From assembly GCF_009827325.1 (NCBI RefSeq), contig NZ_WTYC01000001.1, positions 248,001-312,000 of the forward strand: DNA of 64,000 nt, in the 5' to 3' direction. The notes beneath the pieces are model-generated. The model was not told where the DNA came from. It did not search any database and worked only from the letters and a program-made list of their open reading frames with translations. The DNA comes from Qipengyuania vulgaris. Its GTDB lineage: Bacteria; Pseudomonadota; Alphaproteobacteria; Sphingomonadales; Sphingomonadaceae. The position numbers and the translations under genes are program-made. Positions 1 through 64,000 of the stretch are shown in pieces (within the stretch, counting starts at the first letter, position 1; every line of letters starts with the position of its first letter).

Positions 1-861
1 CCCGGCAATATCAGGCGCACTGCCGTGAATTGGCTCATAAAGGCCGAACGTGCCGAATTCGGTCCGCCGTTCGCCGAGACTGGCACTGGCGAGCAGGCCG
101 ATGGAGCCGACACATGCGCTCGCCTGGTCGGAAAGGATGTCGCCGAAAAGGTTTCCGGTCAGGATCACGTCGAACTGGCCGGGACTGCGCACCATCTGCA
201 TGGCGGCATTGTCGACATACATGTGATCGAGCTGGACGTCGGGGTATTCGCGCGCGACCTCGATCACCGTCTCGCGCCAGATGCGGCTGGTTTCCAGCAC
301 GTTCGCCTTGTCCACGCTGGTCAGGCGCTTCCGCCGCTTCTGCGCGGCCTGGAATCCGATATGGGCGATGCGCCGCACCTCGGTTTCGTTGTAAGACATG
401 GCGTCCCACCCCTCGCGTCCGCCCTCGCCGGCACGCTCGCCCTTCTCGCCGAAATAGACATCGCCGTTCAGTTCGCGCACCACGAGCAGGTCGATCCCGC
501 GTGCCACTTCGGGTTTGAGCGATGACATATCCTCGAGCCCGGGATAGCCCGCCGCAGGCCGCAAATTGGCGAACAGCCCCAGTTCGCTGCGCAGGCTCAG
601 GATCGCCTGTTCAGGCCGGTGCTCGCGCGGCAATTCGTCGCACGCGGGATCGCCTACCGCACCGAACAGCGCCGCATCGGCGGCGCGGGCCATCTCCAGC
701 GTCTCCTGCGGCAGCGGCATACCGTGCCGGCGGTAGGCAATGCCTCCGACATCGCCCTCGAACAGGGAAAGCTGCGGCAGGGAAAGCGCCTCGAGTACGC
801 GCTTCGCCTCGGCGATAACTTCGGGGCCGATCCCGTCGCCGGGAAAAATCGCAATCTTCAT
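1..861 (-). CDS. leuB: 3-isopropylmalate dehydrogenase, C-terminus cut by window edge
   Basis: Catalyses the NAD-dependent oxidative decarboxylation of 3-isopropylmalate in leucine synthesis. The reading frame is open from the ATG at 861 to the left edge, giving 287 codons of a protein that is usually about 350 residues. The N-terminus reads [14 protein letters not shown]. The substrate-binding segments [13 protein letters not shown] and [12 protein letters not shown] and the late signature NLFGDILSD are all present, followed by the [12 protein letters not shown] segment at the edge. Its ATG abuts the recO stop codon (862-864), so the two are probably cotranscribed with translation of one following the other. 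Family identity is very secure. Confidence 0.97.
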
Positions 862-1458
862 TCAGGCCATCCGTTCGAGCCGCTGCATCAGGAGAGACCT
901 AGCGGCTAGAACGTCGGCGCGGGTGTCGGCAAGCAGATAGCGGGCGATCGGGGCCTCGCTGGCGCGCAGAATTTCCAGAGCTTGCTCAAGCCCCGCTATC
1001 TCCGGCTTTGCGCCGCCATATCCCATTTCGCGCAGCAACAGCACTTCGTAAGATGCGAGCGCCGGTGCCCAGCCCCGCGCCGACGGGGCATTGCAGATCG
1101 CGTCGAGCAGCGCGGAGACGGCCCGGTACAGGCTGGGATACGGATTGCGTTCCGGAAGGGCGCTTGCAGTGAGCGCACAGGTCCACGCAATGGCGGCAGC
1201 AGGCAGCGGCTCGGTCAGCCAGGGTCCGCGGCTCTGCGAAAGTTCCAGCCGGGCGAAGGGTAGTTGGCTGTCAGATTTGGCGCGTATCTCGGCTTCGACC
1301 AGATTGCCGGGAATGACGACCGGGCGCAGCTGCCGCCCGCGGCCGCCCGCGACATAGGCTGCCACCATCCCGCTTTCCTCGGTGAAAAGTCGCGCGATAA
1401 TCGCCGTCTCACCGTGAGGGCGGGCAGCTATCAATATGGCGGGTGCGCGTAAGTGCAT
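862..1458 (-). CDS. recO: DNA repair protein RecO
   Basis: Recombination mediator that helps load RecA at single-strand gaps with RecR. The 198-residue protein begins with an OB-fold-like region (MHLRAPAILIAARPHGE, then VAGGRGRQLRPVVIPGN) and continues into the helical region with ALLDAI and YEVLLLREMGYG, both typical of RecO. It is shorter than the roughly 240 residues of enterobacterial RecO, and I see no four-cysteine zinc motif in the C-terminal part. It lies directly upstream of leuB on the same strand. The start is the only well-placed ATG before the OB fold. Confidence 0.9.
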   Translation of the reverse strand: MHLRAPAILIAARPHGETAIIARLFTEESGMVAAYVAGGRGRQLRPVVIPGNLVEAEIRAKSDSQLPFARLELSQSRGPWLTEPLPAAAIAWTCALTASALPERNPYPSLYRAVSALLDAICNAPSARGWAPALASYEVLLLREMGYGGAKPEIAGLEQALEILRASEAPIARYLLADTRADVLAARSLLMQRLERMA

Positions 1459-1496
1459 GGCCTTGCCCTAGCGAAAGCCGGTGCGCGGCGGAACGG

Positions 1497-1733
1497 TCAG
1501 TTTGACTGCGCTTCCTTCGACGCCATTACCGCCATCGGCTCCGGGCGCCCCATCGACCAGTTCTGCTGCATCCGGACTTGCGGGTTGGGCGCGCACCAGA
1601 TCTCTCCGGTTGCGGTAATGGCCGTCACCCAGAGCAGGTTATGCTCTTGCCCGTAATCGATAACGGCAAGCGCATATCCGTCACCGCGTCCAAGGACATG
1701 GAGCGGAATGGGAGGGTTGAGCTGAGTAAGCAT
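1497..1733 (-). CDS. Conserved small protein of unknown function
   Basis: A 78-residue protein that I do not assign to a named family. It has an ATG start, no signal peptide and no membrane segment. The middle contains GYALAVIDYGQEHNLLWVTAI followed by GEIWCAPNPQVRMQQNWS, which looks like a small beta-rich domain. It lies between the ubiK-like gene and recO on the same strand, and this context and codon usage support a real gene. Function is unknown. Confidence 0.7.
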   Translation of the reverse strand: MLTQLNPPIPLHVLGRGDGYALAVIDYGQEHNLLWVTAITATGEIWCAPNPQVRMQQNWSMGRPEPMAVMASKEAQSN

Positions 1734-1762
1734 GAGCGACGCCTTTCAAAGCTGCGACGCTC

Positions 1763-1786
1763 GAATGGGGAACGGGTTCCCCATTC
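1763..1786. other. Perfect 11-bp inverted repeat between ubiK-like gene and small ORF
   Basis: The arms GAATGGGGAAC (1763-1773) and GTTCCCCATTC (1776-1786) are exact reverse complements separated by two bases. The hairpin sits just after the ubiK-like stop codon and has no T run on either side. It is therefore a weak candidate for an intrinsic terminator; it could also be an mRNA-stabilising stem or a dyad operator for the 78-residue gene. Confidence 0.5.
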
Positions 1787-1790
1787 ATCA

Positions 1791-2039
1791 TCAGGCCTTC
1801 TGCTTGGCTTCCAGCGCAGCAACGCGAACGGCGAGATCCTCTGCCTGTTCGCGCGCCTTGGCCGCCATCGTCTTGACCGCGTCGAATTCTTCGCGGGTGA
1901 CGAAATCCATCCCGCCGAACGCCTCCTTCGCCCGTTCGCGCGCGGTTTCACGTGCTTCGCGGGTCATGCCGGCAAGCGTACCGGCCGCCGAATTGGCGAG
2001 TTTCACGAAATCGGCGATCATGGGGTTCTGGCTCTGCAT
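1791..2039 (-). CDS. ubiK: UbiK/BMFP-family accessory factor
   Basis: An 82-residue, almost wholly helical protein. It ends in a coiled coil with heptad-like spacing (residues about 50-82: DAVKTMAAKAREQAEDLAV then ALEAKQKA). The central VTREEFDAVK segment is characteristic of the BMFP/YqiC family. In gammaproteobacteria UbiK assists aerobic ubiquinone synthesis with UbiJ and binds lipids; that role is known for the family and is only inferred here. There is no membrane segment. It is encoded between tspO and a small unknown gene on the same strand. Confidence 0.85.
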   Translation of the reverse strand: MQSQNPMIADFVKLANSAAGTLAGMTREARETARERAKEAFGGMDFVTREEFDAVKTMAAKAREQAEDLAVRVAALEAKQKA

Positions 2040-2070
2040 GGGAGCTATCTAGGCGCGCTGGGATGGTACT

Positions 2071-2628
2071 TCAATTGCCGATCCGCACCCGCTCGACCGC
2101 GTCGCCGCGGCCCGCGTCTTCCGCGTCGGGATTGAGCCGCAGGAATTCGTAATTGAGCAGCGCGGCGAAGCTGACCCAGGCAAGATAGGGCAGCAGGAGT
2201 AGCGCGGCGAGTTTTCTCACCTTCCAGAACTGCGCGATCACTGCCAGCAGGGTCAGCACGATCAGCACAATGACGACCAGTGCGATGGTGATCTGCTGCA
2301 TGGAAAAGAACACGGGCGTCCATGCGAGGTTGAACACGAAATGGACCGCAAACATCCACAGCGCTGCCGTGCGTCCGCGCGCGCCCCATGCAGAAGCGAT
2401 AATGGCGACCGAGAGGCCGATCATCACGTAGAGGATCGTCCAGACGATACCGAACCACTTGGGCTCGGGAAAGATCGAGGGCTTCTCTAGCGCCTGGAAC
2501 CACGCGCTATCCGAGCCAGTCCCGAGCTGCCCCGCAAGGAAACCGAGCAGCACGCATAGCGGCACGGCAAAAAGCGCCCAGCGAATGAAACTGGCGCGGA
2601 GCTGTCCGCGCGAAGCCAGCATGTTCAT
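2071..2628 (-). CDS. tspO: TspO/MBR family membrane protein
   Basis: A 185-residue integral membrane protein with five hydrophobic helices and the family's aromatic-rich text: KPSIFPEPKWFGIVWTILY in the first loop and helix 2, NLAWTPVFF in helix 3, and SFAALLNYEFLRLN in helix 5. TspO proteins bind porphyrins and sterols and in photosynthetic alphaproteobacteria modulate tetrapyrrole-dependent gene expression. A 5-aminolevulinate synthase gene lies 20 kb away but is not linked in an operon. The polar C-terminal tail of about 20 residues (DAEDAGRGDAVERVRIGN) extends beyond the usual family length of about 160. Confidence 0.92.
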   Translation of the reverse strand: MNMLASRGQLRASFIRWALFAVPLCVLLGFLAGQLGTGSDSAWFQALEKPSIFPEPKWFGIVWTILYVMIGLSVAIIASAWGARGRTAALWMFAVHFVFNLAWTPVFFSMQQITIALVVIVLIVLTLLAVIAQFWKVRKLAALLLLPYLAWVSFAALLNYEFLRLNPDAEDAGRGDAVERVRIGN

Positions 2629-2728
2629 TGCGTAAAGTCCCTCAAGCGCCCCGAATCGTTATGCTTCCTTGTGACGCCGCGCGGCGTTCTGCGCAATCGC
2701 GCTCGATCGGCCTGCACTCCGTTACACC

Positions 2729-3748
2729 TCAGACCTTCACGATGCCCTTGGCAACGAGGCTGCGGACCGTGTCTTCCAGCGTCTGTTGTGCGGGGATGAA
2801 GGTGAAACCCAGCTTCTCTTCGGTGTGCCTTCCCGACACGTCGCGGACATTGCCGAGCTCGCCCTTGATCTGGCGCATCTCGGACATGAAGTGGGCGAGG
2901 AATTTCGCCAGCCAATCCGGCATTCGGCGTGTCGGAACCTTGCCGGCGTATTCCGGCACACGTGCGCGGATCGTATCGGCCATCTCGCTGATCCACATGA
3001 ATTTCTGCGAGGTCGGGAAGCGTTCGCCGCGGACGGTGTCGGCGGGAGCTTCGAGCGCGCGAATGTGCGCCTCGGCAACGTCGCGCACGTCGGTGATGCA
3101 GATGCCCATGTTCGGGATCAGCGGGATCGAGCCGTCGACGATCTTCTTCACCATTTCGACGCTGGTGGACATGTCGTCGTCATAGACCGGACCGAAGACG
3201 GCGACCGGGTTGATCGAGCAATATGCCATGTCCGGCGCGTTCATCGCCACCCAGTCGCGCGCGGCGCGTTCGGCGACGGTCTTGGACTGGATATAGGGAG
3301 GCGGCTTCTTCGTCAGGTCGGTCCAGTCGGTGTAGTCGAAATGGTTCTTGTGTGGTTGCCCATAGGCGATAGCCGCTGCAGAACTGGTGTGAATGAAGCG
3401 CTTGATACCGGCACTGAACGCATGCTCTAGCGCTCGAAGCGTTCCATCCCGGGCCGGAATGATGAGATCGTCCGCGTTCTTCGGAACGTCGAGCGGGAAC
3501 GGTGATGCCACATGCATTACCGCATCGCATCCGGCATTCGCCTCTGCCCAGCCATCATCCGAAAGAAGGTCGGCGGAAAAGACTTTCAGCCGTTCTCCCG
3601 CATCGGGCCAACGCCTGCGCAGTTTCGCTTCGCTCTTCGCGGCATCCCGCACCGTGGTATGGACGGTGTATTCTCTGGCGAGGAGCTGGTCGATGATCTC
3701 CCCGCCAATGTAGCCGGTGCCGCCGGTTACCAGTATCGTGCCTGTCAT
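2729..3748 (-). CDS. NAD-dependent epimerase / dihydroflavonol-reductase-like SDR
   Basis: An extended short-chain dehydrogenase of 339 residues. The Rossmann motif GGTGYIGG lies at residues 8-15, IHTSSAAAIAYG is the active-site serine strand, and YIQSKTVAER carries the YxxxK catalytic pair. The architecture matches aldehyde, cinnamoyl-CoA and dihydroflavonol reductase-like proteins, but the bacterial substrate cannot be read from sequence. It follows the gor gene by 38 bases on the same strand, so cotranscription with glutathione reductase is possible. Confidence 0.85.
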   Translation of the reverse strand: MTGTILVTGGTGYIGGEIIDQLLAREYTVHTTVRDAAKSEAKLRRRWPDAGERLKVFSADLLSDDGWAEANAGCDAVMHVASPFPLDVPKNADDLIIPARDGTLRALEHAFSAGIKRFIHTSSAAAIAYGQPHKNHFDYTDWTDLTKKPPPYIQSKTVAERAARDWVAMNAPDMAYCSINPVAVFGPVYDDDMSTSVEMVKKIVDGSIPLIPNMGICITDVRDVAEAHIRALEAPADTVRGERFPTSQKFMWISEMADTIRARVPEYAGKVPTRRMPDWLAKFLAHFMSEMRQIKGELGNVRDVSGRHTEEKLGFTFIPAQQTLEDTVRSLVAKGIVKV

Positions 3749-3786
3749 GCTGCGCTCCCACCTGTGTTTGGCGGTAGCCTAGACAT

Positions 3787-5139
3787 CTAGCGCATCAGGA
3801 CAAGTTCTTCGGCCATGGTCGGGTGGATCGCGGTGGTGGCATCGAAATCGGCCTTGGTCAGCCCGGCCTTCACCGCGATTGCGGCGGCCTGCATCATCTC
3901 CGGCGCTTCCGGCGCGATCATGTGGATGCCGACGATCTTTCCGCTGTCGCCATCGCAAACCATCTTCATCAGGCTGCGTTCGTTGCGGCCCGCCAAGACG
4001 TTCTTCATCGGGCGGAAGTCGGACAGGTAGACCTTCACGCTGCCGAGCTTGTTCTTGGCTTCGCCCTCGGTCATGCCGACTGCCGCGATCGGCGGGTGGC
4101 TGAAGACTGCGCTGGGGATGCAGCTATGGTCGACCGCGACCGGACCGCCCTTGCCGAATACCGTATCGGCGAAGGCCTGCCCCTCGCGGATGGCGACGGG
4201 GGTGAGCTGCACGCGGTCGGTCACGTCGCCGACGGCATAGATGTGATCGACGCTGGTCTTCGAGAAGCGGTCCACCTTGATTTCGCCATTCTCACCCATA
4301 TCGACCCCGGCCTTCTTGAGGCCGAGATTTTCGGTGTTGGGAATGCGCCCGACGGCAAACAACACGAGGTCGGCTTTCTCCTCGCCGCAATCCGACAGCT
4401 TCACGAAGTAGCCGCCATCCTTGCACGGCTTGATGTATTCGAAAGTCGTGTTGAAGCGGAACTTGATCCCCTTGGTCGTCGAGATCTGGAGCAGCCGGTC
4501 GCGGACCGCCTCGTCATAGCTGCGCAAGAGGCGGTCGCCGCGATTCACCACGTGAACATCGCAGCCGAATTCGTTGAAAATCCCTGCGAACTCATTTGCG
4601 ATGTAACCACCACCCGCGATGATGATCTTCTTCGGAAGTTCGTCGAGATGGAATGCTTCGTTGGAACTGATCGCGTGTTCCGCGCCCTGGCATTCGGGCA
4701 TGCGCGGACGCGCGCCCGTGGCGATCAGGATGGTCTTCGCGGTGACCTTCTTACCGCTGGCGAGTGTCACTTCATGCGGACCGGTGATTTCCGCACGTTC
4801 CTTGAAGATGGTGACATCGTGATTTTCGAGCGTGTCGGTGTAAGCCGCCTCGATCCGCGTCACATCATCGAGGACGTTGTCTCGCAGCACCTTCCAGTCG
4901 AACTTCTTCTCGCCGATTTCCCAGCCGAAACGGCGGCAATCCTCGAGGTCCTCGGCAAAATGCGCGCCGTAGACGAGCATCTTCTTCGGCACGCAGCCGC
5001 GGATGACGCAGGTCCCGCCGACACGGTGTTCCTCTGCAATCGCGACCTTCGCACCATGGGCCGCCGAGACGCGGCTCGCGCGCACGCCGCCGGACCCGGC
5101 ACCGATGGTGAAAAGATCGTAATCGAATTTGTCAGCCAT
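3787..5139 (-). CDS. gor: Glutathione-disulfide reductase
   Basis: FAD-dependent pyridine-nucleotide disulfide oxidoreductase of 450 residues that regenerates reduced glutathione. The FAD-binding GAGSGGVR motif is at residues 13-20 and the redox-active disulfide is CVIRGC (Cys44 and Cys49). A second dinucleotide fold starts at IAGGGYIANEFAG, the FAD motif YAVGDVTDR follows, and the C-terminal active-site base lies in IHPTMAEELV. The lysine after the second cysteine (CVPKK) and the absence of a lipoamide- or mercuric-reductase signature favour glutathione reductase. The ATG at 5139 puts the FAD motif at the normal distance from the N-terminus. Confidence 0.95.
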   Translation of the reverse strand: MADKFDYDLFTIGAGSGGVRASRVSAAHGAKVAIAEEHRVGGTCVIRGCVPKKMLVYGAHFAEDLEDCRRFGWEIGEKKFDWKVLRDNVLDDVTRIEAAYTDTLENHDVTIFKERAEITGPHEVTLASGKKVTAKTILIATGARPRMPECQGAEHAISSNEAFHLDELPKKIIIAGGGYIANEFAGIFNEFGCDVHVVNRGDRLLRSYDEAVRDRLLQISTTKGIKFRFNTTFEYIKPCKDGGYFVKLSDCGEEKADLVLFAVGRIPNTENLGLKKAGVDMGENGEIKVDRFSKTSVDHIYAVGDVTDRVQLTPVAIREGQAFADTVFGKGGPVAVDHSCIPSAVFSHPPIAAVGMTEGEAKNKLGSVKVYLSDFRPMKNVLAGRNERSLMKMVCDGDSGKIVGIHMIAPEAPEMMQAAAIAVKAGLTKADFDATTAIHPTMAEELVLMR

Positions 5140-5207
5140 ACGGCGCTCCTGTCAGCGTGAGCGCGCGATATGGCGAGTAGGAGTTACAAGGGCAACCGCT
5201 TGCAGGA

Positions 5208-6587
5208 TCAGCCCTGGCTGCGGCGCCGGTTGCGACTGCGGTTGCGGTTGCCGCCGGCACGGGCGCCCTGCGGCTTGCCCTCGCCCTGGCCAGCGCCCGC
5301 ACCTGCAGGCCGGCCCTTGCGCGCCGGGTGCTTCTGCTTGGGCTTCCTGGCCGCCGCATCGCCCGTGGGACGGACCCGGGGACGTGCCAGCTTGGGCTTC
5401 TGTTCGCGCTTGGTCGGACCAACGCCTTCCACCACGGCGCGGAAATTGTCGGGAAGCGGCAGACGTTCGAATTCCGCGTCGGTCTTCTTGCGAATATCCT
5501 TGAGGTAATCGCGTTCGTCCTCGGCGCAGAAGGCAATGGCCACCCCGTCACGGCCCGCACGCGCGGTGCGCCCGATGCGGTGAACATACTGTTCGGGCAC
5601 GTTCGGCAGCTCGTAATTGAGCACGTGGCTGACGCCGGGGATGTCGATCCCGCGCGCCGCGACGTCGGTCGCGACCAGGATCGGGGTCTTCGCCCGCTTG
5701 AACTCGTCCAGCGCGCGCTCGCGCTGCGGCTGGCTCTTGTTGCCGTGGATGGCGTTGGCGGGGATGCCGCTCTGGCTGAGCTTCTTCACGATCCGGTCGC
5801 AGCCATGCTTGGTCCGCGCGAAGATGAGCACACGCTCGAACTTGCCGGGGACTGCATGGCGTTCGGACAGCATCATCTCGAGCAGCGTCTGCTTCTCGTC
5901 CTGCTGGACCATGAAGAGATACTGGTCGATCCGCTCGGCCGTGGTGCTTTCAGGGGTAACGCTGACCTTGACCGGGTTCCGGCAATATTTGCCGACCAGT
6001 TCCTGGATCTGCTTGGGCATGGTGGCGCTGAAGAACAGCGTCTGGCGGTTGTCCGGTACGAGTTCGCTGATCCGGCGCAGGGCGTGGATGAAGCCGAGGT
6101 CGAGCATCTGGTCCGCTTCGTCGAGGACGAGGATTTCGACCTTGTCGAGCGTGAACGCCTTCTGGTCGATCAGGTCGAGCAGGCGGCCCGGCGTGGCGAC
6201 GAGGATGTCGGTGCCGCGATGCAGCTTGTTACGGTCCTTGTTGACCGAAGTACCGCCGACGATGCTGTGCACCTTCAGACCGGCAAGTGCGCCATAGTCC
6301 TTGGCGGCTTCGGCAATCTGCCCGGCCAGTTCGCGCGTCGGTGCAAGCACCAGCATGCGGCAGGATTTGAACGGTGTCTGGTTTTCGGCATCGCGCAACC
6401 GGTCGATGCTCGGGAGCATGAACGCGGCGGTCTTGCCGGTACCCGTCTGGGCGATGCCCATCAGGTCGCGCCCTTCGAGAACGGGAGGAATGGCCTGCGC
6501 CTGGATCGGCGTCGGCGTGGTATAGCCCTTCATGTCGAGGGCCTGGAGCACGGGCTGCGAAAGTCCGAGATCGGTAAACTGTGTCAT
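5208..6587 (-). CDS. DEAD-box ATP-dependent RNA helicase
   Basis: A 459-residue RhlE-type helicase, probably acting in ribosome assembly or RNA decay. The Q motif (TPTPIQAQAIP), Walker A AQTGTGKT at residues 46-52, PTREL, the DEAD box in VLDEADQML, SAT, and the C-terminal motifs VATDVAARGIDIPGV and HRIGRTARAG are all present. After the helicase core comes a basic, low-complexity tail rich in Arg, Lys, Gly and Asn, ending RNRSRNRRRSQG, typical of RNA-binding tails in cold-adapted DEAD proteins. The start is placed at the ATG giving MTQFTDLGLS; an in-frame ATG seven codons upstream (6608) is possible. Confidence 0.95.
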   Translation of the reverse strand: MTQFTDLGLSQPVLQALDMKGYTTPTPIQAQAIPPVLEGRDLMGIAQTGTGKTAAFMLPSIDRLRDAENQTPFKSCRMLVLAPTRELAGQIAEAAKDYGALAGLKVHSIVGGTSVNKDRNKLHRGTDILVATPGRLLDLIDQKAFTLDKVEILVLDEADQMLDLGFIHALRRISELVPDNRQTLFFSATMPKQIQELVGKYCRNPVKVSVTPESTTAERIDQYLFMVQQDEKQTLLEMMLSERHAVPGKFERVLIFARTKHGCDRIVKKLSQSGIPANAIHGNKSQPQRERALDEFKRAKTPILVATDVAARGIDIPGVSHVLNYELPNVPEQYVHRIGRTARAGRDGVAIAFCAEDERDYLKDIRKKTDAEFERLPLPDNFRAVVEGVGPTKREQKPKLARPRVRPTGDAAARKPKQKHPARKGRPAGAGAGQGEGKPQGARAGGNRNRSRNRRRSQG

Positions 6588-6810
6588 GTTTGAGTGTTTA
6601 GCTCGCATAATATGCGGCGCGCAGAGTCACAGCTCGCGCGGCGCGGGTGTCAAACGACCCGCGTGAAAAGGGAAGTCTTTGGAAAATTGACCGAGGCGCG
6701 GCCGGGGCGATGGATGTCTGCCAATCGCCACTTCACGCTGGCTAGCGCGCTTCGATGGCCGTCATGTGGATGCTGCAGTGCAAAAAGTCAATCCTCGGAT
6801 CAGTCGGCAG

Positions 6811-7353
6811 TCACTTATCGAACTTACGCGTGTCAGACCAGTAACCCAATTGAGCAATAAGATTTCTGTTCTCGAGGAGCAAAATGGTCTGGATGGTCTC
6901 TGACGAAGCTTCGATATTCACGAATACATTGAAGACGCTGTCAAGAAGGCCGTCCTCGCAATGACCCAGTTCGATCGCGTCACCCTTGAGCATGTCGCTA
7001 CATTGCCACGGACCCAATTCGCGCCAATACATACCGCCGTATGCTTCCCGAGCCTTGGGACTGTCACCGATCATCGAGAAGCCCTCGACATTCAGCAGCC
7101 GATACAAGGCTTCCGTTACATCCTTGGGCCCGTCGAACGTTTGCGTGCCCACCGTATTCGCAAGTGCCAGGCTGATCGTAGGATGCGCAGATTTGCGGGC
7201 CTCTACCAACTCGCCCTTAGCAATGGCCGCAAAAAAACGACCGGGAACATCAAGGGATAAATATGCTGGCGGCGAGCATGCTGAAAGGCCGCTCGACGCA
7301 AGTGCCGTTACCACAGCACTTGCAGCGAAAAGTTCTCTTCGAGAAACAGTCAT
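6811..7353 (-). CDS. Putative exported lipoprotein, low-GC islet
   Basis: A 180-residue protein starting MTVSRRELFAAS, which resembles a twin-arginine signal, followed by a hydrophobic stretch and the lipobox LSAC at about residues 23-26. This suggests export and lipidation. The mature part contains FFAAIAKGELVEAR and a fold reminiscent of small NTF2-like or DUF4864-like domains, but I do not recognise it firmly. It starts nine bases after the pgi stop on the same strand, so it may be read through from pgi. Its codon usage is clearly more AT-rich than pgi and the helicase gene, suggesting recent acquisition. Function is unknown. Confidence 0.75.
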   Translation of the reverse strand: MTVSRRELFAASAVVTALASSGLSACSPPAYLSLDVPGRFFAAIAKGELVEARKSAHPTISLALANTVGTQTFDGPKDVTEALYRLLNVEGFSMIGDSPKAREAYGGMYWRELGPWQCSDMLKGDAIELGHCEDGLLDSVFNVFVNIEASSETIQTILLLENRNLIAQLGYWSDTRKFDK

Positions 7354-7362
7354 TTGATTTAA

Positions 7363-8943
7363 CTAGCCTAAAGTCGCCGCTTTCAACAGCCCCTCCGTAC
7401 TCGCGTCGAACTCATCCCCGCCCTGTTCGATCGCTTTCGCCATCTGCTTGCCCAGTTCGACGCCGAACTGGTCGAAGGGGTTGATCCCCATCAGTACGGC
7501 ATTGGCGAAGGTGCGGTGTTCGTGGAAGGCGATCAGTGCGCCCAGCGTGGCGGCATCGAGATCGTCGCACAGGATCGTGGCGGAGGGTCGATCGCCCGGA
7601 TAATTGCGCGCCGGGTCCTCTCCCTTCTTGCCCGCCATCAACGCCGCTCCTTGCGCGAAGCAGTTCATCAGCAGGATGCGGTGATGCGCCGGGTCCAGAG
7701 CGTCGCCCGGGGCGATGCTGGCGATGAAATCGACCGGGATCAAATGCGTGCCCTGATGCAGGAGCTGGAACACGGCATGCTGCGCATCGGTGCCCACTCC
7801 GCCCCATGTGACCGGCGCGGTCGGGCCGTCGACCGGCTGCATGTCCGCAGTCACGCGTTTGCCGTTGCTCTCCATCTCCAGCTGCTGGAGATAGTTCGGA
7901 AACAGGCCCAGCCGCTCGTCATAGGCGAAGACCGCGCGCGTCTGGCACCCGCGCACCCGGGTGTAGTAGAGATCGGCGAAGGCCGCGCGCAGGACGAGGT
8001 TTTCGGCCACCTCCGCGTCGCGGAAATGCGCATCGACCGCTGCTGCACCGGCCAGCATTTCGCGGAAATCGTCCATCCCCACCGCCATGGCGATGGGAAA
8101 GCCGATGCTGGACCAGATCGAATACCGCCCGCCGACGCTTTCCTGGAAGGGCAGGATGCGCGTCTCGTCGACGCCCCATTCCACCGCGCCTTCGGGATTG
8201 GCAGTGAGCGCCACCACCCGGCCGCCCGGATCGGAGACGCCGTTGTCGGCCAGCCATTTGAGCGCGCTTTGCGCATTGGTCATCGTCTCGATGGTGGTGA
8301 AGGTCTTGCTTGCCACCGCGATCAGCGTCTTGGCCGGATCGCATTTCGCAAAGGCCGCTTCCAGCGCCACGCCATCGATGTTGGACACGACATGCACGTC
8401 GCAGCGGGCAAAGTCGCGGCTCAGCGCGTCGACACCCAGCGCCGGCCCCAGCGCGCTGCCGCCAATGCCGATATGGATCAGATGCTCGATCTCGCCGAGC
8501 GTGCCCTGGTGGATCGCTTCGACCAGCATACCCATGCGGTCGATCAGCGCGGCGGCTTCTTCCACCTTCGCCGCGTCACCCACGCCGCGCAGGGTGGCAT
8601 GGTCGGCGGCGCGGCCTTCGGTCGGATTGACCACCTCGCCCGCGAACAGCTTGCGCCGCTGGCCTGCAAAATCCATCGCCTCGGCCAGTTCGGCGAATTT
8701 CGCCAGAACCGCGCGGTCGAGATGGGTCTTCGACCAGTCGAACAGGATGCCGCCCGGTGCCATCAGGTCCTCTGCGGTATCGCCGGCCAGTTCGATCCTG
8801 CCCGAAAGCATCACCACCCGCTCCGCCCCGCCCGGCTCGTCCGTGCCCTCGCCGCCATCGCGCTCGGCGCTGAACAGCTCAAGCAAGGTAGGCTGCGGCA
8901 GGCTGGCGAGATCGGTCCAGATAGCGGCGGCAGATTTGTTCAT
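7363..8943 (-). CDS. pgi: Glucose-6-phosphate isomerase
   Basis: Interconverts glucose 6-phosphate and fructose 6-phosphate. The 526-residue protein carries IHIGIGGSALGP, the SKTFTTIETMTN segment, VGGRYSIWSSIGFP (family signature), the LQQLEMESNGK region and the C-terminal INPFDQFGVELGKQMA signature. The start is the ATG at 8943 (MNKSAAAIWTDLA). The frame is open further upstream to 9204, but that part lies antisense to lepB and has no homologous character, so I exclude it. Divergent from lepB with only 52 bases between start codons. Confidence 0.95.
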   Translation of the reverse strand: MNKSAAAIWTDLASLPQPTLLELFSAERDGGEGTDEPGGAERVVMLSGRIELAGDTAEDLMAPGGILFDWSKTHLDRAVLAKFAELAEAMDFAGQRRKLFAGEVVNPTEGRAADHATLRGVGDAAKVEEAAALIDRMGMLVEAIHQGTLGEIEHLIHIGIGGSALGPALGVDALSRDFARCDVHVVSNIDGVALEAAFAKCDPAKTLIAVASKTFTTIETMTNAQSALKWLADNGVSDPGGRVVALTANPEGAVEWGVDETRILPFQESVGGRYSIWSSIGFPIAMAVGMDDFREMLAGAAAVDAHFRDAEVAENLVLRAAFADLYYTRVRGCQTRAVFAYDERLGLFPNYLQQLEMESNGKRVTADMQPVDGPTAPVTWGGVGTDAQHAVFQLLHQGTHLIPVDFIASIAPGDALDPAHHRILLMNCFAQGAALMAGKKGEDPARNYPGDRPSATILCDDLDAATLGALIAFHEHRTFANAVLMGINPFDQFGVELGKQMAKAIEQGGDEFDASTEGLLKAATLG

Positions 8944-8995
8944 GACGGGCAAAAATCCTTTGATGGTCGCGCCTGTGCGACTAGGGCTTTCGGCG

Positions 8996-9847
8996 ATGAA
9001 TGAGAACCCCCGCCATATACAGCCGGATCCCGATATCGATCCGGCGGAAACCGCCGCAACCGACACACCGCAGGAAGAGCAGGAAAGCTGGGGCGATTTC
9101 CTCAAGTTCGTCCTGAAGCTGGTGGCCGTGGTGCTGATCTTCCGCAGCTTCTTCTTCTCGCCCTTCACCATCCCCAGCGAAAGCATGCTGCCCGGCCTGC
9201 GCAACGGCGATTATCTCGTCGCGGCGAAATGGTCCTATGGCTATTCCAGCCTGTCCCTGCCGTTCGAGGCGCCGCTGATCCCGGGACGCATCTTCGCCGA
9301 CCTGCCCGAGCGGGGCGACGTGGTGATCTTCAAGCATCCGGTCGACGGCACCGACTACGTGAAACGCGCGATCGGCCTGCCGGGCGATACCGTCGCCGTA
9401 CGGGGCGGAACGGTCTATCTCAACGGTGAACCCCTGCCGCAGGAGCGCGGCGGTTATGTCGACATCCCGATGAGCGCGAATACCAGCTGCCGCTCCGACG
9501 GCGGCACGATCGTCGGCGAAAGCACCTGCCGCTATCGCCAGGTCATCGAGACGCTGCCCTCCGGCAAGAGCTATGCCACGATCGATTTCGGACGTTCCAT
9601 GCAGGACGATTTCGAACCGGTCGTGGTGCCGCAGGGCAAGATCTTCGTAATGGGCGACAATCGCGACAATTCGCTCGACAGCCGCTTCCCGGCGACACCC
9701 GGGGGAGGCGTGGGACTTGTCGATGCGGACATGCTGGTGGCGCGCGCCAGTATGGTTCTCTGGTCGACCGATGGCAGCGCCGAGTGGCTGCTGCCCTGGA
9801 CGTGGTTCACCGCGGCCCGCTGGGACCGGATCGGCAGCGACATATGA
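8996..9847 (+). CDS. lepB: Signal peptidase I
   Basis: Membrane serine peptidase that removes signal peptides from exported proteins. The 283-residue protein has an acidic cytoplasmic N-terminus, one transmembrane helix at about residues 35-52 (FLKFVLKLVAVVLIFRSFF), the catalytic serine in PSESMLPG (Ser63) and the catalytic lysine in DYVKRAIGLPGD. FVMGDNRDNSLDSR is the conserved box E. The start ATG at 8996 gives the normal topology; the much longer open frame upstream is antisense to pgi. Its stop overlaps the rnc start (ATGA), so lepB-rnc-era are translationally coupled. Confidence 0.96.
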   Translation: MNENPRHIQPDPDIDPAETAATDTPQEEQESWGDFLKFVLKLVAVVLIFRSFFFSPFTIPSESMLPGLRNGDYLVAAKWSYGYSSLSLPFEAPLIPGRIFADLPERGDVVIFKHPVDGTDYVKRAIGLPGDTVAVRGGTVYLNGEPLPQERGGYVDIPMSANTSCRSDGGTIVGESTCRYRQVIETLPSGKSYATIDFGRSMQDDFEPVVVPQGKIFVMGDNRDNSLDSRFPATPGGGVGLVDADMLVARASMVLWSTDGSAEWLLPWTWFTAARWDRIGSDI

Positions 9848-10515
9848 CCGGTCTCAAGCCCGAAACGCGCGGCTGGCTGGAGGCGACCGGATTCACGGTC
9901 GGCGACGATGCCCTCTGGCTGGCCGCCCTCACCCATGGCAGCATGGGCGAGAAGGACGATTACGAGCGGCTCGAATTCCTCGGTGACCGCGTGCTTGGCC
10001 TGTCCATCGCGCACTGGCTTTACGAACGGAGCGAAGCGCCCGAGGGCAAGCTGGCCCAGCGACTCAATGCCATCGTCAGCCGCGAGATGTGCGCCACCGT
10101 GGCCCGCGGGATCGGCCTGTCCGAACATATGCGCATTTCGAAGCAGGCCCGCGCGGATGGCGGTACGGATAGCGACAATATCCTGGGCGACGTGATGGAA
10201 TCGCTGCTCGGCGCGCAGTTTCTCGACAATGGCTTTGCCGCGGCGCGCGATCTGGTCCACCAGCTCTGGCGCCCGGCGCTGGAAAGCGGCGCAGGCGAAA
10301 GCAAGCACCCCAAGAGCGCCTTGCAGGAATGGGCCGCGGGCAACCGCCGCAAGCCGCCAGAATACGAAGTGGTCGAACGGTCGGGCCCCGATCACGCGGC
10401 GCAGTTCACGGTCCGGGTAAAGGTCCACAAGGTCGGCGAAGCCACCGCCACCGCCAACAGCAAGGGCGAAGCCGAAAAGGCCGCAGCCAAGGAATTCATG
10501 GAGAAGTTCGGATGA
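9844..10515 (+). CDS. rnc: Ribonuclease III
   Basis: Double-strand-specific endoribonuclease for rRNA and mRNA processing, 223 residues. The signature ERLEFLGDRVL begins at residue 41, the second catalytic acidic cluster is in NILGDVMESLLGA, and a C-terminal double-stranded-RNA-binding domain runs from HPKSALQEWA to GEAEKAAAKEFMEKF. The ATG at 9844 overlaps the lepB stop, and the rnc stop in turn overlaps the era start by four bases. This lepB-rnc-era order is common in alphaproteobacteria. Confidence 0.97.
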   Translation: MTGLKPETRGWLEATGFTVGDDALWLAALTHGSMGEKDDYERLEFLGDRVLGLSIAHWLYERSEAPEGKLAQRLNAIVSREMCATVARGIGLSEHMRISKQARADGGTDSDNILGDVMESLLGAQFLDNGFAAARDLVHQLWRPALESGAGESKHPKSALQEWAAGNRRKPPEYEVVERSGPDHAAQFTVRVKVHKVGEATATANSKGEAEKAAAKEFMEKFG

Positions 10516-11414
10516 CCGAACAGAAAACACACTGCGGCCTCGTCGCCGTGATCGGCGCCCCCAACGCGGGCAAGTCCACGCTGGTGAACCAGCTGGTCGG
10601 CCAGAAGGTCGCCATCACATCCGCCAAGGCGCAGACCACCCGCGCCCGCATGCTGGGCATTGCCCTGCACGGCGATACGCAGATGATCCTCGTCGACACG
10701 CCCGGAATCTTCGCTCCCAAGCGCCGGCTCGACCGCGCGATGGTCAGCGCCGCATGGGAAGGCGCGGAAAGTGCCGATGCCGTGCTGTTGCTGGTCGATC
10801 CGATCAAGCAGCGGCGGCACGAGCTGGAACCTCTGGTCGAGGCTCTGAAGGACCGGCCAGAGCGCAAGATCCTCGTGCTCAACAAGGTGGACATAGCGAA
10901 GAAGGAGCCCTTGCTCGCGCTGGCGCAGGAGCTGGGCGAGAAGATTGAGTTCTCGGAAGTCTATTTCGTCTCCGCGCTCACCGGCGACGGCGTGCCCGAG
11001 ATGAAGCAGGCGCTTGCCGATCTGATGCCGGAAGGTCCGTGGATGTATCCCGAAGACCAGGTCTCCGACGTCAGCGAACGGCTGCTGGCCACCGAGATCA
11101 CCCGCGAGCAGCTCTACCAGCAGCTGCACGAGGAACTGCCCTACGACAGCGCCGTGCGGCCCGAGAAATACATCCAGCGCAAGGACGGCAGCGTCGAAAT
11201 CCACCAGCAGATCGTCGTGATGCGCGACAATCAGCGGATGATCGTGCTCGGCAAGGGCGGCAGCCGCATCAAGTCGATCGGCCAGGCCGCACGCGAGGAG
11301 CTGAGCGAATTATTGGGTCAGAAGGTCCACCTCTTCCTCCACGTCAAGACCGACGAACGCTGGAGCGAAGACAAGGAAATGTTCGAGGAAATGGGCCTCG
11401 ACTGGACGCGTTGA
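10512..11414 (+). CDS. era: GTPase Era
   Basis: Essential GTPase that binds 16S rRNA during 30S maturation, 300 residues. The P-loop GAPNAGKS is at residues 15-22, followed by the switch text TSAKAQTTRARM, DTPG, NKVD, and the C-terminal KH domain with GKGGSRIKSIGQAAREEL. The last 125 bases (11290-11414) have a diverged second copy at 12802-12926, differing at 16 positions by hand count. If that remnant is the ancestral 3' end, this intact copy may be partly or wholly replaced by donor DNA (inference). Confidence 0.97.
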   Translation: MTEQKTHCGLVAVIGAPNAGKSTLVNQLVGQKVAITSAKAQTTRARMLGIALHGDTQMILVDTPGIFAPKRRLDRAMVSAAWEGAESADAVLLLVDPIKQRRHELEPLVEALKDRPERKILVLNKVDIAKKEPLLALAQELGEKIEFSEVYFVSALTGDGVPEMKQALADLMPEGPWMYPEDQVSDVSERLLATEITREQLYQQLHEELPYDSAVRPEKYIQRKDGSVEIHQQIVVMRDNQRMIVLGKGGSRIKSIGQAAREELSELLGQKVHLFLHVKTDERWSEDKEMFEEMGLDWTR

Positions 11415-11427
11415 GGCTCTCGCGGCG

Positions 11428-12681
11428 ATGGGTTGGTCCGACACCCTGAGCCATCTTGGCGCGGCACTTGCCGTTGGCCTGATGATCGGGCTGGAGCGCG
11501 GCTGGAAGCTGCGCGGAGCCCAAGATGGCCAGCGAGTTGCGGGTATCCGGACCTTCACCCTGCTTGCGATTACCGCTGGTCTCTCCGGTCTGCTTGCTCT
11601 CTCGGGTTATGAAATCGTCGCCGGTGTGCTCGTCGCCGGAGCGGCGGCGATAGTGGCGATCGGCTACTCCCGTGCGGTTGCCGCCGACGGCCGGCCCGAT
11701 GCCACATCCGCGATTGCCGCGATGGTGACTTTGGGCCTTGGCTTCATTGCCGGGTCGGGCGAGGCGATGCTGGCCGTGGCAGGGGGAGCAGTGGTCACGC
11801 TGCTCCTCGCGCTGCGCAACGAGGTCCATCGCTGGGTCGGGGCATTGGACGAAGACGATATCAAGGCGTTTGCGCGCTATGCGGTCATTGCGCTCGCGGT
11901 GTTTCCGTTTCTGCCCGAGGGCCGCTTCGGTCCATACGACGCCTGGGAGCCGCGCAATCTGTGGCTCGTGGTAGTCATCGTCACGGGCTTCTCCTTCGCC
12001 GGCTACGTCGCCAACCGCCTGTTCGGTACTCGCCACGGAACGATTGCGACCGCCGTCATTGGCGGAGCTTACAGTTCGACGGCTGTAACCCATTCCTTCG
12101 CCCAGAAAATCGGTGCGGAGAGCGGAGGCGGTGCGGAGAACGCGGGAATCGCGCTGGCTAGCGCAGTGATGTATCTGCGGGTTGTCGTGCTTGTTGCGAT
12201 CCTGGCAACAAGCCTTCTCCCCCATTTCGTGATCGTCGTCGCACCAGCGCTGATCGTCGGCTTTGCCGCGGCCTGGTGGCTCTATCGCAAGGCTCCTTCG
12301 ACGACGGGTCCCGCACCGCCGGGCAATCCCATCGCATTGGTGCCGGCGCTCACCTTCGTAATCTTCGTGGCCACCGCCGCCGTCGCGGCGCGCTGGGCCC
12401 AAGGCGAATTCGGCGAGCAGGGCATCGCCGTGCTCCTGCTGCTGATGGGCAGCATGGACGTCGATGCAGCAATCGTGACCGCAGGCGGATTGGAACCCGG
12501 CACCATCGCACCCGGCCTCGCAGCATTGGCCATAGCGGGCACGATCCTCGCCAACATGGCTGTCAAACTGGGCATAACGCTCGCCTACGGGAAGCGCGAG
12601 GCCCGCCCAGCCGCCTTGGCGCTAGGAGCCAGCATGGTCGCTTTGGGAGCGAGCATTTTGATCGGCTACGCGCGGCTCTAA
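11428..12681 (+). CDS. MgtC/SapB-DUF4010 family membrane protein
   Basis: A 417-residue hydrophobic protein. The N-terminal MgtC/SapB-like part (AALAVGLMIGLERGWK and RVAGIRTFTLLAITAGL) is followed by a DUF4010-type C-terminal half with many transmembrane helices and the conserved GGAYSSTAVTHSFAQK and GSMDVDAAIVT segments. About ten or more membrane helices are apparent. MgtC-related proteins are linked to magnesium homeostasis and virulence in other bacteria; no transport activity can be read here. It begins 13 bases after era and ends ten bases before a topA remnant, and appears to be the cargo of the scar described in the findings. Confidence 0.85.
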   Translation: MGWSDTLSHLGAALAVGLMIGLERGWKLRGAQDGQRVAGIRTFTLLAITAGLSGLLALSGYEIVAGVLVAGAAAIVAIGYSRAVAADGRPDATSAIAAMVTLGLGFIAGSGEAMLAVAGGAVVTLLLALRNEVHRWVGALDEDDIKAFARYAVIALAVFPFLPEGRFGPYDAWEPRNLWLVVVIVTGFSFAGYVANRLFGTRHGTIATAVIGGAYSSTAVTHSFAQKIGAESGGGAENAGIALASAVMYLRVVVLVAILATSLLPHFVIVVAPALIVGFAAAWWLYRKAPSTTGPAPPGNPIALVPALTFVIFVATAAVAARWAQGEFGEQGIAVLLLLMGSMDVDAAIVTAGGLEPGTIAPGLAALAIAGTILANMAVKLGITLAYGKREARPAALALGASMVALGASILIGYARL

Positions 12682-12690
12682 CCCCGCCAC

Positions 12691-12803
12691 CTACCTTTTC
12701 TTCACCTTGGGAATCTTCGCATTGGGGGTGCCGTCGGTGACATAGGGGCCATAGCGCCCCGGCATGACCTTGATCTCGTCGCCGCTAGTCGGATGTTCAC
12801 CCA
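12691..12803 (-). pseudogene. topA 3'-end remnant
   Basis: On the minus strand this stretch encodes GEHPTSGDEIKVMPGRYGPY followed by VTDGTPNAKIPKVKKR and a TAG stop (12691-12693). It matches the last GRYGPY repeat of the intact TopA encoded at about 14000-14100, with several substitutions. Unlike that protein it stops right after the repeat and lacks the long Lys-Ala-Pro tail. It has no start and is cut abruptly at its 5' side, where it joins an era fragment at 12802-12803. It is interpreted as donor DNA carried in with the DUF4010 gene. Confidence 0.9.
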
Positions 12804-12926
12804 CGCGAGGAGCTGAGCGAGCTGTTAGGTCAGAAGGTCCACCTCTTCCTCCACGTCAAGACCGACGAAGGCTGGAGTGAAGACAAGGAAATATTCAAGG
12901 AAATGGGGCTGGAGTGGAAGGCTTAG
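12802..12926 (+). pseudogene. era 3'-end remnant
   Basis: This 125-base stretch encodes REELSELLGQKVHLFLHV, then KTDEGWSEDKEIFKEMGLEWKA and a TAG stop. It is collinear and equal in length to the last 125 bases of the intact era (11290-11414). It is only the final 41 codons of the KH-domain end and is preceded directly by the topA remnant, so it cannot make Era. The TonB-like gene on the other strand ends inside its stop codon, which suggests this is the original resident era end and that the TonB-like gene was once directly convergent with era. Confidence 0.92.
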
Positions 12927-13549
12927 CCTGATGGTTGTTCCACTGCGAATTCTACGCTGACCTCGCTTACATATGAAACCGGGGTTCCTTCTTTCCCGGT
13001 CTCGATTGCAAATCGATCGTCCTGAAAGAAGGTGCATGCCGCTTCGGAGTAGGCCGAACGATCACCGTTCTTCTCAGCGCAGGCTTCGACCAAGCCATCG
13101 CGACCAATCTGCATCGCAAGCGAGATCTGCTTCCGGCTTCCATCTTCTGGAGGCAGAGACTTCACCGCAAGCTGGTATTGCGCGTTCGCTTTCAGATTGG
13201 AAACTTCTTCGCCAAGTTCCGTATCAGGGAGCACCAGCTTGATCTCATCCCGGCGCTTTCCGTAAGTAGGTTCGCCATTGGCATCGACGGCTGGGCGCAT
13301 TTTCGTCCGCCGATGCATTGTGCAGACCTGCTTTGCCAGCCGTTCATTTCCAGCAGAAGCGACTATGTCGCACCGCTGAACATTACCCTTTGGATCGACG
13401 AAAAGCTCGAAATAAACGAAGGTCGATTGCTCTGCGCGTAACGCCCACGTCGGGTAATCGCTCAAAATTTCACGTGACGAGCGCTCAGGCAATTGCGGCG
13501 CAGCGAGCACTACTGTGGCGGTCGCGAGGATGAACGAAAACACAGTCAT
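12923..13549 (-). CDS. Exported protein with two TonB-C-like domains
   Basis: A 208-residue protein with an N-terminal signal peptide (MTVFSFILATATVVLAAP). Two similar halves follow: residues about 35-105 with FVYFELFVDPKGNVQRCDIV and a later cysteine, and residues about 130-205 with KQISLAMQIGRDGLVEACAE and a later cysteine. Each half resembles the C-terminal domain of TonB-family proteins with an internal cysteine pair. It lacks the TonB N-terminal membrane anchor and proline-rich linker, so it is not an energy transducer of the usual type. GC content is lower than its neighbours. Its stop overlaps the era remnant stop at 12923-12926. Confidence 0.75.
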   Translation of the reverse strand: MTVFSFILATATVVLAAPQLPERSSREILSDYPTWALRAEQSTFVYFELFVDPKGNVQRCDIVASAGNERLAKQVCTMHRRTKMRPAVDANGEPTYGKRRDEIKLVLPDTELGEEVSNLKANAQYQLAVKSLPPEDGSRKQISLAMQIGRDGLVEACAEKNGDRSAYSEAACTFFQDDRFAIETGKEGTPVSYVSEVSVEFAVEQPSG

Positions 13550-13624
13550 TTCATAGGACTACCACGACCGGAAGCGCAGTCAATCCCGGACGAAATCGAA
13601 GGGCACGGCGTTCAATAATCGAAT

Positions 13625-13807
13625 TCACCGCTTCTTCATGATCTCGATCTTGTTCTTCTTGGCGAAGTCCTTGGTCGATTCCTCGCTGCGGCCGATGGCC
13701 TTGGCGATTTCCTTCAGGCCCTTGCCCTTGCCGGCCAGCGTGCGGAGCTGGCCGGCCTCGTCGGACTTCCAGGGTTGCTTGTGGCGCTCGAAACGTTCCT
13801 TCGCCAT
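13625..13807 (-). CDS. Small basic helix-turn-helix-like protein
   Basis: A 60-residue protein, MAKERFERHKQPWKSDEAGQ and onward, with the central segment LRTLAGKGKGLKEIAKAIGR resembling a minimal helix-turn-helix, and a lysine-rich end. The ATG at 13807 overlaps the topA stop (TGATG), so it is very likely translationally coupled to topA; a TTG one codon upstream is also in frame. I do not know a named family, but SANT/Myb-like or GcrA-like short regulators have a similar look. A role in DNA binding is inference. Confidence 0.75.
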   Translation of the reverse strand: MAKERFERHKQPWKSDEAGQLRTLAGKGKGLKEIAKAIGRSEESTKDFAKKNKIEIMKKR

Positions 13808-16395
13808 CAATCTGCGTCCTTCTTGGCCGGAGCCTTCGTCTTGGCCGGAGCCTTCTTCTTGGCCGGAGCCTTCTTCTTCGCAGCGGTTTTCTTCTTCGGC
13901 GCCGCCTTCTTCTTGGCCTTTTTCTTCGCCGGGCCCTTGGCTGCGCGGGCGTCGATGAGTTCGATAGCCTGCGCTTCGGTCACGTCCTCGGGCTTAACGT
14001 CCTTGGGGATCGTCGCATTGGTGGTGCCGTCGGTGACATAGGGGCCATAGCGCCCCGGCATGACCTTGATCTCGCCGCCGCTGGTCGGGTGTTCGCCCAG
14101 CGTCTTGATCGGCTCGGCCTTACCGCGCCCGCCGCCCTTGCGGTTGGCCGCTTCGGCCAGCAGCGAAACGGCCGCGTTCATGCCCGTGTCGAACACGTCG
14201 CGGGTGCTGGTCAGCTTGGCGTATTTGCCATCATGACGGAGATAGGGGCCATAGCGGCCGATATTCGCCTCGATCTCCTGGCCCGTTTCGGGATGCGTGC
14301 CGACGATACGCGGCAGGCTGAGCAGCTTGAGTGCCCATTCGAGATCAAAGTCGTCGAGGTCCTTGGGAATGCTGGCGCGCTTGGCATCCTTGCCCTCACC
14401 CAGCTGGATGTAGGGACCGAAACGGCCCGTCTTTCGCTCGACCGGGAGGCCCGTTTCCGGATCCTCGCCCATCGCGCCGTCTTTCGCACCTTCATCCCCG
14501 TCGCTTCCGGGCTTGGCGAACTGGCGGGTGAACTTGCATTCGGGATAATTGGCACAGGCGACGAACGCCCCGTAGCGCCCACCGCGAAGCGCCAGCCGTC
14601 CCCCATCGCGCCCTTCCGTTTCGCACAGCGGGCAATGGCGCGGGTCCTTGCCGTCGGCGCGTTCGGGGAAGAGATAGTCGGATAGAAACTCGTCCAGCAC
14701 CTCGGTCACTTCCGAAGGCTTCTTCTCCATTACCTCTTCGGTCTTGGGTTTGAAGTCCTTCCAGAATTCGGCGAGCAGCTTCTTCCATTGCTCTTCACCT
14801 GCGGAAACCTCGTCGAGCTCGTCTTCCATCCCGGCGGTGAAATCGAAGGACACGTAACGCTCGAAGAACCGTTCGAGAAATGCCGTCAGCAAGCGCCCCG
14901 ATTCCTCTGCAAAGAAACGGTTTTTCTCCATCCGGACATAGTCGCGATCGCGCAGGGTCTGGAGGGTGGAGGCATAGGTCGACGGGCGCCCGATGCCGAG
15001 TTCCTCCAGCCGTTTCACGAGGCTAGCTTCGCTGAAACGCGGGGGCGGCTGCGTGAAATGCTGGTTCGCCTCGACCACCTTTTTGAGCGGGCTGTCGCCC
15101 TTGCTCACATTCGGCAGCAGGCCGTCCTCGTCATCTTCCGAAGGCTCGTCGCGGCCTTCCTGATAGACCGCGAAATAGCCGGGGAATTTGACCACCTGGC
15201 CAGTCGCGCGCAGCTCGTGCTTACCCGTTCCGTCGCGCAGGGTGATCGTGGTGCGTTCGAGATTGGCCGAGGCCATCTGGCTCGCCATCGCGCGTTTGAA
15301 GACGAGGTCGTAGAGCTTCGCTTCATCCCCGCTGCCCGCGCGGTCCTTCCTGAAATCGGTCGGGCGGATCGCCTCATGGGCTTCCTGCGCGTTCTTGGCC
15401 TTGGTCGAATAGAACCGCGGCTTGTCGGGGAGGTAATAGGCGTCGTAGCGGTCGGCGATGGCCTTGCGGCAGGCATCGATGGCGCTGCCATCCATCTGCA
15501 CACCGTCGGTACGCATGTAGGTGATATGCCCCGCCTCGTAGAGCGACTGGGCAAGGCGCATCGTGTGGCTGGCCGAATAGCCGAGCTTACGCGATGCTTC
15601 CTGCTGCAAAGTCGAGGTAGTGAACGGCGGCGCGGGGCTGCGCTTCAAGGGCTTGGTCTCGATGTCCTCAACCGTGAAACGCGCATCTTCGACCGCCTTC
15701 TTCGCGGCCTTGGCGCTGCCTTCATCGCCCAGCGTCAGTTTCTGCAGCTTCTTGCCGTCATATTTGACCAGCCGCGCGTCGAACTGCGTCCCGTCCTGCT
15801 CCAGCCTGGCGAGGACCGACCAGTATTCGTCAGCCTTGAAATGTTCGATTTCGATTTCGCGGTCCACGATAAGGCGCAGCGCAACCGACTGTACGCGGCC
15901 CGCGCTCTTCGCGCCCGGCAGGCGGCGCCACAGCACCGGCGAGAGCGTGAAGCCGTAGAGGTAGTCTAGCGCGCGCCGGGCGAGATACGCGTCGATCAAA
16001 TCCTGGTCGAGCTCGCGCGGGGCCTTCATCGCATCGGTGACGGCAGCCTTGGTAATCGCGTTGAAAGTGACGCGGTCGACCTTCTCGGGCAGCGCCTTTC
16101 GCTTGGCGAGCAATTCACGCACATGCCAGCTGATGGCTTCCCCTTCGCGGTCGGGGTCGGTCGCGAGAACGAGGCGCGTCGCCTTCTTGGCATTATCGCT
16201 GATTTCCTTGAAGCGGCTCTGCTTGTCCCGATAAAGCTCCCAGTCCATCGCGAAGTCTTCGTCCGGGCGGACGCTGCCGTCCTTGGGCGGCAGGTCGCGG
16301 ACGTGACCGTATGAGGCGAGGACCTTGAAGTCCTTGCCGAGGTATTTCTCGATTGTCTTCGCCTTCGCGGGCGATTCTACGATGACCAGTTGCAT
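13807..16395 (-). CDS. topA: DNA topoisomerase I
   Basis: Type IA topoisomerase of 862 residues that relaxes negative supercoils. The N-terminal Toprim domain begins MQLVIVESPAKAKTIEKYLG and holds TDPDREGEAISWH. The active-site tyrosine is in ITYMRTDG. A four-cysteine zinc ribbon (CPLCETEG to NYPECKF) lies at about residues 580-620, followed by three repeats containing GRFGPY or GRYGPY. The C-terminus is a histone-H1-like Lys-Ala-Pro tail encoded by near-identical tandem repeats of about 18-21 bases at 13810-13880. A diverged copy of the last GRYGPY repeat occurs at 12691-12803. Confidence 0.97.
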   Translation of the reverse strand: MQLVIVESPAKAKTIEKYLGKDFKVLASYGHVRDLPPKDGSVRPDEDFAMDWELYRDKQSRFKEISDNAKKATRLVLATDPDREGEAISWHVRELLAKRKALPEKVDRVTFNAITKAAVTDAMKAPRELDQDLIDAYLARRALDYLYGFTLSPVLWRRLPGAKSAGRVQSVALRLIVDREIEIEHFKADEYWSVLARLEQDGTQFDARLVKYDGKKLQKLTLGDEGSAKAAKKAVEDARFTVEDIETKPLKRSPAPPFTTSTLQQEASRKLGYSASHTMRLAQSLYEAGHITYMRTDGVQMDGSAIDACRKAIADRYDAYYLPDKPRFYSTKAKNAQEAHEAIRPTDFRKDRAGSGDEAKLYDLVFKRAMASQMASANLERTTITLRDGTGKHELRATGQVVKFPGYFAVYQEGRDEPSEDDEDGLLPNVSKGDSPLKKVVEANQHFTQPPPRFSEASLVKRLEELGIGRPSTYASTLQTLRDRDYVRMEKNRFFAEESGRLLTAFLERFFERYVSFDFTAGMEDELDEVSAGEEQWKKLLAEFWKDFKPKTEEVMEKKPSEVTEVLDEFLSDYLFPERADGKDPRHCPLCETEGRDGGRLALRGGRYGAFVACANYPECKFTRQFAKPGSDGDEGAKDGAMGEDPETGLPVERKTGRFGPYIQLGEGKDAKRASIPKDLDDFDLEWALKLLSLPRIVGTHPETGQEIEANIGRYGPYLRHDGKYAKLTSTRDVFDTGMNAAVSLLAEAANRKGGGRGKAEPIKTLGEHPTSGGEIKVMPGRYGPYVTDGTTNATIPKDVKPEDVTEAQAIELIDARAAKGPAKKKAKKKAAPKKKTAAKKKAPAKKKAPAKTKAPAKKDAD

Positions 16396-16466
16396 GAGGT
16401 GTGAGGCAGTCCCTTACGTGTGTACGTGCGTATACGCGCGAAAATGGGGATCGGCCTCACATAGCG

Positions 16467-18035
16467 TCAAGCATCTTCGTTCGCTTTCGACCGGCGTGCG
16501 AAATCGGGCGGCAGGATGCACTTGCCTGCATCATACTGCCCCACCGCACGGATCACCTCGTTCTTTTCCGGTTCGATGCGGCGGCCGGAGATTTGGCTGT
16601 CGATCACGCGGCGCAGCAGTTGGTCGAGCCGGGTGACGAGATAGCAATCGATCGCCGGCTCGGCATGCGGGTTGCCGATCCCGCTGTCGTCCGTGAGGAA
16701 GGTGTAACGCGACTGGGTGGCCGCGGCCATCGCCCGCATGACGTATTCGGCCACATCGGCAACGCCGGAAGCACCGACCGGGACCACGTGCACGCGCTCC
16801 GAGCGCAGATGCTCGGCAGCGAGCCAGGTTAATGGGATGTCTTCGTCGTGCGGCGGAGCATCGCCAACCAGCAACAGCGATTTCACGGCATCCTCCCGCC
16901 ATTCGAGCTTCGCGGCGCGGACGAGTGCATCCTGCATCGCTTCCTCGTAATCCCCCCCGCCATTGGCATGCTGGGCGGCAAGCCGGGTCTGCGCCCGCGC
17001 GACATCGCTGTCGAAATCGAAAGTCTGGGTGACGAAATCGTCCCCCTCGTCGCGGTAGAAACTGAAGGCGACGCGGATATCGATGTCCCTGTGCCGCGTT
17101 TCGAGCGAGTCGATGATCGAGCGCAGTTCCGCTTGCAGGAAGCGAAGTTCGTCGCTCATCGAACCGGTCACGTCGACGACCAGCGCAAGGTCCAGCTTGC
17201 GCACCGGTGTGGCAGCATCGTCGCTGCGGATGGTGACGCTTTGCGCGCCCGGGGCATCGGCAAGGCGCAGCATGCGCCACTCGCTGTCGCCTGCCCGGAC
17301 CCAAACCGTATCGCTCAATCGGTCGAGGCCGGGAAAGAACACCGCGCTGCCATCGGCCACAGAATTGAGGGTGATCGAATTTCCATCCTCGCAGCGCAGC
17401 TCGATCGGCATGAAGGGAACGGCCCGGCCGCGGCTATCGCGCGCCTCGACACGCAGGATGCGCGAGGTGTCGAGTACCGGCATCGCCCGCACCCGCTGGC
17501 CGAGATCGGATTTGCGGACGTAATCGGCGTAGAGTTCGGGGTTGAGGAGGTCGTCATGCTCGCCGGCCGTCAGCAACCCGCTTTGCGGACGCGGCTGCGG
17601 CGGACGCGGTGGATAGGGGGGCGGCGGGTAGCCGGGCATGGAACGGCTGACGTCTGATGTGGCAGATCCTTCCTCGCGCCCGATGCGGCTGCCGGTGACT
17701 ACGACGGCGCCCGCATCGCCCTCACCAGCGGACACCGGCGGCGGTGGAGGAGGTGGGGGCGGCGGCGGAGGCGCGCTCGGCATGGCACTTTCCGCGGCGA
17801 TATCCGCGGTCGGAGCGGCAGCCATCGCTGGCGGAGGGGGAGTGCGGCGCGGTTGCTGCTGACTGACCGCGGCCTCCCGGCCCAAATCGGGCAGCGGGGC
17901 AGGCGTGTGGCAATAGGTCCCGGCGTTGCGGCCCGATGGCGCAGCCACCGGCGCAACATCGTTCTGCGCCTGCAACACTGCTGGTCCCGGCGCCAGCAGG
18001 GACAGGCAACAGGCTCCGGCTATCAGCTTCTTCAT
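16467..18035 (-). CDS. Exported von Willebrand factor A domain protein
   Basis: A 522-residue protein with a signal peptide (MKKLIAGACCLSLLAPGPAV, cleavage near AQA) and a low-complexity region containing a run of twelve or more prolines (encoded by the GGC/GGT-rich stretch near 17735-17770). After further Pro-rich text comes a VWA domain at about residues 278-470 with the MIDAS motif DVTGSMS and the later LLLVGDAPPHDE. The last 50 residues include CILPPDF. VWA domains mediate metal-dependent protein contacts; the partner here is unknown. It lies upstream of topA on the same strand with a gap of 71 bases. Confidence 0.85.
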   Translation of the reverse strand: MKKLIAGACCLSLLAPGPAVLQAQNDVAPVAAPSGRNAGTYCHTPAPLPDLGREAAVSQQQPRRTPPPPAMAAAPTADIAAESAMPSAPPPPPPPPPPPPVSAGEGDAGAVVVTGSRIGREEGSATSDVSRSMPGYPPPPYPPRPPQPRPQSGLLTAGEHDDLLNPELYADYVRKSDLGQRVRAMPVLDTSRILRVEARDSRGRAVPFMPIELRCEDGNSITLNSVADGSAVFFPGLDRLSDTVWVRAGDSEWRMLRLADAPGAQSVTIRSDDAATPVRKLDLALVVDVTGSMSDELRFLQAELRSIIDSLETRHRDIDIRVAFSFYRDEGDDFVTQTFDFDSDVARAQTRLAAQHANGGGDYEEAMQDALVRAAKLEWREDAVKSLLLVGDAPPHDEDIPLTWLAAEHLRSERVHVVPVGASGVADVAEYVMRAMAAATQSRYTFLTDDSGIGNPHAEPAIDCYLVTRLDQLLRRVIDSQISGRRIEPEKNEVIRAVGQYDAGKCILPPDFARRSKANEDA

Positions 18036-18121
18036 CTCGACTCTCCCCAGATCGGCCTCATGATATTTTGTAACATGAAATTACCGGCCGAAGATGAACG
18101 GTTGCTGACAAGCGGCCAATG

Positions 18122-18427
18122 TCAGGATGACAGGCTGACCTTCCCGGCGGCGTGACGTTCCAGACGCCCTGCGATTTCCAGTTCGAGCAAGGCGAGTTGT
18201 ACCGCAGCGGCGCCTTGCCCCGACTGACGGACGAGTTCGTCAACAGAGACCGGCGCTGTCGTCAACAGGCTGGCGATATCCGCCGGTTCGGCGTCAGCGA
18301 GATCCTCCGGTGTATACTCGAATTGGGAGACGGGTTCGCGGAACGTCGAGCGCGGAGCGCCTTCGAAACTCGACAGCAGTTCGGCGACATCCTCGGGCGA
18401 TTGTACCAAGACAGCGCCCTCGCGGAT
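18122..18427 (-). pseudogene. dprA: dprA 3' fragment (winged-helix domain)
   Basis: Reading from 18427 on the minus strand gives IREGAVLVQSPEDVAELLSS, an acidic linker, then a winged-helix ending DELVRQSG through LLELEIAGRLERHAAGKVSL and a TGA stop. This is the C-terminal 101 codons of DprA/Smf, the protein that loads RecA on incoming single strands in transformation. It lacks its Rossmann domain, which is encoded at 20150-20962. A TTG at 18409 could in principle start a separate 95-residue product, but I see no good ribosome-binding site. Confidence 0.93.
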
Positions 18428-18729
18428 AAAACAAGCTACAGTTGCACAACTGGCTTAACTAACTGATAATAAGCCGCTTTCCTGATCTCCCGTTCTGTGA
18501 GTGGCGCAAGTATAATCTGAAAGCTGCCTTTCAGCTTAAGCCTCCATTCCCCCATAAGCAGAATCTCGAAGCGACCCAGGGTGCAGTCACAATGGGTTGC
18601 AAATGAAATCGCCGTAACCAGTCGTGATCGAGTTATGGGCAGACTGATGGCAAATCTCAACGTTTATCAGATTAGATCGTCGTAGGATCACGTGTTTACG
18701 GCTTTGCGACACTCGGTTATCTGCAACTT

Positions 18730-19338
18730 ATGAGCGATTGTGGGTGCGGACCAACCGAAGTCGAAACGAAAGAGCAGCGCCGTGCCTTGTGGATCGCATT
18801 GATCTTAAACGGCATCATGTTCATCGTCGAAGTCACGGCGGGCATTATCGCTCAGTCGACTGGCCTGATCGCAGACGGCTTGGACATGCTAACCGACGCA
18901 AGCGCATACGCAATTGCATTGGCAGCAATTGGGCGAAGCGCGAACTTCAAGGCCAAGGCCGCAACGCTGAGCGGTAGCTTGCTCATGCTCGTCGGAATCG
19001 GAGTTCTTGCGGATGTCGTCCGACGTGCAATTGTCGGGACAACGCCCGAAGGCAGTTGGATGATCGCTATCGCGCTGGTCGCGTTGGTTGTGAACGTTGT
19101 TGTTCTTCGCCTGCTGAGTAAGCAGCGGCGGGACGAGGTTCACATTCGCGCGGCATGGATCTTTACGCGCGCGGACATCGTAGCTAACTCTGCCGTCATT
19201 GCTTCAGGCGTTGCGGTTCTGCTTACCAGTATCGGCTATTTCGACCTGGTTGTTGGCGCAGCGATAGGATTGTACGTTGTCAAGGAAGCGCTCGAAATTC
19301 TTCGTAAAGCGAAGAAAGCTCGGATAGAGAGCGAGTAA
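18730..19338 (+). CDS. Cation diffusion facilitator family transporter, short form
   Basis: A 202-residue membrane protein with a cysteine-rich N-terminus (MSDCGCGPTEVE) that could bind metal, then about six transmembrane helices. Helix 2 reads STGLIADGLDMLTDASAYAI, where the usual HxxxD metal site is DMLTD; helix 5 reads WIFTRADIVANSAVI, again without the usual histidine. The protein ends right after helix 6 and lacks the cytoplasmic C-terminal domain of classic zinc exporters such as YiiP. It is likely a divalent metal exporter or sensor-linked efflux protein; specificity cannot be assigned. It is the sole cargo of module 1 and opposite in orientation to dprA. Confidence 0.85.
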   Translation: MSDCGCGPTEVETKEQRRALWIALILNGIMFIVEVTAGIIAQSTGLIADGLDMLTDASAYAIALAAIGRSANFKAKAATLSGSLLMLVGIGVLADVVRRAIVGTTPEGSWMIAIALVALVVNVVVLRLLSKQRRDEVHIRAAWIFTRADIVANSAVIASGVAVLLTSIGYFDLVVGAAIGLYVVKEALEILRKAKKARIESE

Positions 19339-19382
19339 GGATAATTTCTCGCTCAACGGCGGTTTTCCGGAACCTCGTTTTC

Positions 19383-19432
19383 AAAAGCTGCCATACCGCT
19401 TCCCACCCCAATCTCGGACATTGCTCTAAACA
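19383..19432 (+). repeat. GCTGCC-CGCTTCC repeat, copy 1
   Basis: About 50 bases starting AAAAGCTGCCATACCGCTTC and ending near CGGACATTGCTCTAAAC. It recurs upstream of the module 2 gene (19631-19685) and in part at 20007-20035. It lies between the transporter stop and the 90-nt right end of module 1. Function is unknown. Confidence 0.7.
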
Positions 19433-19441
19433 AGCGCGCTG

Positions 19442-19531
19442 CCTAAAAGCTGCCGCTAGCGCAAAAATCTGTCGTTCACAGATAAGTGTGATTTAAGTAC
19501 AGTAGCTTAAGTGTAAAGCTAGACCGCCAAC
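19442..19531 (+). repeat. 90-nt module right end, copy 1
   Basis: Begins CCTAAAAGCTGCCGCTAGCG, contains CACAGATAA and ends ACCGCCAAC. It aligns without gaps over 90 nt to 20052-20141 with clear but incomplete identity. It contains a small hairpin (TTAAG-TACAGTAG-CTTAA). It sits six bases before the AT that separates the two modules, so it is a candidate recombination site. Confidence 0.8.
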
Positions 19532-19630
19532 GAGTTCATAAAGCTAGTTACAGTTGCACAATCGCTCACAAGGCATTGAATTATTTGTATTTTGAGCTAC
19601 GGCGTGTTTGATGCGAACGAAAAAGATGCC

Positions 19631-19685
19631 CAAAAGCTGCCATTCCGCTTCCGACGCCATAGCGGACATGTGTCTATTGCTGTAA
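19631..19685 (+). repeat. GCTGCC-CGCTTCC repeat, copy 2
   Basis: Begins CAAAAGCTGCCATTCCGCTT and continues through GCGGACATG, closely matching 19383-19432. It lies immediately upstream of the small membrane protein gene of module 2, unlike copy 1, which is downstream of its gene. Confidence 0.65.
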
Positions 19686-19694
19686 ACTGCATTG

Positions 19695-19982
19695 ATGATG
19701 AATGCTGGCGACATCCCCTTTATAGCAGCTGTCATCGCGGTCGCCGTATTGGTGACCGTAGGGGCATTCCTTGTTCTACGATTGTTGAAGGTAGGACCGA
19801 TTACACTAAGGCTTTTGAGTTCGATGACTTTTCCTGCGCTGCTCGTAGCATTGATCATCTACGTCAATGTCTGGAACCCCGACCCGCACGGTTGGATAAT
19901 GGTGGCGCTGAGTTTTCTGGCCTTCGCAAGCCTGCCCTTCACCATCTTAACGACCGCACTTCTGACACGTCGTTTTGCCTAA
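19695..19982 (+). CDS. Small hydrophobic membrane protein of unknown function
   Basis: About 95 residues with three predicted transmembrane helices (near residues 8-30, 43-58 and 67-88) joined by short loops; the second loop reads NVWNPDPHGW. Two ATG codons in tandem (19695 and 19698) and a TTG just before them could each start translation. I recognise no family. It is the only gene in module 2. A passenger role such as immunity or envelope protection is possible but unsupported. Confidence 0.55.
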   Translation: MMNAGDIPFIAAVIAVAVLVTVGAFLVLRLLKVGPITLRLLSSMTFPALLVALIIYVNVWNPDPHGWIMVALSFLAFASLPFTILTTALLTRRFA

Positions 19983-20006
19983 GGTGCTGCTCGTAGTCTC
20001 TAGATC

Positions 20007-20035
20007 CGTTTCCCACCCTAAAATCGGCCATTCCC
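20007..20035 (+). repeat. CGTTTCCCACCC repeat, partial copy 3
   Basis: CCGTTTCCCACCCTAAAATC followed by GGCCATT resembles the second half of copies 1 and 2 (CGCTTCCCACCC, TCGGACATT). It lies between the module 2 gene and the 90-nt right end, the same relative position as copy 1. Confidence 0.5.
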
Positions 20036-20051
20036 CTCACCTCGCGCAATT

Positions 20052-20141
20052 CCTAAAAGCTGCCACAAGCGGGCAAAGCTGCCGCTCACAGATAATTGTT
20101 CTTAGAATACAATGATTTAAGCGTAGATTGGAATCGGCAAC
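20052..20141 (+). repeat. 90-nt module right end, copy 2
   Basis: Begins CCTAAAAGCTGCCACAAGCG and ends AATCGGCAAC. It is the gap-free counterpart of 19442-19531 and again stops six bases before the AT that borders native dprA sequence. Confidence 0.8.
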
Positions 20142-20143
20142 AA

Positions 20144-20962
20144 TCACATCAGGTGATTGCAACCATGGCTGCGCGCCTCCAGCGGGCTGCCGGGGATCGC
20201 CATGACCTCCCTGCCCGCTTCGCCGGCAAGCCGCGCGGTGATCAGGCTGCCCGACTTGACTGCGGCCTCGACCACCAGCGTACCTGACGCCAGCCCCGCG
20301 ATGATGCGGTTGCGGCTGGGGAAGTGGCTGCCGCGCGGTTCGGTTCCCGGCGGTTGTTCGGCCAGCAGAAGACCTTCCTGCGCGATCCGCTCCTGAAGCT
20401 CGGAGTGCTGAGGTGGGTAGGCGATGTCGATCCCGCTGGCGATCACCCCGATGGTCTGCGGGAAAGCACCCTCGTGAGCCGCCCCGTCGATCCCGCGCGC
20501 AAGGCCGGACACGACGGTGAAGCCGGCTTCCGAAAGCCCCTTGGCAAACTCTCGCGCAAGCTTGACCGCCGCAGCGCTCGCATTGCGCGCACCGACCAAG
20601 GCGACGCAGGGCTGAGAGGCAAGCGACATGTCCCCCCGCCATGTCAGGATCGGCGGCGCGCCGTCCATCTCGCCCAGCAAGCGCGGATAGTCGGGCTGGT
20701 CGTGGAAGAGATATTTCGCGCTTGCCCTGCGCAAGGCCTCGACTTCCCGCTCGATCCGGTCCTCTGGCGCTGCGCGATATTGCCGTCCGCCCTTCTTGCC
20801 GAGATCGGGAAGCGCGGACAACGCCTCTGCTGCCGTGCCGAAGCGCGCCAGCAGCATAGCGTAACTGACAGGCCCGATATTGGGCAAGCGCAGCAGGCGG
20901 ATGCGGGCAAACGCCTCTTCCTGCGTGAGTTTTGCTGCGACCGGATGGGCGGCTTCGTTCAC
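20144..20962 (-). pseudogene. dprA: dprA 5' fragment (SAM-like and Rossmann domains)
   Basis: Encodes the N-terminal helix-hairpin region (RLLRLPNIGPVSYAMLLARF) and the DprA Rossmann core: ALVGARNAS, VVSGLARGIDGAAHEGAF, SGIDIAYPPQH, FPSRNRIIAGLASGTLVVEA and AIPGSPLEARSHGCNHL. After that leucine the frame runs into module 2 and stops (TGA at 20144-20146). The start is the GTG at 20962, which overlaps the plsY stop (GTGA). A truncated 272-residue product could still be made and might keep the ssDNA-binding fold, but it lacks the winged-helix end. Joining codons at 20150 and 18427 through one AT gives a 372-residue DprA, the usual length. Confidence 0.93.
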
Positions 20963-21564
20963 CCCTTCGAACCGACCTTGGGTTCGGTACCTGCTACCAG
21001 ACGCTTGATATTCTCGCGGTGCAGCCAGATCACCAGCACGGCAATGATCGCGAGAACTTTCAGCAAGGCAGTCCAGCCAAATACCGCCGCGGCGACTGCA
21101 GCGGCCACCACCGCGGCCATTCCCGCGAGCGAGCTTATTCGCGTGATTGCCAGGACGGCAATCCAGACCACCGCATAGATTGCACCCAATTGCCACGCGA
21201 GCCCGAAGCATACCCCGGCATTTGTTGCCACGCCCTTCCCGCCCTTGAAGCCGAGCCAGACCGGGAAGCAGTGTCCGATAACTGCAAATACTGCCGCCCA
21301 GCCCACATCCTGCGGAAAATATCGATAGGCGAGCAGAACCGGAACCAGACCCTTCGCGAGGTCGAGCAGCAAGGTTGCCCCTGCCAGTCCCTTGCTTCCC
21401 GTTCGCAGCACGTTGGTCGCGCCGATATTGCCGCTGCCTTGCTGGCGGATGTCGCCCTTACCCGCGAGTTTCGCGAGGATCAGGCCGAAGGGGATCGAGC
21501 CGAAGGCATAGCCGAGCAGCGCGGCCCAGAGCACGTTGATGCTTAAATCGGTCCCGATATCCAT
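20959..21564 (-). CDS. plsY: Glycerol-3-phosphate acyltransferase PlsY
   Basis: Membrane enzyme that acylates glycerol 3-phosphate from acyl-phosphate, the first step of phospholipid synthesis, 201 residues. Conserved motifs are FGSIPFGLILAK, GSGNIGATNVLR and GHCFPVWLGFKGGKGVAT, with about five membrane helices. Its stop overlaps the dprA GTG start by four bases, so plsY-dprA was an operon; plsY next to dprA is a frequent alphaproteobacterial arrangement. Confidence 0.96.
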   Translation of the reverse strand: MDIGTDLSINVLWAALLGYAFGSIPFGLILAKLAGKGDIRQQGSGNIGATNVLRTGSKGLAGATLLLDLAKGLVPVLLAYRYFPQDVGWAAVFAVIGHCFPVWLGFKGGKGVATNAGVCFGLAWQLGAIYAVVWIAVLAITRISSLAGMAAVVAAAVAAAVFGWTALLKVLAIIAVLVIWLHRENIKRLVAGTEPKVGSKG

Positions 21565-21580
21565 TTCTTTTTCCTAACCG

Positions 21581-21665
21581 TTCGCCCTGAGCTTGTCGAA
21601 GGGCCGTACTTCCTTTTAAGACCGTTTTGGAAGAAAAAGCAGGGCTTCGACAAGCTCAGCCCGAA
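21581..21665. repeat. REP-like inverted repeat pair
   Basis: TTCGCCCTGAGCTTGTCGAA followed by GGG (21581-21603) and GGGCTTCGACAAGCTCAGCC then CGAA (21642-21665) form an imperfect inverted pair. The core CTTCGACAAGCTCAG is a widespread extragenic palindrome in Sphingomonadales and related genomes (established knowledge, recalled). It fills the 114-base space between the divergent plsY and murI starts and may fold into a large hairpin. Confidence 0.75.
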
Positions 21666-21678
21666 GGGAAATTGAGCT

Positions 21679-22473
21679 TTGGACAAGAAATCTCCCATCC
21701 TGCTGTTCGATTCCGGTGTCGGCGGGCTCACGGTTTTGGGCGAGCTGCGCAAGCTCTTGCCCGATGCTCCTGTGATCTACGCTGCCGACATGGCCGGGCT
21801 GCCCTATGGCGCCAAGAGCGAGGCCGAGGTCGCCGCACGCGTTTCCGGCCTGCTCGGACGAATGGCCGAACGCTATCAGCCGCGCCTGATCTGCATCGCC
21901 TGCAACACCGCGAGCACGATTGCGCTGGGCATGGTGCGCGATGTGCTAGAGACGCCGATCGTCGGCACCGTCCCAGCGATCAAGCCAGCAGCAAGCATCA
22001 CGCGGACCGGGACATTCGGCCTGCTTGGCACGGAAGCGACCATGCGCCAGGCCTATGTGGACGAGCTCGAACGCGAGTTCGCCTCGGGCAAGCGCCTCCT
22101 GCGCCTCGGCGCAAACGGACTTGTCGCCATCGCAGAGGCGAAACTGCGCGGGGAAGAGGTCAGCATCGGAGCGGTCGCGGACGAGGTGAAGGCCCTGGTC
22201 CTCCAGCCCGGCGGGCGCGAACTCGATACCGTCGTGCTTGCCTGCACCCATTTCCCCTTGCTCGAACCCGAACTGCGCGAAGCGATGGGCAAGGACATCA
22301 CTTTCGTCCATGGCGCGCAGGGAATTGCGCAACGGATCGCCTACTTGACGAAAGGCCAGGAGTTCACCCGTGCAAGGCCCGATTTCGCGGTGACAACCGG
22401 GGAGCTGGAAGACTTCGAGAAGCTCGACCGGGCATTCGCGAACTACGGAATCGAGATTCTCGAAAAGTTCTGA
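21679..22473 (+). CDS. murI: Glutamate racemase
   Basis: Provides D-glutamate for peptidoglycan, 264 residues. The N-terminal LLFDSGVGGLTVL, the first catalytic cysteine in IACNTAST and the second in LACTHFPLL are in place. Translation starts at a TTG (21679), since no ATG precedes the conserved N-terminus. Divergent from plsY. Confidence 0.96.
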   Translation: MDKKSPILLFDSGVGGLTVLGELRKLLPDAPVIYAADMAGLPYGAKSEAEVAARVSGLLGRMAERYQPRLICIACNTASTIALGMVRDVLETPIVGTVPAIKPAASITRTGTFGLLGTEATMRQAYVDELEREFASGKRLLRLGANGLVAIAEAKLRGEEVSIGAVADEVKALVLQPGGRELDTVVLACTHFPLLEPELREAMGKDITFVHGAQGIAQRIAYLTKGQEFTRARPDFAVTTGELEDFEKLDRAFANYGIEILEKF

Positions 22474-22582
22474 TGATTTGCGAGTCGTTCGCAAAGATCG
22501 CGGTGGCAAATCGCCGAAGGTTTCCTTATGTGCAGCGCCATATTTTGCCGCAGACGGGCGGCGCTGTGACGGGTAATCCCGC

Positions 22583-23803
22583 GTGAACTACGACCAGATA
22601 TTCGACGAAGCGATCGGACGGCTCCATGCAGAGGGCCGTTACCGCGTGTTCATCGACATCATGCGCAACAAGGGTGCCTATCCCAATGCGCGCTGCTTCC
22701 ACGGCCACAACGGCCCGAAGCCGATCACCGTGTGGTGTTCGAACGACTATCTCGCCATGGGCCAGCACCCCAAGGTGATCGAGGCGATGGAGACTGCGCT
22801 GCACGATGTCGGCGCAGGCTCCGGCGGCACGCGCAATATTGGCGGAAACACGCACTTCCATGTCGAACTGGAACGCGAACTGGCCGATCTTCACGGCAAG
22901 GACGGCGCGCTGCTGTTCACCAGCGGCTATGTCTCGAACGATGCCACGCTGTCGACGCTGGCCAAGCTGCTGCCCGGCTGCGTGATCTTTTCGGACGAAT
23001 TGAACCACGCCAGCATGATCGCCGGCATTCGCAACTCGGGCTGCGAAAAGCGCGTCTTCCGCCACAACGATCTCGAGCATCTCGAACAGCTTCTCGAGGC
23101 CGAGGATCCAGACACGCCCAAGCTGATCGCGTTCGAGAGCGTGTATTCGATGGATGGCGACATCGCCCCGATCCACGCGATCTGCGACCTTGCGGAGAAG
23201 TACAACGCGCTGACCTATGTCGACGAAGTCCACGCTGTCGGCATGTACGGAAAGCGCGGCGGCGGCATTTCGGAACGCGATGAAGCGGCGCACCGCATCG
23301 ACATCATCGAAGGCACGCTGGGCAAGGCGTTCGGCGTGATGGGCGGTTACATCGCAGCCGATACGCGCGTCATCGACTGCATCCGCAGCTATGCGCCGGG
23401 CTTCATCTTCACCACTTCGCTCAGCCCCGTCCTGGTCGCGGGCGTGCTCGCCGCGGTGAAGCACCTCAAGAGTTCTTCCGAAGAACGGGACGCGCAGCAG
23501 GCGGCGGCCGCATTGCTGAAGGGCAAGATGCGCGATGCCGGCTTGCCGGTGATGAATTCGGTCACGCACATCGTCCCGCTGATGGTGGGCGATCCGGTCC
23601 GCGCGAAGAAGATCAGCGATATTCTGCTCGCCGAATACGGCGTCTACGTCCAGCCGATCAACTTCCCCACCGTGCCGCGCGGTACCGAACGCCTGCGCTT
23701 CACCCCCGGGCCTTCCCATACCGAAACCATGATGGACGAACTGGTCGCCGCGCTGGTCGAAATCTGGGACCGGATGGAGCTGGACCTCGCCAGGGCTGCA
23801 TAG
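22583..23803 (+). CDS. hemA: 5-aminolevulinate synthase
   Basis: PLP enzyme condensing glycine and succinyl-CoA to 5-aminolevulinate, the C4 (Shemin) entry to heme typical of alphaproteobacteria. The 406-residue protein starts at a GTG and shows [39 protein letters not shown] and the PLP lysine in [14 protein letters not shown]. Length and motif spacing are normal. It stands alone between murI and a small YdeI-like gene. Confidence 0.97.
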
Positions 23804-23814
23804 GTTCAAACGCG

Positions 23815-24093
23815 ATGACGAAGGCAGCCGACCCTGACTTTCGCCACGCCACCCCGCCTGAAATCAAGGCACTGCTCGACACCGATCAGGCGCTGACCGA
23901 GAAGTGGCAGGCACTGACGCCGCTAGCGCGGAACGAGTGGATCTGCTGGACGATCTCGGCAAAGCAGGAGGCCACCCGCGCGAAGCGGCGTGCGCGTCTC
24001 CACGAAGAAGTGCTCGACGGTAAAAAGCGCCCCTGCTGCTGGCCGGGCTGTCCGCACAGGCGCGAATCCGCCCGCAAGTGGGTCGAAGCCTGA
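23815..24093 (+). CDS. YdeI/OmpD-associated-like small protein
   Basis: A 92-residue protein with PPEIKALLDTDQALTEKWQA, then LTPLARNEWICWTISAKQEA and a basic helix, ending with the Cys-rich GKKRPCCWPGCPHR. The middle resembles the C-terminal helical domain of the YdeI/OmpD-associated family; the paired cysteines may bind metal. It starts 11 bases after hemA and is probably cotranscribed. Cellular function is unknown. Confidence 0.75.
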   Translation: MTKAADPDFRHATPPEIKALLDTDQALTEKWQALTPLARNEWICWTISAKQEATRAKRRARLHEEVLDGKKRPCCWPGCPHRRESARKWVEA

Positions 24094-24138
24094 GACGCGG
24101 CATCTGTTTTGCCTGTTACGGCTTCCTAAATAGGCGCA

Positions 24139-25344
24139 ATGCGATTACAGCCGTCATTCCTCTCCCGCGATAACGGACCGCTCTACGGCGTGAGCGCCAT
24201 CCTGCTTGCTGCCTTCATCGCCCTGGCAGTGCTTGGGGGACCGAAGGGCTCGGCGACATCCCGGATCACTGACCCATCGCTCGGCGAAACCACGAGGAAT
24301 GAGCCCTTGCCGGCCACCGCCGATCTCCCTGCCGCGGCAGACGACACGGTCGTACTCTCGCGCCTTTCCCCGGACGAAGCGCGGGCTCGCAATGCGGTGA
24401 TCGAATTCGCTGCCGTCGGACCCGGCAACCCGCGCCCCTTTGCCTTCCGTGGTTCCTCCGCGGACAGGATACGCGCACGCGACTGTCTTGCTTTGGCTGG
24501 CATGGCAGAGGCCGGTGGCGGCGACGGCGACCAGCGTGCGGTCATGCAGGTCATCCTCAACCGCGTGCGCCACCCGGCCTTTTCCAATTCGGTATGCGGC
24601 GTGGTCTTCGAAGGATCTCAGCGCCCGACCGGGTGTCAGTTCAGCTTCACCTGTGACGGCTCCCTTGCACGCAGGTATAGTGAGAGTCTCTGGGACGCAT
24701 CGCGGCAGCGAGCGGAAGAAATGCTTGGCGGGGCCACCTATGCGCCAGTCGGCAACAGCACCCATTTCCATGCCGATTATGTCTATCCTTGGTGGAGCGA
24801 CGAGCTCGACAAGGTGGCCAAGGTCGGCCCGCACATCTTCTTCCGTTGGCGCGGGTTCTGGGGAACTGTGCGGGCCCTTTCCGCCCGCTACAGTGGCGGT
24901 GAACCGGATCCGATGGCGCTACGGGCAACCGCCGTGGCAGTGGCAGCGGCCAACCCTCTTCCCACCTTGCTCGAAAGCGGGACTGCAGTGCGCAGCATCA
25001 CGCAGGAAAAACTGGCGGGCGCCCCGGCGGCTGGTGCCGACGCAGAAGTTTCGCGTTCACCGGGAGCGGGCGTCCATTTCGTGCTGATCTCGCCCACCGA
25101 TGCCCCGTCCGAACTTGTCGATCGTGCACGAGAGCTTTGTTCGGGCGAAGGCTATTGCCGGGTGCAGGGGTGGACCGATGCTGCCAACATTCCTGCCAAG
25201 CTGCCGCTCTCGGAAGACGCCCGGCGCACACTGCGTTTCAGCTTTGTGGCGGGAGCCGCCGGCGGAAGCGAAGCAACATTCTTCGATTGCCGTATGTTCG
25301 CCGCATCGGCCACCGGCACCTGCCTGCCGAACGCGAGGCCGTAA
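24139..25344 (+). CDS. Cell wall hydrolase, SleB-like (Hydrolase_2)
   Basis: A 401-residue protein with an N-terminal membrane anchor at about residues 17-33. A SleB-type hydrolase domain follows at about residues 113-235: RDCLALAGMAEAGGGDGDQR with the likely catalytic Glu, VILNRVRHPAFSNSVCGVVF, GCQFSFTCDG and THFHADYVYPWW. SleB-like enzymes cleave peptidoglycan as lytic transglycosylases. The C-terminal 130 residues are unassigned but include two cysteine pairs (ELCSGEGYC; FFDCRMFAASATGTC). It is probably anchored in the inner membrane facing the periplasm. Confidence 0.87.
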   Translation: MRLQPSFLSRDNGPLYGVSAILLAAFIALAVLGGPKGSATSRITDPSLGETTRNEPLPATADLPAAADDTVVLSRLSPDEARARNAVIEFAAVGPGNPRPFAFRGSSADRIRARDCLALAGMAEAGGGDGDQRAVMQVILNRVRHPAFSNSVCGVVFEGSQRPTGCQFSFTCDGSLARRYSESLWDASRQRAEEMLGGATYAPVGNSTHFHADYVYPWWSDELDKVAKVGPHIFFRWRGFWGTVRALSARYSGGEPDPMALRATAVAVAAANPLPTLLESGTAVRSITQEKLAGAPAAGADAEVSRSPGAGVHFVLISPTDAPSELVDRARELCSGEGYCRVQGWTDAANIPAKLPLSEDARRTLRFSFVAGAAGGSEATFFDCRMFAASATGTCLPNARP

Positions 25345-25401
25345 CGGATTTTGCCGGGGTCGCCGACTGCGCTAATCCTCTCCCCCACCCAAGGAGAGAA
25401 T

Positions 25402-26094
25402 ATGAGCGGCAGCCCTGACCAGCCCTATGACGAAATCGTGCGAAGCCGCCGCAGCATTCGCGGCTATCTGGACAAACCCGTCCCGCGCGAATTGATCGAG
25501 GAAGTGCTGGCGCTCGCAATGCGTTCGCCCACATCGATGAATACGCAGCCCTGGCATTTCCATGTCATCACCGGCGAGCCGCTGGATCAGATCCGCAGGG
25601 GCAATACCGAGCGGATTCTTGCAGGTGAGCCGGACAGCCGCGAGTTCCGCCGGGGCGAACCCTTTGCCGGCGTGCACCGCGAGCGGCAGATCGGTGTCGC
25701 CAAACAGCTCTTCGAAGCGATGGGAATTGCGCGTGAAGACAAGGAGGCCCGTCAGGACTGGGTGCTGCGCGGCTTCCGCCAGTTCGACGCACCGGTCTGC
25801 GTAATCGTCACATATGACCGCGAACTCTCCGGCAGCGACGATACCGCGTTCGATTGCGGGGCGGTCACAACCTCTCTCGTCAACGCCGCCTGGTCCCGCG
25901 GGCTTGGCTGCGTGATCAACAGCCAAGGCATCATGCAAAGCCCCGTCGTCCGCGAACATGCCGGGATCCCCGACGACCAGGTAATCATGAAAGCCGTCGC
26001 CATGGGCTGGCCGGACGAGAGCTTTCCTGCCAATGCCGTGATCAGCAAGCGCAAGAATGTCGACCAGGCAGCGCGGTTCGTGGGGTTTGAATGA
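25402..26094 (+). CDS. Nitroreductase family FMN oxidoreductase
   Basis: A 230-residue protein with the FMN-binding N-terminus RSRRSIRGYLDKPV, AMRSPTSMNTQPWHFHVITG, and the C-terminal GLGCVINSQG and AVAMGWPDESFPANAV segments of the nitroreductase/BluB superfamily. The start is the ATG at 25402, preceded at good distance by AAGGAGAG (25391-25398); an upstream in-frame start at 25351 lacks this. Its stop overlaps the next gene (ATGA). The natural substrate is unknown. Confidence 0.92.
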   Translation: MSGSPDQPYDEIVRSRRSIRGYLDKPVPRELIEEVLALAMRSPTSMNTQPWHFHVITGEPLDQIRRGNTERILAGEPDSREFRRGEPFAGVHRERQIGVAKQLFEAMGIAREDKEARQDWVLRGFRQFDAPVCVIVTYDRELSGSDDTAFDCGAVTTSLVNAAWSRGLGCVINSQGIMQSPVVREHAGIPDDQVIMKAVAMGWPDESFPANAVISKRKNVDQAARFVGFE

Positions 26095-26864
26095 GCGATA
26101 GACTGATCGATTTCGGCGACGGCTTCTGGTCCGTGCGTGGAAGTTTCCGCATCGGCGGGCTGTTCGATATCGGTACGCAATGTGCCCTTGTCCGGCTCGC
26201 GTCAGGCAATTTCGTCTTTCTCGACAGCTATCCGCTTGATGACGAGATCCGTGCGCGGGTCGACGCGCTGACCGATGGCGGTGCCAAGGTCGAGGCGATC
26301 CTCAACCTGCACCCCTTTCACACGGTCCACTGCGAATGGATGCATGAGGCTTTCCCGAACGCGGTTCTCTACGGCACTGCCCGGCACCATGAAGTTCTTC
26401 CCGACCTGCCGTGGTCCGACACCCGCTGCGAACAGGACGAGCTAGCGCAGAAATATTCGGCTGACTTCGATTTTTCCGTGCCCGCTGGAGTGCCGCTGGT
26501 TTGCGAAGACGACAGCGTGCATTTCTCCTCCATCCTTGCCTTTCACCCGGCGAGCGGGACGATCCATGTCGACGATACCTTCGTCTATCTGCGCAAGGGC
26601 TTTCCGCTCTCGCTGCTTCCCTTCACCGATCGCTTCGGGTTTCACCCCACGCTAGCCAAGGCGTTGCATCCGCAAGGCGGAGCAGCTGACGAATTCCGCG
26701 AATGGGCGATCAAACTCGGTGTCGAATGGGCCGAGGCCCGCCGGATCGCCGCCGCACACAATGCGGTTCTCACGCTCGACCGGAAGAAGCTGCCCGACCT
26801 GATCGGCGAAGCCTTAGGGCGGGTGGCTCCGGTGCTCGAAAAGCATCGCGCCAAACACAGCTGA
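26091..26864 (+). CDS. Metallo-beta-lactamase-fold-like protein of unknown function
   Basis: A 257-residue protein starting at the ATG that overlaps the nitroreductase stop. The pattern FVFLDSYPLDDEIRARVDAL, EAILNLHPFHTVHCEWMHEA, FPNAVLYGTARHH and IHVDDTFVYL follows the strand order of MBL-fold proteins, but the classic HxHxDH site is reduced to HPFHTVH. It may be a DUF4336-like or degenerate MBL protein, so metal binding is uncertain. Coupling to the nitroreductase suggests a shared redox or detoxification role (inference). Confidence 0.7.
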   Translation: MSDRLIDFGDGFWSVRGSFRIGGLFDIGTQCALVRLASGNFVFLDSYPLDDEIRARVDALTDGGAKVEAILNLHPFHTVHCEWMHEAFPNAVLYGTARHHEVLPDLPWSDTRCEQDELAQKYSADFDFSVPAGVPLVCEDDSVHFSSILAFHPASGTIHVDDTFVYLRKGFPLSLLPFTDRFGFHPTLAKALHPQGGAADEFREWAIKLGVEWAEARRIAAAHNAVLTLDRKKLPDLIGEALGRVAPVLEKHRAKHS

Positions 26865-27114
26865 TATCAGCAGGGTTCGCATCGAATTTTTCGAGTCGTC
26901 TGTTCTGCCTATTTTCGGCAGATCAGCCCCGCGTCTGGCCGAAGAAGGCCGAATAGTTTTTCCGCTCGCAGCCGCCCGGTAACGGCCTGACCACCACCGG
27001 TTACCCCCATGCGGCGAATGCATTTTGCATTAACTCAAAATTCATGTGCAGAGCGCGAAGCGGCCCTCCCCATTGCCCGGAAATCCCCCCTCCCGGCAGC
27101 AAGCGGAGAGTATT
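26865..27114. other. Intergenic region without recognised features
   Basis: A 250-base gap between the MBL-like gene and the Thr-rich exported protein. I see no RNA gene or strong terminator. The last 15 bases hold the ribosome-binding site AAGCGGAGAG of the downstream gene. Confidence 0.6.
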
Positions 27115-27495
27115 ATGAAGAAGAACATTCTCTTGATCGCCAGCGGCTCGTTCATGGCGCTGCACGGCGTATCTGCAGCGGCGCAGGAAACGCCCCCGGC
27201 TGACACCACCGTCGAGACCGAGACCACCACAGCCACGCCGACGGCCAATGGCAAAGGCGCGGTCGTCACGCGCGAAAAGACCACCACGACCACTACGACG
27301 GATATGGGCGAGGTCGAGACCGAGATCGATTCCATGCAGTCGGTCGAAGCGCCCTCCGGGAATAGCACGACGGTCGAGCGCACCACGGACGCGGATGGCA
27401 AGACCACCACGACGGTCGATCATTCCAAGATGGATCATTCGGGTCACAAAAAGGACGATAGCGAAGAGACTGACGACGAGCCGGAAGCCAACTGA
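27115..27495 (+). CDS. Exported Thr/Glu-rich protein of unknown function
   Basis: A 126-residue protein with a signal peptide (MKKNILLIASGSFMALHGVS, then AAAQ). The mature part is low complexity: runs of Thr with Glu, Val and Lys (TTVETETTTATPT, EKTTTTTTTDMGE), then a His/Asp/Glu-rich end (HSKMDHSGHKKDDSEETDDE) that could bind metal ions. The start is supported by AAGCGGAGAG upstream. The mature chain is probably disordered in the periplasm. No family assignment. Confidence 0.7.
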   Translation: MKKNILLIASGSFMALHGVSAAAQETPPADTTVETETTTATPTANGKGAVVTREKTTTTTTTDMGEVETEIDSMQSVEAPSGNSTTVERTTDADGKTTTTVDHSKMDHSGHKKDDSEETDDEPEAN

Positions 27496-27568
27496 GCTTC
27501 CAGCAACAACTAGGGACGCCTTTCTCTCCCTCCCCCAACAGGCGTTCCGGCCGGACCTCTCACCGGCT

Positions 27569-27598
27569 AGCGGCCCGCGCAGAAATGTGCGGGCCGCT
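27569..27598. terminator. Bidirectional intrinsic terminator
   Basis: A 10-bp perfect stem AGCGGCCCGC / GCGGGCCGCT with a 10-nt loop, followed by TTT on the plus strand. It lies between the convergent Thr-rich gene and the decarboxylase gene. Confidence 0.85.
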
Positions 27599-27639
27599 TT
27601 CGCGTCAGCACCGGATAGGAAATGGCGAGGAGCCGGAGC

Positions 27640-28842
27640 TCAGCGCAGGCTCACCACATTGTCCGCCGCAGGACGTGCACGGCTGCCATCGTAGAGGCTC
27701 GCCATCGGTTCGTCGGTCACGATGATCCGTTCGGCAGCACCGAAACCGTTGAAATCGGTTTTCATCGCCGCACCGTAGGCACCGAGCATACCAATCTCGA
27801 CATAATCACCCGCCTGGATATCTTCGGGCAGGGCAAAAGGACCGGGCATGTAATCGGCATCGTCGCAGGTCGGGCCGTAGAACGCGAAATCCATCGCGGG
27901 CTTGATGAGATCGTCTTCCAGCGCACGGACGGGGAATTTCCAGTCCACATGCGCGGCATCGAACAGCGCACCATAGGCCCCGTCGTTGATGTAGAGTTCC
28001 TCTCCGCGGCGCTTCTCCACCTTTACTACCAGGCTGCTGTATTCGGCGCACAGCGCACGGCCGGGTTCGCACCACAGTTCAGCGTTATAGGCGATCGGCA
28101 GTGCGTAGAAGTGCTGGTGGATGATCTTGAAGTAATCTTCCAGCGGCGGCGGCTCCATCCCCGGATAGACGCTGGGGAAGCCCCCACCCACGTCGATCAT
28201 GTCGATGACCACCGAAGCTTCGGCAATGGCCGCGCGTGTACGGTCCAGGGCCTGGACATAGGCAAAGGGGCTCATCGCCTGGCTGCCGACGTGGAAGCAC
28301 ACGCCGAGCCAGTCCGCATACTGGCGGCTTTCCTGCAGCAGCGCCGGTCCTTCGGTGAGATCGCAGCCGAATTTGCTGGCAAGGCTCAGCGCCGCGTGTT
28401 CCGACGATACGCGCAGACGCACGCAGAGGCGCAGGTCGGTTGCCTCGCTGCCGTCATCGGCACGGGTAGCATCGACGATCTTGGCCAGCTCCTCGCTCGA
28501 ATCGAGGCTGAATGTCTTCACGCCGTGTTTGAAATAGGCCTCGCGGATCGCGCCCGGCGATTTGACCGGATGCATGAAGCACAGCGTCGCCTCGGGCAGC
28601 ACCGAACGCACCATGCGCACTTCGGCGATGGAAGCGACATCGTAATGCGTCACACCATTATCCCACAGGATCTGCACGAGATCGGGCGAGGGATTGGCCT
28701 TCACCGCATAGAGCGACTTGCCCGGAAATTTCTCCACGAAGAAACGGGCAGCGCGCGCCGCGGCATGCGGGCGGTTGAGAATAATGGGTTCGTCGGGCGC
28801 GAGCGCGCGAACTACGGACCGGGCGTCAGGAAAATGCTGCAA
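27640..28842 (-). CDS. Ornithine/lysine decarboxylase-type PLP enzyme (alanine racemase fold)
   Basis: Fold-III PLP decarboxylase, about 400 residues, making putrescine and possibly cadaverine. The PLP lysine is in SLYAVKANPSPDL; ELWCEPGRALCAE is the phosphate-binding region; the active-site cysteine loop is GPTCDDAD near the C-terminus. I choose the TTG at 28842 (MQHFPDARSVV), preceded by AGGGGG at 9 bases. A TTG at 28887 is in frame but lies inside the structured leader. The gene follows a CASDC gene on the same strand, so the product feeds the spermidine pathway. A leader with an upstream ORF precedes it. Confidence 0.9.
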   Translation of the reverse strand: MQHFPDARSVVRALAPDEPIILNRPHAAARAARFFVEKFPGKSLYAVKANPSPDLVQILWDNGVTHYDVASIAEVRMVRSVLPEATLCFMHPVKSPGAIREAYFKHGVKTFSLDSSEELAKIVDATRADDGSEATDLRLCVRLRVSSEHAALSLASKFGCDLTEGPALLQESRQYADWLGVCFHVGSQAMSPFAYVQALDRTRAAIAEASVVIDMIDVGGGFPSVYPGMEPPPLEDYFKIIHQHFYALPIAYNAELWCEPGRALCAEYSSLVVKVEKRRGEELYINDGAYGALFDAAHVDWKFPVRALEDDLIKPAMDFAFYGPTCDDADYMPGPFALPEDIQAGDYVEIGMLGAYGAAMKTDFNGFGAAERIIVTDEPMASLYDGSRARPAADNVVSLR

Positions 28843-28848
28843 CTCAAG

Positions 28849-28951
28849 GGACCCCCTAAACGGTCCTTGCGGACCATGAAACGACAAGCTGCCTTGCGGT
28901 TAGGAAGTCCCCTTGGGGCAGCGGGAGCGGCGCATATAAATTGTCGGTCAT
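28849..28951 (-). promoter_or_regulatory. Decarboxylase mRNA leader with uORF and alternative hairpins
   Basis: A 31-codon upstream ORF begins at the ATG at 28951 and ends TAG at 28856-28858, overlapping the AGGGGG ribosome-binding site of the decarboxylase. Hairpin A pairs GGTCC (28875-28871) with GGACC (28866-28862) over a GCAA tetraloop. Hairpin B pairs that same GGACC with GGTCC (28853-28849), enclosing the ribosome-binding site. The two are mutually exclusive. A further stem GCTGCC/GGCAGC spans 28922-28888. Alphaproteobacterial ornithine decarboxylase genes are known to have a conserved leader motif (speF); whether this is a member was not tested. Confidence 0.55.
28856..28951 (-). CDS. 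Putative 31-residue leader peptide
   Basis: Reads MTDNLYAPLPLPQGDFLTAR and then QLVVSWSARTV before TAG. It has no clear ribosome-binding site but an ATG, and it spans hairpin A at its 3' end. Ribosomes finishing this frame would stop on the decarboxylase ribosome-binding site. A polyamine- or ornithine-dependent stall is a hypothesis only. Confidence 0.4.
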   Translation of the reverse strand: MTDNLYAPLPLPQGDFLTARQLVVSWSARTV

Positions 28952-29029
28952 GAAACGCAAGTGAATATGTGACTCGAAATCCGCAAGTTTGCGCGGGTCG
29001 CAAAGAGCCTGAGTTGCGGCGGGACGCAC

Positions 29030-30208
29030 CTAGCTCAACCGGTCGCGGAAGGTCTCGTACCCGAATTCCTTCACCAGCTCGAGCTGGTCGGTGTCGCTGT
29101 CCCACATCCAGATGCTCGGCAATTGCACGCCGTTGAAGGTGTTGGTCTTCACCATGGAATAATGCGCCTGGTCGAGGAAGGCGACGCGCTTGCCGATCTC
29201 TGCGCCGCCGGGGATTCGGTAATCGCCGATCACATCGCCGGCGAGGCAGGAAGGGCCGCCGATGCGCACCTCCGGGGTGCCATGGTCGACGGCCTCACCC
29301 AGCATCGCCGGGCGATAGGGTGCCTCGATCACGTCGGGCATGTGGCAAGTGGCGGAGATATCGGCGACAGCGACGGGCACGCCGTTGAATCCGGTATCGA
29401 GGATCGTGCCGATGAGGATGCCTGCATCGAGCGCGACCGCCTCGCCGGGCTCGAGATAGATCTCCGCGCCCGTATCTTCCTTCGCATCGCGCAGGAATTC
29501 GATCAGTTCCTCGCGCTGGTAATCGGCGCGGGTGATATGATGGCCCCCGCCCATGTTGATCCATTTGAGCTGGCCGAACCACGGTTCGATCGCGTCGAAT
29601 ACGCGGTCCCATGTCCTCAGCAGCGGCTCGAGGTCCTGCTCGCACAGATTATGGAAATGGATGCCCTCGACATGCTCCATAATCTCGGGCGTCAGCTGGT
29701 CGATCGGAAAGCCGAGACGGCTGCCGGGACTGGACGGGTCGTAACGCGGCACCTCGCCGGTCGGCACCTGCGGATTGATGCGCAGGCCGGTGCCGAAATC
29801 CTGCCCGCTCGCCCGCGCATTCTCGAGGATCAGCGCGGCGCGTTGCATCTGGCCCGGCGAATTGAAGATCACATGGTCTGACAGGCGGCAGACCTCTTCC
29901 AGTTCCTCGGGCTTGTAGGCGGCGGAATAGGTGGCGATCTCGCCATCGTAATACTCGCTCGCCAGCCGCGCTTCCCACAGGCCCGATGTGCACACGCCGT
30001 CCAAATATTCGCCAATGATCGGCGCCGCGCTCCACATGGAAAAAGCCTTGAGTGCGGACAGCACCTTGATGTCCGCCTCGTCCCGGATCTCGGCCAGCAC
30101 CTGGCAATTGGCGCGCAGCTTGGCTGCGTCCACCACGAAGGCGGGGCTGTCGACACGGGTGAGATCGAATTGGGCGAAGGCGCCCGGATCGCCGGCTTTG
30201 GTTTCCAT
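29030..30208 (-). CDS. nspC: Carboxy(nor)spermidine decarboxylase
   Basis: Fold-III PLP decarboxylase of 392 residues that removes CO2 from carboxyspermidine (or carboxynorspermidine). The PLP lysine is in VLSALKAFSMW; the text CTSGLWEARLASEYY, FHNLCEQDLEPLL, KWINMGGGHHIT and GGPSCLAGD is characteristic of NspC/CASDC and differs from ornithine decarboxylases. It lies between a decarboxylase gene and an NHL-repeat lipoprotein gene, with the matching dehydrogenase upstream. Together they form the spermidine route from putrescine and aspartate semialdehyde. Confidence 0.94.
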   Translation of the reverse strand: METKAGDPGAFAQFDLTRVDSPAFVVDAAKLRANCQVLAEIRDEADIKVLSALKAFSMWSAAPIIGEYLDGVCTSGLWEARLASEYYDGEIATYSAAYKPEELEEVCRLSDHVIFNSPGQMQRAALILENARASGQDFGTGLRINPQVPTGEVPRYDPSSPGSRLGFPIDQLTPEIMEHVEGIHFHNLCEQDLEPLLRTWDRVFDAIEPWFGQLKWINMGGGHHITRADYQREELIEFLRDAKEDTGAEIYLEPGEAVALDAGILIGTILDTGFNGVPVAVADISATCHMPDVIEAPYRPAMLGEAVDHGTPEVRIGGPSCLAGDVIGDYRIPGGAEIGKRVAFLDQAHYSMVKTNTFNGVQLPSIWMWDSDTDQLELVKEFGYETFRDRLS

Positions 30209-30252
30209 GGCCGCGCATCTAGGGCGGCTCGGCCCCGAGCGAAAGGGTCAAG

Positions 30253-31254
30253 TCAGTCTTCGGTGACGACTCCGGCGCTCGCCAGCTCGAACTTCACCAC
30301 GCGGCTGGACCGGTTATCGACAACATAGACGCTGCCGTCCCGCCCCACGGCGACATCATGCCCGAGGCTCACCCCGGTGCGCGGGTCGAGGCCGATATCG
30401 AAGACACGCTCCAGCGCGCCGTCCGAGCGGTAGAGGCGGCCGATAGCGCCGAAACGGTCGAGCATGTCGCGGCCCTCCACTACCAGCACGTAACCGCTGC
30501 CGATCGGCTTGACGGCATAGGGATGGCCAGTCTGACCAGCTCGAAATTCGTCCAGCGGTTCGCCCTCGAGAGATAGCACCTGCACCCGCGCATTCTCGCG
30601 GTCGGCGACATAGATACGCTCGTCATCCGCCGCGATACCGTGCGGCAGGTCGAATTCACCTGCACCGTCGCCCGCTTCGCCCCATTGCTCGAGAAAATTG
30701 CCCTCGCGGTCGAACACGGCGATGCGGCCGTTGGTATAGCCATCGGCAACCAGCACCCGGCCTTGCGAAAAGGCGACGTCGGTGGGGCGGCCAAAATGGC
30801 TCTCATCCTCGCCGGCCACGCCGCGTTCTCCCAGCACCAGTTCCTGGGTGCCGTCATGGCTGAAACGGAAGACCTGCTCGCGCCCCACATCGGTGATCCA
30901 GACATTGTCGTCCTCGTCGACCGAAAGCCCGTGCGGCATGACGAAGTCGCCCGCGCCCCACTTGCCCAGCAATTTGCCATTGGCGGCAAACATGAAGACG
31001 GTCGGATCGGCGATGGGCTCGGCCGGGAACGGCTCTTCCCACTCACGGCCCGCCCGATGAAGCACGAAGATATGGCCGTGGCTGTCCACATCGACAGCCG
31101 AAGGCTCGCCGAAAACAGCGCTTTCCGGAATATCCGGCCAGCCCTCGACTACCTCGACTGCGGGAGCTTCCTCGCGAGCAGGATTGCCCCCGCTGCAGGA
31201 AGCCAGGATCAATCCCGCCGCAAGGACGAGCGACCTAGAAATCGACCGGGCCAT
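30253..31254 (-). CDS. NHL-repeat lipoprotein, peptidyl-amidoglycolate lyase-like
   Basis: A 333-residue protein with a lipoprotein signal peptide (LVLAAGLILASC, lipobox LASC) and a six-bladed propeller built from NHL repeats: VMPHGLSVDEDDNVWITDVG, VFRFSHDGTQELVLGERG, FDLPHGIAADDERIYVADR and VSLGHDVAVGRDGSVYVVD. It resembles bacterial proteins annotated as peptidyl-alpha-hydroxyglycine alpha-amidating lyase-like. Lyase activity is not shown, since no monooxygenase partner is nearby. It overlaps the upstream CASDH gene by 20 bases, so it is part of the polyamine operon. Confidence 0.85.
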   Translation of the reverse strand: MARSISRSLVLAAGLILASCSGGNPAREEAPAVEVVEGWPDIPESAVFGEPSAVDVDSHGHIFVLHRAGREWEEPFPAEPIADPTVFMFAANGKLLGKWGAGDFVMPHGLSVDEDDNVWITDVGREQVFRFSHDGTQELVLGERGVAGEDESHFGRPTDVAFSQGRVLVADGYTNGRIAVFDREGNFLEQWGEAGDGAGEFDLPHGIAADDERIYVADRENARVQVLSLEGEPLDEFRAGQTGHPYAVKPIGSGYVLVVEGRDMLDRFGAIGRLYRSDGALERVFDIGLDPRTGVSLGHDVAVGRDGSVYVVDNRSSRVVKFELASAGVVTED

Positions 31255-32446
31255 CCAGTTCCTTGACCTGCCACGGAAGGCCGTGATCGTTCAGCATGTC
31301 CATGAACGGATCGGGGTCCATTTCTTCCATGTTGAAGACGCCGTCACCTTCCCACTTGCCGGTGACCATCATGGCCGATCCGATCATCGCGGGCACGCCG
31401 GTGGTGTAGGAAACAGCCTGGTTGCCGGTTTCCTCGTAAGCCGCCTCATGGCTGCAGATATTGTTGATGTAGAAGGTCTTCTCGCCCGATCCGTCGAGCG
31501 CCTCACCCGTGGCGATCACGCCGATATTGGTGTTGCCCTTGGTCGTTTCGCCCAGCGTTTCGGGCTTGGGCAGCACTGCGGCGAGGAACTGGAGCGGGAT
31601 GATGTCCTTGCCCTGATAGCGCACCGGATCGATGCGGGTCATGCCGACGTTCTGCAGCACGGTCAGGTGCTTGATGTATTCATCCCCGAAGGTCATCCAG
31701 AAGCGCGCACGCTCCATCTCCGGGTTGAACTTGGCGAGGCTTTCCAGCTCTTCGTGATACATCATGTACATGTTCTTGGGCCCGACGGCTTCGAAGTCGA
31801 ATTCGACCTTCTTGCCCATTGCCGGGGTTTCGACGAACTCGCCGTTTTCCCAGTGACGTGCAGGCGCGGTCACTTCGCGGATGTTGATTTCCGGGTTGAA
31901 GTTGGTGGCAAAGGCCTGGCCGTGATCGCCGCCGTTGCAGTCGAGAATGTCGAGCTGGCGGATGGTCTTCAGCTTGTGCTTCTTCAGCCACATGGTGAAG
32001 ACGCTGGTCACGCCGGGATCGAAGCCCGAACCCAGCAGCGCCATGAGGCCTGCTTCCTTGAAGCGGTCATGATAGGCCCACTGCCAGTGGTATTCGAACT
32101 TGGCCTCGTCCTTGGGTTCGTAATTCGCCGTATCGAGATAACTTACGCCCGCTTCGAGGCAGGCGTCCATTATGGGCAGGTCCTGATAGGGAAGCGCGAG
32201 ATTGACGACGAGGCTCGGCTGCACCTTCCTGATAAGGTTCACCATCGCGGGCACTTCTTCCGCGTCGATCTCGTAGGTCGCCACGTCGACACCGGTGCGC
32301 TCTTTCACGCTCTTGGCGATCGTATCGCACTTGCTCTTGGTGCGGCTGGCGAGATGGATATCGGTGAAGATATCTTTGTTCATCGCCATCTTGTGAACGC
32401 AGACCGAGCTGACGCCGCCCGCACCGATGACCAGAACTGTCGACAT
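31235..32446 (-). CDS. Carboxyspermidine dehydrogenase (saccharopine dehydrogenase family)
   Basis: NADPH-dependent enzyme that condenses a diamine with aspartate semialdehyde, 403 residues. The Rossmann motif VLVIGAGGVSSVCVHKMA lies at the N-terminus; NLALPYQDLPIMDACLEAGV, YLDTANYEP and LLGSGFDPGVTSVF follow the saccharopine-dehydrogenase pattern. Length and linkage with nspC favour carboxy(nor)spermidine dehydrogenase over saccharopine dehydrogenase. First gene of the polyamine operon; the upstream 214 bases are non-coding and presumably contain the promoter. Confidence 0.93.
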   Translation of the reverse strand: MSTVLVIGAGGVSSVCVHKMAMNKDIFTDIHLASRTKSKCDTIAKSVKERTGVDVATYEIDAEEVPAMVNLIRKVQPSLVVNLALPYQDLPIMDACLEAGVSYLDTANYEPKDEAKFEYHWQWAYHDRFKEAGLMALLGSGFDPGVTSVFTMWLKKHKLKTIRQLDILDCNGGDHGQAFATNFNPEINIREVTAPARHWENGEFVETPAMGKKVEFDFEAVGPKNMYMMYHEELESLAKFNPEMERARFWMTFGDEYIKHLTVLQNVGMTRIDPVRYQGKDIIPLQFLAAVLPKPETLGETTKGNTNIGVIATGEALDGSGEKTFYINNICSHEAAYEETGNQAVSYTTGVPAMIGSAMMVTGKWEGDGVFNMEEMDPDPFMDMLNDHGLPWQVKELDGPVDF

Positions 32447-32684
32447 GGATGAAACCTCTTTCCTGAAAATGCGAATCTAGCGCCCCCTAGCGAAATGCGC
32501 AGGCCACGCCAAACGATCCGCTCGCTCCATTTCCTAATGGGCACCGATCAGGCATAGCGCCCGCCATGACCATTGCCCTTCCCACCTCTGCCCTGCATTC
32601 GAAACAGGGCTTTGAACCCGCGAATTTTTTTCACCTTGGACTGTGTAACAGGCGGTCCATGTGTTGCCTGAGAGCGATGAACCG

Positions 32685-33638
32685 ATGAGCGGTCTCCGTG
32701 TGCCGACTCGCGATGGTGTGCTCGCCGCGGCTCGATCCGTCGCTGAGATTCTTCCTGCCAGCCCCCTGCTTCCGGTCGAGATTGGAGGGGTGCGCTGTCA
32801 CGTGAAGGCAGAAAGCCTCCAGCCCGTCGGTGCATTCAAGATCCGCGGGGGCTGGTGGCGACTCTCCAACCTTTCCGACAAAGAGAAAGCTCGCGGTGTC
32901 GTCGCCGTGTCCTCGGGTAATCATGCCCAAGGCGTCGCCTGGGCAGCGCGGCGACTGGGGATCGACGCTGTCATCGTGATGCCGCGCAATGCGCCGAAGG
33001 TGAAGCTGGAAGCGACCCGAGCGCTGGGGGCGGAAATCGTTCTCTACGACCGCCCGGGCGAGGACCGTGACGAGGTCGCCGCGCGCGAAGTGGAAGCGCG
33101 CGGCGCTACGCTGGTCCATGCCTTCGGCGATCCATGGGTGATCGAGGGACAAGGTAGTGCCGGTATAGAAATCGAGACGCAACTCGGCCGGGCGCCCTCA
33201 CGTCTGGTGGTCTGCTGCGGCGGCGGCGGCCTTGCGGCAGGGCTCGCTCTGGCGTGCCCGAAAAGCGCGATCCACATCGTCGAACCTGAAGGATGGGACA
33301 TGGTCGGACAGGCCCTTGCAGCGGGAGACATCGTGTGGGTAGCCGATAATCCGCCCTCTACCATCTGTGATGCGCTCCAGCCCGATGCGACCAAGCCGAT
33401 CAATCTGCAAGTCCTGCAGGGCCGCGCCGAACCGGGTATGACCGTCACCGACGAGGAAGTGCGCGAAGCCCAGCGCTTCGCTTTCTCGCGGCTCAACCTC
33501 GTCGTCGAACCGGGCGGCGCAGCAGCCCTTGCCGCGGTGCTGGCCGGGCAGGTTCGGGCGGACGAGGATACGGTGATCATGCTGACCGGCGGGAACACCG
33601 ATGCGGAAAGCTTTGCGGCAATGCTGAACGGGGTTTGA
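32685..33638 (+). CDS. Threonine/serine dehydratase-like PLP enzyme
   Basis: Fold-II PLP enzyme of about 317 residues. The PLP lysine is in QPVGAFKIRGG, the substrate loop is SSGNHAQGVAWAA, and the phosphate loop is CCGGGGLAAGLA. Late segments ATKPINLQ and VVEPGGAAALAA match threonine dehydratase and serine racemase relatives. There is no ACT domain, so it is the short, catabolic or non-regulated type; it could be a threonine dehydratase, a serine dehydratase or a racemase. Start: ATG at 32685 gives the usual N-terminus; a GTG at 32661 is also in frame. Confidence 0.87.
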   Translation: MSGLRVPTRDGVLAAARSVAEILPASPLLPVEIGGVRCHVKAESLQPVGAFKIRGGWWRLSNLSDKEKARGVVAVSSGNHAQGVAWAARRLGIDAVIVMPRNAPKVKLEATRALGAEIVLYDRPGEDRDEVAAREVEARGATLVHAFGDPWVIEGQGSAGIEIETQLGRAPSRLVVCCGGGGLAAGLALACPKSAIHIVEPEGWDMVGQALAAGDIVWVADNPPSTICDALQPDATKPINLQVLQGRAEPGMTVTDEEVREAQRFAFSRLNLVVEPGGAAALAAVLAGQVRADEDTVIMLTGGNTDAESFAAMLNGV

Positions 33639-33691
33639 CATTGCCAGCCACGCAAAGCACTCCTGCCGCGTAACAGGGAGAGATTTTCAAT

Positions 33692-34150
33692 ATGCAGGCT
33701 CAAATGCTCGCACCTGCGGCAGTACTGGTGCTGTGGTCGATCGTCATGCTTTTCTGGATGGCCTTCACGCGCTTGCCCGCGATGAAGAAGCTCGGCGGTG
33801 GCGCCGGTCTGCGCGAGGCCAAGCCCGGCGGCCGGGGCCAGGATCTGGAAGGCGTCATCGATGCCAAGGTCCAGTGGAAGGCCCATAATTATGCACATCT
33901 GATGGAACAGCCGACGATCTTTTACCCGACGGTCGTCATCCTTGCGATCATGGGGGCAGGATCATGGGACGTACTGCTGGCGTGGATTTACGTAGTCGTT
34001 CGCATCCTGCATTCGGTCTACCAGGCCACCGTCAACGTCGTGAAAGTGCGGTTCCTGCTTTTCGCCCTGTCGAGCCTGGCGCTTGCCATTCTCGCCGTTC
34101 GCGCGGTGATGGCGACCCTGTTCTTCGATCCTTCCCTCGCCCCGGTATGA
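33692..34150 (+). CDS. MAPEG family membrane protein, copy 1
   Basis: A 152-residue protein with four membrane helices and the MAPEG segment WKAHNYAHLMEQPTIFYPTV in which the charged EQP motif is conserved. A GGGAGAG sequence precedes the ATG. MAPEG proteins are glutathione-dependent transferases and peroxidases in eukaryotes; bacterial function is mostly unknown. It lies 15 bases upstream of a paralogue. Confidence 0.9.
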   Translation: MQAQMLAPAAVLVLWSIVMLFWMAFTRLPAMKKLGGGAGLREAKPGGRGQDLEGVIDAKVQWKAHNYAHLMEQPTIFYPTVVILAIMGAGSWDVLLAWIYVVVRILHSVYQATVNVVKVRFLLFALSSLALAILAVRAVMATLFFDPSLAPV

Positions 34151-34165
34151 TGAAAGCCTGACGAA

Positions 34166-34609
34166 ATGAATGTGATTACCCAATCCGCGATCCTGCAACC
34201 GGTCGTGATCCTCATGGCATGGACCATGGTTATGTGGCTGTGGATGTACGCCACGCGCATTCCGGCGATGAGCAAGGCGAATATCAAGCCCGACGACGTC
34301 CGCAAGACCAAGGGGCTGGACGATACCCTGCCCGATCAGGTCCAGTGGAAAGCGCATAATTACAACCACTTGCACGAGCAGCCGACCCTGTTCTACGCGG
34401 TCTGCCTGCTGCTGGCGATGGTCGGTTGGGGCGAAGGAATGAACGCGCTGCTGGCGTGGATCTACGTCGGCCTGCGCATCACTCACTCCGTTGTGCAGGT
34501 GACCGCAAACAAGGTAATGGTGCGCTTCGTACTGTTCGCCCTGTCGAGCCTCGTGCTGATCGCGCTGATCTTCCACGCCGCGATCTGGGCGTTCGATATT
34601 CACGTTTGA
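34166..34609 (+). CDS. MAPEG family membrane protein, copy 2
   Basis: A 147-residue paralogue of the preceding gene: WKAHNYNHLHEQPTLFYAVC matches WKAHNYAHLMEQPTIFYPTV, and LLAWIYVGLRITHSVVQVT matches LLAWIYVVVRILHSVYQAT. The pair evidently arose by tandem duplication and has since diverged. Four membrane helices. Followed by a strong terminator. Confidence 0.9.
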   Translation: MNVITQSAILQPVVILMAWTMVMWLWMYATRIPAMSKANIKPDDVRKTKGLDDTLPDQVQWKAHNYNHLHEQPTLFYAVCLLLAMVGWGEGMNALLAWIYVGLRITHSVVQVTANKVMVRFVLFALSSLVLIALIFHAAIWAFDIHV

Positions 34610-34615
34610 GCTGGC

Positions 34616-34640
34616 AAGGGCTCGCCGCGCGCGAGCCCTT
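34616..34640. terminator. Bidirectional intrinsic terminator
   Basis: AAGGGCTCGC / GCGAGCCCTT, a perfect 10-bp stem with a 5-nt CGCGC loop, lies between the convergent MAPEG and trxB genes. Confidence 0.8.
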
Positions 34641-34649
34641 CAGCCGGAG

Positions 34650-35633
34650 TTACTCGGCAGCCTCTGCGGCATGGGCATGCCCGTCCGCATCGATCTCGAG
34701 ATTGGCGAGGAAGCGCTCCGCATCGAGCGCGGCCATGCAGCCCATTCCGGCGGCGGTGACCGCCTGACGGTACACATGGTCGGTCACGTCGCCCGCAGCG
34801 AAGACTCCCGGGACGTCGGTCTTGGGCGAACCAGCCTCGGTAAGGAGATAGCCGCCATCGTCCATCGGCAGCTTGCCCTTGAACAGTTCGGTCGCGGGCG
34901 CATGGCCGATGGCGACGAAGGCTCCGTCGGCTTCGAAGGTGCTGTCTTCTCCGGTCACGGTGTCCCGCAGATTGAGCTGATGCAGCGCCCCGTTCGGGCC
35001 TGCTTCGAAGCTCTCCACCGTCTTGTTCCAGATGACCGAAATCTTGGGATGGATGAGCAGGCGCTCCTGCAGGATCTTCTCCGCGCGCAATTCGTCGCGG
35101 CGGTGGATCAGCGTCACATCGTCCGAATGGTTGGTGAGGTAAAGCGCCTCCTCAACTGCAGTGTTGCCGCCGCCGATCACCGCGACCTTCTTGCCGCGAT
35201 AGAAGAAACCGTCACAGGTTGCGCAGGCCGATACGCCCTTGCCGCCCAGTTCCATTTCACCCGGCACGCCCAGCCACTTGGCCTGCGCGCCGGTAGCGAT
35301 CACCAGCACATCGGCAATGTATTCGTCCCCGCTATCGCCCACTGCCCGGAAAGGCGAGCCGCCCGCGATATCGACATCGACGATGGTGTCCCACATCATC
35401 CGGGTTCCGACATGCTCCGCCTGCTTCTGCATCTGCTCCATCAGCCAGGGACCCTGGATGACGTCGGCGAAGCCCGGATAGTTCTCGACATCGGTAGTGA
35501 TGGTCAGCTGGCCGCCAGGCTGGAGGCCCTGCACCACGATCGGCTCCATCATCGCACGCGCGGCATAAATGGCAGCGGAATAGCCCGCCGGGCCGGAGCC
35601 GATGATCAGCATCTTGGTGCGATGGGTAGCCAT
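34650..35633 (-). CDS. trxB: Thioredoxin reductase
   Basis: FAD/NADPH enzyme of 327 residues that reduces thioredoxin. The FAD motif GSGPAGYSAAIYAA is at the N-terminus, the redox CxxC is SACATCDGFF, the NADPH motif is VIGGGNTAVEEALYL, and VFAAGDVTDHVYRQAVTAA is the C-terminal FAD motif. The last residues (DADGHAHAAEAAE) form a short His/Ala/Glu-rich tail beyond the fold. Confidence 0.96.
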   Translation of the reverse strand: MATHRTKMLIIGSGPAGYSAAIYAARAMMEPIVVQGLQPGGQLTITTDVENYPGFADVIQGPWLMEQMQKQAEHVGTRMMWDTIVDVDIAGGSPFRAVGDSGDEYIADVLVIATGAQAKWLGVPGEMELGGKGVSACATCDGFFYRGKKVAVIGGGNTAVEEALYLTNHSDDVTLIHRRDELRAEKILQERLLIHPKISVIWNKTVESFEAGPNGALHQLNLRDTVTGEDSTFEADGAFVAIGHAPATELFKGKLPMDDGGYLLTEAGSPKTDVPGVFAAGDVTDHVYRQAVTAAGMGCMAALDAERFLANLEIDADGHAHAAEAAE

Positions 35634-35699
35634 GTGTCTTGTCTCGTGATCGTGTGGGAAATGTGCGAGGCGGCTATATGGGGATTGCCTTCGCCGGAG

Positions 35700-36479
35700 T
35701 CACGCCACGAAGCGTTCGCGAAGCCGGTCCTTCAACAAGTCGTCCACACCTATGGCATCTTGGACAAAAGCATCGAGCGAGCCATGCTCCTCCTCGACCT
35801 CTCGCCAGAAGGTGTGGAGATAGTCCTCATGCACCTCCAGCAGCGCTCTGATCGCGCCCTCGTCCAGCTTTCGGCCAAGCCTTTGTTCGATGCCCGGCAC
35901 CGATTGAGAAGCGAGCACTTCCATCGTTGGCGCGTCATTGGTGCGCAGGAATTCCGCCATCTGATCGTCCCGGCCGATACCCAGCACGTGGAGCATGAGC
36001 ATGGCCGCGACACCGGTGCGGTCCTTGCCCGCGAAGCAATGGACGAGGCTGGCCCCGTCCCGCTCTGCCAGCAGCCGGAAATAGCGCGAAAACATGGATA
36101 TCATCGCCGGGTTGCGCGGCATGCGGGTGTACACCGCGATCATGCGCTGGCGGGCGAACTCTTCGGTCGTGGTGCTTTTGTCCACGTCCATGTGAGGGGG
36201 ACCGGAACTGGTTTCGCCATCATGGAAAAAGACCTCCCCATCGAAGCCATCCGGTCGGCGGCACGGGTTGCGTTCACGCTCCGAAATGCCGCGCAGGTCG
36301 ATAACGGTCCTGATGTCGAGCGCCTTCACGGCAAGAAGATCTGCCTCGCTAGCCCCGATATGCTGTCCTGAACGCCACAACAGACCGGTCTTCACCTTGC
36401 TCCCGCCCTGTGTCGTCCAGCCGCCGTAATCGCGGAAGTTGTGAATGCCTTCGGTGTCGAGAAATGGATTGCGAATCAT
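35700..36479 (-). CDS. Tyrosine/serine protein phosphatase family protein
   Basis: A 259-residue protein with the N-terminal NFRDYGGW motif, the DLRGISER loop and the phosphatase signature HCFAGKDRTG (Cys-x5-Arg). This is the Y_phosphatase3 family seen in mycobacterial PtpB-like enzymes, which act on phosphotyrosine or phosphoinositides. I choose the ATG at 36479 (MIRNPFLDTEG); a GTG seven codons upstream is in frame. It follows otsA on the same strand with a 63-base gap. Confidence 0.88.
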   Translation of the reverse strand: MIRNPFLDTEGIHNFRDYGGWTTQGGSKVKTGLLWRSGQHIGASEADLLAVKALDIRTVIDLRGISERERNPCRRPDGFDGEVFFHDGETSSGPPHMDVDKSTTTEEFARQRMIAVYTRMPRNPAMISMFSRYFRLLAERDGASLVHCFAGKDRTGVAAMLMLHVLGIGRDDQMAEFLRTNDAPTMEVLASQSVPGIEQRLGRKLDEGAIRALLEVHEDYLHTFWREVEEEHGSLDAFVQDAIGVDDLLKDRLRERFVA

Positions 36480-36542
36480 GAAGTGAACCGTGGCAGCCAC
36501 ACCTGCGGGGGGCCAGCTACAAAATCGTCGCCAGGACCGAGA

Positions 36543-37940
36543 TTAATGCGGAACGTTGTCGAGGTCGCGCAGGAACGTCTCGGTCCAGTTCTGGACATTG
36601 TCGTCCCGCACTGTTCCTATCAGCTTCTCGTAACGCTCTTTGCGCTCTTCAAGCGGCATATCGAGAGCAACCCGGATTGCATGCGCGAGATCGTCAGGGC
36701 TGTGCGGATTGACCAATACCGCGTCCTGCAGCTGCGCCGCCGCTCCGGCGAATTGCGATAGGATCAGCACACCTGGATCTTCCGGGTCCTGTGCGGCGAT
36801 GTACTCCTTGGCGACGAGGTTCATCCCGTCACGCAGGGGTGTGACGAGCCCGATTTTCGCTGCCCGAAAGAACCCGAACAATTCCTCGTGGCTATAGCCG
36901 CGATTGACGTAGCGCACGGGCACGACATCGACTTCGCTGCGCGCACCGTTGATCTGGCCGGTCTTCTGCTCAAGCGTGGCCCGAATTACCTGATAGCTTT
37001 CGACATCTTCCCTGCTCGGCGGGGCGATCTGGACGAACACGAGATCCCGGACACGCTCCGGATACTTGTCGAAAAATCGCGAAATCCCGTCGAGGCGCTC
37101 GGGCAGACCCTTGGAGTAGTCCAGCCGGTCGACACCGATCATAGCGGTGCGCCTTCGGGTCGAGCTCATCAGGCGCTGCTGGGCCTGACGAGCCGTACCG
37201 GTTTCGCCCAGCCTGCTGAAATGCTCCCAGTCGATGCCGATAGAATAGGCCCGGGCAATCGTGGTCCGCCCCTCGAGCGTAACGGACCCGCTCTCTTCAT
37301 CCACCTCGGCGCCAAGCTCCCCGCGGCAATAGTGCAGAAAGCTTTCGAGCCATTCCTGCGTCTGGAAACCTACGAGGTCATAATGCAGCATCGTGCGCAC
37401 CAACCGCTCGTGATAGGGCAGCGATACGAACAGGCGGGTGGCGGGCCACGGGATGTGCAGAAAAAAACCGATGCGGTTCTTGCACCCGCGGGAACGCAGA
37501 CGTTCGCCGAGCGGGACAAGGTGATAGTCGTGCACCCACACGATATCGTCTGGCTCGATCAGAGAGGCGACAAGCTCCGCGAAACGTTCATTGACGCGTT
37601 CGTAGCCCTTTGCCGTCTCGCGCTCGAACTTGGCCAGATCGAGACGATAATGGAACAGCGGCCAAAGCGTAGAATTTGCATAGCCGTTGTAATATTCCTG
37701 GATATCCCGTTCGGAGAGATCGATGGTGGCGGTGGTGACGTCATCGGATGTCTGGGTCGAAATATTGCCGGTCCGGCCGCTTTCGCTTTGCTCGCCCGAC
37801 CAGCCGAACCAGAGACCCTGGCGGTCCTTGAGTGCCGAATGAAGCGCACCTGCCAGCCCGCCCTGTGCGCCAGCCGCTCCGCGTGCCTTGGGTACGGCGA
37901 CGCGGTTGGAGATGACAACAAGACGAGCGTCGGTGCTCAT
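36543..37940 (-). CDS. otsA: Alpha,alpha-trehalose-phosphate synthase
   Basis: GT20 enzyme of 465 residues making trehalose 6-phosphate from UDP-glucose and glucose 6-phosphate. MSTDARLVVISNRVAVPK, GWSGE, DIVWVHDYHLVPLGERL, IGFFLHIPWPATRLF, GVDRLDYSKGLPERL and RDGMNLVAKEYIAAQ are all typical. The start ATG at 37940 overlaps the stop of the GH15 gene (ATGA). Last gene of the otsB-GH15-otsA operon. Confidence 0.96.
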   Translation of the reverse strand: MSTDARLVVISNRVAVPKARGAAGAQGGLAGALHSALKDRQGLWFGWSGEQSESGRTGNISTQTSDDVTTATIDLSERDIQEYYNGYANSTLWPLFHYRLDLAKFERETAKGYERVNERFAELVASLIEPDDIVWVHDYHLVPLGERLRSRGCKNRIGFFLHIPWPATRLFVSLPYHERLVRTMLHYDLVGFQTQEWLESFLHYCRGELGAEVDEESGSVTLEGRTTIARAYSIGIDWEHFSRLGETGTARQAQQRLMSSTRRRTAMIGVDRLDYSKGLPERLDGISRFFDKYPERVRDLVFVQIAPPSREDVESYQVIRATLEQKTGQINGARSEVDVVPVRYVNRGYSHEELFGFFRAAKIGLVTPLRDGMNLVAKEYIAAQDPEDPGVLILSQFAGAAAQLQDAVLVNPHSPDDLAHAIRVALDMPLEERKERYEKLIGTVRDDNVQNWTETFLRDLDNVPH

Positions 37941-39724
37941 CGCACTTCGCTCCAACTCTTCGAAAGGTGACCGGCTGAGTTTATAATACCTACCAGCGAG
38001 TAGGTCTGAGGGAAGTTCCCCCAAAGCTCGCCCGTATCGTAATCGAGGTCTTCGCTGAGCAGGCCCGATTGCGTCGTATGCTCGAGCATGGCCTCGAACA
38101 TCTTTCGCGCTTCTTCGCTTCTGCCGGTGAGATGCAAGGCTTCTATGAGCCAGAAAGTGCAGACATTGAATGCAGTTTCGGGTGCGCCGAAGTCGTCCTC
38201 CGCGGCATAGCGCAACATGTGATCGCCGCGTCGCAATTCGCGCTCTACTGCCTCAAATGTCGCCAGAAAGCGCTCGTCATCTGGTTTCAGATAGCGCAGT
38301 TCGACCATCTGCAGCAGGCTGGCGTCGAGATAGTTGCTTTCGAAGCTGGCGACGTAGTGTCCGTCTTCCTCGCTCCAGGCCTCGGCATCGATCTTGGCGC
38401 GGATTGTTTCTGCACGCTCTTTCCAGAACGCGACGCGGTCCGCCTTGCCGAGCTGTCCGGCCACCTTGGAAAGGCGGTCGCAGGCGGCCCAGCACATGAC
38501 CGCGGAGTAGGTGTGAACCTCCTGCCGCGTGCGGAATTCCCACAGGCCGGCGTCAGGCTTGTCGTGCTTTGCCCACGCCGCTTCGCCCACTTCTTCCAGA
38601 TGGGTGAAATCGCGCTCGTCCGCCATGCGCAGGAGACGCGTATCGAAAAACGCCTGCGCTGTCGGCATCACGATCTGGCCGTAACAATCGTACTGGACCT
38701 GTGTGTAGGCCGCGTTGCCTATGCGAACCGGGCCATTACCGCGATATCCCGCAAGGTTCTCGGCTTCGAACTCGTGCAGTTCGGCAAGGCCCATCACCGA
38801 ATAGAGCGGCTGAATCTGTCCGCCTCGTGCCTGGTCGATGATGTTGCGAAGGTACGCGAGGTACTTTTCCAGTACGTCCAGAGCGCCCAGCCGGTTCAGC
38901 GCCTGAACGGTGTAGTAACTGTCGCGGATCCAGCAGAACCTGTAATCCCAGTTTCTCTGGCTGCCGGGCGCTTCCGGGATAGAGGTAGTCAACGCAGCCA
39001 CGATCGCGCCGGTTTCTTCGTGTTGGCACAGCTTCAGCGCAATGGCGGCGCGAATGACCTCTTCCTGCCATTCCAGCGGAATGTGGAGGCCGCGCACCCA
39101 GTGCTGCCAATATTTCTTCGTGTTCGCTTCCATCCTGCGGACTTCGCTGCGGATGTTGCCCACGAAAGGCTCGTCCGGACCAAGGAAGAAGTGCTGGTCG
39201 CTTTCGACGCGGTAGCTGCAATCTTCGAGGATATAGCCGACAGGCGCATCGGTGGTGAGGCGCATCGTCTGATCGCCGAGCTGATAACGGATGTGGTTGG
39301 TTCCACTGGTGGTCTTACTCAACTCCTCCCCGTAATTCCGCATCGGGGCGAGGCGAACACGCAGGCGGGGGGCGCCCGACACCGGCCGTGCGATCCTGAT
39401 GAATGCCACGGGGCGATACATCCGGCCCGATCGTTCGAAACGCGGCGCGAAATCGTAAATGTCCAGCGCGCTGCCATCTTCCGCTTCGAGACGCGTCACG
39501 AGAATTGGTGTGTTTCGGACATAATGCTGGGTGGCGGAAACCTGTCCTTCCAGTTCGAACCGCCAGACACCCTCGTCCTGCCTGTCGCCGTTGAGTAGCG
39601 AACAGAACACTGGATCGCCGTCCACGCGGGGGACGCAACCCCACACGAAACCGGCGGCCTCGTCGATCAGGGCGCTGACCTGGCAATTGCCGATGGGGGA
39701 AAGTTCGAGGTTCGGTTCGGTCAT
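37937..39724 (-). CDS. Glycoside hydrolase family 15 protein
   Basis: A 595-residue protein with the GH15 layout: an N-terminal beta domain (LELSPIGNCQVSALIDEAAG) and an (alpha/alpha)6 barrel with GSQRNWDYRFCWIRDSYYTV, CWAACDRL and LSEDLDYDTGELWGNFPQTY, whose acidic residues are the likely catalytic pair. Members are glucoamylases or trehalases. The position between otsB and otsA, with four-base overlaps on both sides, makes a trehalose- or trehalose-6-phosphate-linked role most likely (inference). The ATG at 39724 is chosen because of the overlap. Confidence 0.92.
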   Translation of the reverse strand: MTEPNLELSPIGNCQVSALIDEAAGFVWGCVPRVDGDPVFCSLLNGDRQDEGVWRFELEGQVSATQHYVRNTPILVTRLEAEDGSALDIYDFAPRFERSGRMYRPVAFIRIARPVSGAPRLRVRLAPMRNYGEELSKTTSGTNHIRYQLGDQTMRLTTDAPVGYILEDCSYRVESDQHFFLGPDEPFVGNIRSEVRRMEANTKKYWQHWVRGLHIPLEWQEEVIRAAIALKLCQHEETGAIVAALTTSIPEAPGSQRNWDYRFCWIRDSYYTVQALNRLGALDVLEKYLAYLRNIIDQARGGQIQPLYSVMGLAELHEFEAENLAGYRGNGPVRIGNAAYTQVQYDCYGQIVMPTAQAFFDTRLLRMADERDFTHLEEVGEAAWAKHDKPDAGLWEFRTRQEVHTYSAVMCWAACDRLSKVAGQLGKADRVAFWKERAETIRAKIDAEAWSEEDGHYVASFESNYLDASLLQMVELRYLKPDDERFLATFEAVERELRRGDHMLRYAAEDDFGAPETAFNVCTFWLIEALHLTGRSEEARKMFEAMLEHTTQSGLLSEDLDYDTGELWGNFPQTYSLVGIINSAGHLSKSWSEVR

Positions 39725-40464
39725 AGATCCAGCCATTTGTGCACTGCAGCGATATCTTCGAGGTGATAGCGCGCAGCGTCACTATCCCGTTCCCCGACGG
39801 CAATACCGAAACCCGAGAATTCGATTGCTGCAGCCATGCCGTCTTCGTCGGTCGTGTCATCGCCGATGAAGATGGGCATGGAGCCGGTGAAAGGCTGCTC
39901 TGCCATAAAGGCCCGCACGGCTCCCCCCTTGTCTGCGCCCGGACGAACAAGTTCGGCCACACCTTTGCCGCTGGTCACGCAAAGATCGTGGCGCTCTGCG
40001 ACTTCGTGCGCAAAATCGAGGGTTGCCCGCGCCTTTTCGGGCCTTGCGCGGAAGTGCAGCGCGCCGCCATGCGATTTCGTTTCGTAAAAGAGATCGTGCA
40101 TTTCCGCATAGGCGCGAAGCTCGCTCACACAGTCGGCCGACAATGCTTCCGGCTCGTCGCCCAGCCTCGATCCGTCGGGCAACAGCCGCGACGCCCCATG
40201 AGAGCCCGCACGGCAAAGCGTTACTTCGCCCAGATGCGAGGCGAGATCGTCGAGCGCCCTTCCTGTTACCAGGGCAAACCGGCCATTCAACCGTTCGTGC
40301 AGGCGGTGAAGTGCATCGGCCAAGCTGTCGGGTACGTGGATATCGCCGGGTTCGGGCGCGATCTCGACCAAGGTTCCGTCGAAGTCCAGAAACAGCGCCA
40401 CGGGACCTGCTGCGAGCAGGTCAGCGAGAGGCGGCGGAGATGGGAGCGAAGAGGGGCTGGCCAT
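39721..40464 (-). CDS. otsB: Trehalose-6-phosphate phosphatase
   Basis: HAD phosphatase of 247 residues that dephosphorylates trehalose 6-phosphate. The catalytic DxD is in ALFLDFDGTLVEIAPEPG, GSHGA follows, and the C-terminal metal site is IFIGDDTTDEDG. The ATG at 40464 fits the family N-terminus; a start 12 codons upstream is possible. The stop overlaps the GH15 start. Confidence 0.95.
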   Translation of the reverse strand: MASPSSLPSPPPLADLLAAGPVALFLDFDGTLVEIAPEPGDIHVPDSLADALHRLHERLNGRFALVTGRALDDLASHLGEVTLCRAGSHGASRLLPDGSRLGDEPEALSADCVSELRAYAEMHDLFYETKSHGGALHFRARPEKARATLDFAHEVAERHDLCVTSGKGVAELVRPGADKGGAVRAFMAEQPFTGSMPIFIGDDTTDEDGMAAAIEFSGFGIAVGERDSDAARYHLEDIAAVHKWLDL

Positions 40465-40504
40465 CGGCAGTGGCCTTAACGACCTCGTCGTGAAGGTCAA
40501 ACGA

Positions 40505-41161
40505 TCAGCTTTCCGCTGCGGTCCCCGGATCGAGGATCAAATCGCCATTTTCGACCCGCCAGCCCTCAAGCCGGGAGAGAAAATTCATGCCCAGCACATT
40601 GGTATTGCCCAGATTGGGCGCGATCACGGCGTCCAGTCCTTCGGCGGCAATGTTGCCGAAGCTCAGGTTGCCGAGGGTAGTCAGTTCGGCAGTGACCGTT
40701 CCATTCGCAGTGCTCAGCATGACCGGCAACCCGCCCGTACGGGGCTCTAGGCCGGCACGCGCGGCGGCTTCTCCGGACAAGGCCGTCAGCGTGGCCCCGG
40801 TATCGATCAGGAATCGCGTCGGGACACCGTTTACCTCGGCTACCACCCAGTAATGACCGTCTGCCGCCATGGGAACGAGCGTTTCTTCGCCCACGATGCG
40901 CTGTTCGGCCATGCCGATCTGGGTCACGGCGTCCAGCCGCGGATCGAAGCGGGCAAGCTGAAGGAATACGGTGGTGAGGATACCCACCAGTGCCAGCGTA
41001 CTGACGGTGCGGACTAGCCGCCCCCCGGCAATCTTGTTCCGGAGCATCAATGCGCCGATCCAGCCGAGCAGGAGCGCAGCTATCGTGCCTGCCAACAAGC
41101 CGGAACGCGGTATGGCGCGGATCACTTCTGCGATGGCGTCGAAGGCGCTTTGCGGGTCCAT
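40505..41161 (-). CDS. Retropepsin-like membrane aspartic protease (TIGR02281 type)
   Basis: A 218-residue protein with two N-terminal membrane helices (residues about 20-38 and 48-66) and a single retropepsin-like domain: FLIDTGATLTALSGEAAARA with the catalytic DTGA, then VLGMNFLSRLEGWRVENGDL. This clan AA family is common in alphaproteobacteria; activity would need a dimer. Substrate unknown. The next gene on the same strand is otsB, 40 bases downstream. Confidence 0.88.
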   Translation of the reverse strand: MDPQSAFDAIAEVIRAIPRSGLLAGTIAALLLGWIGALMLRNKIAGGRLVRTVSTLALVGILTTVFLQLARFDPRLDAVTQIGMAEQRIVGEETLVPMAADGHYWVVAEVNGVPTRFLIDTGATLTALSGEAAARAGLEPRTGGLPVMLSTANGTVTAELTTLGNLSFGNIAAEGLDAVIAPNLGNTNVLGMNFLSRLEGWRVENGDLILDPGTAAES

Positions 41162-41213
41162 CACGCGGATATAGGGAACGGAACTGATCGCGTCGATGAA
41201 TGGGCCGGAAAAA

Positions 41214-42212
41214 TCAGGGGGCGTCCCGCTTTTCCGTTGCTTCGGCGAGGATCAGCGAAAAGCGGCCCTGCTCGTCGGTCCAGCGCTTTTTTGGTGCCCA
41301 GCCACCCGCCAGCAACAGCGTGTTCGCGCTGCGACGCGTGAACTTGTGGCTGTTTTCCGTGTGGATGGTCTCGCCTTCGCTCATGGCGAAGTTCTCGCCT
41401 GCGACCGTGAAGGCGATATCGCGCACTGCCTGCAGATGCATCTCGATCCGAGCATAATCGTCGTTCCAGCGCGCAAGGTGGCGTAGCGCATCGACCGGAA
41501 TGCCCCCGCTGAGCTCGCGATTGATGCGACGCGCGAGATTGAGATTGAACTCGCCGGTTACTCCGCGCGCGTCATCGTAGGCGGCTTCTAGGACCTTCCG
41601 GTCCTTCACGAGATCCATGCCGATGAGCAGCAGCGGCATCTCGCCCTCTTCGGCCCCGAGCGTAGCGCGCATCGAGCGCAGCAGGTCCACCGCCGTTCGG
41701 GCCACCATGTTCCCGATCGTCGAGCCGGGAAAGAAACCCAGCTTCTTCGTGCCGAGAACTTCGCCCGGTAATTCTACCTGGCGCATGAAATCCGCTTCGA
41801 CCGGATACACGTTCAAAGCGGGAAACTTCTCCGCCAGTGCAGCTGCCGACATGCGCAGGAAATCGCCCGATATGTCGAGCGGGACATAAGCTGCAGGGTC
41901 AATGGCGCGCAGCAGCAGGGGAGTCTTCACCGAACTGCCGGAACCGAATTCGACCACTGCCCTGCCCGTGCCGATCAACTCGGCGAATTCCGTACTGCGA
42001 GCTTCGAGAATCTCGGTTTCTGCGCGGGTCGGGTAATATTCCTCCAGCTCCGTGATATCTTCGAAGAGCTGCGAGCCGGCATCATCATACAGCCAGCGCG
42101 CGGGGATAGCCTTCTGGCGCTGGCGCAAGCCTGCAAGAACATCTTCACGGAAGGCACGATCCACGCCATCCTCGTCACGGTCGACGAGCGCTATTCCCTG
42201 TTCGGTCTTCAT
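41214..42212 (-). CDS. egtD: L-histidine N-alpha-methyltransferase
   Basis: SAM-dependent enzyme of 332 residues that trimethylates histidine to hercynine in ergothioneine synthesis. IPARWLYDDAGSQLFEDITE, EYYPTRAETEIL, VEFGSGSSVKTPLLL and FFPGSTIGN mark the EgtD family. It overlaps the egtB stop by four bases (42209-42212), so the two are translationally coupled. Confidence 0.95.
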   Translation of the reverse strand: MKTEQGIALVDRDEDGVDRAFREDVLAGLRQRQKAIPARWLYDDAGSQLFEDITELEEYYPTRAETEILEARSTEFAELIGTGRAVVEFGSGSSVKTPLLLRAIDPAAYVPLDISGDFLRMSAAALAEKFPALNVYPVEADFMRQVELPGEVLGTKKLGFFPGSTIGNMVARTAVDLLRSMRATLGAEEGEMPLLLIGMDLVKDRKVLEAAYDDARGVTGEFNLNLARRINRELSGGIPVDALRHLARWNDDYARIEMHLQAVRDIAFTVAGENFAMSEGETIHTENSHKFTRRSANTLLLAGGWAPKKRWTDEQGRFSLILAEATEKRDAP

Positions 42213-43456
42213 AAATCCTTTGCCAATCTCAGCCCGGTGAATTGCCAGCGCTGGTGGGGGTAGAAAAAGTTCCGGTAGCTGGCGCGCGAATGCCCCCGCG
42301 ACGTGGCACAGCTGGCGCCTTTCAAGACGAACTGGCCGCTCATGAACTTACCGTTATATTCGCCCACCGCGCCTTCTGCCGGCCGGAAGCGAGGATAGGG
42401 GAGATAGCCCGAGCGTGTGAACTGCCAGCAATCGCCAAACAGTCCATCGGAACCAATCGGGAGTGGCGGGGATGCATCGTCCAGCTGGTTGCCGCCCGAC
42501 GGATCATGGGCCGCTAGCTCGCCCTCCTGCCCGCGAGCGATAGCTTCCCACTCGAACTCCGTCGGCAGTCGCCGGCCTGCCCAGGTCGCGAACGCATCTG
42601 CTTCGTAATAGGAGATATGGGTGACCGGCGCATCGGGATTGCGGTCCTGCCAGCCGCCATGCGTGAAATGCTGCTGGCCACGCCAATAGGATGGCGCGCC
42701 GATCTTTTTTTCCTGCACCCAACCCCAGCCGTCCGACAGCCATAAGGCCGCCGTTTCATAGCCGCCATCGGCGATGAATTCAGCCCATTCGCCGTTGGTG
42801 ACGAGCCGCGATGAAAGAGCGAAGGGTTCCAGCAAAGCACGATGCGCCGGGCCTTCGTTGTCGAAGGCGAACCCATCCGCCTGATGCCCGATCCGGGCGA
42901 TACCGCCAGGATGTTCGTACCAATCGTCCGCCTGCTTCCGCGCCGCCGGGGTCGTATCCCACATGGCGGGACCGAGCGGGTTCTGGAAAAGGGCATGCTT
43001 GATGTCGGTCAGCAGCAGTTCCTGATGCTGCTGCTCATGCGCAAAGCCCAGTTCGATCAGCGGGCGCAGTTCTTCACGGTCCAGAAGCTGCTGCATGGCC
43101 TCGTCCACATGGGCGCGCCAGGAAAGAAGGTCCTGCAGTGTCGGACGCGACAACATCCCGCGGGAAAAGCGCGCGATCCGCTCACCTTCCGCCTCGTAAT
43201 AGGAATTGAATACGAAGGGCCAGTCATCGTCATAGAGTTGGTAGCCATTACCATGGTCGCGCAGGAGAAAGGTTTCCCAGAACCATGTTACGTGAGCCAG
43301 ATGCCATTTGGCCGGAGAGGCATCCTCCATCGACTGAAGTGTGGCGTCGGCTTCGGACAAAGGTTCGACCAATGCCTCGCTCAGAGCACGTACCCTGGCG
43401 TATTCTTCCTGAAGATCCCCTGCTTCTGCGGGACGGTTGGCCTGAACGCCAGGCAT
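42209..43456 (-). CDS. egtB: Ergothioneine biosynthesis protein EgtB (sulfoxide synthase)
   Basis: Iron-dependent enzyme of 415 residues joining hercynine to a thiol donor. An N-terminal DinB-like domain has WHLAHVTWFWETFLL and FAHEQQHQELLL (the His ligands), and a C-terminal formylglycine-generating/sulfatase-modifying domain runs from VTNGEWAEFI to HSRASYRNFFYPHQRW. The start ATG at 43456 has a strong AAAGGAGGG upstream; the longer open frame to 43513 does not. No egtA or egtC is nearby, so the donor may be cysteine rather than gamma-glutamylcysteine (inference). Confidence 0.94.
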   Translation of the reverse strand: MPGVQANRPAEAGDLQEEYARVRALSEALVEPLSEADATLQSMEDASPAKWHLAHVTWFWETFLLRDHGNGYQLYDDDWPFVFNSYYEAEGERIARFSRGMLSRPTLQDLLSWRAHVDEAMQQLLDREELRPLIELGFAHEQQHQELLLTDIKHALFQNPLGPAMWDTTPAARKQADDWYEHPGGIARIGHQADGFAFDNEGPAHRALLEPFALSSRLVTNGEWAEFIADGGYETAALWLSDGWGWVQEKKIGAPSYWRGQQHFTHGGWQDRNPDAPVTHISYYEADAFATWAGRRLPTEFEWEAIARGQEGELAAHDPSGGNQLDDASPPLPIGSDGLFGDCWQFTRSGYLPYPRFRPAEGAVGEYNGKFMSGQFVLKGASCATSRGHSRASYRNFFYPHQRWQFTGLRLAKDL

Positions 43457-43676
43457 AGTCCTGCCCTCCTTTGCAATTGCCGGAAGCGACAACCGGCAAG
43501 CACCATGGCGCATTTAAAACCCGGTTTAAAGGCCGCTATTCAATTCGAAGCGCAGATCGTCCGGATTGACCCAAGCCAACTCAGAAGTTGCTGCAAGCTT
43601 TCGAACCAGACGGCCCAAAGACCAAGATGTTCCAAGGGCTTGACACTTTTCAAATGCTGATGCCGCACAGACTAAA

Positions 43677-45053
43677 CTAGGCAGCGTTCGCCTGTTGATG
43701 TGCATGCTCTGCGTTGAGCGTCTCCGCTATGAGGAAAGCGAGTTCCAGCGATTGCGCGGCGTTGAGACGGGGATCGCAATGGGTGTGATAGCGATCCTTG
43801 AGCGCTTCGTCCGTGATGGCGACAGCACCGCCCACACACTCCGTGACGTCCTGCCCGGTCATCTCGACATGGATACCGCCAGGATGGGTCCCTTCGGCAC
43901 GGTGAACGGCGAAGAAGCCCTTCACTTCGGTCAGGATCCGGTCGAATGGACGGGTCTTGTAGCCGCTTTCCGATTTGACAACATTTCCATGCATCGGATC
44001 ACAGCTCCACACGACCGGATGACCTTCCGCCTTCACCGCACGGACAAGGCGCGGGAGGCCGTCTTCGACCTTGTCGTGTCCGAAGCGGCTGATCAGCGTG
44101 ATGCGTCCCGGCTCGCGCGCCGGATTAAGCGTATCGAGAAGACGCAACAGGGCGTCAGTTTCGAGGCTCGGACCGCATTTCATGCCAATCGGATTGCCGA
44201 TGCCGCGCGCGAATTCAACGTGAGCACTGCCATCGAACCTGGTGCGATCGCCAATCCAGACCATGTGCGCGCTGGTATCGTACCAATCTCCGGTCAGGCT
44301 GTCCTGGCGGGTCATGGCCTGTTCGTATGGCAGTAGCAGCGCCTCGTGGCTGGTGTAGAAGCTGGTGCCCTGCAGCTGCGGCACCGTTGCTGGATCGATC
44401 CCGCAGGCTTCCATGAAATCGAGCGATTCCCCAATCCGGTCGGCCACGTCAGAGAACTTGTCTGCCCAGGGGCTGCGCCCCATGAAATCCAGCGTCCACT
44501 GATGGACCTGCCGCAGGTTCGCATAGCCTCCGCCCGCAAAGGCGCGCAGCAGGTTCAGCGTGGCCGAGGCCTGGAAATAGGCACGGACCATACGCTGCGG
44601 ATCGTTAGTGCGGGTTGCCGCGTCGAATTCGATACCGTTGACGTTGTCGCCGAAATAACTCGGCAACGTCACTTCGCCCTGAGTTTCGAAATCCGAACTG
44701 CGGGGCTTGGCGAACTGGCCCGCCATGCGCCCGACCTTCACTACCGGCTTCTTGCTGGCGAACGTCATCACAACCGCCATCTGCAGAAGCACGCGAAAGG
44801 TATCGCGAATGTTGTTCGGATGAAATTCCGCAAAGCTTTCCGCGCAATCGCCGCCCTGTAACAGGAACGCGTTTCCTTGCGCCACTTCTGCCAGATCGGC
44901 CTTAAGCGCACGCGCTTCGCCCGCGAAGACAAGCGGAGGATGGCTGGCGAGCGCCTGGGTAGCCTCGTCGAGCGCTGCGGCGTCTTCATAGCGCGGCAGG
45001 TGCTTCGCTTCGAAGCTCTGCCAGCTATCGGGTGCCCATTCGCGTGCCATCAT
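43677..45053 (-). CDS. Class II 3-deoxy-7-phosphoheptulonate synthase
   Basis: First enzyme of the shikimate pathway, condensing PEP and erythrose 4-phosphate, 458 residues. The class II features [63 protein letters not shown] and WSCDPMHGN are all present. Plant-type or bacterial class II enzymes are usually 450-475 residues. Tandem ATG codons at 45053 and 45050 make the start uncertain by one residue. Confidence 0.95.
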
Positions 45054-45157
45054 TCATCCAGTACCTGCCTAATCGGCCTGAAACCCAAGCCGACGGGCCC
45101 TATTCGCGCAAGCAGCATAAACTTGGCCAGCGCAAAAGAGCGATTGCCCTGATCGGC

Positions 45158-48097
45158 TCAGCGGCCGCTTTGCGCCGTGACGCTTGCTCCCCCAGCGGCG
45201 GTCGCAAGCTGTTCGCCTTCGGGAATCACGGCCATACGCCAGCCGTCGGCACCGCCGAAATATTCGCGGGCCAGTGCCAGCATCGCTTCGGGCGTGGTCT
45301 GCGAATAATCGTTGATCAAGCCCCGCAGCGCCTGCATCCGGCGCGGGTCTTGCGTCGAACCTTCGAGCTCGAGCAAGTAGAAGTAGTTCCCGCTCGAAAT
45401 CCGCTCGTAGTAATTGCGCAGCGGTTCGGTTGCTCGTGCAAGTTCATCCGGCGTGGGCGGTGTCTGGGTCAGTTCGCTCGCAATCCGGTCGGCCTCGGCA
45501 AAGAATACCGGAACATCTTTCGGTTGGAGCTGGGCGAAGCCGGTGATCGAACCGCCGCTATCGACATCGGTCGGCCAGTCCAACTGGACCGAGGGGGAGT
45601 AACTTGCCCCCGCCTTCTCACGCATCGCGTCGAGCAGGCGATTGCTGAACACCTCGGTAAGGATTGCCAGCTGCCGCGACTTGCGGATTTCGTCCATGCC
45701 CCCTCCGGTAGGCCAGGAAATGACCGCCGCAGCCTGGTTCGCCTCGCCCTTGTGGTAACGCACGACTGTTTCGCCCGCCGGTGCTATCTCGATCGCACGA
45801 TCGAGCACGGCAGGCGCGATCGGCTGTCGATCGGGCAGAGCGCCGAAGGTCCGGGAAAGCGTCTGCACCGCCTCTTCGCTATCGAAGTCTCCGAAAATCA
45901 GCACCTCGACCGGTCCCTGCGCCAAGATCGGCTCCCACACTTCGCGGAAACCCTCGACCGAAGTATTCTCCAGCTCTTGCGGGGACGCCGTGCGGAAAAT
46001 CGGGTTCTCGTCGTAGATGTAATATTCGAGATCGCGGTTCAACACGCCGCCGGGGCTCGATGCATAGCTCTCGTAGGCGAGCCGTGCCGCCGCCTTGGCG
46101 CGGGCGACGGGATTGGGGTCCCAGCGCGGCATGCCAAGCTTGGCTGCAAAGAGATACAACTGGTCAGCCAGGTCCTGACGCCGCGTCTGTGCACCGAAGG
46201 TAAAGGTGCCTTCTTCGATTCCGAACTCGAAGCCCATCTTGCGGCCGGTTGAAATACGGTCGAGCTCTTCCTGACCGAGTTCACCCAGCCCGGATTGGAT
46301 AAGGGCCGACTGACCAAGATCGATATAGGGTGCATCTTCGGGATCGAAGGCGCGCAGCCCTGCACCGAAACGAACCTTCACCGCGACGCGGCCCGGCTCG
46401 TGCGTGTTTGCCATCAACAGCGCCGTTACGCCGTTGGCGAATTCGATCCGTTCGACATTGCCAATCCCGTGGGGCTCACGCGCAACCACCTCACCGGGCG
46501 TGCCGATCTGCGGCAGGTCGTCGAAGCTGATGTCCTGCGCAGCAAGACGCGCATTGTCGGCAGCGTCGACGGGCTCGAGAAGCGCAGTCTTGAGAGCTGC
46601 CTCGCTCACATCGGAAGCCTCGGGCGTGACGTAGGTTGCCCGAATGACCTCGCCTTCGAAGAGTTCGCGCGTTTCTTCGAGCACGGTCTGCGGCGTTGCC
46701 TTTGCCTTCATCGAATTGAAAACCATGAGGAAAGTCTCTGGTGCAGCAATGGCTTCGCGAATATCGACCGCGTTGACCAGATCGTCGGCATAGTTCGACC
46801 CTGCCAGAACCGAACGCTGCTCGACCATATTGGCGTATCCGACTTCCATTTCGGCCAGTTCCCGATCCATCTCCTCCTGCGTCGGGGGATTGGCTAGCGC
46901 ATCGGCGATAACACCGCGGACATCCTCAAGCGCAGCTTCCCAGTCTTCCGTAAGCGGGGCGAACTGCACGAGCGTCGCATGGGTCGAGCGGCTGATCTTG
47001 GACTCGCTGGCCTGCGCGTAGAGATAACTGCCACCAGCCCGCGCACGCGCTTCCAAACGGCGATTGATCAGCGAAAGCGCCAGCTGTTCCTGCAGGCGAC
47101 CCTCGTTATAGACGACGGTATCGTCTACCTGACGCCAAGGGCGGAAATAACCATAGGTGAAGCCTCTCGGAAGCGTCGGTTCGACAATTACCGCAACCTC
47201 GCCCACCGGGTTGGCAGGATCTGCATTGGCCGGAGGGACCGGGTCCCCGAAATCGGGCGCTTCGGCAGGAGTGCCGGCCACCTCCCAATCGGAGAAATAT
47301 TTCTCCACCATCGAAGCAAAGAGCAGCGGATCGAGATCGCCTACCACAGAGATGACGGTGTTCTCGGGACGATACCAACGGTTGTAGAATTCGCCGACCG
47401 ACTGCCCGCTGGCGGAATTCAGGCTGTCTTCGGTGCCGATGGTGATGCGTTCTGCAAGCCGCTGGCCTGCGAACAGGGTCTGGAGGGTCCGTTCGCTCAC
47501 TCGCTCGCCAACACCGCCACGCTCCCGCTTCTCTGCGAGAACGATCGGAACCTCGGCCCGGACGTTAGCATCTGAAAGAACAGGCTCGCGGATCATGCCG
47601 GAGATGAGCCTCATGCTCTCATCCAGCTTCTGCGCGTTCACATCCGGCAGGTCGAGCTTGTAGACCGTATGCGTCGGACTGGTTTCGGCATTGGTATCGC
47701 TGCCGAATGTCGCTCCCAAGCGCTGCCATGTCGGAATGGCTTCGGCACGCCCGAGATACTTGCTCTCACGGAACAACAGGTGCTCTAATAAGTGCGCATA
47801 GCCGAGTTCGTTGTCCTCTTCGTACAGCGAGCCTGCATCGATCCGTACCCGGATCGAGACCTGGCCGGGCGGAACCCCGTTCTCGCGCACGCCATAGCGA
47901 ATGCCGTTCTCCAACTCGCCGAACAGCCATTCCTCGTCCTGCGGAACGTCGCTGTTCTCGTAAATCCAGGGAACTTCCGTCTCGGCCTGCAGCGATTCCG
48001 GCCGCTCGAGTTCCTGAGCGGGAAGGGTCTGCGGGACAAGCAGCAGAAGAGGAAAGACAAACGCGAAACGCCGAGCGGCGCGCAGGGGATCAGTCAT
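45158..48097 (-). CDS. Periplasmic M16 family metallopeptidase, two-module
   Basis: A 979-residue exported protease (signal peptide FAFVFPLLLLVPQTLPAQ at residues 11-28). The inverted zinc motif HLLEH is at residues 102-106, and VRIDAGSLYEEDNELGYA precedes it. Inactive M16C domains and a second M16 pair (about residues 540-950) follow, as in pitrilysin-like or PqqL-like proteins. It probably degrades small peptides in the periplasm. Divergent from nfuA with 113 bases between. Confidence 0.93.
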   Translation of the reverse strand: MTDPLRAARRFAFVFPLLLLVPQTLPAQELERPESLQAETEVPWIYENSDVPQDEEWLFGELENGIRYGVRENGVPPGQVSIRVRIDAGSLYEEDNELGYAHLLEHLLFRESKYLGRAEAIPTWQRLGATFGSDTNAETSPTHTVYKLDLPDVNAQKLDESMRLISGMIREPVLSDANVRAEVPIVLAEKRERGGVGERVSERTLQTLFAGQRLAERITIGTEDSLNSASGQSVGEFYNRWYRPENTVISVVGDLDPLLFASMVEKYFSDWEVAGTPAEAPDFGDPVPPANADPANPVGEVAVIVEPTLPRGFTYGYFRPWRQVDDTVVYNEGRLQEQLALSLINRRLEARARAGGSYLYAQASESKISRSTHATLVQFAPLTEDWEAALEDVRGVIADALANPPTQEEMDRELAEMEVGYANMVEQRSVLAGSNYADDLVNAVDIREAIAAPETFLMVFNSMKAKATPQTVLEETRELFEGEVIRATYVTPEASDVSEAALKTALLEPVDAADNARLAAQDISFDDLPQIGTPGEVVAREPHGIGNVERIEFANGVTALLMANTHEPGRVAVKVRFGAGLRAFDPEDAPYIDLGQSALIQSGLGELGQEELDRISTGRKMGFEFGIEEGTFTFGAQTRRQDLADQLYLFAAKLGMPRWDPNPVARAKAAARLAYESYASSPGGVLNRDLEYYIYDENPIFRTASPQELENTSVEGFREVWEPILAQGPVEVLIFGDFDSEEAVQTLSRTFGALPDRQPIAPAVLDRAIEIAPAGETVVRYHKGEANQAAAVISWPTGGGMDEIRKSRQLAILTEVFSNRLLDAMREKAGASYSPSVQLDWPTDVDSGGSITGFAQLQPKDVPVFFAEADRIASELTQTPPTPDELARATEPLRNYYERISSGNYFYLLELEGSTQDPRRMQALRGLINDYSQTTPEAMLALAREYFGGADGWRMAVIPEGEQLATAAGGASVTAQSGR

Positions 48098-48210
48098 GAC
48101 GCGGCATATAGGCGCCGGGGTTCTGAAGCGCCAGTGAATGAAAGGAAAAGCATCGGCTGGCAGACCAAGTATGGCTTGTCCGACCCTGCCCTCGCTCCTA
48201 CATCTCGGTC

Positions 48211-48792
48211 ATGTTCATCGAAACCGAAACCACGCCCAATCCGGCCAGTCTCAAGTTCCTGCCCGGCCGTCCCGTCATGAGCCAGGGTACGCGCGAATTC
48301 GCCACGCCTGAAGCGGCCGAGGCCAGCCCGCTGGCGCAGGCCGTTTTCGATACCGGCGAGGTCGTCAACGTCTTCTTCGGCGGTGATTTCATTTCCGTCA
48401 CGGCAGCGCCGGGCGTCAACTGGTCGGATCTCAAGCCTCAGGTCCTGTCGATCCTGCTCGATCATTTCGTTTCAGAAGCACCGCTTTTCGCACCCGGAAC
48501 GGCTGGAGACATTTCCGTGCCAGCTGAAGACGATGCGCTGCTGGTCGAGGAAAACGAGGCCGATGCCGACATCGTCTCCCAAATCAACGAACTTCTCGAA
48601 ACGCGCGTTCGTCCGGCGGTCGCGGGAGATGGCGGAGATATCCAGTATCGCGGCTTCAAGGACGGGGTCGTTTACCTGCAGATGCAGGGTGCATGCTCTG
48701 GATGTCCCTCTTCGACTGCAACGCTGAAGCATGGTATTGAAGGCTTGCTGAAACATTACGTCCCCGAGGTCGTTGAAGTCCGCGCAGCCTGA
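48211..48792 (+). CDS. nfuA: NifU/Nfu-type Fe-S scaffold protein
   Basis: A 193-residue protein with an N-terminal Nfu domain (MFIETETTPNPASLKFLPGR) and a C-terminal NifU-like domain carrying the cluster-binding CSGCPSS. It delivers Fe-S clusters to client proteins. This two-domain form is usual in alphaproteobacteria and mitochondria. It begins the plus-strand block nfuA, rutE-like, tsaB, rimI, mucR, fur, plsC. Confidence 0.95.
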   Translation: MFIETETTPNPASLKFLPGRPVMSQGTREFATPEAAEASPLAQAVFDTGEVVNVFFGGDFISVTAAPGVNWSDLKPQVLSILLDHFVSEAPLFAPGTAGDISVPAEDDALLVEENEADADIVSQINELLETRVRPAVAGDGGDIQYRGFKDGVVYLQMQGACSGCPSSTATLKHGIEGLLKHYVPEVVEVRAA

Positions 48793-48824
48793 CTGTTTTG
48801 CGAACCTAGACTCCAAGGATCTAC

Positions 48825-49433
48825 ATGACCCAGCAATTCCACGACAACCACCTGTCGGCCAACGCACTCGACCAGATCTTCCGTGAAGCGCGCAGCTATA
48901 ACGGATGGCACGACAAGGCCGTGACCGAAGAACAGATCCATCAGATTTATGAGTTGATGAAGATGGGACCGACGTCGGCCAATATGCAGCCGGCACGTCT
49001 CGTATGGTGCAAGTCGCAGGAATCGCGCGACCAGCTCGCCGAATTCGCGTCGGACGCGAACAAGAAGAAGATCAAGACGGCACCGGTCGTGGTAATCATC
49101 GGTTACGACATCGATTTTCACGAGGAACTGCCTTGGCTGTTCCCCCATACGGACGCCAAGAGCTGGTTCGAAGGGGACGAGGAAGGGCGCAAGCAAGGTG
49201 CAGCGCGCAATTCTGCCCTTCAGGGTGCCTATCTGATGATCGCCGCCCGCGCGCTGGGCCTCGATTGCGGCCCGATGTCCGGCGTCGATCTCGACAAGAT
49301 TACCGATCAATTCTTTGCCGACCAGCCGCGTCACAGGGCCGACTGGGTTTGCGCGATCGGTTATGGCGACAAGGAAACGATCTTCGATCGCAGCCCTCGT
49401 CCCGATTTCGGCAAGTTCAATCGCATAGACTGA
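48825..49433 (+). CDS. rutE: Malonic semialdehyde reductase-like nitroreductase (RutE family)
   Basis: A 202-residue FMN-type protein reading LDQIFREARSYNGWHDKAVT, GPTSANMQPARLVWC, and LQGAYLMIAARALGLDCGPM. This is the RutE/HadB branch, which reduces malonic semialdehyde in pyrimidine catabolism or acts more broadly. No other rut genes are nearby, so the physiological substrate is open. Confidence 0.9.
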   Translation: MTQQFHDNHLSANALDQIFREARSYNGWHDKAVTEEQIHQIYELMKMGPTSANMQPARLVWCKSQESRDQLAEFASDANKKKIKTAPVVVIIGYDIDFHEELPWLFPHTDAKSWFEGDEEGRKQGAARNSALQGAYLMIAARALGLDCGPMSGVDLDKITDQFFADQPRHRADWVCAIGYGDKETIFDRSPRPDFGKFNRID

Positions 49434-49469
49434 CTTGAAGCGGGTAGCCGCCTGATGCAAGGCAGTGGG

Positions 49470-50084
49470 ATGCGCACGCTTGCTATAGAAACTGCCGGCG
49501 AGGCATGCTCGGTCGCCTTGTTCGGGGACGGCGAATTGCTCGGCCATGGTCACGAAACGATCGGCCGAGGCCATGCCGAACGATTGGTCCCGATGATCGC
49601 TGGGCTGCCGGACAAGGGGCGAGCGCAGGAAATCCTAGTTTCGCTCGGCCCGGGCAGCTTCACCGGCGTGAGGATAGGACTTGCTGCGGCACGCGCGCTT
49701 GGCCTGGCCTGGGGGGCGATGGTTCGCGGCTATCCCACTCTGGCGCTGGTTGCCGCGATGGCGCGCGGCGATGGCTCAGATGACGTCGGTGTATGCATGA
49801 ACGGGGGCCATGGTGAATGGTTCGTCCAATCCTTCGATGCGGATGGCCGACCCGCGGGAGCGTTATCCTCTCGGCCCCCAGCCGAAGCGATCGCCACTCT
49901 TTCCGAGAATGTGATCGCGGGCAATCGCGCGGCCCAATTCGCCGAAATGGCCGATGGGGACGCCAACGCTCTCGACCTTCTGGCTGACGCGCGCCATGCA
50001 CTTTCAATACCGCGCGACTTGCTGACCGATACTCTGTCACCGATCTATGGCCGCGCGCCAGACGCAAAGCTGCCCTCCCAATGA
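49470..50084 (+). CDS. tsaB: tRNA threonylcarbamoyladenosine biosynthesis protein TsaB
   Basis: Partner of TsaD in t6A37 modification of tRNA, 204 residues. MRTLAIETAGEACSVALF, HAERLVPMIAGL and SLGPGSFTGVRIGLAAARAL match TsaB. I choose the ATG at 49470, which gives the usual short N-terminus; the ATG at 49455 is also in frame. Its stop overlaps the rimI ATG. Confidence 0.94.
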   Translation: MRTLAIETAGEACSVALFGDGELLGHGHETIGRGHAERLVPMIAGLPDKGRAQEILVSLGPGSFTGVRIGLAAARALGLAWGAMVRGYPTLALVAAMARGDGSDDVGVCMNGGHGEWFVQSFDADGRPAGALSSRPPAEAIATLSENVIAGNRAAQFAEMADGDANALDLLADARHALSIPRDLLTDTLSPIYGRAPDAKLPSQ

Positions 50085-50533
50085 CCGATCTTGATCGTCT
50101 CATGGAAGTGATGGAAACCAGCTTCGATCCTCACTACCGCGAAGCGTGGACGCGGCGGCAGGTGGAAGATTCACTGTCGCTTCCTTCAACCTACATGATC
50201 CTCGTCGATCCCGCTGGCGAGGAACCCGCCGACGGGCAAACCGCAGCCGGCTTCGTTCTGGCCCGGCAAGCGGCAGACGAGATCGAGTTGCTCTTGATCG
50301 CCGTTGTTCCTGATTTCAGGGGCAACGGTTTGGGCCGGAAGCTCCTGCATCAATTCTTCCAGACTGCCCGCGACCGCTCTGCGGCCCGCGTCTTCCTCGA
50401 AATGCGCGCGAACAACCCGGCGGAATCCCTCTACCGCTCGGAAGGTTTCGTCCAGATCGGTCAGCGGTGCAAATACTATCGCACCATTACTGGTGAAAGG
50501 ATCGACGCGCTGACTTTTGCAAAAACTGTCTGA
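50081..50533 (+). CDS. rimI: Ribosomal protein alanine N-acetyltransferase family protein
   Basis: GNAT acetyltransferase of 150 residues with AWTRRQVEDSL, the acetyl-CoA P-loop in VVPDFRGNGLGRKLLHQFF and LEMRANNPAESLYRSEGF. Linked to tsaB by a four-base overlap, as often in bacteria. The substrate could be S18 or another N-terminus. Confidence 0.9.
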   Translation: MTDLDRLMEVMETSFDPHYREAWTRRQVEDSLSLPSTYMILVDPAGEEPADGQTAAGFVLARQAADEIELLLIAVVPDFRGNGLGRKLLHQFFQTARDRSAARVFLEMRANNPAESLYRSEGFVQIGQRCKYYRTITGERIDALTFAKTV

Positions 50534-50651
50534 GCTTCAACAATTGCGGTAGGAAGTTGTAGAGGTGCGACAAATTTGGCGGAAAATTACAATTTCCAGT
50601 AGACACTTAGAAATGGTATGAATAGGCGAACAAAAAACTGGAGTTTGCCTA

Positions 50652-51089
50652 ATGGATCAGTTCGAAACCGATATATCCGAAACCTTGATTACCTTGACTT
50701 CGGATATTGTTGCCGCCCACGTTTCCAATAATAGCGTTTCCGTGGAAGATGTTCCGACTTTGATTTCAAACGTTTATTCGGCGCTCAGCAATCTCGGCGG
50801 CGCCGGTTCGGCCGAAGAAACCCGTCCCGACCCTGCCGTTTCCGTACGGGCCTCGGTCAAGAAAGACCACATCATCTGCCTCGACTGCGGCAAGAAGATG
50901 AAGATGCTCAAACGTCACCTTTCGACAGAACACGATATGACGCCGGAAGAATATCGCCAGCGCTGGGACCTCTCTTCAGATTATCCGATGGTCGCGCCCG
51001 AATATGCCGATACCCGCCGTGATCTTGCCAAGAAGATCGGACTTGGTCGCAAGCCCGGTCAGAAGCGCGGTCGGAAAAAGGCTTCGTAA
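50652..51089 (+). CDS. MucR family zinc-finger transcriptional regulator
   Basis: A 145-residue Ros/MucR-type protein. An N-terminal oligomerisation region (residues 1-55) precedes a C2H2-like finger: ICLDCGKKMKMLKRHLSTEH, then DMTPEEYRQRWDLSSDYPMV. A basic tail (RKPGQKRGRKKAS) ends the chain. MucR proteins bind AT-rich promoters and act as H-NS-like organisers in alphaproteobacteria. The AT-rich 118 bases upstream probably contain its own promoter and binding sites. Confidence 0.94.
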   Translation: MDQFETDISETLITLTSDIVAAHVSNNSVSVEDVPTLISNVYSALSNLGGAGSAEETRPDPAVSVRASVKKDHIICLDCGKKMKMLKRHLSTEHDMTPEEYRQRWDLSSDYPMVAPEYADTRRDLAKKIGLGRKPGQKRGRKKAS

Positions 51090-51165
51090 AAGCTCTTCGC
51101 TTTACCTTGAGATGGACGCCTCTGCCCGATAAGGGTACGGCGCGTCATTCATTCAGGAAACCGAA

Positions 51166-51588
51166 TTGCACCAGCGTATCGATCTCGAACAGCTCTGCGC
51201 CGACAAGGGCCTGAGGATTACCGAACAGCGGCGCGTGATCGCGCGGGTTCTGTCCGAAGCCGATGACCATCCCGATGTGGAAATGGTTCATGACCGCGCG
51301 AACAAGATCGATCCAGGCATTTCGATTGCCACGGTCTACCGCACGGTCCGCCTGTTCGAAGAAGCCGGCATTCTTGACCGGCATGATTTCGGAGACGGCC
51401 GCGCGCGTTATGAAGCCGCTCCCGAGGCACATCACGATCATCTCATCGACGTTGAGACCGGCAAGGTCGTCGAATTCGTCGATCCAGAGCTTGAGGCTCT
51501 GCAGAAGCAGATAGCGGAAAAGCTAGGCTACCGCCTCGTCGATCACCGGATGGAACTCTATGGCGTCCGGCTCGACCGCGAGAGTTGA
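51166..51588 (+). CDS. fur: Fur family transcriptional regulator
   Basis: A 140-residue protein with the winged helix at residues 8-85 (RITEQRRVIARVL, ISIATVYRTVRLFEEAGIL) and the metal-site region APEAHHDHLIDVETGKVVEF. There is no CxxC structural zinc motif. It could be a Fur/Mur-type iron or manganese regulator. The start is a TTG at 51166 since no ATG precedes the conserved helix. The 3' end overlaps plsC by 29 bases. Confidence 0.92.
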   Translation: MHQRIDLEQLCADKGLRITEQRRVIARVLSEADDHPDVEMVHDRANKIDPGISIATVYRTVRLFEEAGILDRHDFGDGRARYEAAPEAHHDHLIDVETGKVVEFVDPELEALQKQIAEKLGYRLVDHRMELYGVRLDRES

Positions 51589-52462
51589 ACGCAAGCTCGC
51601 GCGCTACTCCGATAAACGGCTGGCGGCTGCGCGGGGTCAGAAAGTCCCGCTTACAATCGCAGGATGGGCGCGGTTCATTCTGCGAACAATCGGCATACTT
51701 GTCCTGCTGCTCGTATTCGTGCCGCTGCACTACGCCTATCGCATCTTTGCCTATGGCTCGCCCTTCCCCATGCTGTTCCTTCGCTACACGGCCAGAGTGG
51801 TTGGCGCGAAGGTAAGGGTTTCCGGTACACCGCTACGCCGCGATGTCTTCTTCATCGCCAATCATATCTCCTGGATCGACATTCTGGCCATGGCCGGTGC
51901 CAGTGGCACCGCCTTCGTCGCTAAATGGGAATTGAGCCAGGTCCCGGTGATCGGATGGCTTTGCAGCCTCAACCGCACGGTCTTCGTGAAGCGCGAACAT
52001 CGCATGGGCGTGGCCGAACAGATCAATGCGTTGAAAGAAGCCCTCCACGACAACTGGTCGGTAACCGTGTTTCCCGAAGGCACCGTGACCGACGGCCATT
52101 CTCTCTTGCCCTTCAAATCCTCGATGATCTCGGTTCTGGAGCCACCGCCAGCGGGCGTGATGGTGCAGCCCGTCGTGCTCGATTACGGGCTGAACTCGGA
52201 AGAAATCGCTTGGATCGGTGAAGAGAGCGGTCTGCACAATGCCATGCGCATAATGGCCCGTCGCGGGTCCTTCGATCTGCGGATTACCTATCTCGAGCCC
52301 TTCAGCCCGGAACACCATCGCGGTCGCAAGGCTATTGCCGCCAAGGCGCGCGCAGAGATCGAAGAACAGCTTGTTGCCAATCTCGGCAAACCGCTGCGCG
52401 ATTACCAGCACGTGGTCGAAGCGGTCCGCTATCGTCCGCGCGAAGCAACTGACGCCAACTAG
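51560..52462 (+). CDS. plsC: 1-acyl-sn-glycerol-3-phosphate acyltransferase-like protein
   Basis: A 300-residue membrane-bound acyltransferase with an N-terminal helix (residues about 38-60). The catalytic motif is FIANHISWIDILAMAG (HxxxxD-like), and FPEGTVTDG is the substrate-binding motif. It likely makes phosphatidic acid or modifies another lipid. It overlaps fur by 29 bases and shares the bases CTAG at its end with the lysR-type gene on the other strand. Confidence 0.9.
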   Translation: MASGSTARVERKLARYSDKRLAAARGQKVPLTIAGWARFILRTIGILVLLLVFVPLHYAYRIFAYGSPFPMLFLRYTARVVGAKVRVSGTPLRRDVFFIANHISWIDILAMAGASGTAFVAKWELSQVPVIGWLCSLNRTVFVKREHRMGVAEQINALKEALHDNWSVTVFPEGTVTDGHSLLPFKSSMISVLEPPPAGVMVQPVVLDYGLNSEEIAWIGEESGLHNAMRIMARRGSFDLRITYLEPFSPEHHRGRKAIAAKARAEIEEQLVANLGKPLRDYQHVVEAVRYRPREATDAN

Positions 52463-53343
52463 AGGCCGGCTTTGACCAGCCAGTCGTGGAACAGCCGGAC
52501 CGGTCTTTCTTCCAGCGCGGTCGGCTTGCAGACGAACCAGTAGCTATAGGGGCTCTCGACCTCGACCCCGAATAGTTCGGTCAGGCGGTTATCCCGCGCG
52601 CGCCGAAGGTGATCGTCGTGCATGATGGCAATCCCGAGGCCTTGGGCCGCAGCCTCCAGCATCAGCTGGCCTGAGTCGAAGTGGTCGATCGCGGTGGGTT
52701 CCAGATCGTGCAGCGACAGCGCATCTTTCCACGCTCGGAAGCTTTCGGGCAGCTCGTTGTGGATCAGGAAAGTCTGCTTTTCCAACAGGGCCTGATCGGG
52801 TTCGCTCCCGATCTTGTCTGCAATTTCCTTGCTGGCAATTGCATGCACCATGTTGAAATCGAGCCGAACCGCATGGAGCCCGCTTGCCGGTCCGCGCGAC
52901 AGGATGATCGCCGCATCGAGCGTGTCACCGACCCGGCCCTCGAGATGCGGGCCGGTGTCGATATCGATATGCAGCAGCGGGTGCCGCACGCGTAGTTCAC
53001 CGAGGCGCGGAAAGAGCCGCTGGCTGCCGAAGAGAGGCAGGACGCCGAGATGGAGGCGCAGGACCGAGAGGTTCTCCGACTGGCTTTCCACGGCCCTCGC
53101 CAGCGCTTCGAGCTGGGGGTTCACTGCCTCGTAGAATGCATGGCCATCATCGGTAAGCTGCATCGCCTGCCGCGCGCGGGTGAACAGCTTCTTCCCGACG
53201 AACTCCTCGAGATTGCCAATCCGCCGTGACAGCGCTGATGGACTCAGGCCCAATTCGTCGGCCGCAGCTCGGGCAGAGCCCAGCCGCACCGTGCGAACAA
53301 AAGCCTCAAGGGCACGAAGGGGCGGAAGACGGCGTGTGGCCAT
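52459..53343 (-). CDS. LysR family transcriptional regulator
   Basis: A 294-residue GcvA-like regulator. The N-terminal helix-turn-helix reads LRALEAFVRTVRLGSARAAA and ELGLSPSALSRRIGNLEE, followed by a type 2 periplasmic-binding effector domain (about residues 93-290). It follows corC by 69 bases on the same strand. Target genes cannot be inferred from the neighbours. Confidence 0.92.
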   Translation of the reverse strand: MATRRLPPLRALEAFVRTVRLGSARAAADELGLSPSALSRRIGNLEEFVGKKLFTRARQAMQLTDDGHAFYEAVNPQLEALARAVESQSENLSVLRLHLGVLPLFGSQRLFPRLGELRVRHPLLHIDIDTGPHLEGRVGDTLDAAIILSRGPASGLHAVRLDFNMVHAIASKEIADKIGSEPDQALLEKQTFLIHNELPESFRAWKDALSLHDLEPTAIDHFDSGQLMLEAAAQGLGIAIMHDDHLRRARDNRLTELFGVEVESPYSYWFVCKPTALEERPVRLFHDWLVKAGL

Positions 53344-53412
53344 GTCCTCCGACTATTCACCTAACTGCGCGGTGTCGAGGAAGAATGTTCGGTTTCTTGC
53401 AACTGGTGGCGA

Positions 53413-54330
53413 TCAATCCGCGGATACGGATTCTTCCGGAGCATGTAGTCTCAGCCGGGTAACGTGGGTCTCGTCGCCGTCGGTCACTTCGATCTTCCAG
53501 CCGCTCGGATGCTCGAGCACCTTACCCACCGGCGGCACCTGTTCGGCCAGCACGAAGGCGAGCCCGCCCAGCGTGTCGACCGATTCCTCGACTTCGGCCA
53601 GTCGCGGATCGATCTTCTCGGCCACGTCGTCCAGTTCGGCCCGCGCGTCGCAGTCCCACATCCCCTCGCCGATCGAGGCAATCCAGATTTCCGGAGCGTC
53701 ATCGTGTTCGTCCTCGATCTCGCCGACGATCTCTTCGACCAGATCCTCGATCGTAATGATCCCGTCGGTGCCGGAGAACTCGTCCAGCACGATGGCAAGG
53801 TGCATCCGCTGCGCCCGCATATCGGCCAAGACGTCCAGCGCATTGCGCGTTTGCGGCACGTAGAGCGGCTGGCGCATCAGCACGGTCCAATCGGCCGGAG
53901 GCGCCTTCCGTTCGGCAAGGTAGGGAAAGATGTCCTTGATATGGATCATTCCGATCACATCGTCGAGCTGTCCGCGATACACGGGCATGCGGGAGTGACC
54001 GTGCTCCGAAAATGCTGCCACGACCTCATCCCAGCTGGCATCGGCGCCCACCGCGATGATCTCTCCGCGAGGCACGGCGACATCGTCGGCATCATGCTCG
54101 CTGAAATGCAGCAGGTTCCGCAGCATCTGGCGCTCGACTCCCGAAAGGTCGCCCTTGCCGATTTCATCGGTGTCTTCGGAACCGTTCTCATCCTCGTGCT
54201 CGTCGATAGCCTCTTCGAGCTGGGCGCGAAGCGACCGGTCGCCGGCTTCGGCGTCGAACAATTTGCGGATCGCGGGCCACAGCCCGCTGCTACTCTCCGC
54301 GTCTCCGGCGGGGGGGGAAGAATTGGCCAT
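53413..54330 (-). CDS. corC: CorC/HlyC family CBS-domain protein
   Basis: A 305-residue protein with two CBS domains (about residues 90-210: VPRGEIIAVGADASWDEVVA, PVYRGQLDDVIGMIHIKDIF and a second set) and a C-terminal CorC_HlyC transporter-associated domain. There are no membrane helices, unlike full-length CNNM proteins. It may influence magnesium or cobalt efflux. It is coupled in an order with ybeY, phoH and miaB that is conserved in alphaproteobacteria, where it is usually followed by lnt; here it is not. Confidence 0.92.
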   Translation of the reverse strand: MANSSPPAGDAESSSGLWPAIRKLFDAEAGDRSLRAQLEEAIDEHEDENGSEDTDEIGKGDLSGVERQMLRNLLHFSEHDADDVAVPRGEIIAVGADASWDEVVAAFSEHGHSRMPVYRGQLDDVIGMIHIKDIFPYLAERKAPPADWTVLMRQPLYVPQTRNALDVLADMRAQRMHLAIVLDEFSGTDGIITIEDLVEEIVGEIEDEHDDAPEIWIASIGEGMWDCDARAELDDVAEKIDPRLAEVEESVDTLGGLAFVLAEQVPPVGKVLEHPSGWKIEVTDGDETHVTRLRLHAPEESVSAD

Positions 54331-54368
54331 GGGCCGGGTGCGTACTCCTTGTTCGCTTCGCCTCGAAG

Positions 54369-54857
54369 CTAGTCGCGGTCCCCATATGGGTCAGCAATAC
54401 CCAGTTTTGCAAGCGCTTCGATTTCCAGTTTTTCCATTGCCTCCGCCTGTTCGTCGGAATCGACGTGGTCGTACCCCGCCAGATGGAGCAGTCCGTGGAT
54501 CAGCAGGTGCGCGGTGTGTACCTCGAGCCCGAGGCCTTTTTCACCCGCCTCCCGCTGGCAGGTTTCGAGAGCAAGCGCGATGTCCCCGAGCATTTCCGGC
54601 GGGCCGCCCTCGGCCAGCGCCACGAGATCGTCGCGGTCGAGCATGGGGAAGGACAGCACATTGGTTGGCTTATCCTTCCCGCGCCACTCCCTGTTCAATT
54701 CGTGGACCTGCCCGTCCAGCGTGAAAAGCACGCTCGCGATCAGCCGCGGATTCGCCAGTGCCGGCTCGAGCGCGGCCACCGCTCCGTGCACACGTTCGGT
54801 CAATCCGGCCCAGTCCTCGTCTTGCGGCCAGCCATCGATCTCGACGTCGAATTGCAC
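54369..54857 (-). CDS. ybeY: Endoribonuclease YbeY (16S rRNA maturation)
   Basis: A metalloendoribonuclease of 162 residues. The zinc motif HLLIHGLLHLAGYDH (HxxxHxxxxxH) is at about residues 121-135, and LNREWRGKDKPTNVLSFP is the conserved upstream segment. It starts with a GTG right after the phoH TAA stop codon, so the genes are coupled. Confidence 0.95.
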   Translation of the reverse strand: MQFDVEIDGWPQDEDWAGLTERVHGAVAALEPALANPRLIASVLFTLDGQVHELNREWRGKDKPTNVLSFPMLDRDDLVALAEGGPPEMLGDIALALETCQREAGEKGLGLEVHTAHLLIHGLLHLAGYDHVDSDEQAEAMEKLEIEALAKLGIADPYGDRD

Positions 54858-55901
54858 TTAGGCGTTCGGTCCTTCGTAAGCCTCGACGATGCGGCCCACG
54901 ATAGGGTGGCGGACCACGTCGGCAGCCGTAAACCGGATGGTGCCGAAACCGTCGACCCCTTCCAGCTTGCCCACGGCGTCAGCAAGGCCGCTCATCCCGC
55001 CGCCGCCGGGAATGTCCACTTGGCGCGGATCGCCGCAGACGACCATGCGGCTGTTCTGCCCGAACCGGGTAAGGAACATCTTCATCTGCTCGCGGGTGGT
55101 GTTCTGCGCCTCGTCGAGGATAACGAAGGCATCGGCCAGCGTGCGCCCGCGCATGAAGGCAATGGGCGCGATCTCTATCTCACCCGACGCCAGCCGCCGC
55201 TCGACCTGTTCGGGCGGCATGCAGTCGTAAAGGGCGTCGTAAAGCGGGCGCAGATAGGGATCGACCTTTTCCTTCATGTCTCCGGGGAGGAAGCCGAGCT
55301 TTTCGCCAGCCTCCACCGCGGGACGCGAAAGGATCAGGCGCTGCACGCTGCCGTTGATCAGCTGCGCGACCGCTTGGGCCACGGCGAGATATGTCTTCCC
55401 CGTGCCCGCAGGTCCGAGCGCAAAGATGATGTCGTCTCGCACCAGGCTGCGCATGTAGGTCGCCTGCATGGCGCTGCGCGGCACGATGGTCTTGCGCCGC
55501 GTGCGGATCATGATGGGCGGGCCGCCCTTTGCATCGCTTAGCTTGCCATCGATGATCCCGTCGAAAGTTGGTTCATTGGACATGGCGATCAGCGATTCGA
55601 TCGCGCCTGCGTCGAGATCCTGTCCCATGGCAAGGCGATCGTACATTTCATTGAGCACGTCGCGCGCGCGGGCGACGCTGTCTTCAGGTCCTTCGATATG
55701 GATTGCATTGCCGCGGGCGGAAATGAATACGCCCAGCCGGTTTTCGACCTGCACCAAATTGGCGTCGAATTGGCCGAACAGGGCACCGAGCAGGCTCTGG
55801 TTATCGAAGTTCACATCCACTTGTGCGCGGCGAACCTCGCGCTGGGGTGCGGGCGGTTTGGTCAGGGCCGGTTCGGCCTGCCGAGCTGGTTTGCGAGCCA
55901 T
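54858..55901 (-). CDS. phoH: PhoH family ATP-binding protein
   Basis: A 347-residue P-loop protein with an N-terminal KH-like region and Walker [14 protein letters not shown], Walker [11 protein letters not shown] and the sensor GDPRQVD. PhoH-like proteins are RNA-associated ATPases adjacent to ybeY in most genomes. The ATG at 55901 is preceded by AAAGGAGCAG and is preferred over upstream in-frame ATG codons. Between miaB and ybeY. Confidence 0.95.
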
Positions 55902-55999
55902 CTGCTCCTTTCGCATGGGTTGCGAGTCGGAATCTAGGCGCTCACCGGCACTTGGCAAGTCGGCTTGCGACAGGCCGGTGGAAAGTCACCCGTTTGTAA

Positions 56000-57343
56000 T
56001 CAGGCGGTAACGGTTTCGCGCAGTTTCCCTGCCAGCGAATTGGGGCCCGCTTCAACCAGTTCGGCCCGTACGAGATCGCCGATCACCGCATCGCCTTCGA
56101 ACCAGACGCTTTGCAACCAGGGGGATTTGCCAAGCCATTGGCCCGCAAGCTTGCCATTGCGCTCTACCAGGACTTCGCAGGTCCGCCCGAGGCTCGCCTC
56201 GTTGAAGGCCAGTTGGTCTCGGTTGAGCGCGGTCTGTAAGCGCTGGAGGCGTTCGTCCATGACCTCTTTCGCCACCTGTCCGTCCATCGTGGCGGCGGGC
56301 GTGCCCGGGCGCGGACTGTATTTGAAACTGAAAGCCTGCGCGTATTTCACCTCGCCGACCAGCGCGAGGGTTTCCTCGAACTCGGCATCGGTCTCCCCGG
56401 GAAAGCCGACGATGAAATCGCCCGACAGCGCAAGGTCTGGCCTCGCGGTACGGAAGCGTTCGAGCAGCCGCAGGTAGCTCTCGGCAGTGTGGCTGCGGTT
56501 CATGGCCCTCAGCACGCGGTCGCTGCCCGCCTGCACCGGCAGGTGTAGGAACGGCATAAGCTTTTCGATCTCGCCATGCGCAGCAATAAGATCGTCGTCC
56601 ATGTCGGCTGGATGGCTGGTGGTGTAGCGGATGCGCGCAAGGCCATCGATCCTGGCGAGGTCGCGGATTAGCCCCGCAAGGCCGACCTTGTGCCCTCTCT
56701 CGTCCTCGCCACTCCATGCCGAAACATTCTGGCCGAGTAGGGTGATTTCCTTGGCGCCCGCATCGACCAGTTTTTTCGCTTCGGTCACCAGGTCGCTGTA
56801 AGGGCGCGAGATTTCCGCGCCACGGGTATAGGGCACCACGCAATAGGTGCAGAACTTATCGCAGCCTTCCTGCACGGTGAGGAAGCTTGCCGGATTGGTG
56901 CGGCGGCGCTCGGGTAATGCGGCGAACTTGGCGATTGCCGGCATGTCGGTATCGGTCGACCGCTCGCCCTTTACGGCACGCCCAAGCATTTCAGGCAGAC
57001 GGTGATAGGCCTGCGGGCCAACGACCATGCTGACCGCAGGAGAGCGCTTCATGATCTCCTCGCCTTCCGCCTGCGCCACGCAGCCAGCCACCGCGATCAG
57101 CGGTTCCTTGCCGACCTTGCGCCCGGCCTTGGTCAGGCGGCCGATGTCCGAATAGACCTTCTCCGCCGCCTTCTCGCGAATGTGGCAGGTGTTGAGCACG
57201 ACGAGGTCGGCTTCCTCACCTTCGGGCGCAGGCAGAATGCCTTGCTCGCCCAGCATCTCGGCCATGCGCTCGCCGTCATAAACGTTCATCTGACAGCCGA
57301 AGCTCTTGACCCTGTAGGTCTTGGGGGAACTGGTAGGTTTCAT
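56000..57343 (-). CDS. miaB: tRNA-2-methylthio-N6-dimethylallyladenosine synthase
   Basis: Radical SAM enzyme of 447 residues that methylthiolates i6A37 in tRNA. The N-terminal domain ([19 protein letters not shown]) carries three cysteines, the radical SAM motif is [16 protein letters not shown], and a C-terminal TRAM-like domain ends the chain ([20 protein letters not shown]). First gene of the miaB-phoH-ybeY-corC group. Confidence 0.97.
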
Positions 57344-57435
57344 GAGTGGGGCGGCCCTTACCGTATGCAGCAGGGCCTTTCAACGAAAAGGGCGGCACGC
57401 GGCCACCCTTCCCATTACGTCGGTGAGGATCGTCC

Positions 57436-57897
57436 TTACGAAACCGTCGCCTTAACGATCTTGCCCGGCTCTTTCGGAGGCTCGCCCTTCGGGAGCGCGT
57501 CGACGTGTTCCATGCCGCTCTCGACCTGGCCCCAGACGGTGTACTGGCCATCGAGGAATTCAGCATCGTCGAAGCAGATGAAGAACTGGCTGTTGGCGCT
57601 GTCGGGCACCTGGGTGCGGGCCATCGAGCATGTGCCGCGGGTGTGCGGTTCGCTGTTGAATTCAGCCTTGAGGTCGGGCTTGTCGCTGCCGCTCATGCCG
57701 GTGCCGGTCGGATCGCCGCCCTGCGCCATGAAGCCGGGGATTACGCGGTGGAATACCACGCCGTCGTAAAAGCCTTCATTCGCCAGCGTGGTGATACGCT
57801 CCACATGGTTGGGCGCTAGGTCGGGGCGCAATTTGATCACCACGTCCTTGTTCTCGCCATCGCCGGTATCGAGAGTGAATGTCAGCTTGTCGGCCAT
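57436..57897 (-). CDS. Cyclophilin-type peptidyl-prolyl isomerase
   Basis: A 153-residue cyclophilin with FYDGVVFHRVIPGFMAQGGD, CSMARTQVPDSANSQFFICF and LDGQYTVWGQVESGMEHVD. It lacks a signal peptide and is probably cytoplasmic. It precedes miaB on the same strand with a 92-base gap. Confidence 0.95.
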   Translation of the reverse strand: MADKLTFTLDTGDGENKDVVIKLRPDLAPNHVERITTLANEGFYDGVVFHRVIPGFMAQGGDPTGTGMSGSDKPDLKAEFNSEPHTRGTCSMARTQVPDSANSQFFICFDDAEFLDGQYTVWGQVESGMEHVDALPKGEPPKEPGKIVKATVS

Positions 57898-58000
57898 CGT
57901 ATTGGTCTCCTGTAATTTGGTTGGCGCCTACATAAGGATTGTGGGACGCCTGTCACCCTCTGCTTGCTTTATATCCCGGTGTGCCTAGAGGTTTCGCGCC

Positions 58001-59467
58001 ATGGCGGAGGACGAACGCCCCCTCGATGACGACGAAGTGATGCTGGCTCCGGAAACGGAGAGCGCGGCAGAGGATGGCGCGCGTCCGGACGACCGCATCG
58101 ACGACGAGCGCATGGACGAGGAAAACACGCTGAAGCCGGCCTTCGTCCGCTCGGTCGAAGCTGCGCTCGACGCCGGTGAAACCGGCGCGGTCTACGACCT
58201 CGTCGAACCGCTACACCCGGCCGACGTCGCCGACCTTCTCGAACTGTTCGAAAGAGAAGAACGCCACCAGCTGGCCGCGGCGATCACCGACCTGATGACA
58301 TCCGAAGTCGTTGCCGAGCTCAACGACTATGTCCGCGAAGAAATGATGGAGGCGCTGCCCGCAGGACGGGTGGCGCAAATTGCCGAACAGCTGGAAACCG
58401 ATGATGCGGTCCAGCTGATCGAGGATCTCGACGAAGACGACCAGCGAGCCATTCTCGCCGAACTCGATCCGGAAGACCGGATCGCGATCCAGACGGCGCT
58501 GTCCTATCCGGAAGAAACCGCCGGACGCCTGATGAGCCGCGATTTCGTGGCGGTGCCGGAACACGTCACGGTCGGCGACATCATCGATTTCCTGCGCGAA
58601 GGCCGTAACCTGCCCGAGGATTTCCTCGAGGTCTTCGTGGTCGACCAGCGGATGCACCCGGTGGGCACCTGCCAGCTTTCGTGGATCCTGCGCACTCCCC
58701 GCGACGTGGCGTTGGGCGACGTGATGAAACGCGACCAGACGCTGATCCCGGCCGATCTCGACCAGGAAGAGGTCGCGCTGATGTTCCAGAAATACGGCCT
58801 GATCAGCGCCGCCGTGATCGATGGCGACGGGCGGCTGGTCGGCCAGATGACGGTCGACGATATCGTCCACATCATCTCCGAAGAAGCGGGCGAAGACGCC
58901 CTGCTGATGTCGGGTGCCGGTGAGGGCGACATCAACGAGCCGATCCGCGAAGCCTATTCCAGCCGCGTGCGCTGGTTGGTCGCCAACCTTGGCACGGCGC
59001 TGGTTGCCAGCCTCATCATTGCGATGTTCGGCGCCGCGATCGAGCAATTGGTCGCCCTTGCCGTGCTGATGCCGATCGTCGCCAGCATCGGCGGCAATGC
59101 GGGTACGCAGACCATGGCAGTCACCGTACGCGCCATCGCCATGAACCAGCTGACGCGCAGCAATACGGGCCGCATCCTGCTCCGCGAATTTCGCGTCGCC
59201 ATGCTCAACGGAGCAACCATCGCGATCCTGGTCGGGCTGGCTACTGCGGCCGTCTTTACCCCAACGCTCGGCGCAGTGATTGCGCTCGCCATGATCATCA
59301 ATGTGGCGACCGCGGGCCTCGCGGGTGTCCTCGTGCCGGTCGCATTCGAACGCCTCGATCAGGACCCTGCCGTAGCCAGCAGCGTATTCGTGACCATGAT
59401 CACGGATTCGATGGGCTTTTTTGCCTTCCTTGGCCTCGCGGTCGCCAGCGGGATTGTGAGCGCCTGA
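58001..59467 (+). CDS. mgtE: Magnesium transporter MgtE
   Basis: A 488-residue protein with an acidic N-terminal extension, the MgtE N domain (HPADVADLLELFEREERHQL), a CBS pair (about residues 180-300) and the C-terminal five-helix channel domain starting VRWLVANLGTALVASLII with the pore segment PIVASIGGNAGTQTMAVTVR. It is a Mg2+-gated channel. Divergent from the cyclophilin gene. Confidence 0.96.
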   Translation: MAEDERPLDDDEVMLAPETESAAEDGARPDDRIDDERMDEENTLKPAFVRSVEAALDAGETGAVYDLVEPLHPADVADLLELFEREERHQLAAAITDLMTSEVVAELNDYVREEMMEALPAGRVAQIAEQLETDDAVQLIEDLDEDDQRAILAELDPEDRIAIQTALSYPEETAGRLMSRDFVAVPEHVTVGDIIDFLREGRNLPEDFLEVFVVDQRMHPVGTCQLSWILRTPRDVALGDVMKRDQTLIPADLDQEEVALMFQKYGLISAAVIDGDGRLVGQMTVDDIVHIISEEAGEDALLMSGAGEGDINEPIREAYSSRVRWLVANLGTALVASLIIAMFGAAIEQLVALAVLMPIVASIGGNAGTQTMAVTVRAIAMNQLTRSNTGRILLREFRVAMLNGATIAILVGLATAAVFTPTLGAVIALAMIINVATAGLAGVLVPVAFERLDQDPAVASSVFVTMITDSMGFFAFLGLAVASGIVSA

Positions 59468-59473
59468 AGCGCG

Positions 59474-61192
59474 CTATTTTTCCTTCACCAACGCCGAACT
59501 CGCGCCATCTTGCGTAAAGGTCGCCCCCGTGATCGTGCCATCTGTTTCTGAGAAAACTATCTCCGCATTTACGGCCCGCCAGAAGAATTCCAGCGGTGCG
59601 CGCGGAAAGATCGGCAAAGCGCCTTGTCCTGTTATCGTGGCGAAAAGTTGGTCACCCTCCCGATTGATCATTAGAGCGACGTTGGGCGCAAAGCGGTAAA
59701 CACCCGTTACCCGTGCAAGTTCGTCCTGCGTCAGCTGCGCTTCGGTTCTGTCCACGCTCGCAGGCGCTTCAGGAACGGGACCAGCCTTCGCGACCGGCGC
59801 TCCGATGAGGGCGTGCAGCGCGATATCCTGAGCGGCGGGTTCGACAGCGGAACTGGTCAGCGCGACCACGGCTCGATCGGCTGCGGGTTGTATGGCCATG
59901 TAGGATCGGAAGCCACCGGTCCCACCGCCATGACCCACCACTTCACCCTGAGGTGCAGGAACGATCATCCATCCAAGGCCCGCGTCAAAGCCCGGACCCT
60001 CCCTGCGTTCGGCCAACGAAAGTTTCATTGCAGGTGCGATCGGGGATGCAGGATCAAGCGCCGCCTTGAGGAAAATCAACATATCTGCCGTCGTCGAGCG
60101 CATACCTCCCGCACCGGCTAGGACCGAAAGATCCCATGCGCTGGTTGGCCGCATATATTCATCATGACCTGTAGCGAAACGGGCCTGCTGGTCGGTTGAA
60201 AGCGCAATCGCCGTGTCGTCCATCGCAAGCGGTTCTAAGATGCGATTCCGGAGCAGTGTTTCGAAATCAGTGCCCGCAGCGCGGGATAGCGCATAACCAA
60301 GCAGGCCAACCCCGAGATTGGAATATTCGTACTGGCTGCCAATGTCTCTGGGTAGCTCGTATGGAGCGAGGAAGGCGAGCAAGTCCTGCTCGGTGTAGTC
60401 AGCGTAGGGGTTGGCGACGTCTGAAGGGCTCAGGTTGTCGGGTAATCTGGGCAAGCCAGAATCCTGCTGCGAAAGATTGCGCAGGGTTATCTGCTTCCCA
60501 TTGCGCTGGGGCAAAGACGCCCCTTCTGGAAGATATTTCGCGACGGGATCGTCGAGGGAAACCGTCTCATCGAGCACCATGTCGGCCAGCAGCAGCGAAG
60601 TGAATACCTTCGTCATGGAACCGATCTCGAACAAAGTGTCGGCGTCGACCTCTGCTCCTTCCCCCGCGACCGTTCGGGTAGCCGCCCCCTGCAGTATCCC
60701 TACGATCATGTCGGCTCCGGGCCGTTCAGCCAGTCGGTCTGCGATCATGTTAGAGATCGAGGTGTCCGAAGGAATCGTCCAGTTTTCCGGCAGAGTGGGA
60801 CGTTCGGTGGCGGCTGGCCGTTCCGGAGGTTGGCCAGCAACGAGATTTAGCGGCAATTGCATCCCGGCCTGACTGAACACACCGGTCCAGTGACCGGCCG
60901 CCGGATCCCAATTGCCCGTGTAGCTGGCTCCGATGGCGGGGACGGCGAAGGTCAGAGTGCTATCGACAGCATCAACGTCGGACAGCGGAATGTCGAACGT
61001 GTTCTGGTCTGGGCTGTCGAGCGTACCCGACAGCGTTTCATCCGCCCCCCGCTCGATTGCGACTCCGATGGAAAGCTCGGTGCTGCCGATAGTCAGCGCG
61101 CCTTTCCAATAGCCTTCAACCTGCTGCGCCGCTGCCGGAGTGGATATGACCATGGCTCCGATCATGCACGTGTTCCGCAAGTATCCTGTCAT
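59474..61192 (-). CDS. Exported beta-lactamase-related serine hydrolase
   Basis: A 572-residue class C beta-lactamase-type protein. The signal peptide (MTGYLRNTCMIGAMVISTPA) is followed by a DUF-like N-terminal region (about residues 22-120) and the hydrolase domain with SMTKVFTS (SxxK) and the YxN-like motif QYEYSNLGVGLL, ending with a beta-rich C-terminal domain that may bind substrate. The start is the ATG at 61192, preceded by GAGGAACGGGG; the open frame continues to 61576, but that stretch is antisense to the DUF1489 gene. Confidence 0.87.
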   Translation of the reverse strand: MTGYLRNTCMIGAMVISTPAAAQQVEGYWKGALTIGSTELSIGVAIERGADETLSGTLDSPDQNTFDIPLSDVDAVDSTLTFAVPAIGASYTGNWDPAAGHWTGVFSQAGMQLPLNLVAGQPPERPAATERPTLPENWTIPSDTSISNMIADRLAERPGADMIVGILQGAATRTVAGEGAEVDADTLFEIGSMTKVFTSLLLADMVLDETVSLDDPVAKYLPEGASLPQRNGKQITLRNLSQQDSGLPRLPDNLSPSDVANPYADYTEQDLLAFLAPYELPRDIGSQYEYSNLGVGLLGYALSRAAGTDFETLLRNRILEPLAMDDTAIALSTDQQARFATGHDEYMRPTSAWDLSVLAGAGGMRSTTADMLIFLKAALDPASPIAPAMKLSLAERREGPGFDAGLGWMIVPAPQGEVVGHGGGTGGFRSYMAIQPAADRAVVALTSSAVEPAAQDIALHALIGAPVAKAGPVPEAPASVDRTEAQLTQDELARVTGVYRFAPNVALMINREGDQLFATITGQGALPIFPRAPLEFFWRAVNAEIVFSETDGTITGATFTQDGASSALVKEK

Positions 61193-61303
61193 CCCCGTTC
61201 CTCTCATTTCATAGCTTGCCCGACGGCTTCTCGTCGGTCTTGCCGTGTGCCCCAATATAAAAGTTGCTTGAGCCTTGAAGCGTAAATCCCCATCTTCATA
61301 ACC

Positions 61304-61696
61304 ATGCCGCTCCATATGACCAAGATTGCGTTCGGAGCGAAAAGCCACGCCGATCTCAGGTCTTGGTTCGAGAACCGGAGCGAAATGCGCCTGACCACTC
61401 GCTATCTCCCCAAACGGCATGAGGAGATGCAGGGCGGCTCCCTTTACTGGATACACAATCATTCTCTGGTGGGCCGCACCCCTATCAAGGGTTTCGAACA
61501 GCGTCCCGACGGGCGCTGGTGGATCGAGTTGGAGCCGGTGCTGATCCCCGTATATCCCCGTCCCAAACGCGCGCATCAGGGATGGCGCTACCTCCCGGAC
61601 GACAAGGCCCCGCGCGATCTGAACGAAGGCGAAGACATCGGCGACGTACTACCGGGAAAGTTGGCCGGAAAGCTCGAACGGCTGGGTCTGATCTAG
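61304..61696 (+). CDS. DUF1489 family protein
   Basis: A 130-residue protein that begins MPLHMTKIAFGAKSHADLRS and contains TTRYLPKRHEEMQGGSLYWI, HNHSLVGRTPIKGFE and DKAPRDLNEGEDIGDVLPGK. This matches the alphaproteobacterial DUF1489 family, whose function is not known. No membrane helix or signal peptide. Confidence 0.88.
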   Translation: MPLHMTKIAFGAKSHADLRSWFENRSEMRLTTRYLPKRHEEMQGGSLYWIHNHSLVGRTPIKGFEQRPDGRWWIELEPVLIPVYPRPKRAHQGWRYLPDDKAPRDLNEGEDIGDVLPGKLAGKLERLGLI

Positions 61697-61754
61697 AAGA
61701 ATTACGGAACATCGACATCGGCCTAGTCGTTGACCGGGTAAAGGAGAAATCGAT

Positions 61755-62000
61755 ATGCCCGAACGACAATCCAGACATTCCGATAACGACCTGATCGACA
61801 GGATGAAGGAATACGATACGCCCTCACAGCAGAGTTCTGCGGGCGGCGAAGTCAACCGTAATGTCGGGTCACGCGCAGAGCTCAATCGCGCGCTGGACCC
61901 GGATAATCGCGAGCCCGAAATTGGCTCGGATAATCCCGGTCAGAATGCAAAGAAGGGCGAAAAGACCCGTCAGGCCATCCAGGAAAACCGATCCAGCTAA
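61755..62000 (+). CDS. Small hydrophilic protein of unknown function
   Basis: An 81-residue protein rich in Asp, Asn, Arg, Glu and Ser, with SDNDLIDRMKEYDTPSQQ and later ENRSS at the end. It has no aromatic core and is probably disordered. AAGGAGAAA precedes the ATG. It may be a stress-type protein, but I cannot assign it. Confidence 0.6.
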   Translation: MPERQSRHSDNDLIDRMKEYDTPSQQSSAGGEVNRNVGSRAELNRALDPDNREPEIGSDNPGQNAKKGEKTRQAIQENRSS

Positions 62001-62016
62001 GCCCACTTCAATGAGT

Positions 62017-62736
62017 TCAGACGCCCCGCCCAGATAGCGGGGCGTTTGTGTTTTGGACGGCGGTTCTTTCGGCTACGCGCCGCAGCGCGTTGACATAGGC
62101 TTCGGGCGGCTGTGCACCGGGGATCATCAAGCGTCCCTCTACGATCATAGCTGGGACCCCCGTGATATTCATTTCCATCGCGGCCCGTTCTTCGACACGG
62201 GTCTTTCGGGCCAGTTCTTCATCGACAAGCGCGGCCTCACCTGCTTCGCGGTCGAGGCCAATCTCTTCGATCACGTCGAGCAAGACTGAGCGTTCGCCGA
62301 TGCGTCGCCGATAATTGAAATGGGCCTCAAACAGCGCGAGCTTCAATTGCGTCTGTCGATCCGACCCATGTTCTTCAAGAGCCCAAGTTAGTAGCTTGTG
62401 CGCGTCGAAAGTGTTCCACATCATAGCGTCCGGAGCCCGTTCATCGCCTTTGTAATCGAGTGATACACTAGCGGCCTTGGCAGCCTCACTCATCTGTTCC
62501 TGCACTCCCCGCGATTGCTCCAGGGTACGCCCGTATTTCCGGGCGATATGCGCTGTGCGTTCTTCGCCATCATCAGGCATATCGGGGTTGAGCTCGAAGG
62601 CGTGCCAGCGGATGTCTGCCGCGATTTCACCTTCAAGCTGGTCTAGCGCCTGCGAGAGGTTTCCCCAGCCCACGAGGCACCAGGGGCACATCACATCGGA
62701 CCAGATATCGATCGAGAGCCTGCGGGGTTCGCTCAT
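62017..62736 (-). CDS. DsbA-like oxidoreductase (FrnE family)
   Basis: A 239-residue thioredoxin-fold protein with the CxxC motif in IDIWSDVMCPWCLVGWGNLS at about residues 16-19 and ITGVPAMIVEGRLMIPGAQP as the cis-proline loop. No signal peptide, so it is probably cytoplasmic, as in FrnE-like proteins. The ATG at 62736 overlaps the nudC stop (ATGA). The last codons form part of a terminator hairpin with the preceding gene. Confidence 0.9.
   Translation of the reverse strand: MSEPRRLSIDIWSDVMCPWCLVGWGNLSQALDQLEGEIAADIRWHAFELNPDMPDDGEERTAHIARKYGRTLEQSRGVQEQMSEAAKAASVSLDYKGDERAPDAMMWNTFDAHKLLTWALEEHGSDRQTQLKLALFEAHFNYRRRIGERSVLLDVIEEIGLDREAGEAALVDEELARKTRVEERAAMEMNITGVPAMIVEGRLMIPGAQPPEAYVNALRRVAERTAVQNTNAPLSGRGV
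62021..62045. terminator. Bidirectional intrinsic terminator overlapping the 3' coding end
   Basis: ACGCCCCGC / GCGGGGCGT with a 7-nt loop, followed by TTTGTGTTTT on the plus strand. It terminates the small hydrophilic gene and lies inside the last nine codons of the DsbA-like gene on the other strand. Confidence 0.75.
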
Positions 62737-63593
62737 CCTGAAATCCACCATTCCATCAGGTGGTGTGCGATAGCATGCGGTGGCGGCGCGACGAAGGGGC
62801 CGTCACAATTCAGTGCAGCAATGACCTCTTCGCGAGAATACCAGCCTATCTCGGCCATTTCGGTCTCGTCGATCGTCAGCGAATCGTCATCGGCGTAGGA
62901 ATGGCAGCCGATCATCAGCTGGCTTGGAAAGGGCCAGGGTTGGCTCGCGACGTAGGTCACATCGCGTACGCGAACGCCGCTCTCTTCGAGGACCTCGCGT
63001 GCAACCGCCTCTTCGATGCTTTCGCCGGGCTCCACGAAACCTGCCAGCGCCGAAAAGCGCCCTTCCGGCCAGCCGAGGCCGCGGCCCAGCATCAGGCGCC
63101 CCTCGTTCTCGACCAGCATGATCGTGACCGGATCGGTGCGCGGAAAATGGCTCGCGCCGCAGGAGGCGCAATCGCGCTGCCATCCGCCCTTTGCCAGTTT
63201 CGTATCACCGCCGCACTGTGCGCAGAAGCGATGTCGTGCGTGCCAGTCGACAATGCTGCGCGCGCCGCCGTAGAGTGCCAGATCGTCGGGCGAGAGCGTC
63301 GCCATGAGCGACCAGAGTTGCGGGTTGGCGATCCGCGGCGAAGCATCACCATGCGGAGGGACGGCCGCAAAACAGGCCTTTCCATCGTCCAGCCCCAGGA
63401 ACACGAGTTCGCCATCTTCCGGTGCATCCGCCAATGTGCCCCACGACAGCCGGCCATCCTCTCCGACCGCAGGCATCAGCCCGTCGAGCGCGAGCAACCG
63501 GGCCTTCCAGTTCGTGTACCCTGCCAGCCGCTCCGGATCGGCGCGGACATGGTCGGCGCGGTCCAGTCTCGATCCCGTGAAGGAAAGAATAAT
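62733..63593 (-). CDS. nudC: NAD(+) diphosphatase / NADH pyrophosphatase, probable ATT start
   Basis: Nudix enzyme of 286 residues. It has a four-cysteine zinc ribbon (CAQCGG, CASCGA), the Nudix box GFVEPGESIEEAVAREVLEE, and the NudC-specific SQPWPFPSQLM. The N-terminal 32 codons up to 63593 (IILSFTGSRLDRADHVRADP and onward) look like authentic NudC, but the frame contains no ATG, GTG or TTG upstream of 63497; the in-frame TGA of the previous gene (63597-63599) lies just before. An ATT at 63593 or 63590 is the most likely start; the TTG at 63497 would give a truncated 254-residue protein. Confidence 0.88.
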   Translation of the reverse strand: MILSFTGSRLDRADHVRADPERLAGYTNWKARLLALDGLMPAVGEDGRLSWGTLADAPEDGELVFLGLDDGKACFAAVPPHGDASPRIANPQLWSLMATLSPDDLALYGGARSIVDWHARHRFCAQCGGDTKLAKGGWQRDCASCGASHFPRTDPVTIMLVENEGRLMLGRGLGWPEGRFSALAGFVEPGESIEEAVAREVLEESGVRVRDVTYVASQPWPFPSQLMIGCHSYADDDSLTIDETEMAEIGWYSREEVIAALNCDGPFVAPPPHAIAHHLMEWWISG

Positions 63594-63596
63594 GGC

Positions 63597-64000
63597 TCAG
63601 GCCCCCTGCATCGCGGCAAGATCGGACAGCACCGCCTTGGGGAACCCTTCATGGATCGGATAGGCTTCGGATGGCATGTACTGCGTCATCATGGTGGCGC
63701 GCAGGTTGGTCTTGTGACTGACGAATCCTACCGTTCCGGCAGCACCGCCCCAGCCATACGCATCGTTGTTGACCCGGCCGCCCGCACCAAAGCCCTGACC
63801 TTCGATCCACGTTCCCTTCGTCGTGGCGGTTTCGGGTAGAAGATTGGAGGTGCCGACGCGTACCGCCGTTTCCCCCATTACGCGGCGCCCGTCGATCACA
63901 CCGTAACCGAGCAGCATCTGCAGGAAGCGATCATAGTCACGCGTGCTGGAGACCAGGCCAGCGCCGCCGAACGGAAATGCCGGTTCATCGAGATAGACCG
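63597..64000 (-). CDS. Serine hydrolase (beta-lactamase family), N-terminus cut by window edge
   Basis: The frame is open from the right edge to TGA at 63597-63599. It reads YLDEPAFPFGGAGLVSSTRD, YDRFLQMLLGYGVIDGRRVM, and a C-terminus with GWGGAAGTVGFVSHKTNL, typical of class C beta-lactamase/esterase proteins. The SxxK motif would lie beyond the edge. Directly upstream of nudC with no spacer beyond six bases. Confidence 0.85.
   Translation of the reverse strand, partial: VYLDEPAFPFGGAGLVSSTRDYDRFLQMLLGYGVIDGRRVMGETAVRVGTSNLLPETATTKGTWIEGQGFGAGGRVNNDAYGWGGAAGTVGFVSHKTNLRATMMTQYMPSEAYPIHEGFPKAVLSDLAAMQGA

What the first reader, a model, noticed from the sequence alone, without database searches (positions are those of the whole stretch)
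18426..20149. dprA is split by two tandem AT-bounded passenger modules; removal restores the frame exactly
Seen: DprA N-terminal domains end at 20150 and the C-terminal winged helix resumes at 18427. Joining CTG (20152-20150) with one AT and the C at 18425 gives CTG ATC CGC GAG in frame and a 372-residue DprA. Everything between is low GC and unrelated. The dinucleotide AT is found at the left border, between the two modules and at the right border, as expected if each insertion regenerates an AT core. dprA is needed for natural transformation, so the insertion likely abolishes or lowers uptake-based recombination.
Basis: partly seen in the sequence, partly recalled or inferred. Interest (0 to 1): 0.75.

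Follow-up and report, generated by a model that had tools for sequence, protein, structure and literature searches.

The report
Two tandem passenger modules split dprA
In one bacterium the DNA-uptake gene dprA is cut in two by a pair of small related DNA cassettes that carry unrelated cargo genes and no enzyme to move themselves; the relatives that were read show the gene uncut at the same spot.

Summary
dprA is split at 18426-20149; dropping the insert and keeping one AT restores a 372-aa DprA. All 29 same-genus dprA genes that I read are uncut there. The insert is two diverged relatives in tandem: M1 (18426-19539, CDF cation-efflux gene) and M2 (19538-20149, orphan 96-aa ORF). They share a 24-bp left end and a right arm of about 120 bp; AT stands at all three junctions. 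I found no transposase, no terminal inverted repeats, no unusual fold of the arms and no Rfam match. Beyond the own genome, samples of 59 genus, 395 order and 278 class genomes gave only short or weak partial matches, so the predicted recurrence of the modules failed here. The M1 cargo recurs without the ends, also on a plasmid. Loss of transformation is not shown: a 272-aa DprA with most of the Rossmann domain remains, and dprA is broken otherwise in some other genomes. Best reading: non-autonomous cassettes inserted at AT by a recombinase acting in trans; its class is unresolved.

The parts
20144..20962 (-). 5' part of dprA, GTG start at 20962; now a 272-aa frame whose stop (20146-20144) lies just inside M2
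   Evidence: Pfam DprA_N and DNA_processg_A; length and start
18122..18425 (-). 3' part of dprA (winged-helix domain)
   Evidence: Pfam DprA_WH E 4.2e-15 on ORF 18122-18409; joins in frame to the 5' part
18426..19539 (+). module M1 (both AT borders included)
   Evidence: ends shared with M2
19538..20149 (+). module M2 (both AT borders included)
   Evidence: ends shared with M1
18426..18449 (+). left end of M1, ATAAAACAAGCTACAGTTGCACAA
   Evidence: direct repeat D3
19538..19561 (+). left end of M2, ATAAAGCTAGTTACAGTTGCACAA
   Evidence: direct repeat D3, 88% identical
19396..19539 (+). right arm of M1
   Evidence: 73% identical to the M2 arm over 120 bp; last 75 bp score above all 1000 shuffles
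20006..20149 (+). right arm of M2
   Evidence: as above; its last bases form an inverted repeat with dprA, CAATCAC-ATCAG-GTGATTG (hairpin)
18730..19338 (+). M1 cargo: 202-aa CDF-family cation efflux protein
   Evidence: PF01545 E 2e-23; TIGR01297 above its cut-off
19692..19982 (+). M2 cargo: 96-aa hydrophobic ORF, orphan in these searches
   Evidence: no Pfam or PHROGs match, only a sub-cut-off NCBIfam match E 0.011 to ABC_perm1; 1 of 396 order genomes, its own; no plasmid or viral relative
19382..19421 (+). copy of a dispersed intergenic repeat in the M1 right arm
19631..19669 (+). copy of the same dispersed repeat in the M2 left arm, 93 bp from the module start; a degenerate copy sits 92 bp into M1 (18518-18546)

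Best explanation
Shown: two related, transposase-less cassettes with different cargo stand head to tail in dprA at an AT. Inferred: they are non-autonomous mobile cassettes. A recombinase supplied in trans recognises the short left end and the long right arm and inserts a circular form with a crossover at AT, so each insertion leaves AT on both sides and a second cassette can use the AT at a junction. The lack of terminal inverted repeats and the 2-bp junction fit a serine-type or IS110-type (DEDD) recombinase better than a DDE transposase. A tyrosine recombinase that tolerates mismatched crossovers is also possible. The insertion cut DprA between its Rossmann and winged-helix domains, probably recently.
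For: Shared ends around different cargo. Uncut sites in 29 of 29 relatives read and frame restoration. AT at three of three junctions. No inverted repeats above shuffles. M1 cargo region 18582-19421 has a 90% copy without the ends on own contig C3 and in genome G003 and on Aurantiacibacter atlanticus plasmid NZ_CP015441, so ends and cargo have separate histories. Both dprA halves keep ordinary identity to relatives: G000 ranks 8th of 30 by C-minus-N difference.
Against: No further module or autonomous relative was found. Own genome: 2 copies. Genus: 4 of 60 genomes matched at E<=0.01, the own genome and three with pieces of 19-27 bp inside query 1-68. Order: 10 of 396 matched model R1 at E<=0.1, the own genome and nine weak partial hits. 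Class: 2 of 279 at E<=0.01, the own genome and one weak hit. Plasmids: the two right-arm queries gave none and eight chance-level records, E 0.8-3. Phages: none. The exact left-end pattern gave 24 stretches in the species-level genome collection and 77 in viral contigs; in the 30 bases on either side I saw no module. No large serine integrase is evident: 8 resolvase-domain matches, open frames 188-292 aa. The family rests on two copies at one locus, so one pre-formed double element is not excluded.
Confidence: 0.5

Rival explanations
1. One event: M1 and M2 were already joined elsewhere (for example on a plasmid) and entered dprA as one unit.
For: No single module was found in the searches, and only the outer borders are tested by the empty site.
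Against: The M1 right end and the M2 left end are both complete at the inner junction, with AT kept there, as sequential insertion would give. It does not remove the need for a moving enzyme.
Confidence: 0.25
2. Non-autonomous derivatives of an IS110/IS1111 element, moved by bridge-RNA recombinases present in the genome.
For: 11 IS110-family (PF02371) matches in the genome. The reverse complement of the M2 right end, ATGTGATTGTTGCCG, matches the left end of the IS at L162 (ATGGGGTGGTTGCCG) at 12 of 15 positions, counted by eye. IS110 elements recombine at a short core and have long non-coding ends (PMC11208160, passages seen).
Against: The M1 end matches at only 10 of 15. BLAST of the modules against IS loci L161-L170 (10 of the 11 matches had a locus) gave the dispersed repeat (L166, L167) and otherwise pieces with E above 0.04. 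The dinucleotide after CACAG varies among three of these IS (AT, AA, AC). Exact k-mers of 7 or more showed no coherent guide pair.
Confidence: 0.12
3. Integron cassettes inserted at a secondary G|WT site.
For: Tandem one-gene cassettes with a conserved 3' arm; the target reads GG|AT (the G|WT rule is recalled).
Against: Modules end in C before the junction and begin ATAAA, not G|TTRRRY (consensus recalled). The right arms do not fold better than shuffles on either strand, z from -0.51 to 0.07.
Confidence: 0.04
4. DDE-transposon derivative (MIC or MITE-like) with a short target duplication.
For: Cargo without transposase and a 2-bp duplication are known for such elements (recalled).
Against: No terminal inverted repeat: 345 of 1000 (M1) and 203 of 1000 (M2) shuffles align as well.
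Confidence: 0.07

Closest known systems
Mobile insertion cassettes and other non-autonomous transposons (for example TIMEs, PMC4133298; search listing only)
   Same: Small, cargo-bearing, no transposase, mobilised in trans (general features recalled)
   Different: Those have terminal inverted repeats; none was detected here
Integron gene cassettes
   Same: Tandem single-gene units with a conserved 3' segment
   Different: No G|TTRRRY junction and no unusual fold of the arm
IS110/IS1111 elements
   Same: Short core at the junction and long non-coding arms (PMC11208160, passages seen)
   Different: No recombinase gene in the modules; ends only weakly alike
Mobile elements that interrupt competence genes (comM in Acinetobacter baumannii, PMC11472951, passages seen)
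   Same: Mobile DNA splitting a transformation gene
   Different: Here dprA, by small cassettes; effect on transformation untested

Membership tests
DDE-type non-autonomous transposon (MIC/MITE/TIME) | terminal inverted repeats | tested here: not met
   first and last 45 bp inside the AT, both modules within the shuffle range
Integron cassette | G|TTRRRY core at junctions | tested here: not met
   junctions read C|ATAAA and GG|ATAAA; consensus recalled
Integron cassette | strongly folding attC site | tested here: not met
   z-scores -0.51, 0.07, -0.38, -0.41 for both arms and strands; no attC model was run
IS110/IS1111 (non-autonomous) | ends match an IS110-family element | tested here: inconclusive
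   one short end match counted by eye; no BLAST support
IS110/IS1111 (non-autonomous) | bridge RNA with loops matching donor and target | tested here: inconclusive
   no coherent guide pair among exact k-mers; no Rfam match up to E 1; no bridge-RNA model run
Large serine integrase element | integrase encoded in the element or genome | tested here: not met
   none in the modules; 8 resolvase-domain matches in the genome with frames of 188-292 aa
Tyrosine-recombinase element | integrase gene and arm/core sites | not tested
   no integrase in the modules; tyrosine recombinases of the genome were not searched
Site-specific mobile element in general | same ends at other sites, and an empty site in kin | tested here: inconclusive
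   empty site met; other sites not found

The most novel reading that the evidence does not exclude
A previously undescribed family of cargo cassettes that lack inverted repeats and any enzyme, insert precisely at an AT dinucleotide, stack in tandem like integron cassettes but without attC, and are driven by an unidentified recombinase in trans.
Probability: 0.3. Interest if true: 0.65.

Novelty: new variant of a known kind. Interest (0 to 1): 0.4.

Why it matters
If the cassettes are mobile, they would be a second, attC-free way for bacteria to stack single genes at one site. The case also gives a clean natural truncation of DprA between its two main domains, where 29 relatives read are uncut, so the need for the winged helix could be tested directly.

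Tried and rejected
Integron and DDE transposon readings were tested and not met; no large serine integrase was seen in the genome. Weak R1 model hits outside the own genome (nine, one) were looked at in alignment (nine loci) or in sequence (L172, L183). They cover parts of the arm; I judged them chance, some by likeness to regulatory boxes that I recall. The viral right-arm pattern gave 0 and 1 stretches; the one was judged chance from its context. Left-arm similarity between 25 and 92 bp is not significant (201 of 1000 shuffles); what the left arms share is the first 24 bp and the repeat copy.

Part of the right-arm similarity (about the first 75 bp) may come from the dispersed repeat rather than from module ancestry; the last 75 bp are not explained that way. 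All eight genomes that matched matched by the repeat, apart from the window itself.

Limits: one search scored two candidates per genome; searches used strict filters; one search scored five candidates per genome and printed part of its rows; one genome per species is held. Left-end scans of collections were exact-match only, and I read only 30 bases on either side. Whether the frameshifts in other dprA genes are real or sequencing errors was not tested. Tyrosine recombinases and other competence genes of the genome were not searched. The 12-of-15 and 10-of-15 counts were made by eye.

Full report
What is there. On the minus strand dprA begins at 20962 (GTG), runs to 20148, and resumes at 18425. 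By coordinates 1722 bp lie between once one AT is kept. The joined frame is 372 aa and reads GCNHLIREGAVLV across the join, as do the 29 same-genus loci that I read (L023-L051), one of which differs after REGA. The dprA search matched 59 of 60 genus genomes, the own one included; 30 loci were fetched, one of them the window's own.

Anatomy. Two modules stand head to tail on the plus strand, antisense to dprA. The first 24 bp of each (18426-18449, 19538-19561) are 88% identical and the right arms (19396-19515, 20006-20125) 73% identical. Between them lie different genes: a 202-aa CDF cation-efflux protein and a 96-aa hydrophobic ORF with no Pfam or PHROGs match and one sub-cut-off NCBIfam match (E 0.011). 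The 96-aa ORF was found in 1 of 396 order genomes, its own, and in no plasmid or viral contig. Both modules carry copies of a dispersed intergenic repeat that also occurs elsewhere in this genome and in other genomes of the genus and family. In the window I found it only in the modules at the thresholds used. It explains part of the arm similarity, not the last 75 bp, where 0 of 1000 shuffles reached the score.

Borders. AT is found at 18426-27, 19538-39 and 20148-49. Inside each right border the last six bases differ between modules (GAGTTC, AATCAC) and are preceded by CGSCAAC in both. The M2 border forms an inverted repeat with dprA, CAATCAC-ATCAG-GTGATTG, seen as a hairpin when folded. I estimate roughly a percent chance of such a repeat at one of three junctions (my arithmetic, no call), so it is a lead only.

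Where else. In the own genome the left-end pattern with one mismatch gave the two modules and one match inside a gene on C3, and model R1 gave the two right arms. In the genus, 4 of 60 genomes matched the right-arm query at E<=0.01: the own one, G009 and G024 by 25-27 bp of the repeat part, and G070 by 19 bp. In the order, 8 of 396 genomes matched M2 plus arms at E<=1e-4, outside the window by the repeat only, and 10 of 396 matched R1 at E<=0.1, nine of them weakly and in part. In the class, 2 of 279 matched at E<=0.01, one of them weakly. Plasmids gave 17 records for the whole insert, all within the CDF region, none for one right-arm query and eight chance-level records for the other. Phages gave none. 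The M1 cargo region 18582-19421 is 90% identical to a copy on own contig C3, the surrounding 3841 bp being identical in G003, and to plasmid NZ_CP015441 of Aurantiacibacter atlanticus, without the module ends. So the cargo travels separately, and the ends are rare or unsampled.

Mechanism. With no enzyme in the modules, movement must be in trans or long past. No terminal inverted repeats argues against DDE transposition. Junction bases and ordinary folds argue against integron cassettes. A 2-bp crossover fits serine or IS110-type recombinases (general knowledge). The genome has 11 IS110-family matches and 8 resolvase-domain matches with frames of 188-292 aa. One IS110 element (L162) has an end resembling the M2 right end, but BLAST found no more of it in the modules. 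I therefore commit to recombinase-in-trans insertion at AT at 0.5, without naming the enzyme.

Effect on the host. The cut leaves a 272-aa frame with the N-terminal HHH domain and profile positions 3-203 of 212 of the Rossmann domain. H. pylori work found the N-terminal domain sufficient for DNA binding and the C-terminal domain important for complex assembly (PMC4489622, abstract). Both halves remain about as conserved as in relatives, which points to a recent event. A wider order sample matched in 324 of 336 genomes. I then looked at 20 chosen genomes, among them the own one and others picked for low scores or two matches. dprA is split between frames in G022, G359, G106, G188, G126 and G169; it lacks its middle in G247; only remnants match in G273, G358 and G175; in G264, G118 and G167 the pieces lie on different contigs; G069, G043, G062, G262 and G030 are whole or nearly so; G146 shows two pieces in one open frame. 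G022 is of the same genus and is uncut at the AT site. So dprA damage is not peculiar to this insertion, and a selfish block on transformation is not supported by these data.

Literature. Searches for dprA interruption (20 of 255 papers listed), IS110 and cargo (15 of 38), Sphingomonad repeats (10 of 388), DprA domains (10 of 14) and cassettes (10 of 20) showed no title or abstract start that describes these modules; this covers only the listed rows of an open-licence library. Disruption of comM by mobile DNA is described in PMC11472951 (passages).

Noticed in passing
L164-L170 (own contigs C1, C10-C14, C18; a further match on C19 was not fetched): A near-identical multi-copy IS110/IS1111 element lies near contig ends; the flanks seen (left TTTGGGGTG-like in four, right GGAAAGCGGACATT-like in three) resemble halves of the dispersed repeat, so it seems to target that repeat.
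   Followed up: partly
window 19382-19421, 19631-19669; L006, L007, L011-L016, L053-L059: Dispersed intergenic repeat, near AAAAGCTGCCATTCCGCTTCCGACCCCATTGCGGACATT, in this genus and two other genera of the family.
   Followed up: partly
L188, L209, L193, L204, L198, L210, L201-L203: dprA split between frames, gapped or reduced to remnants in several other genomes of the order.
   Followed up: partly
L009 and L005: A 3841-bp stretch with a CDF gene is 100% identical between two genomes of the genus, which suggests a shared mobile replicon.
   Followed up: no
own contigs C1:25403, C7:579, C7:11117, C16:137: Four serine-recombinase matches with the same score (E 3.5e-42, frame 188 aa), probably copies of one mobile resolvase.
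   Followed up: no
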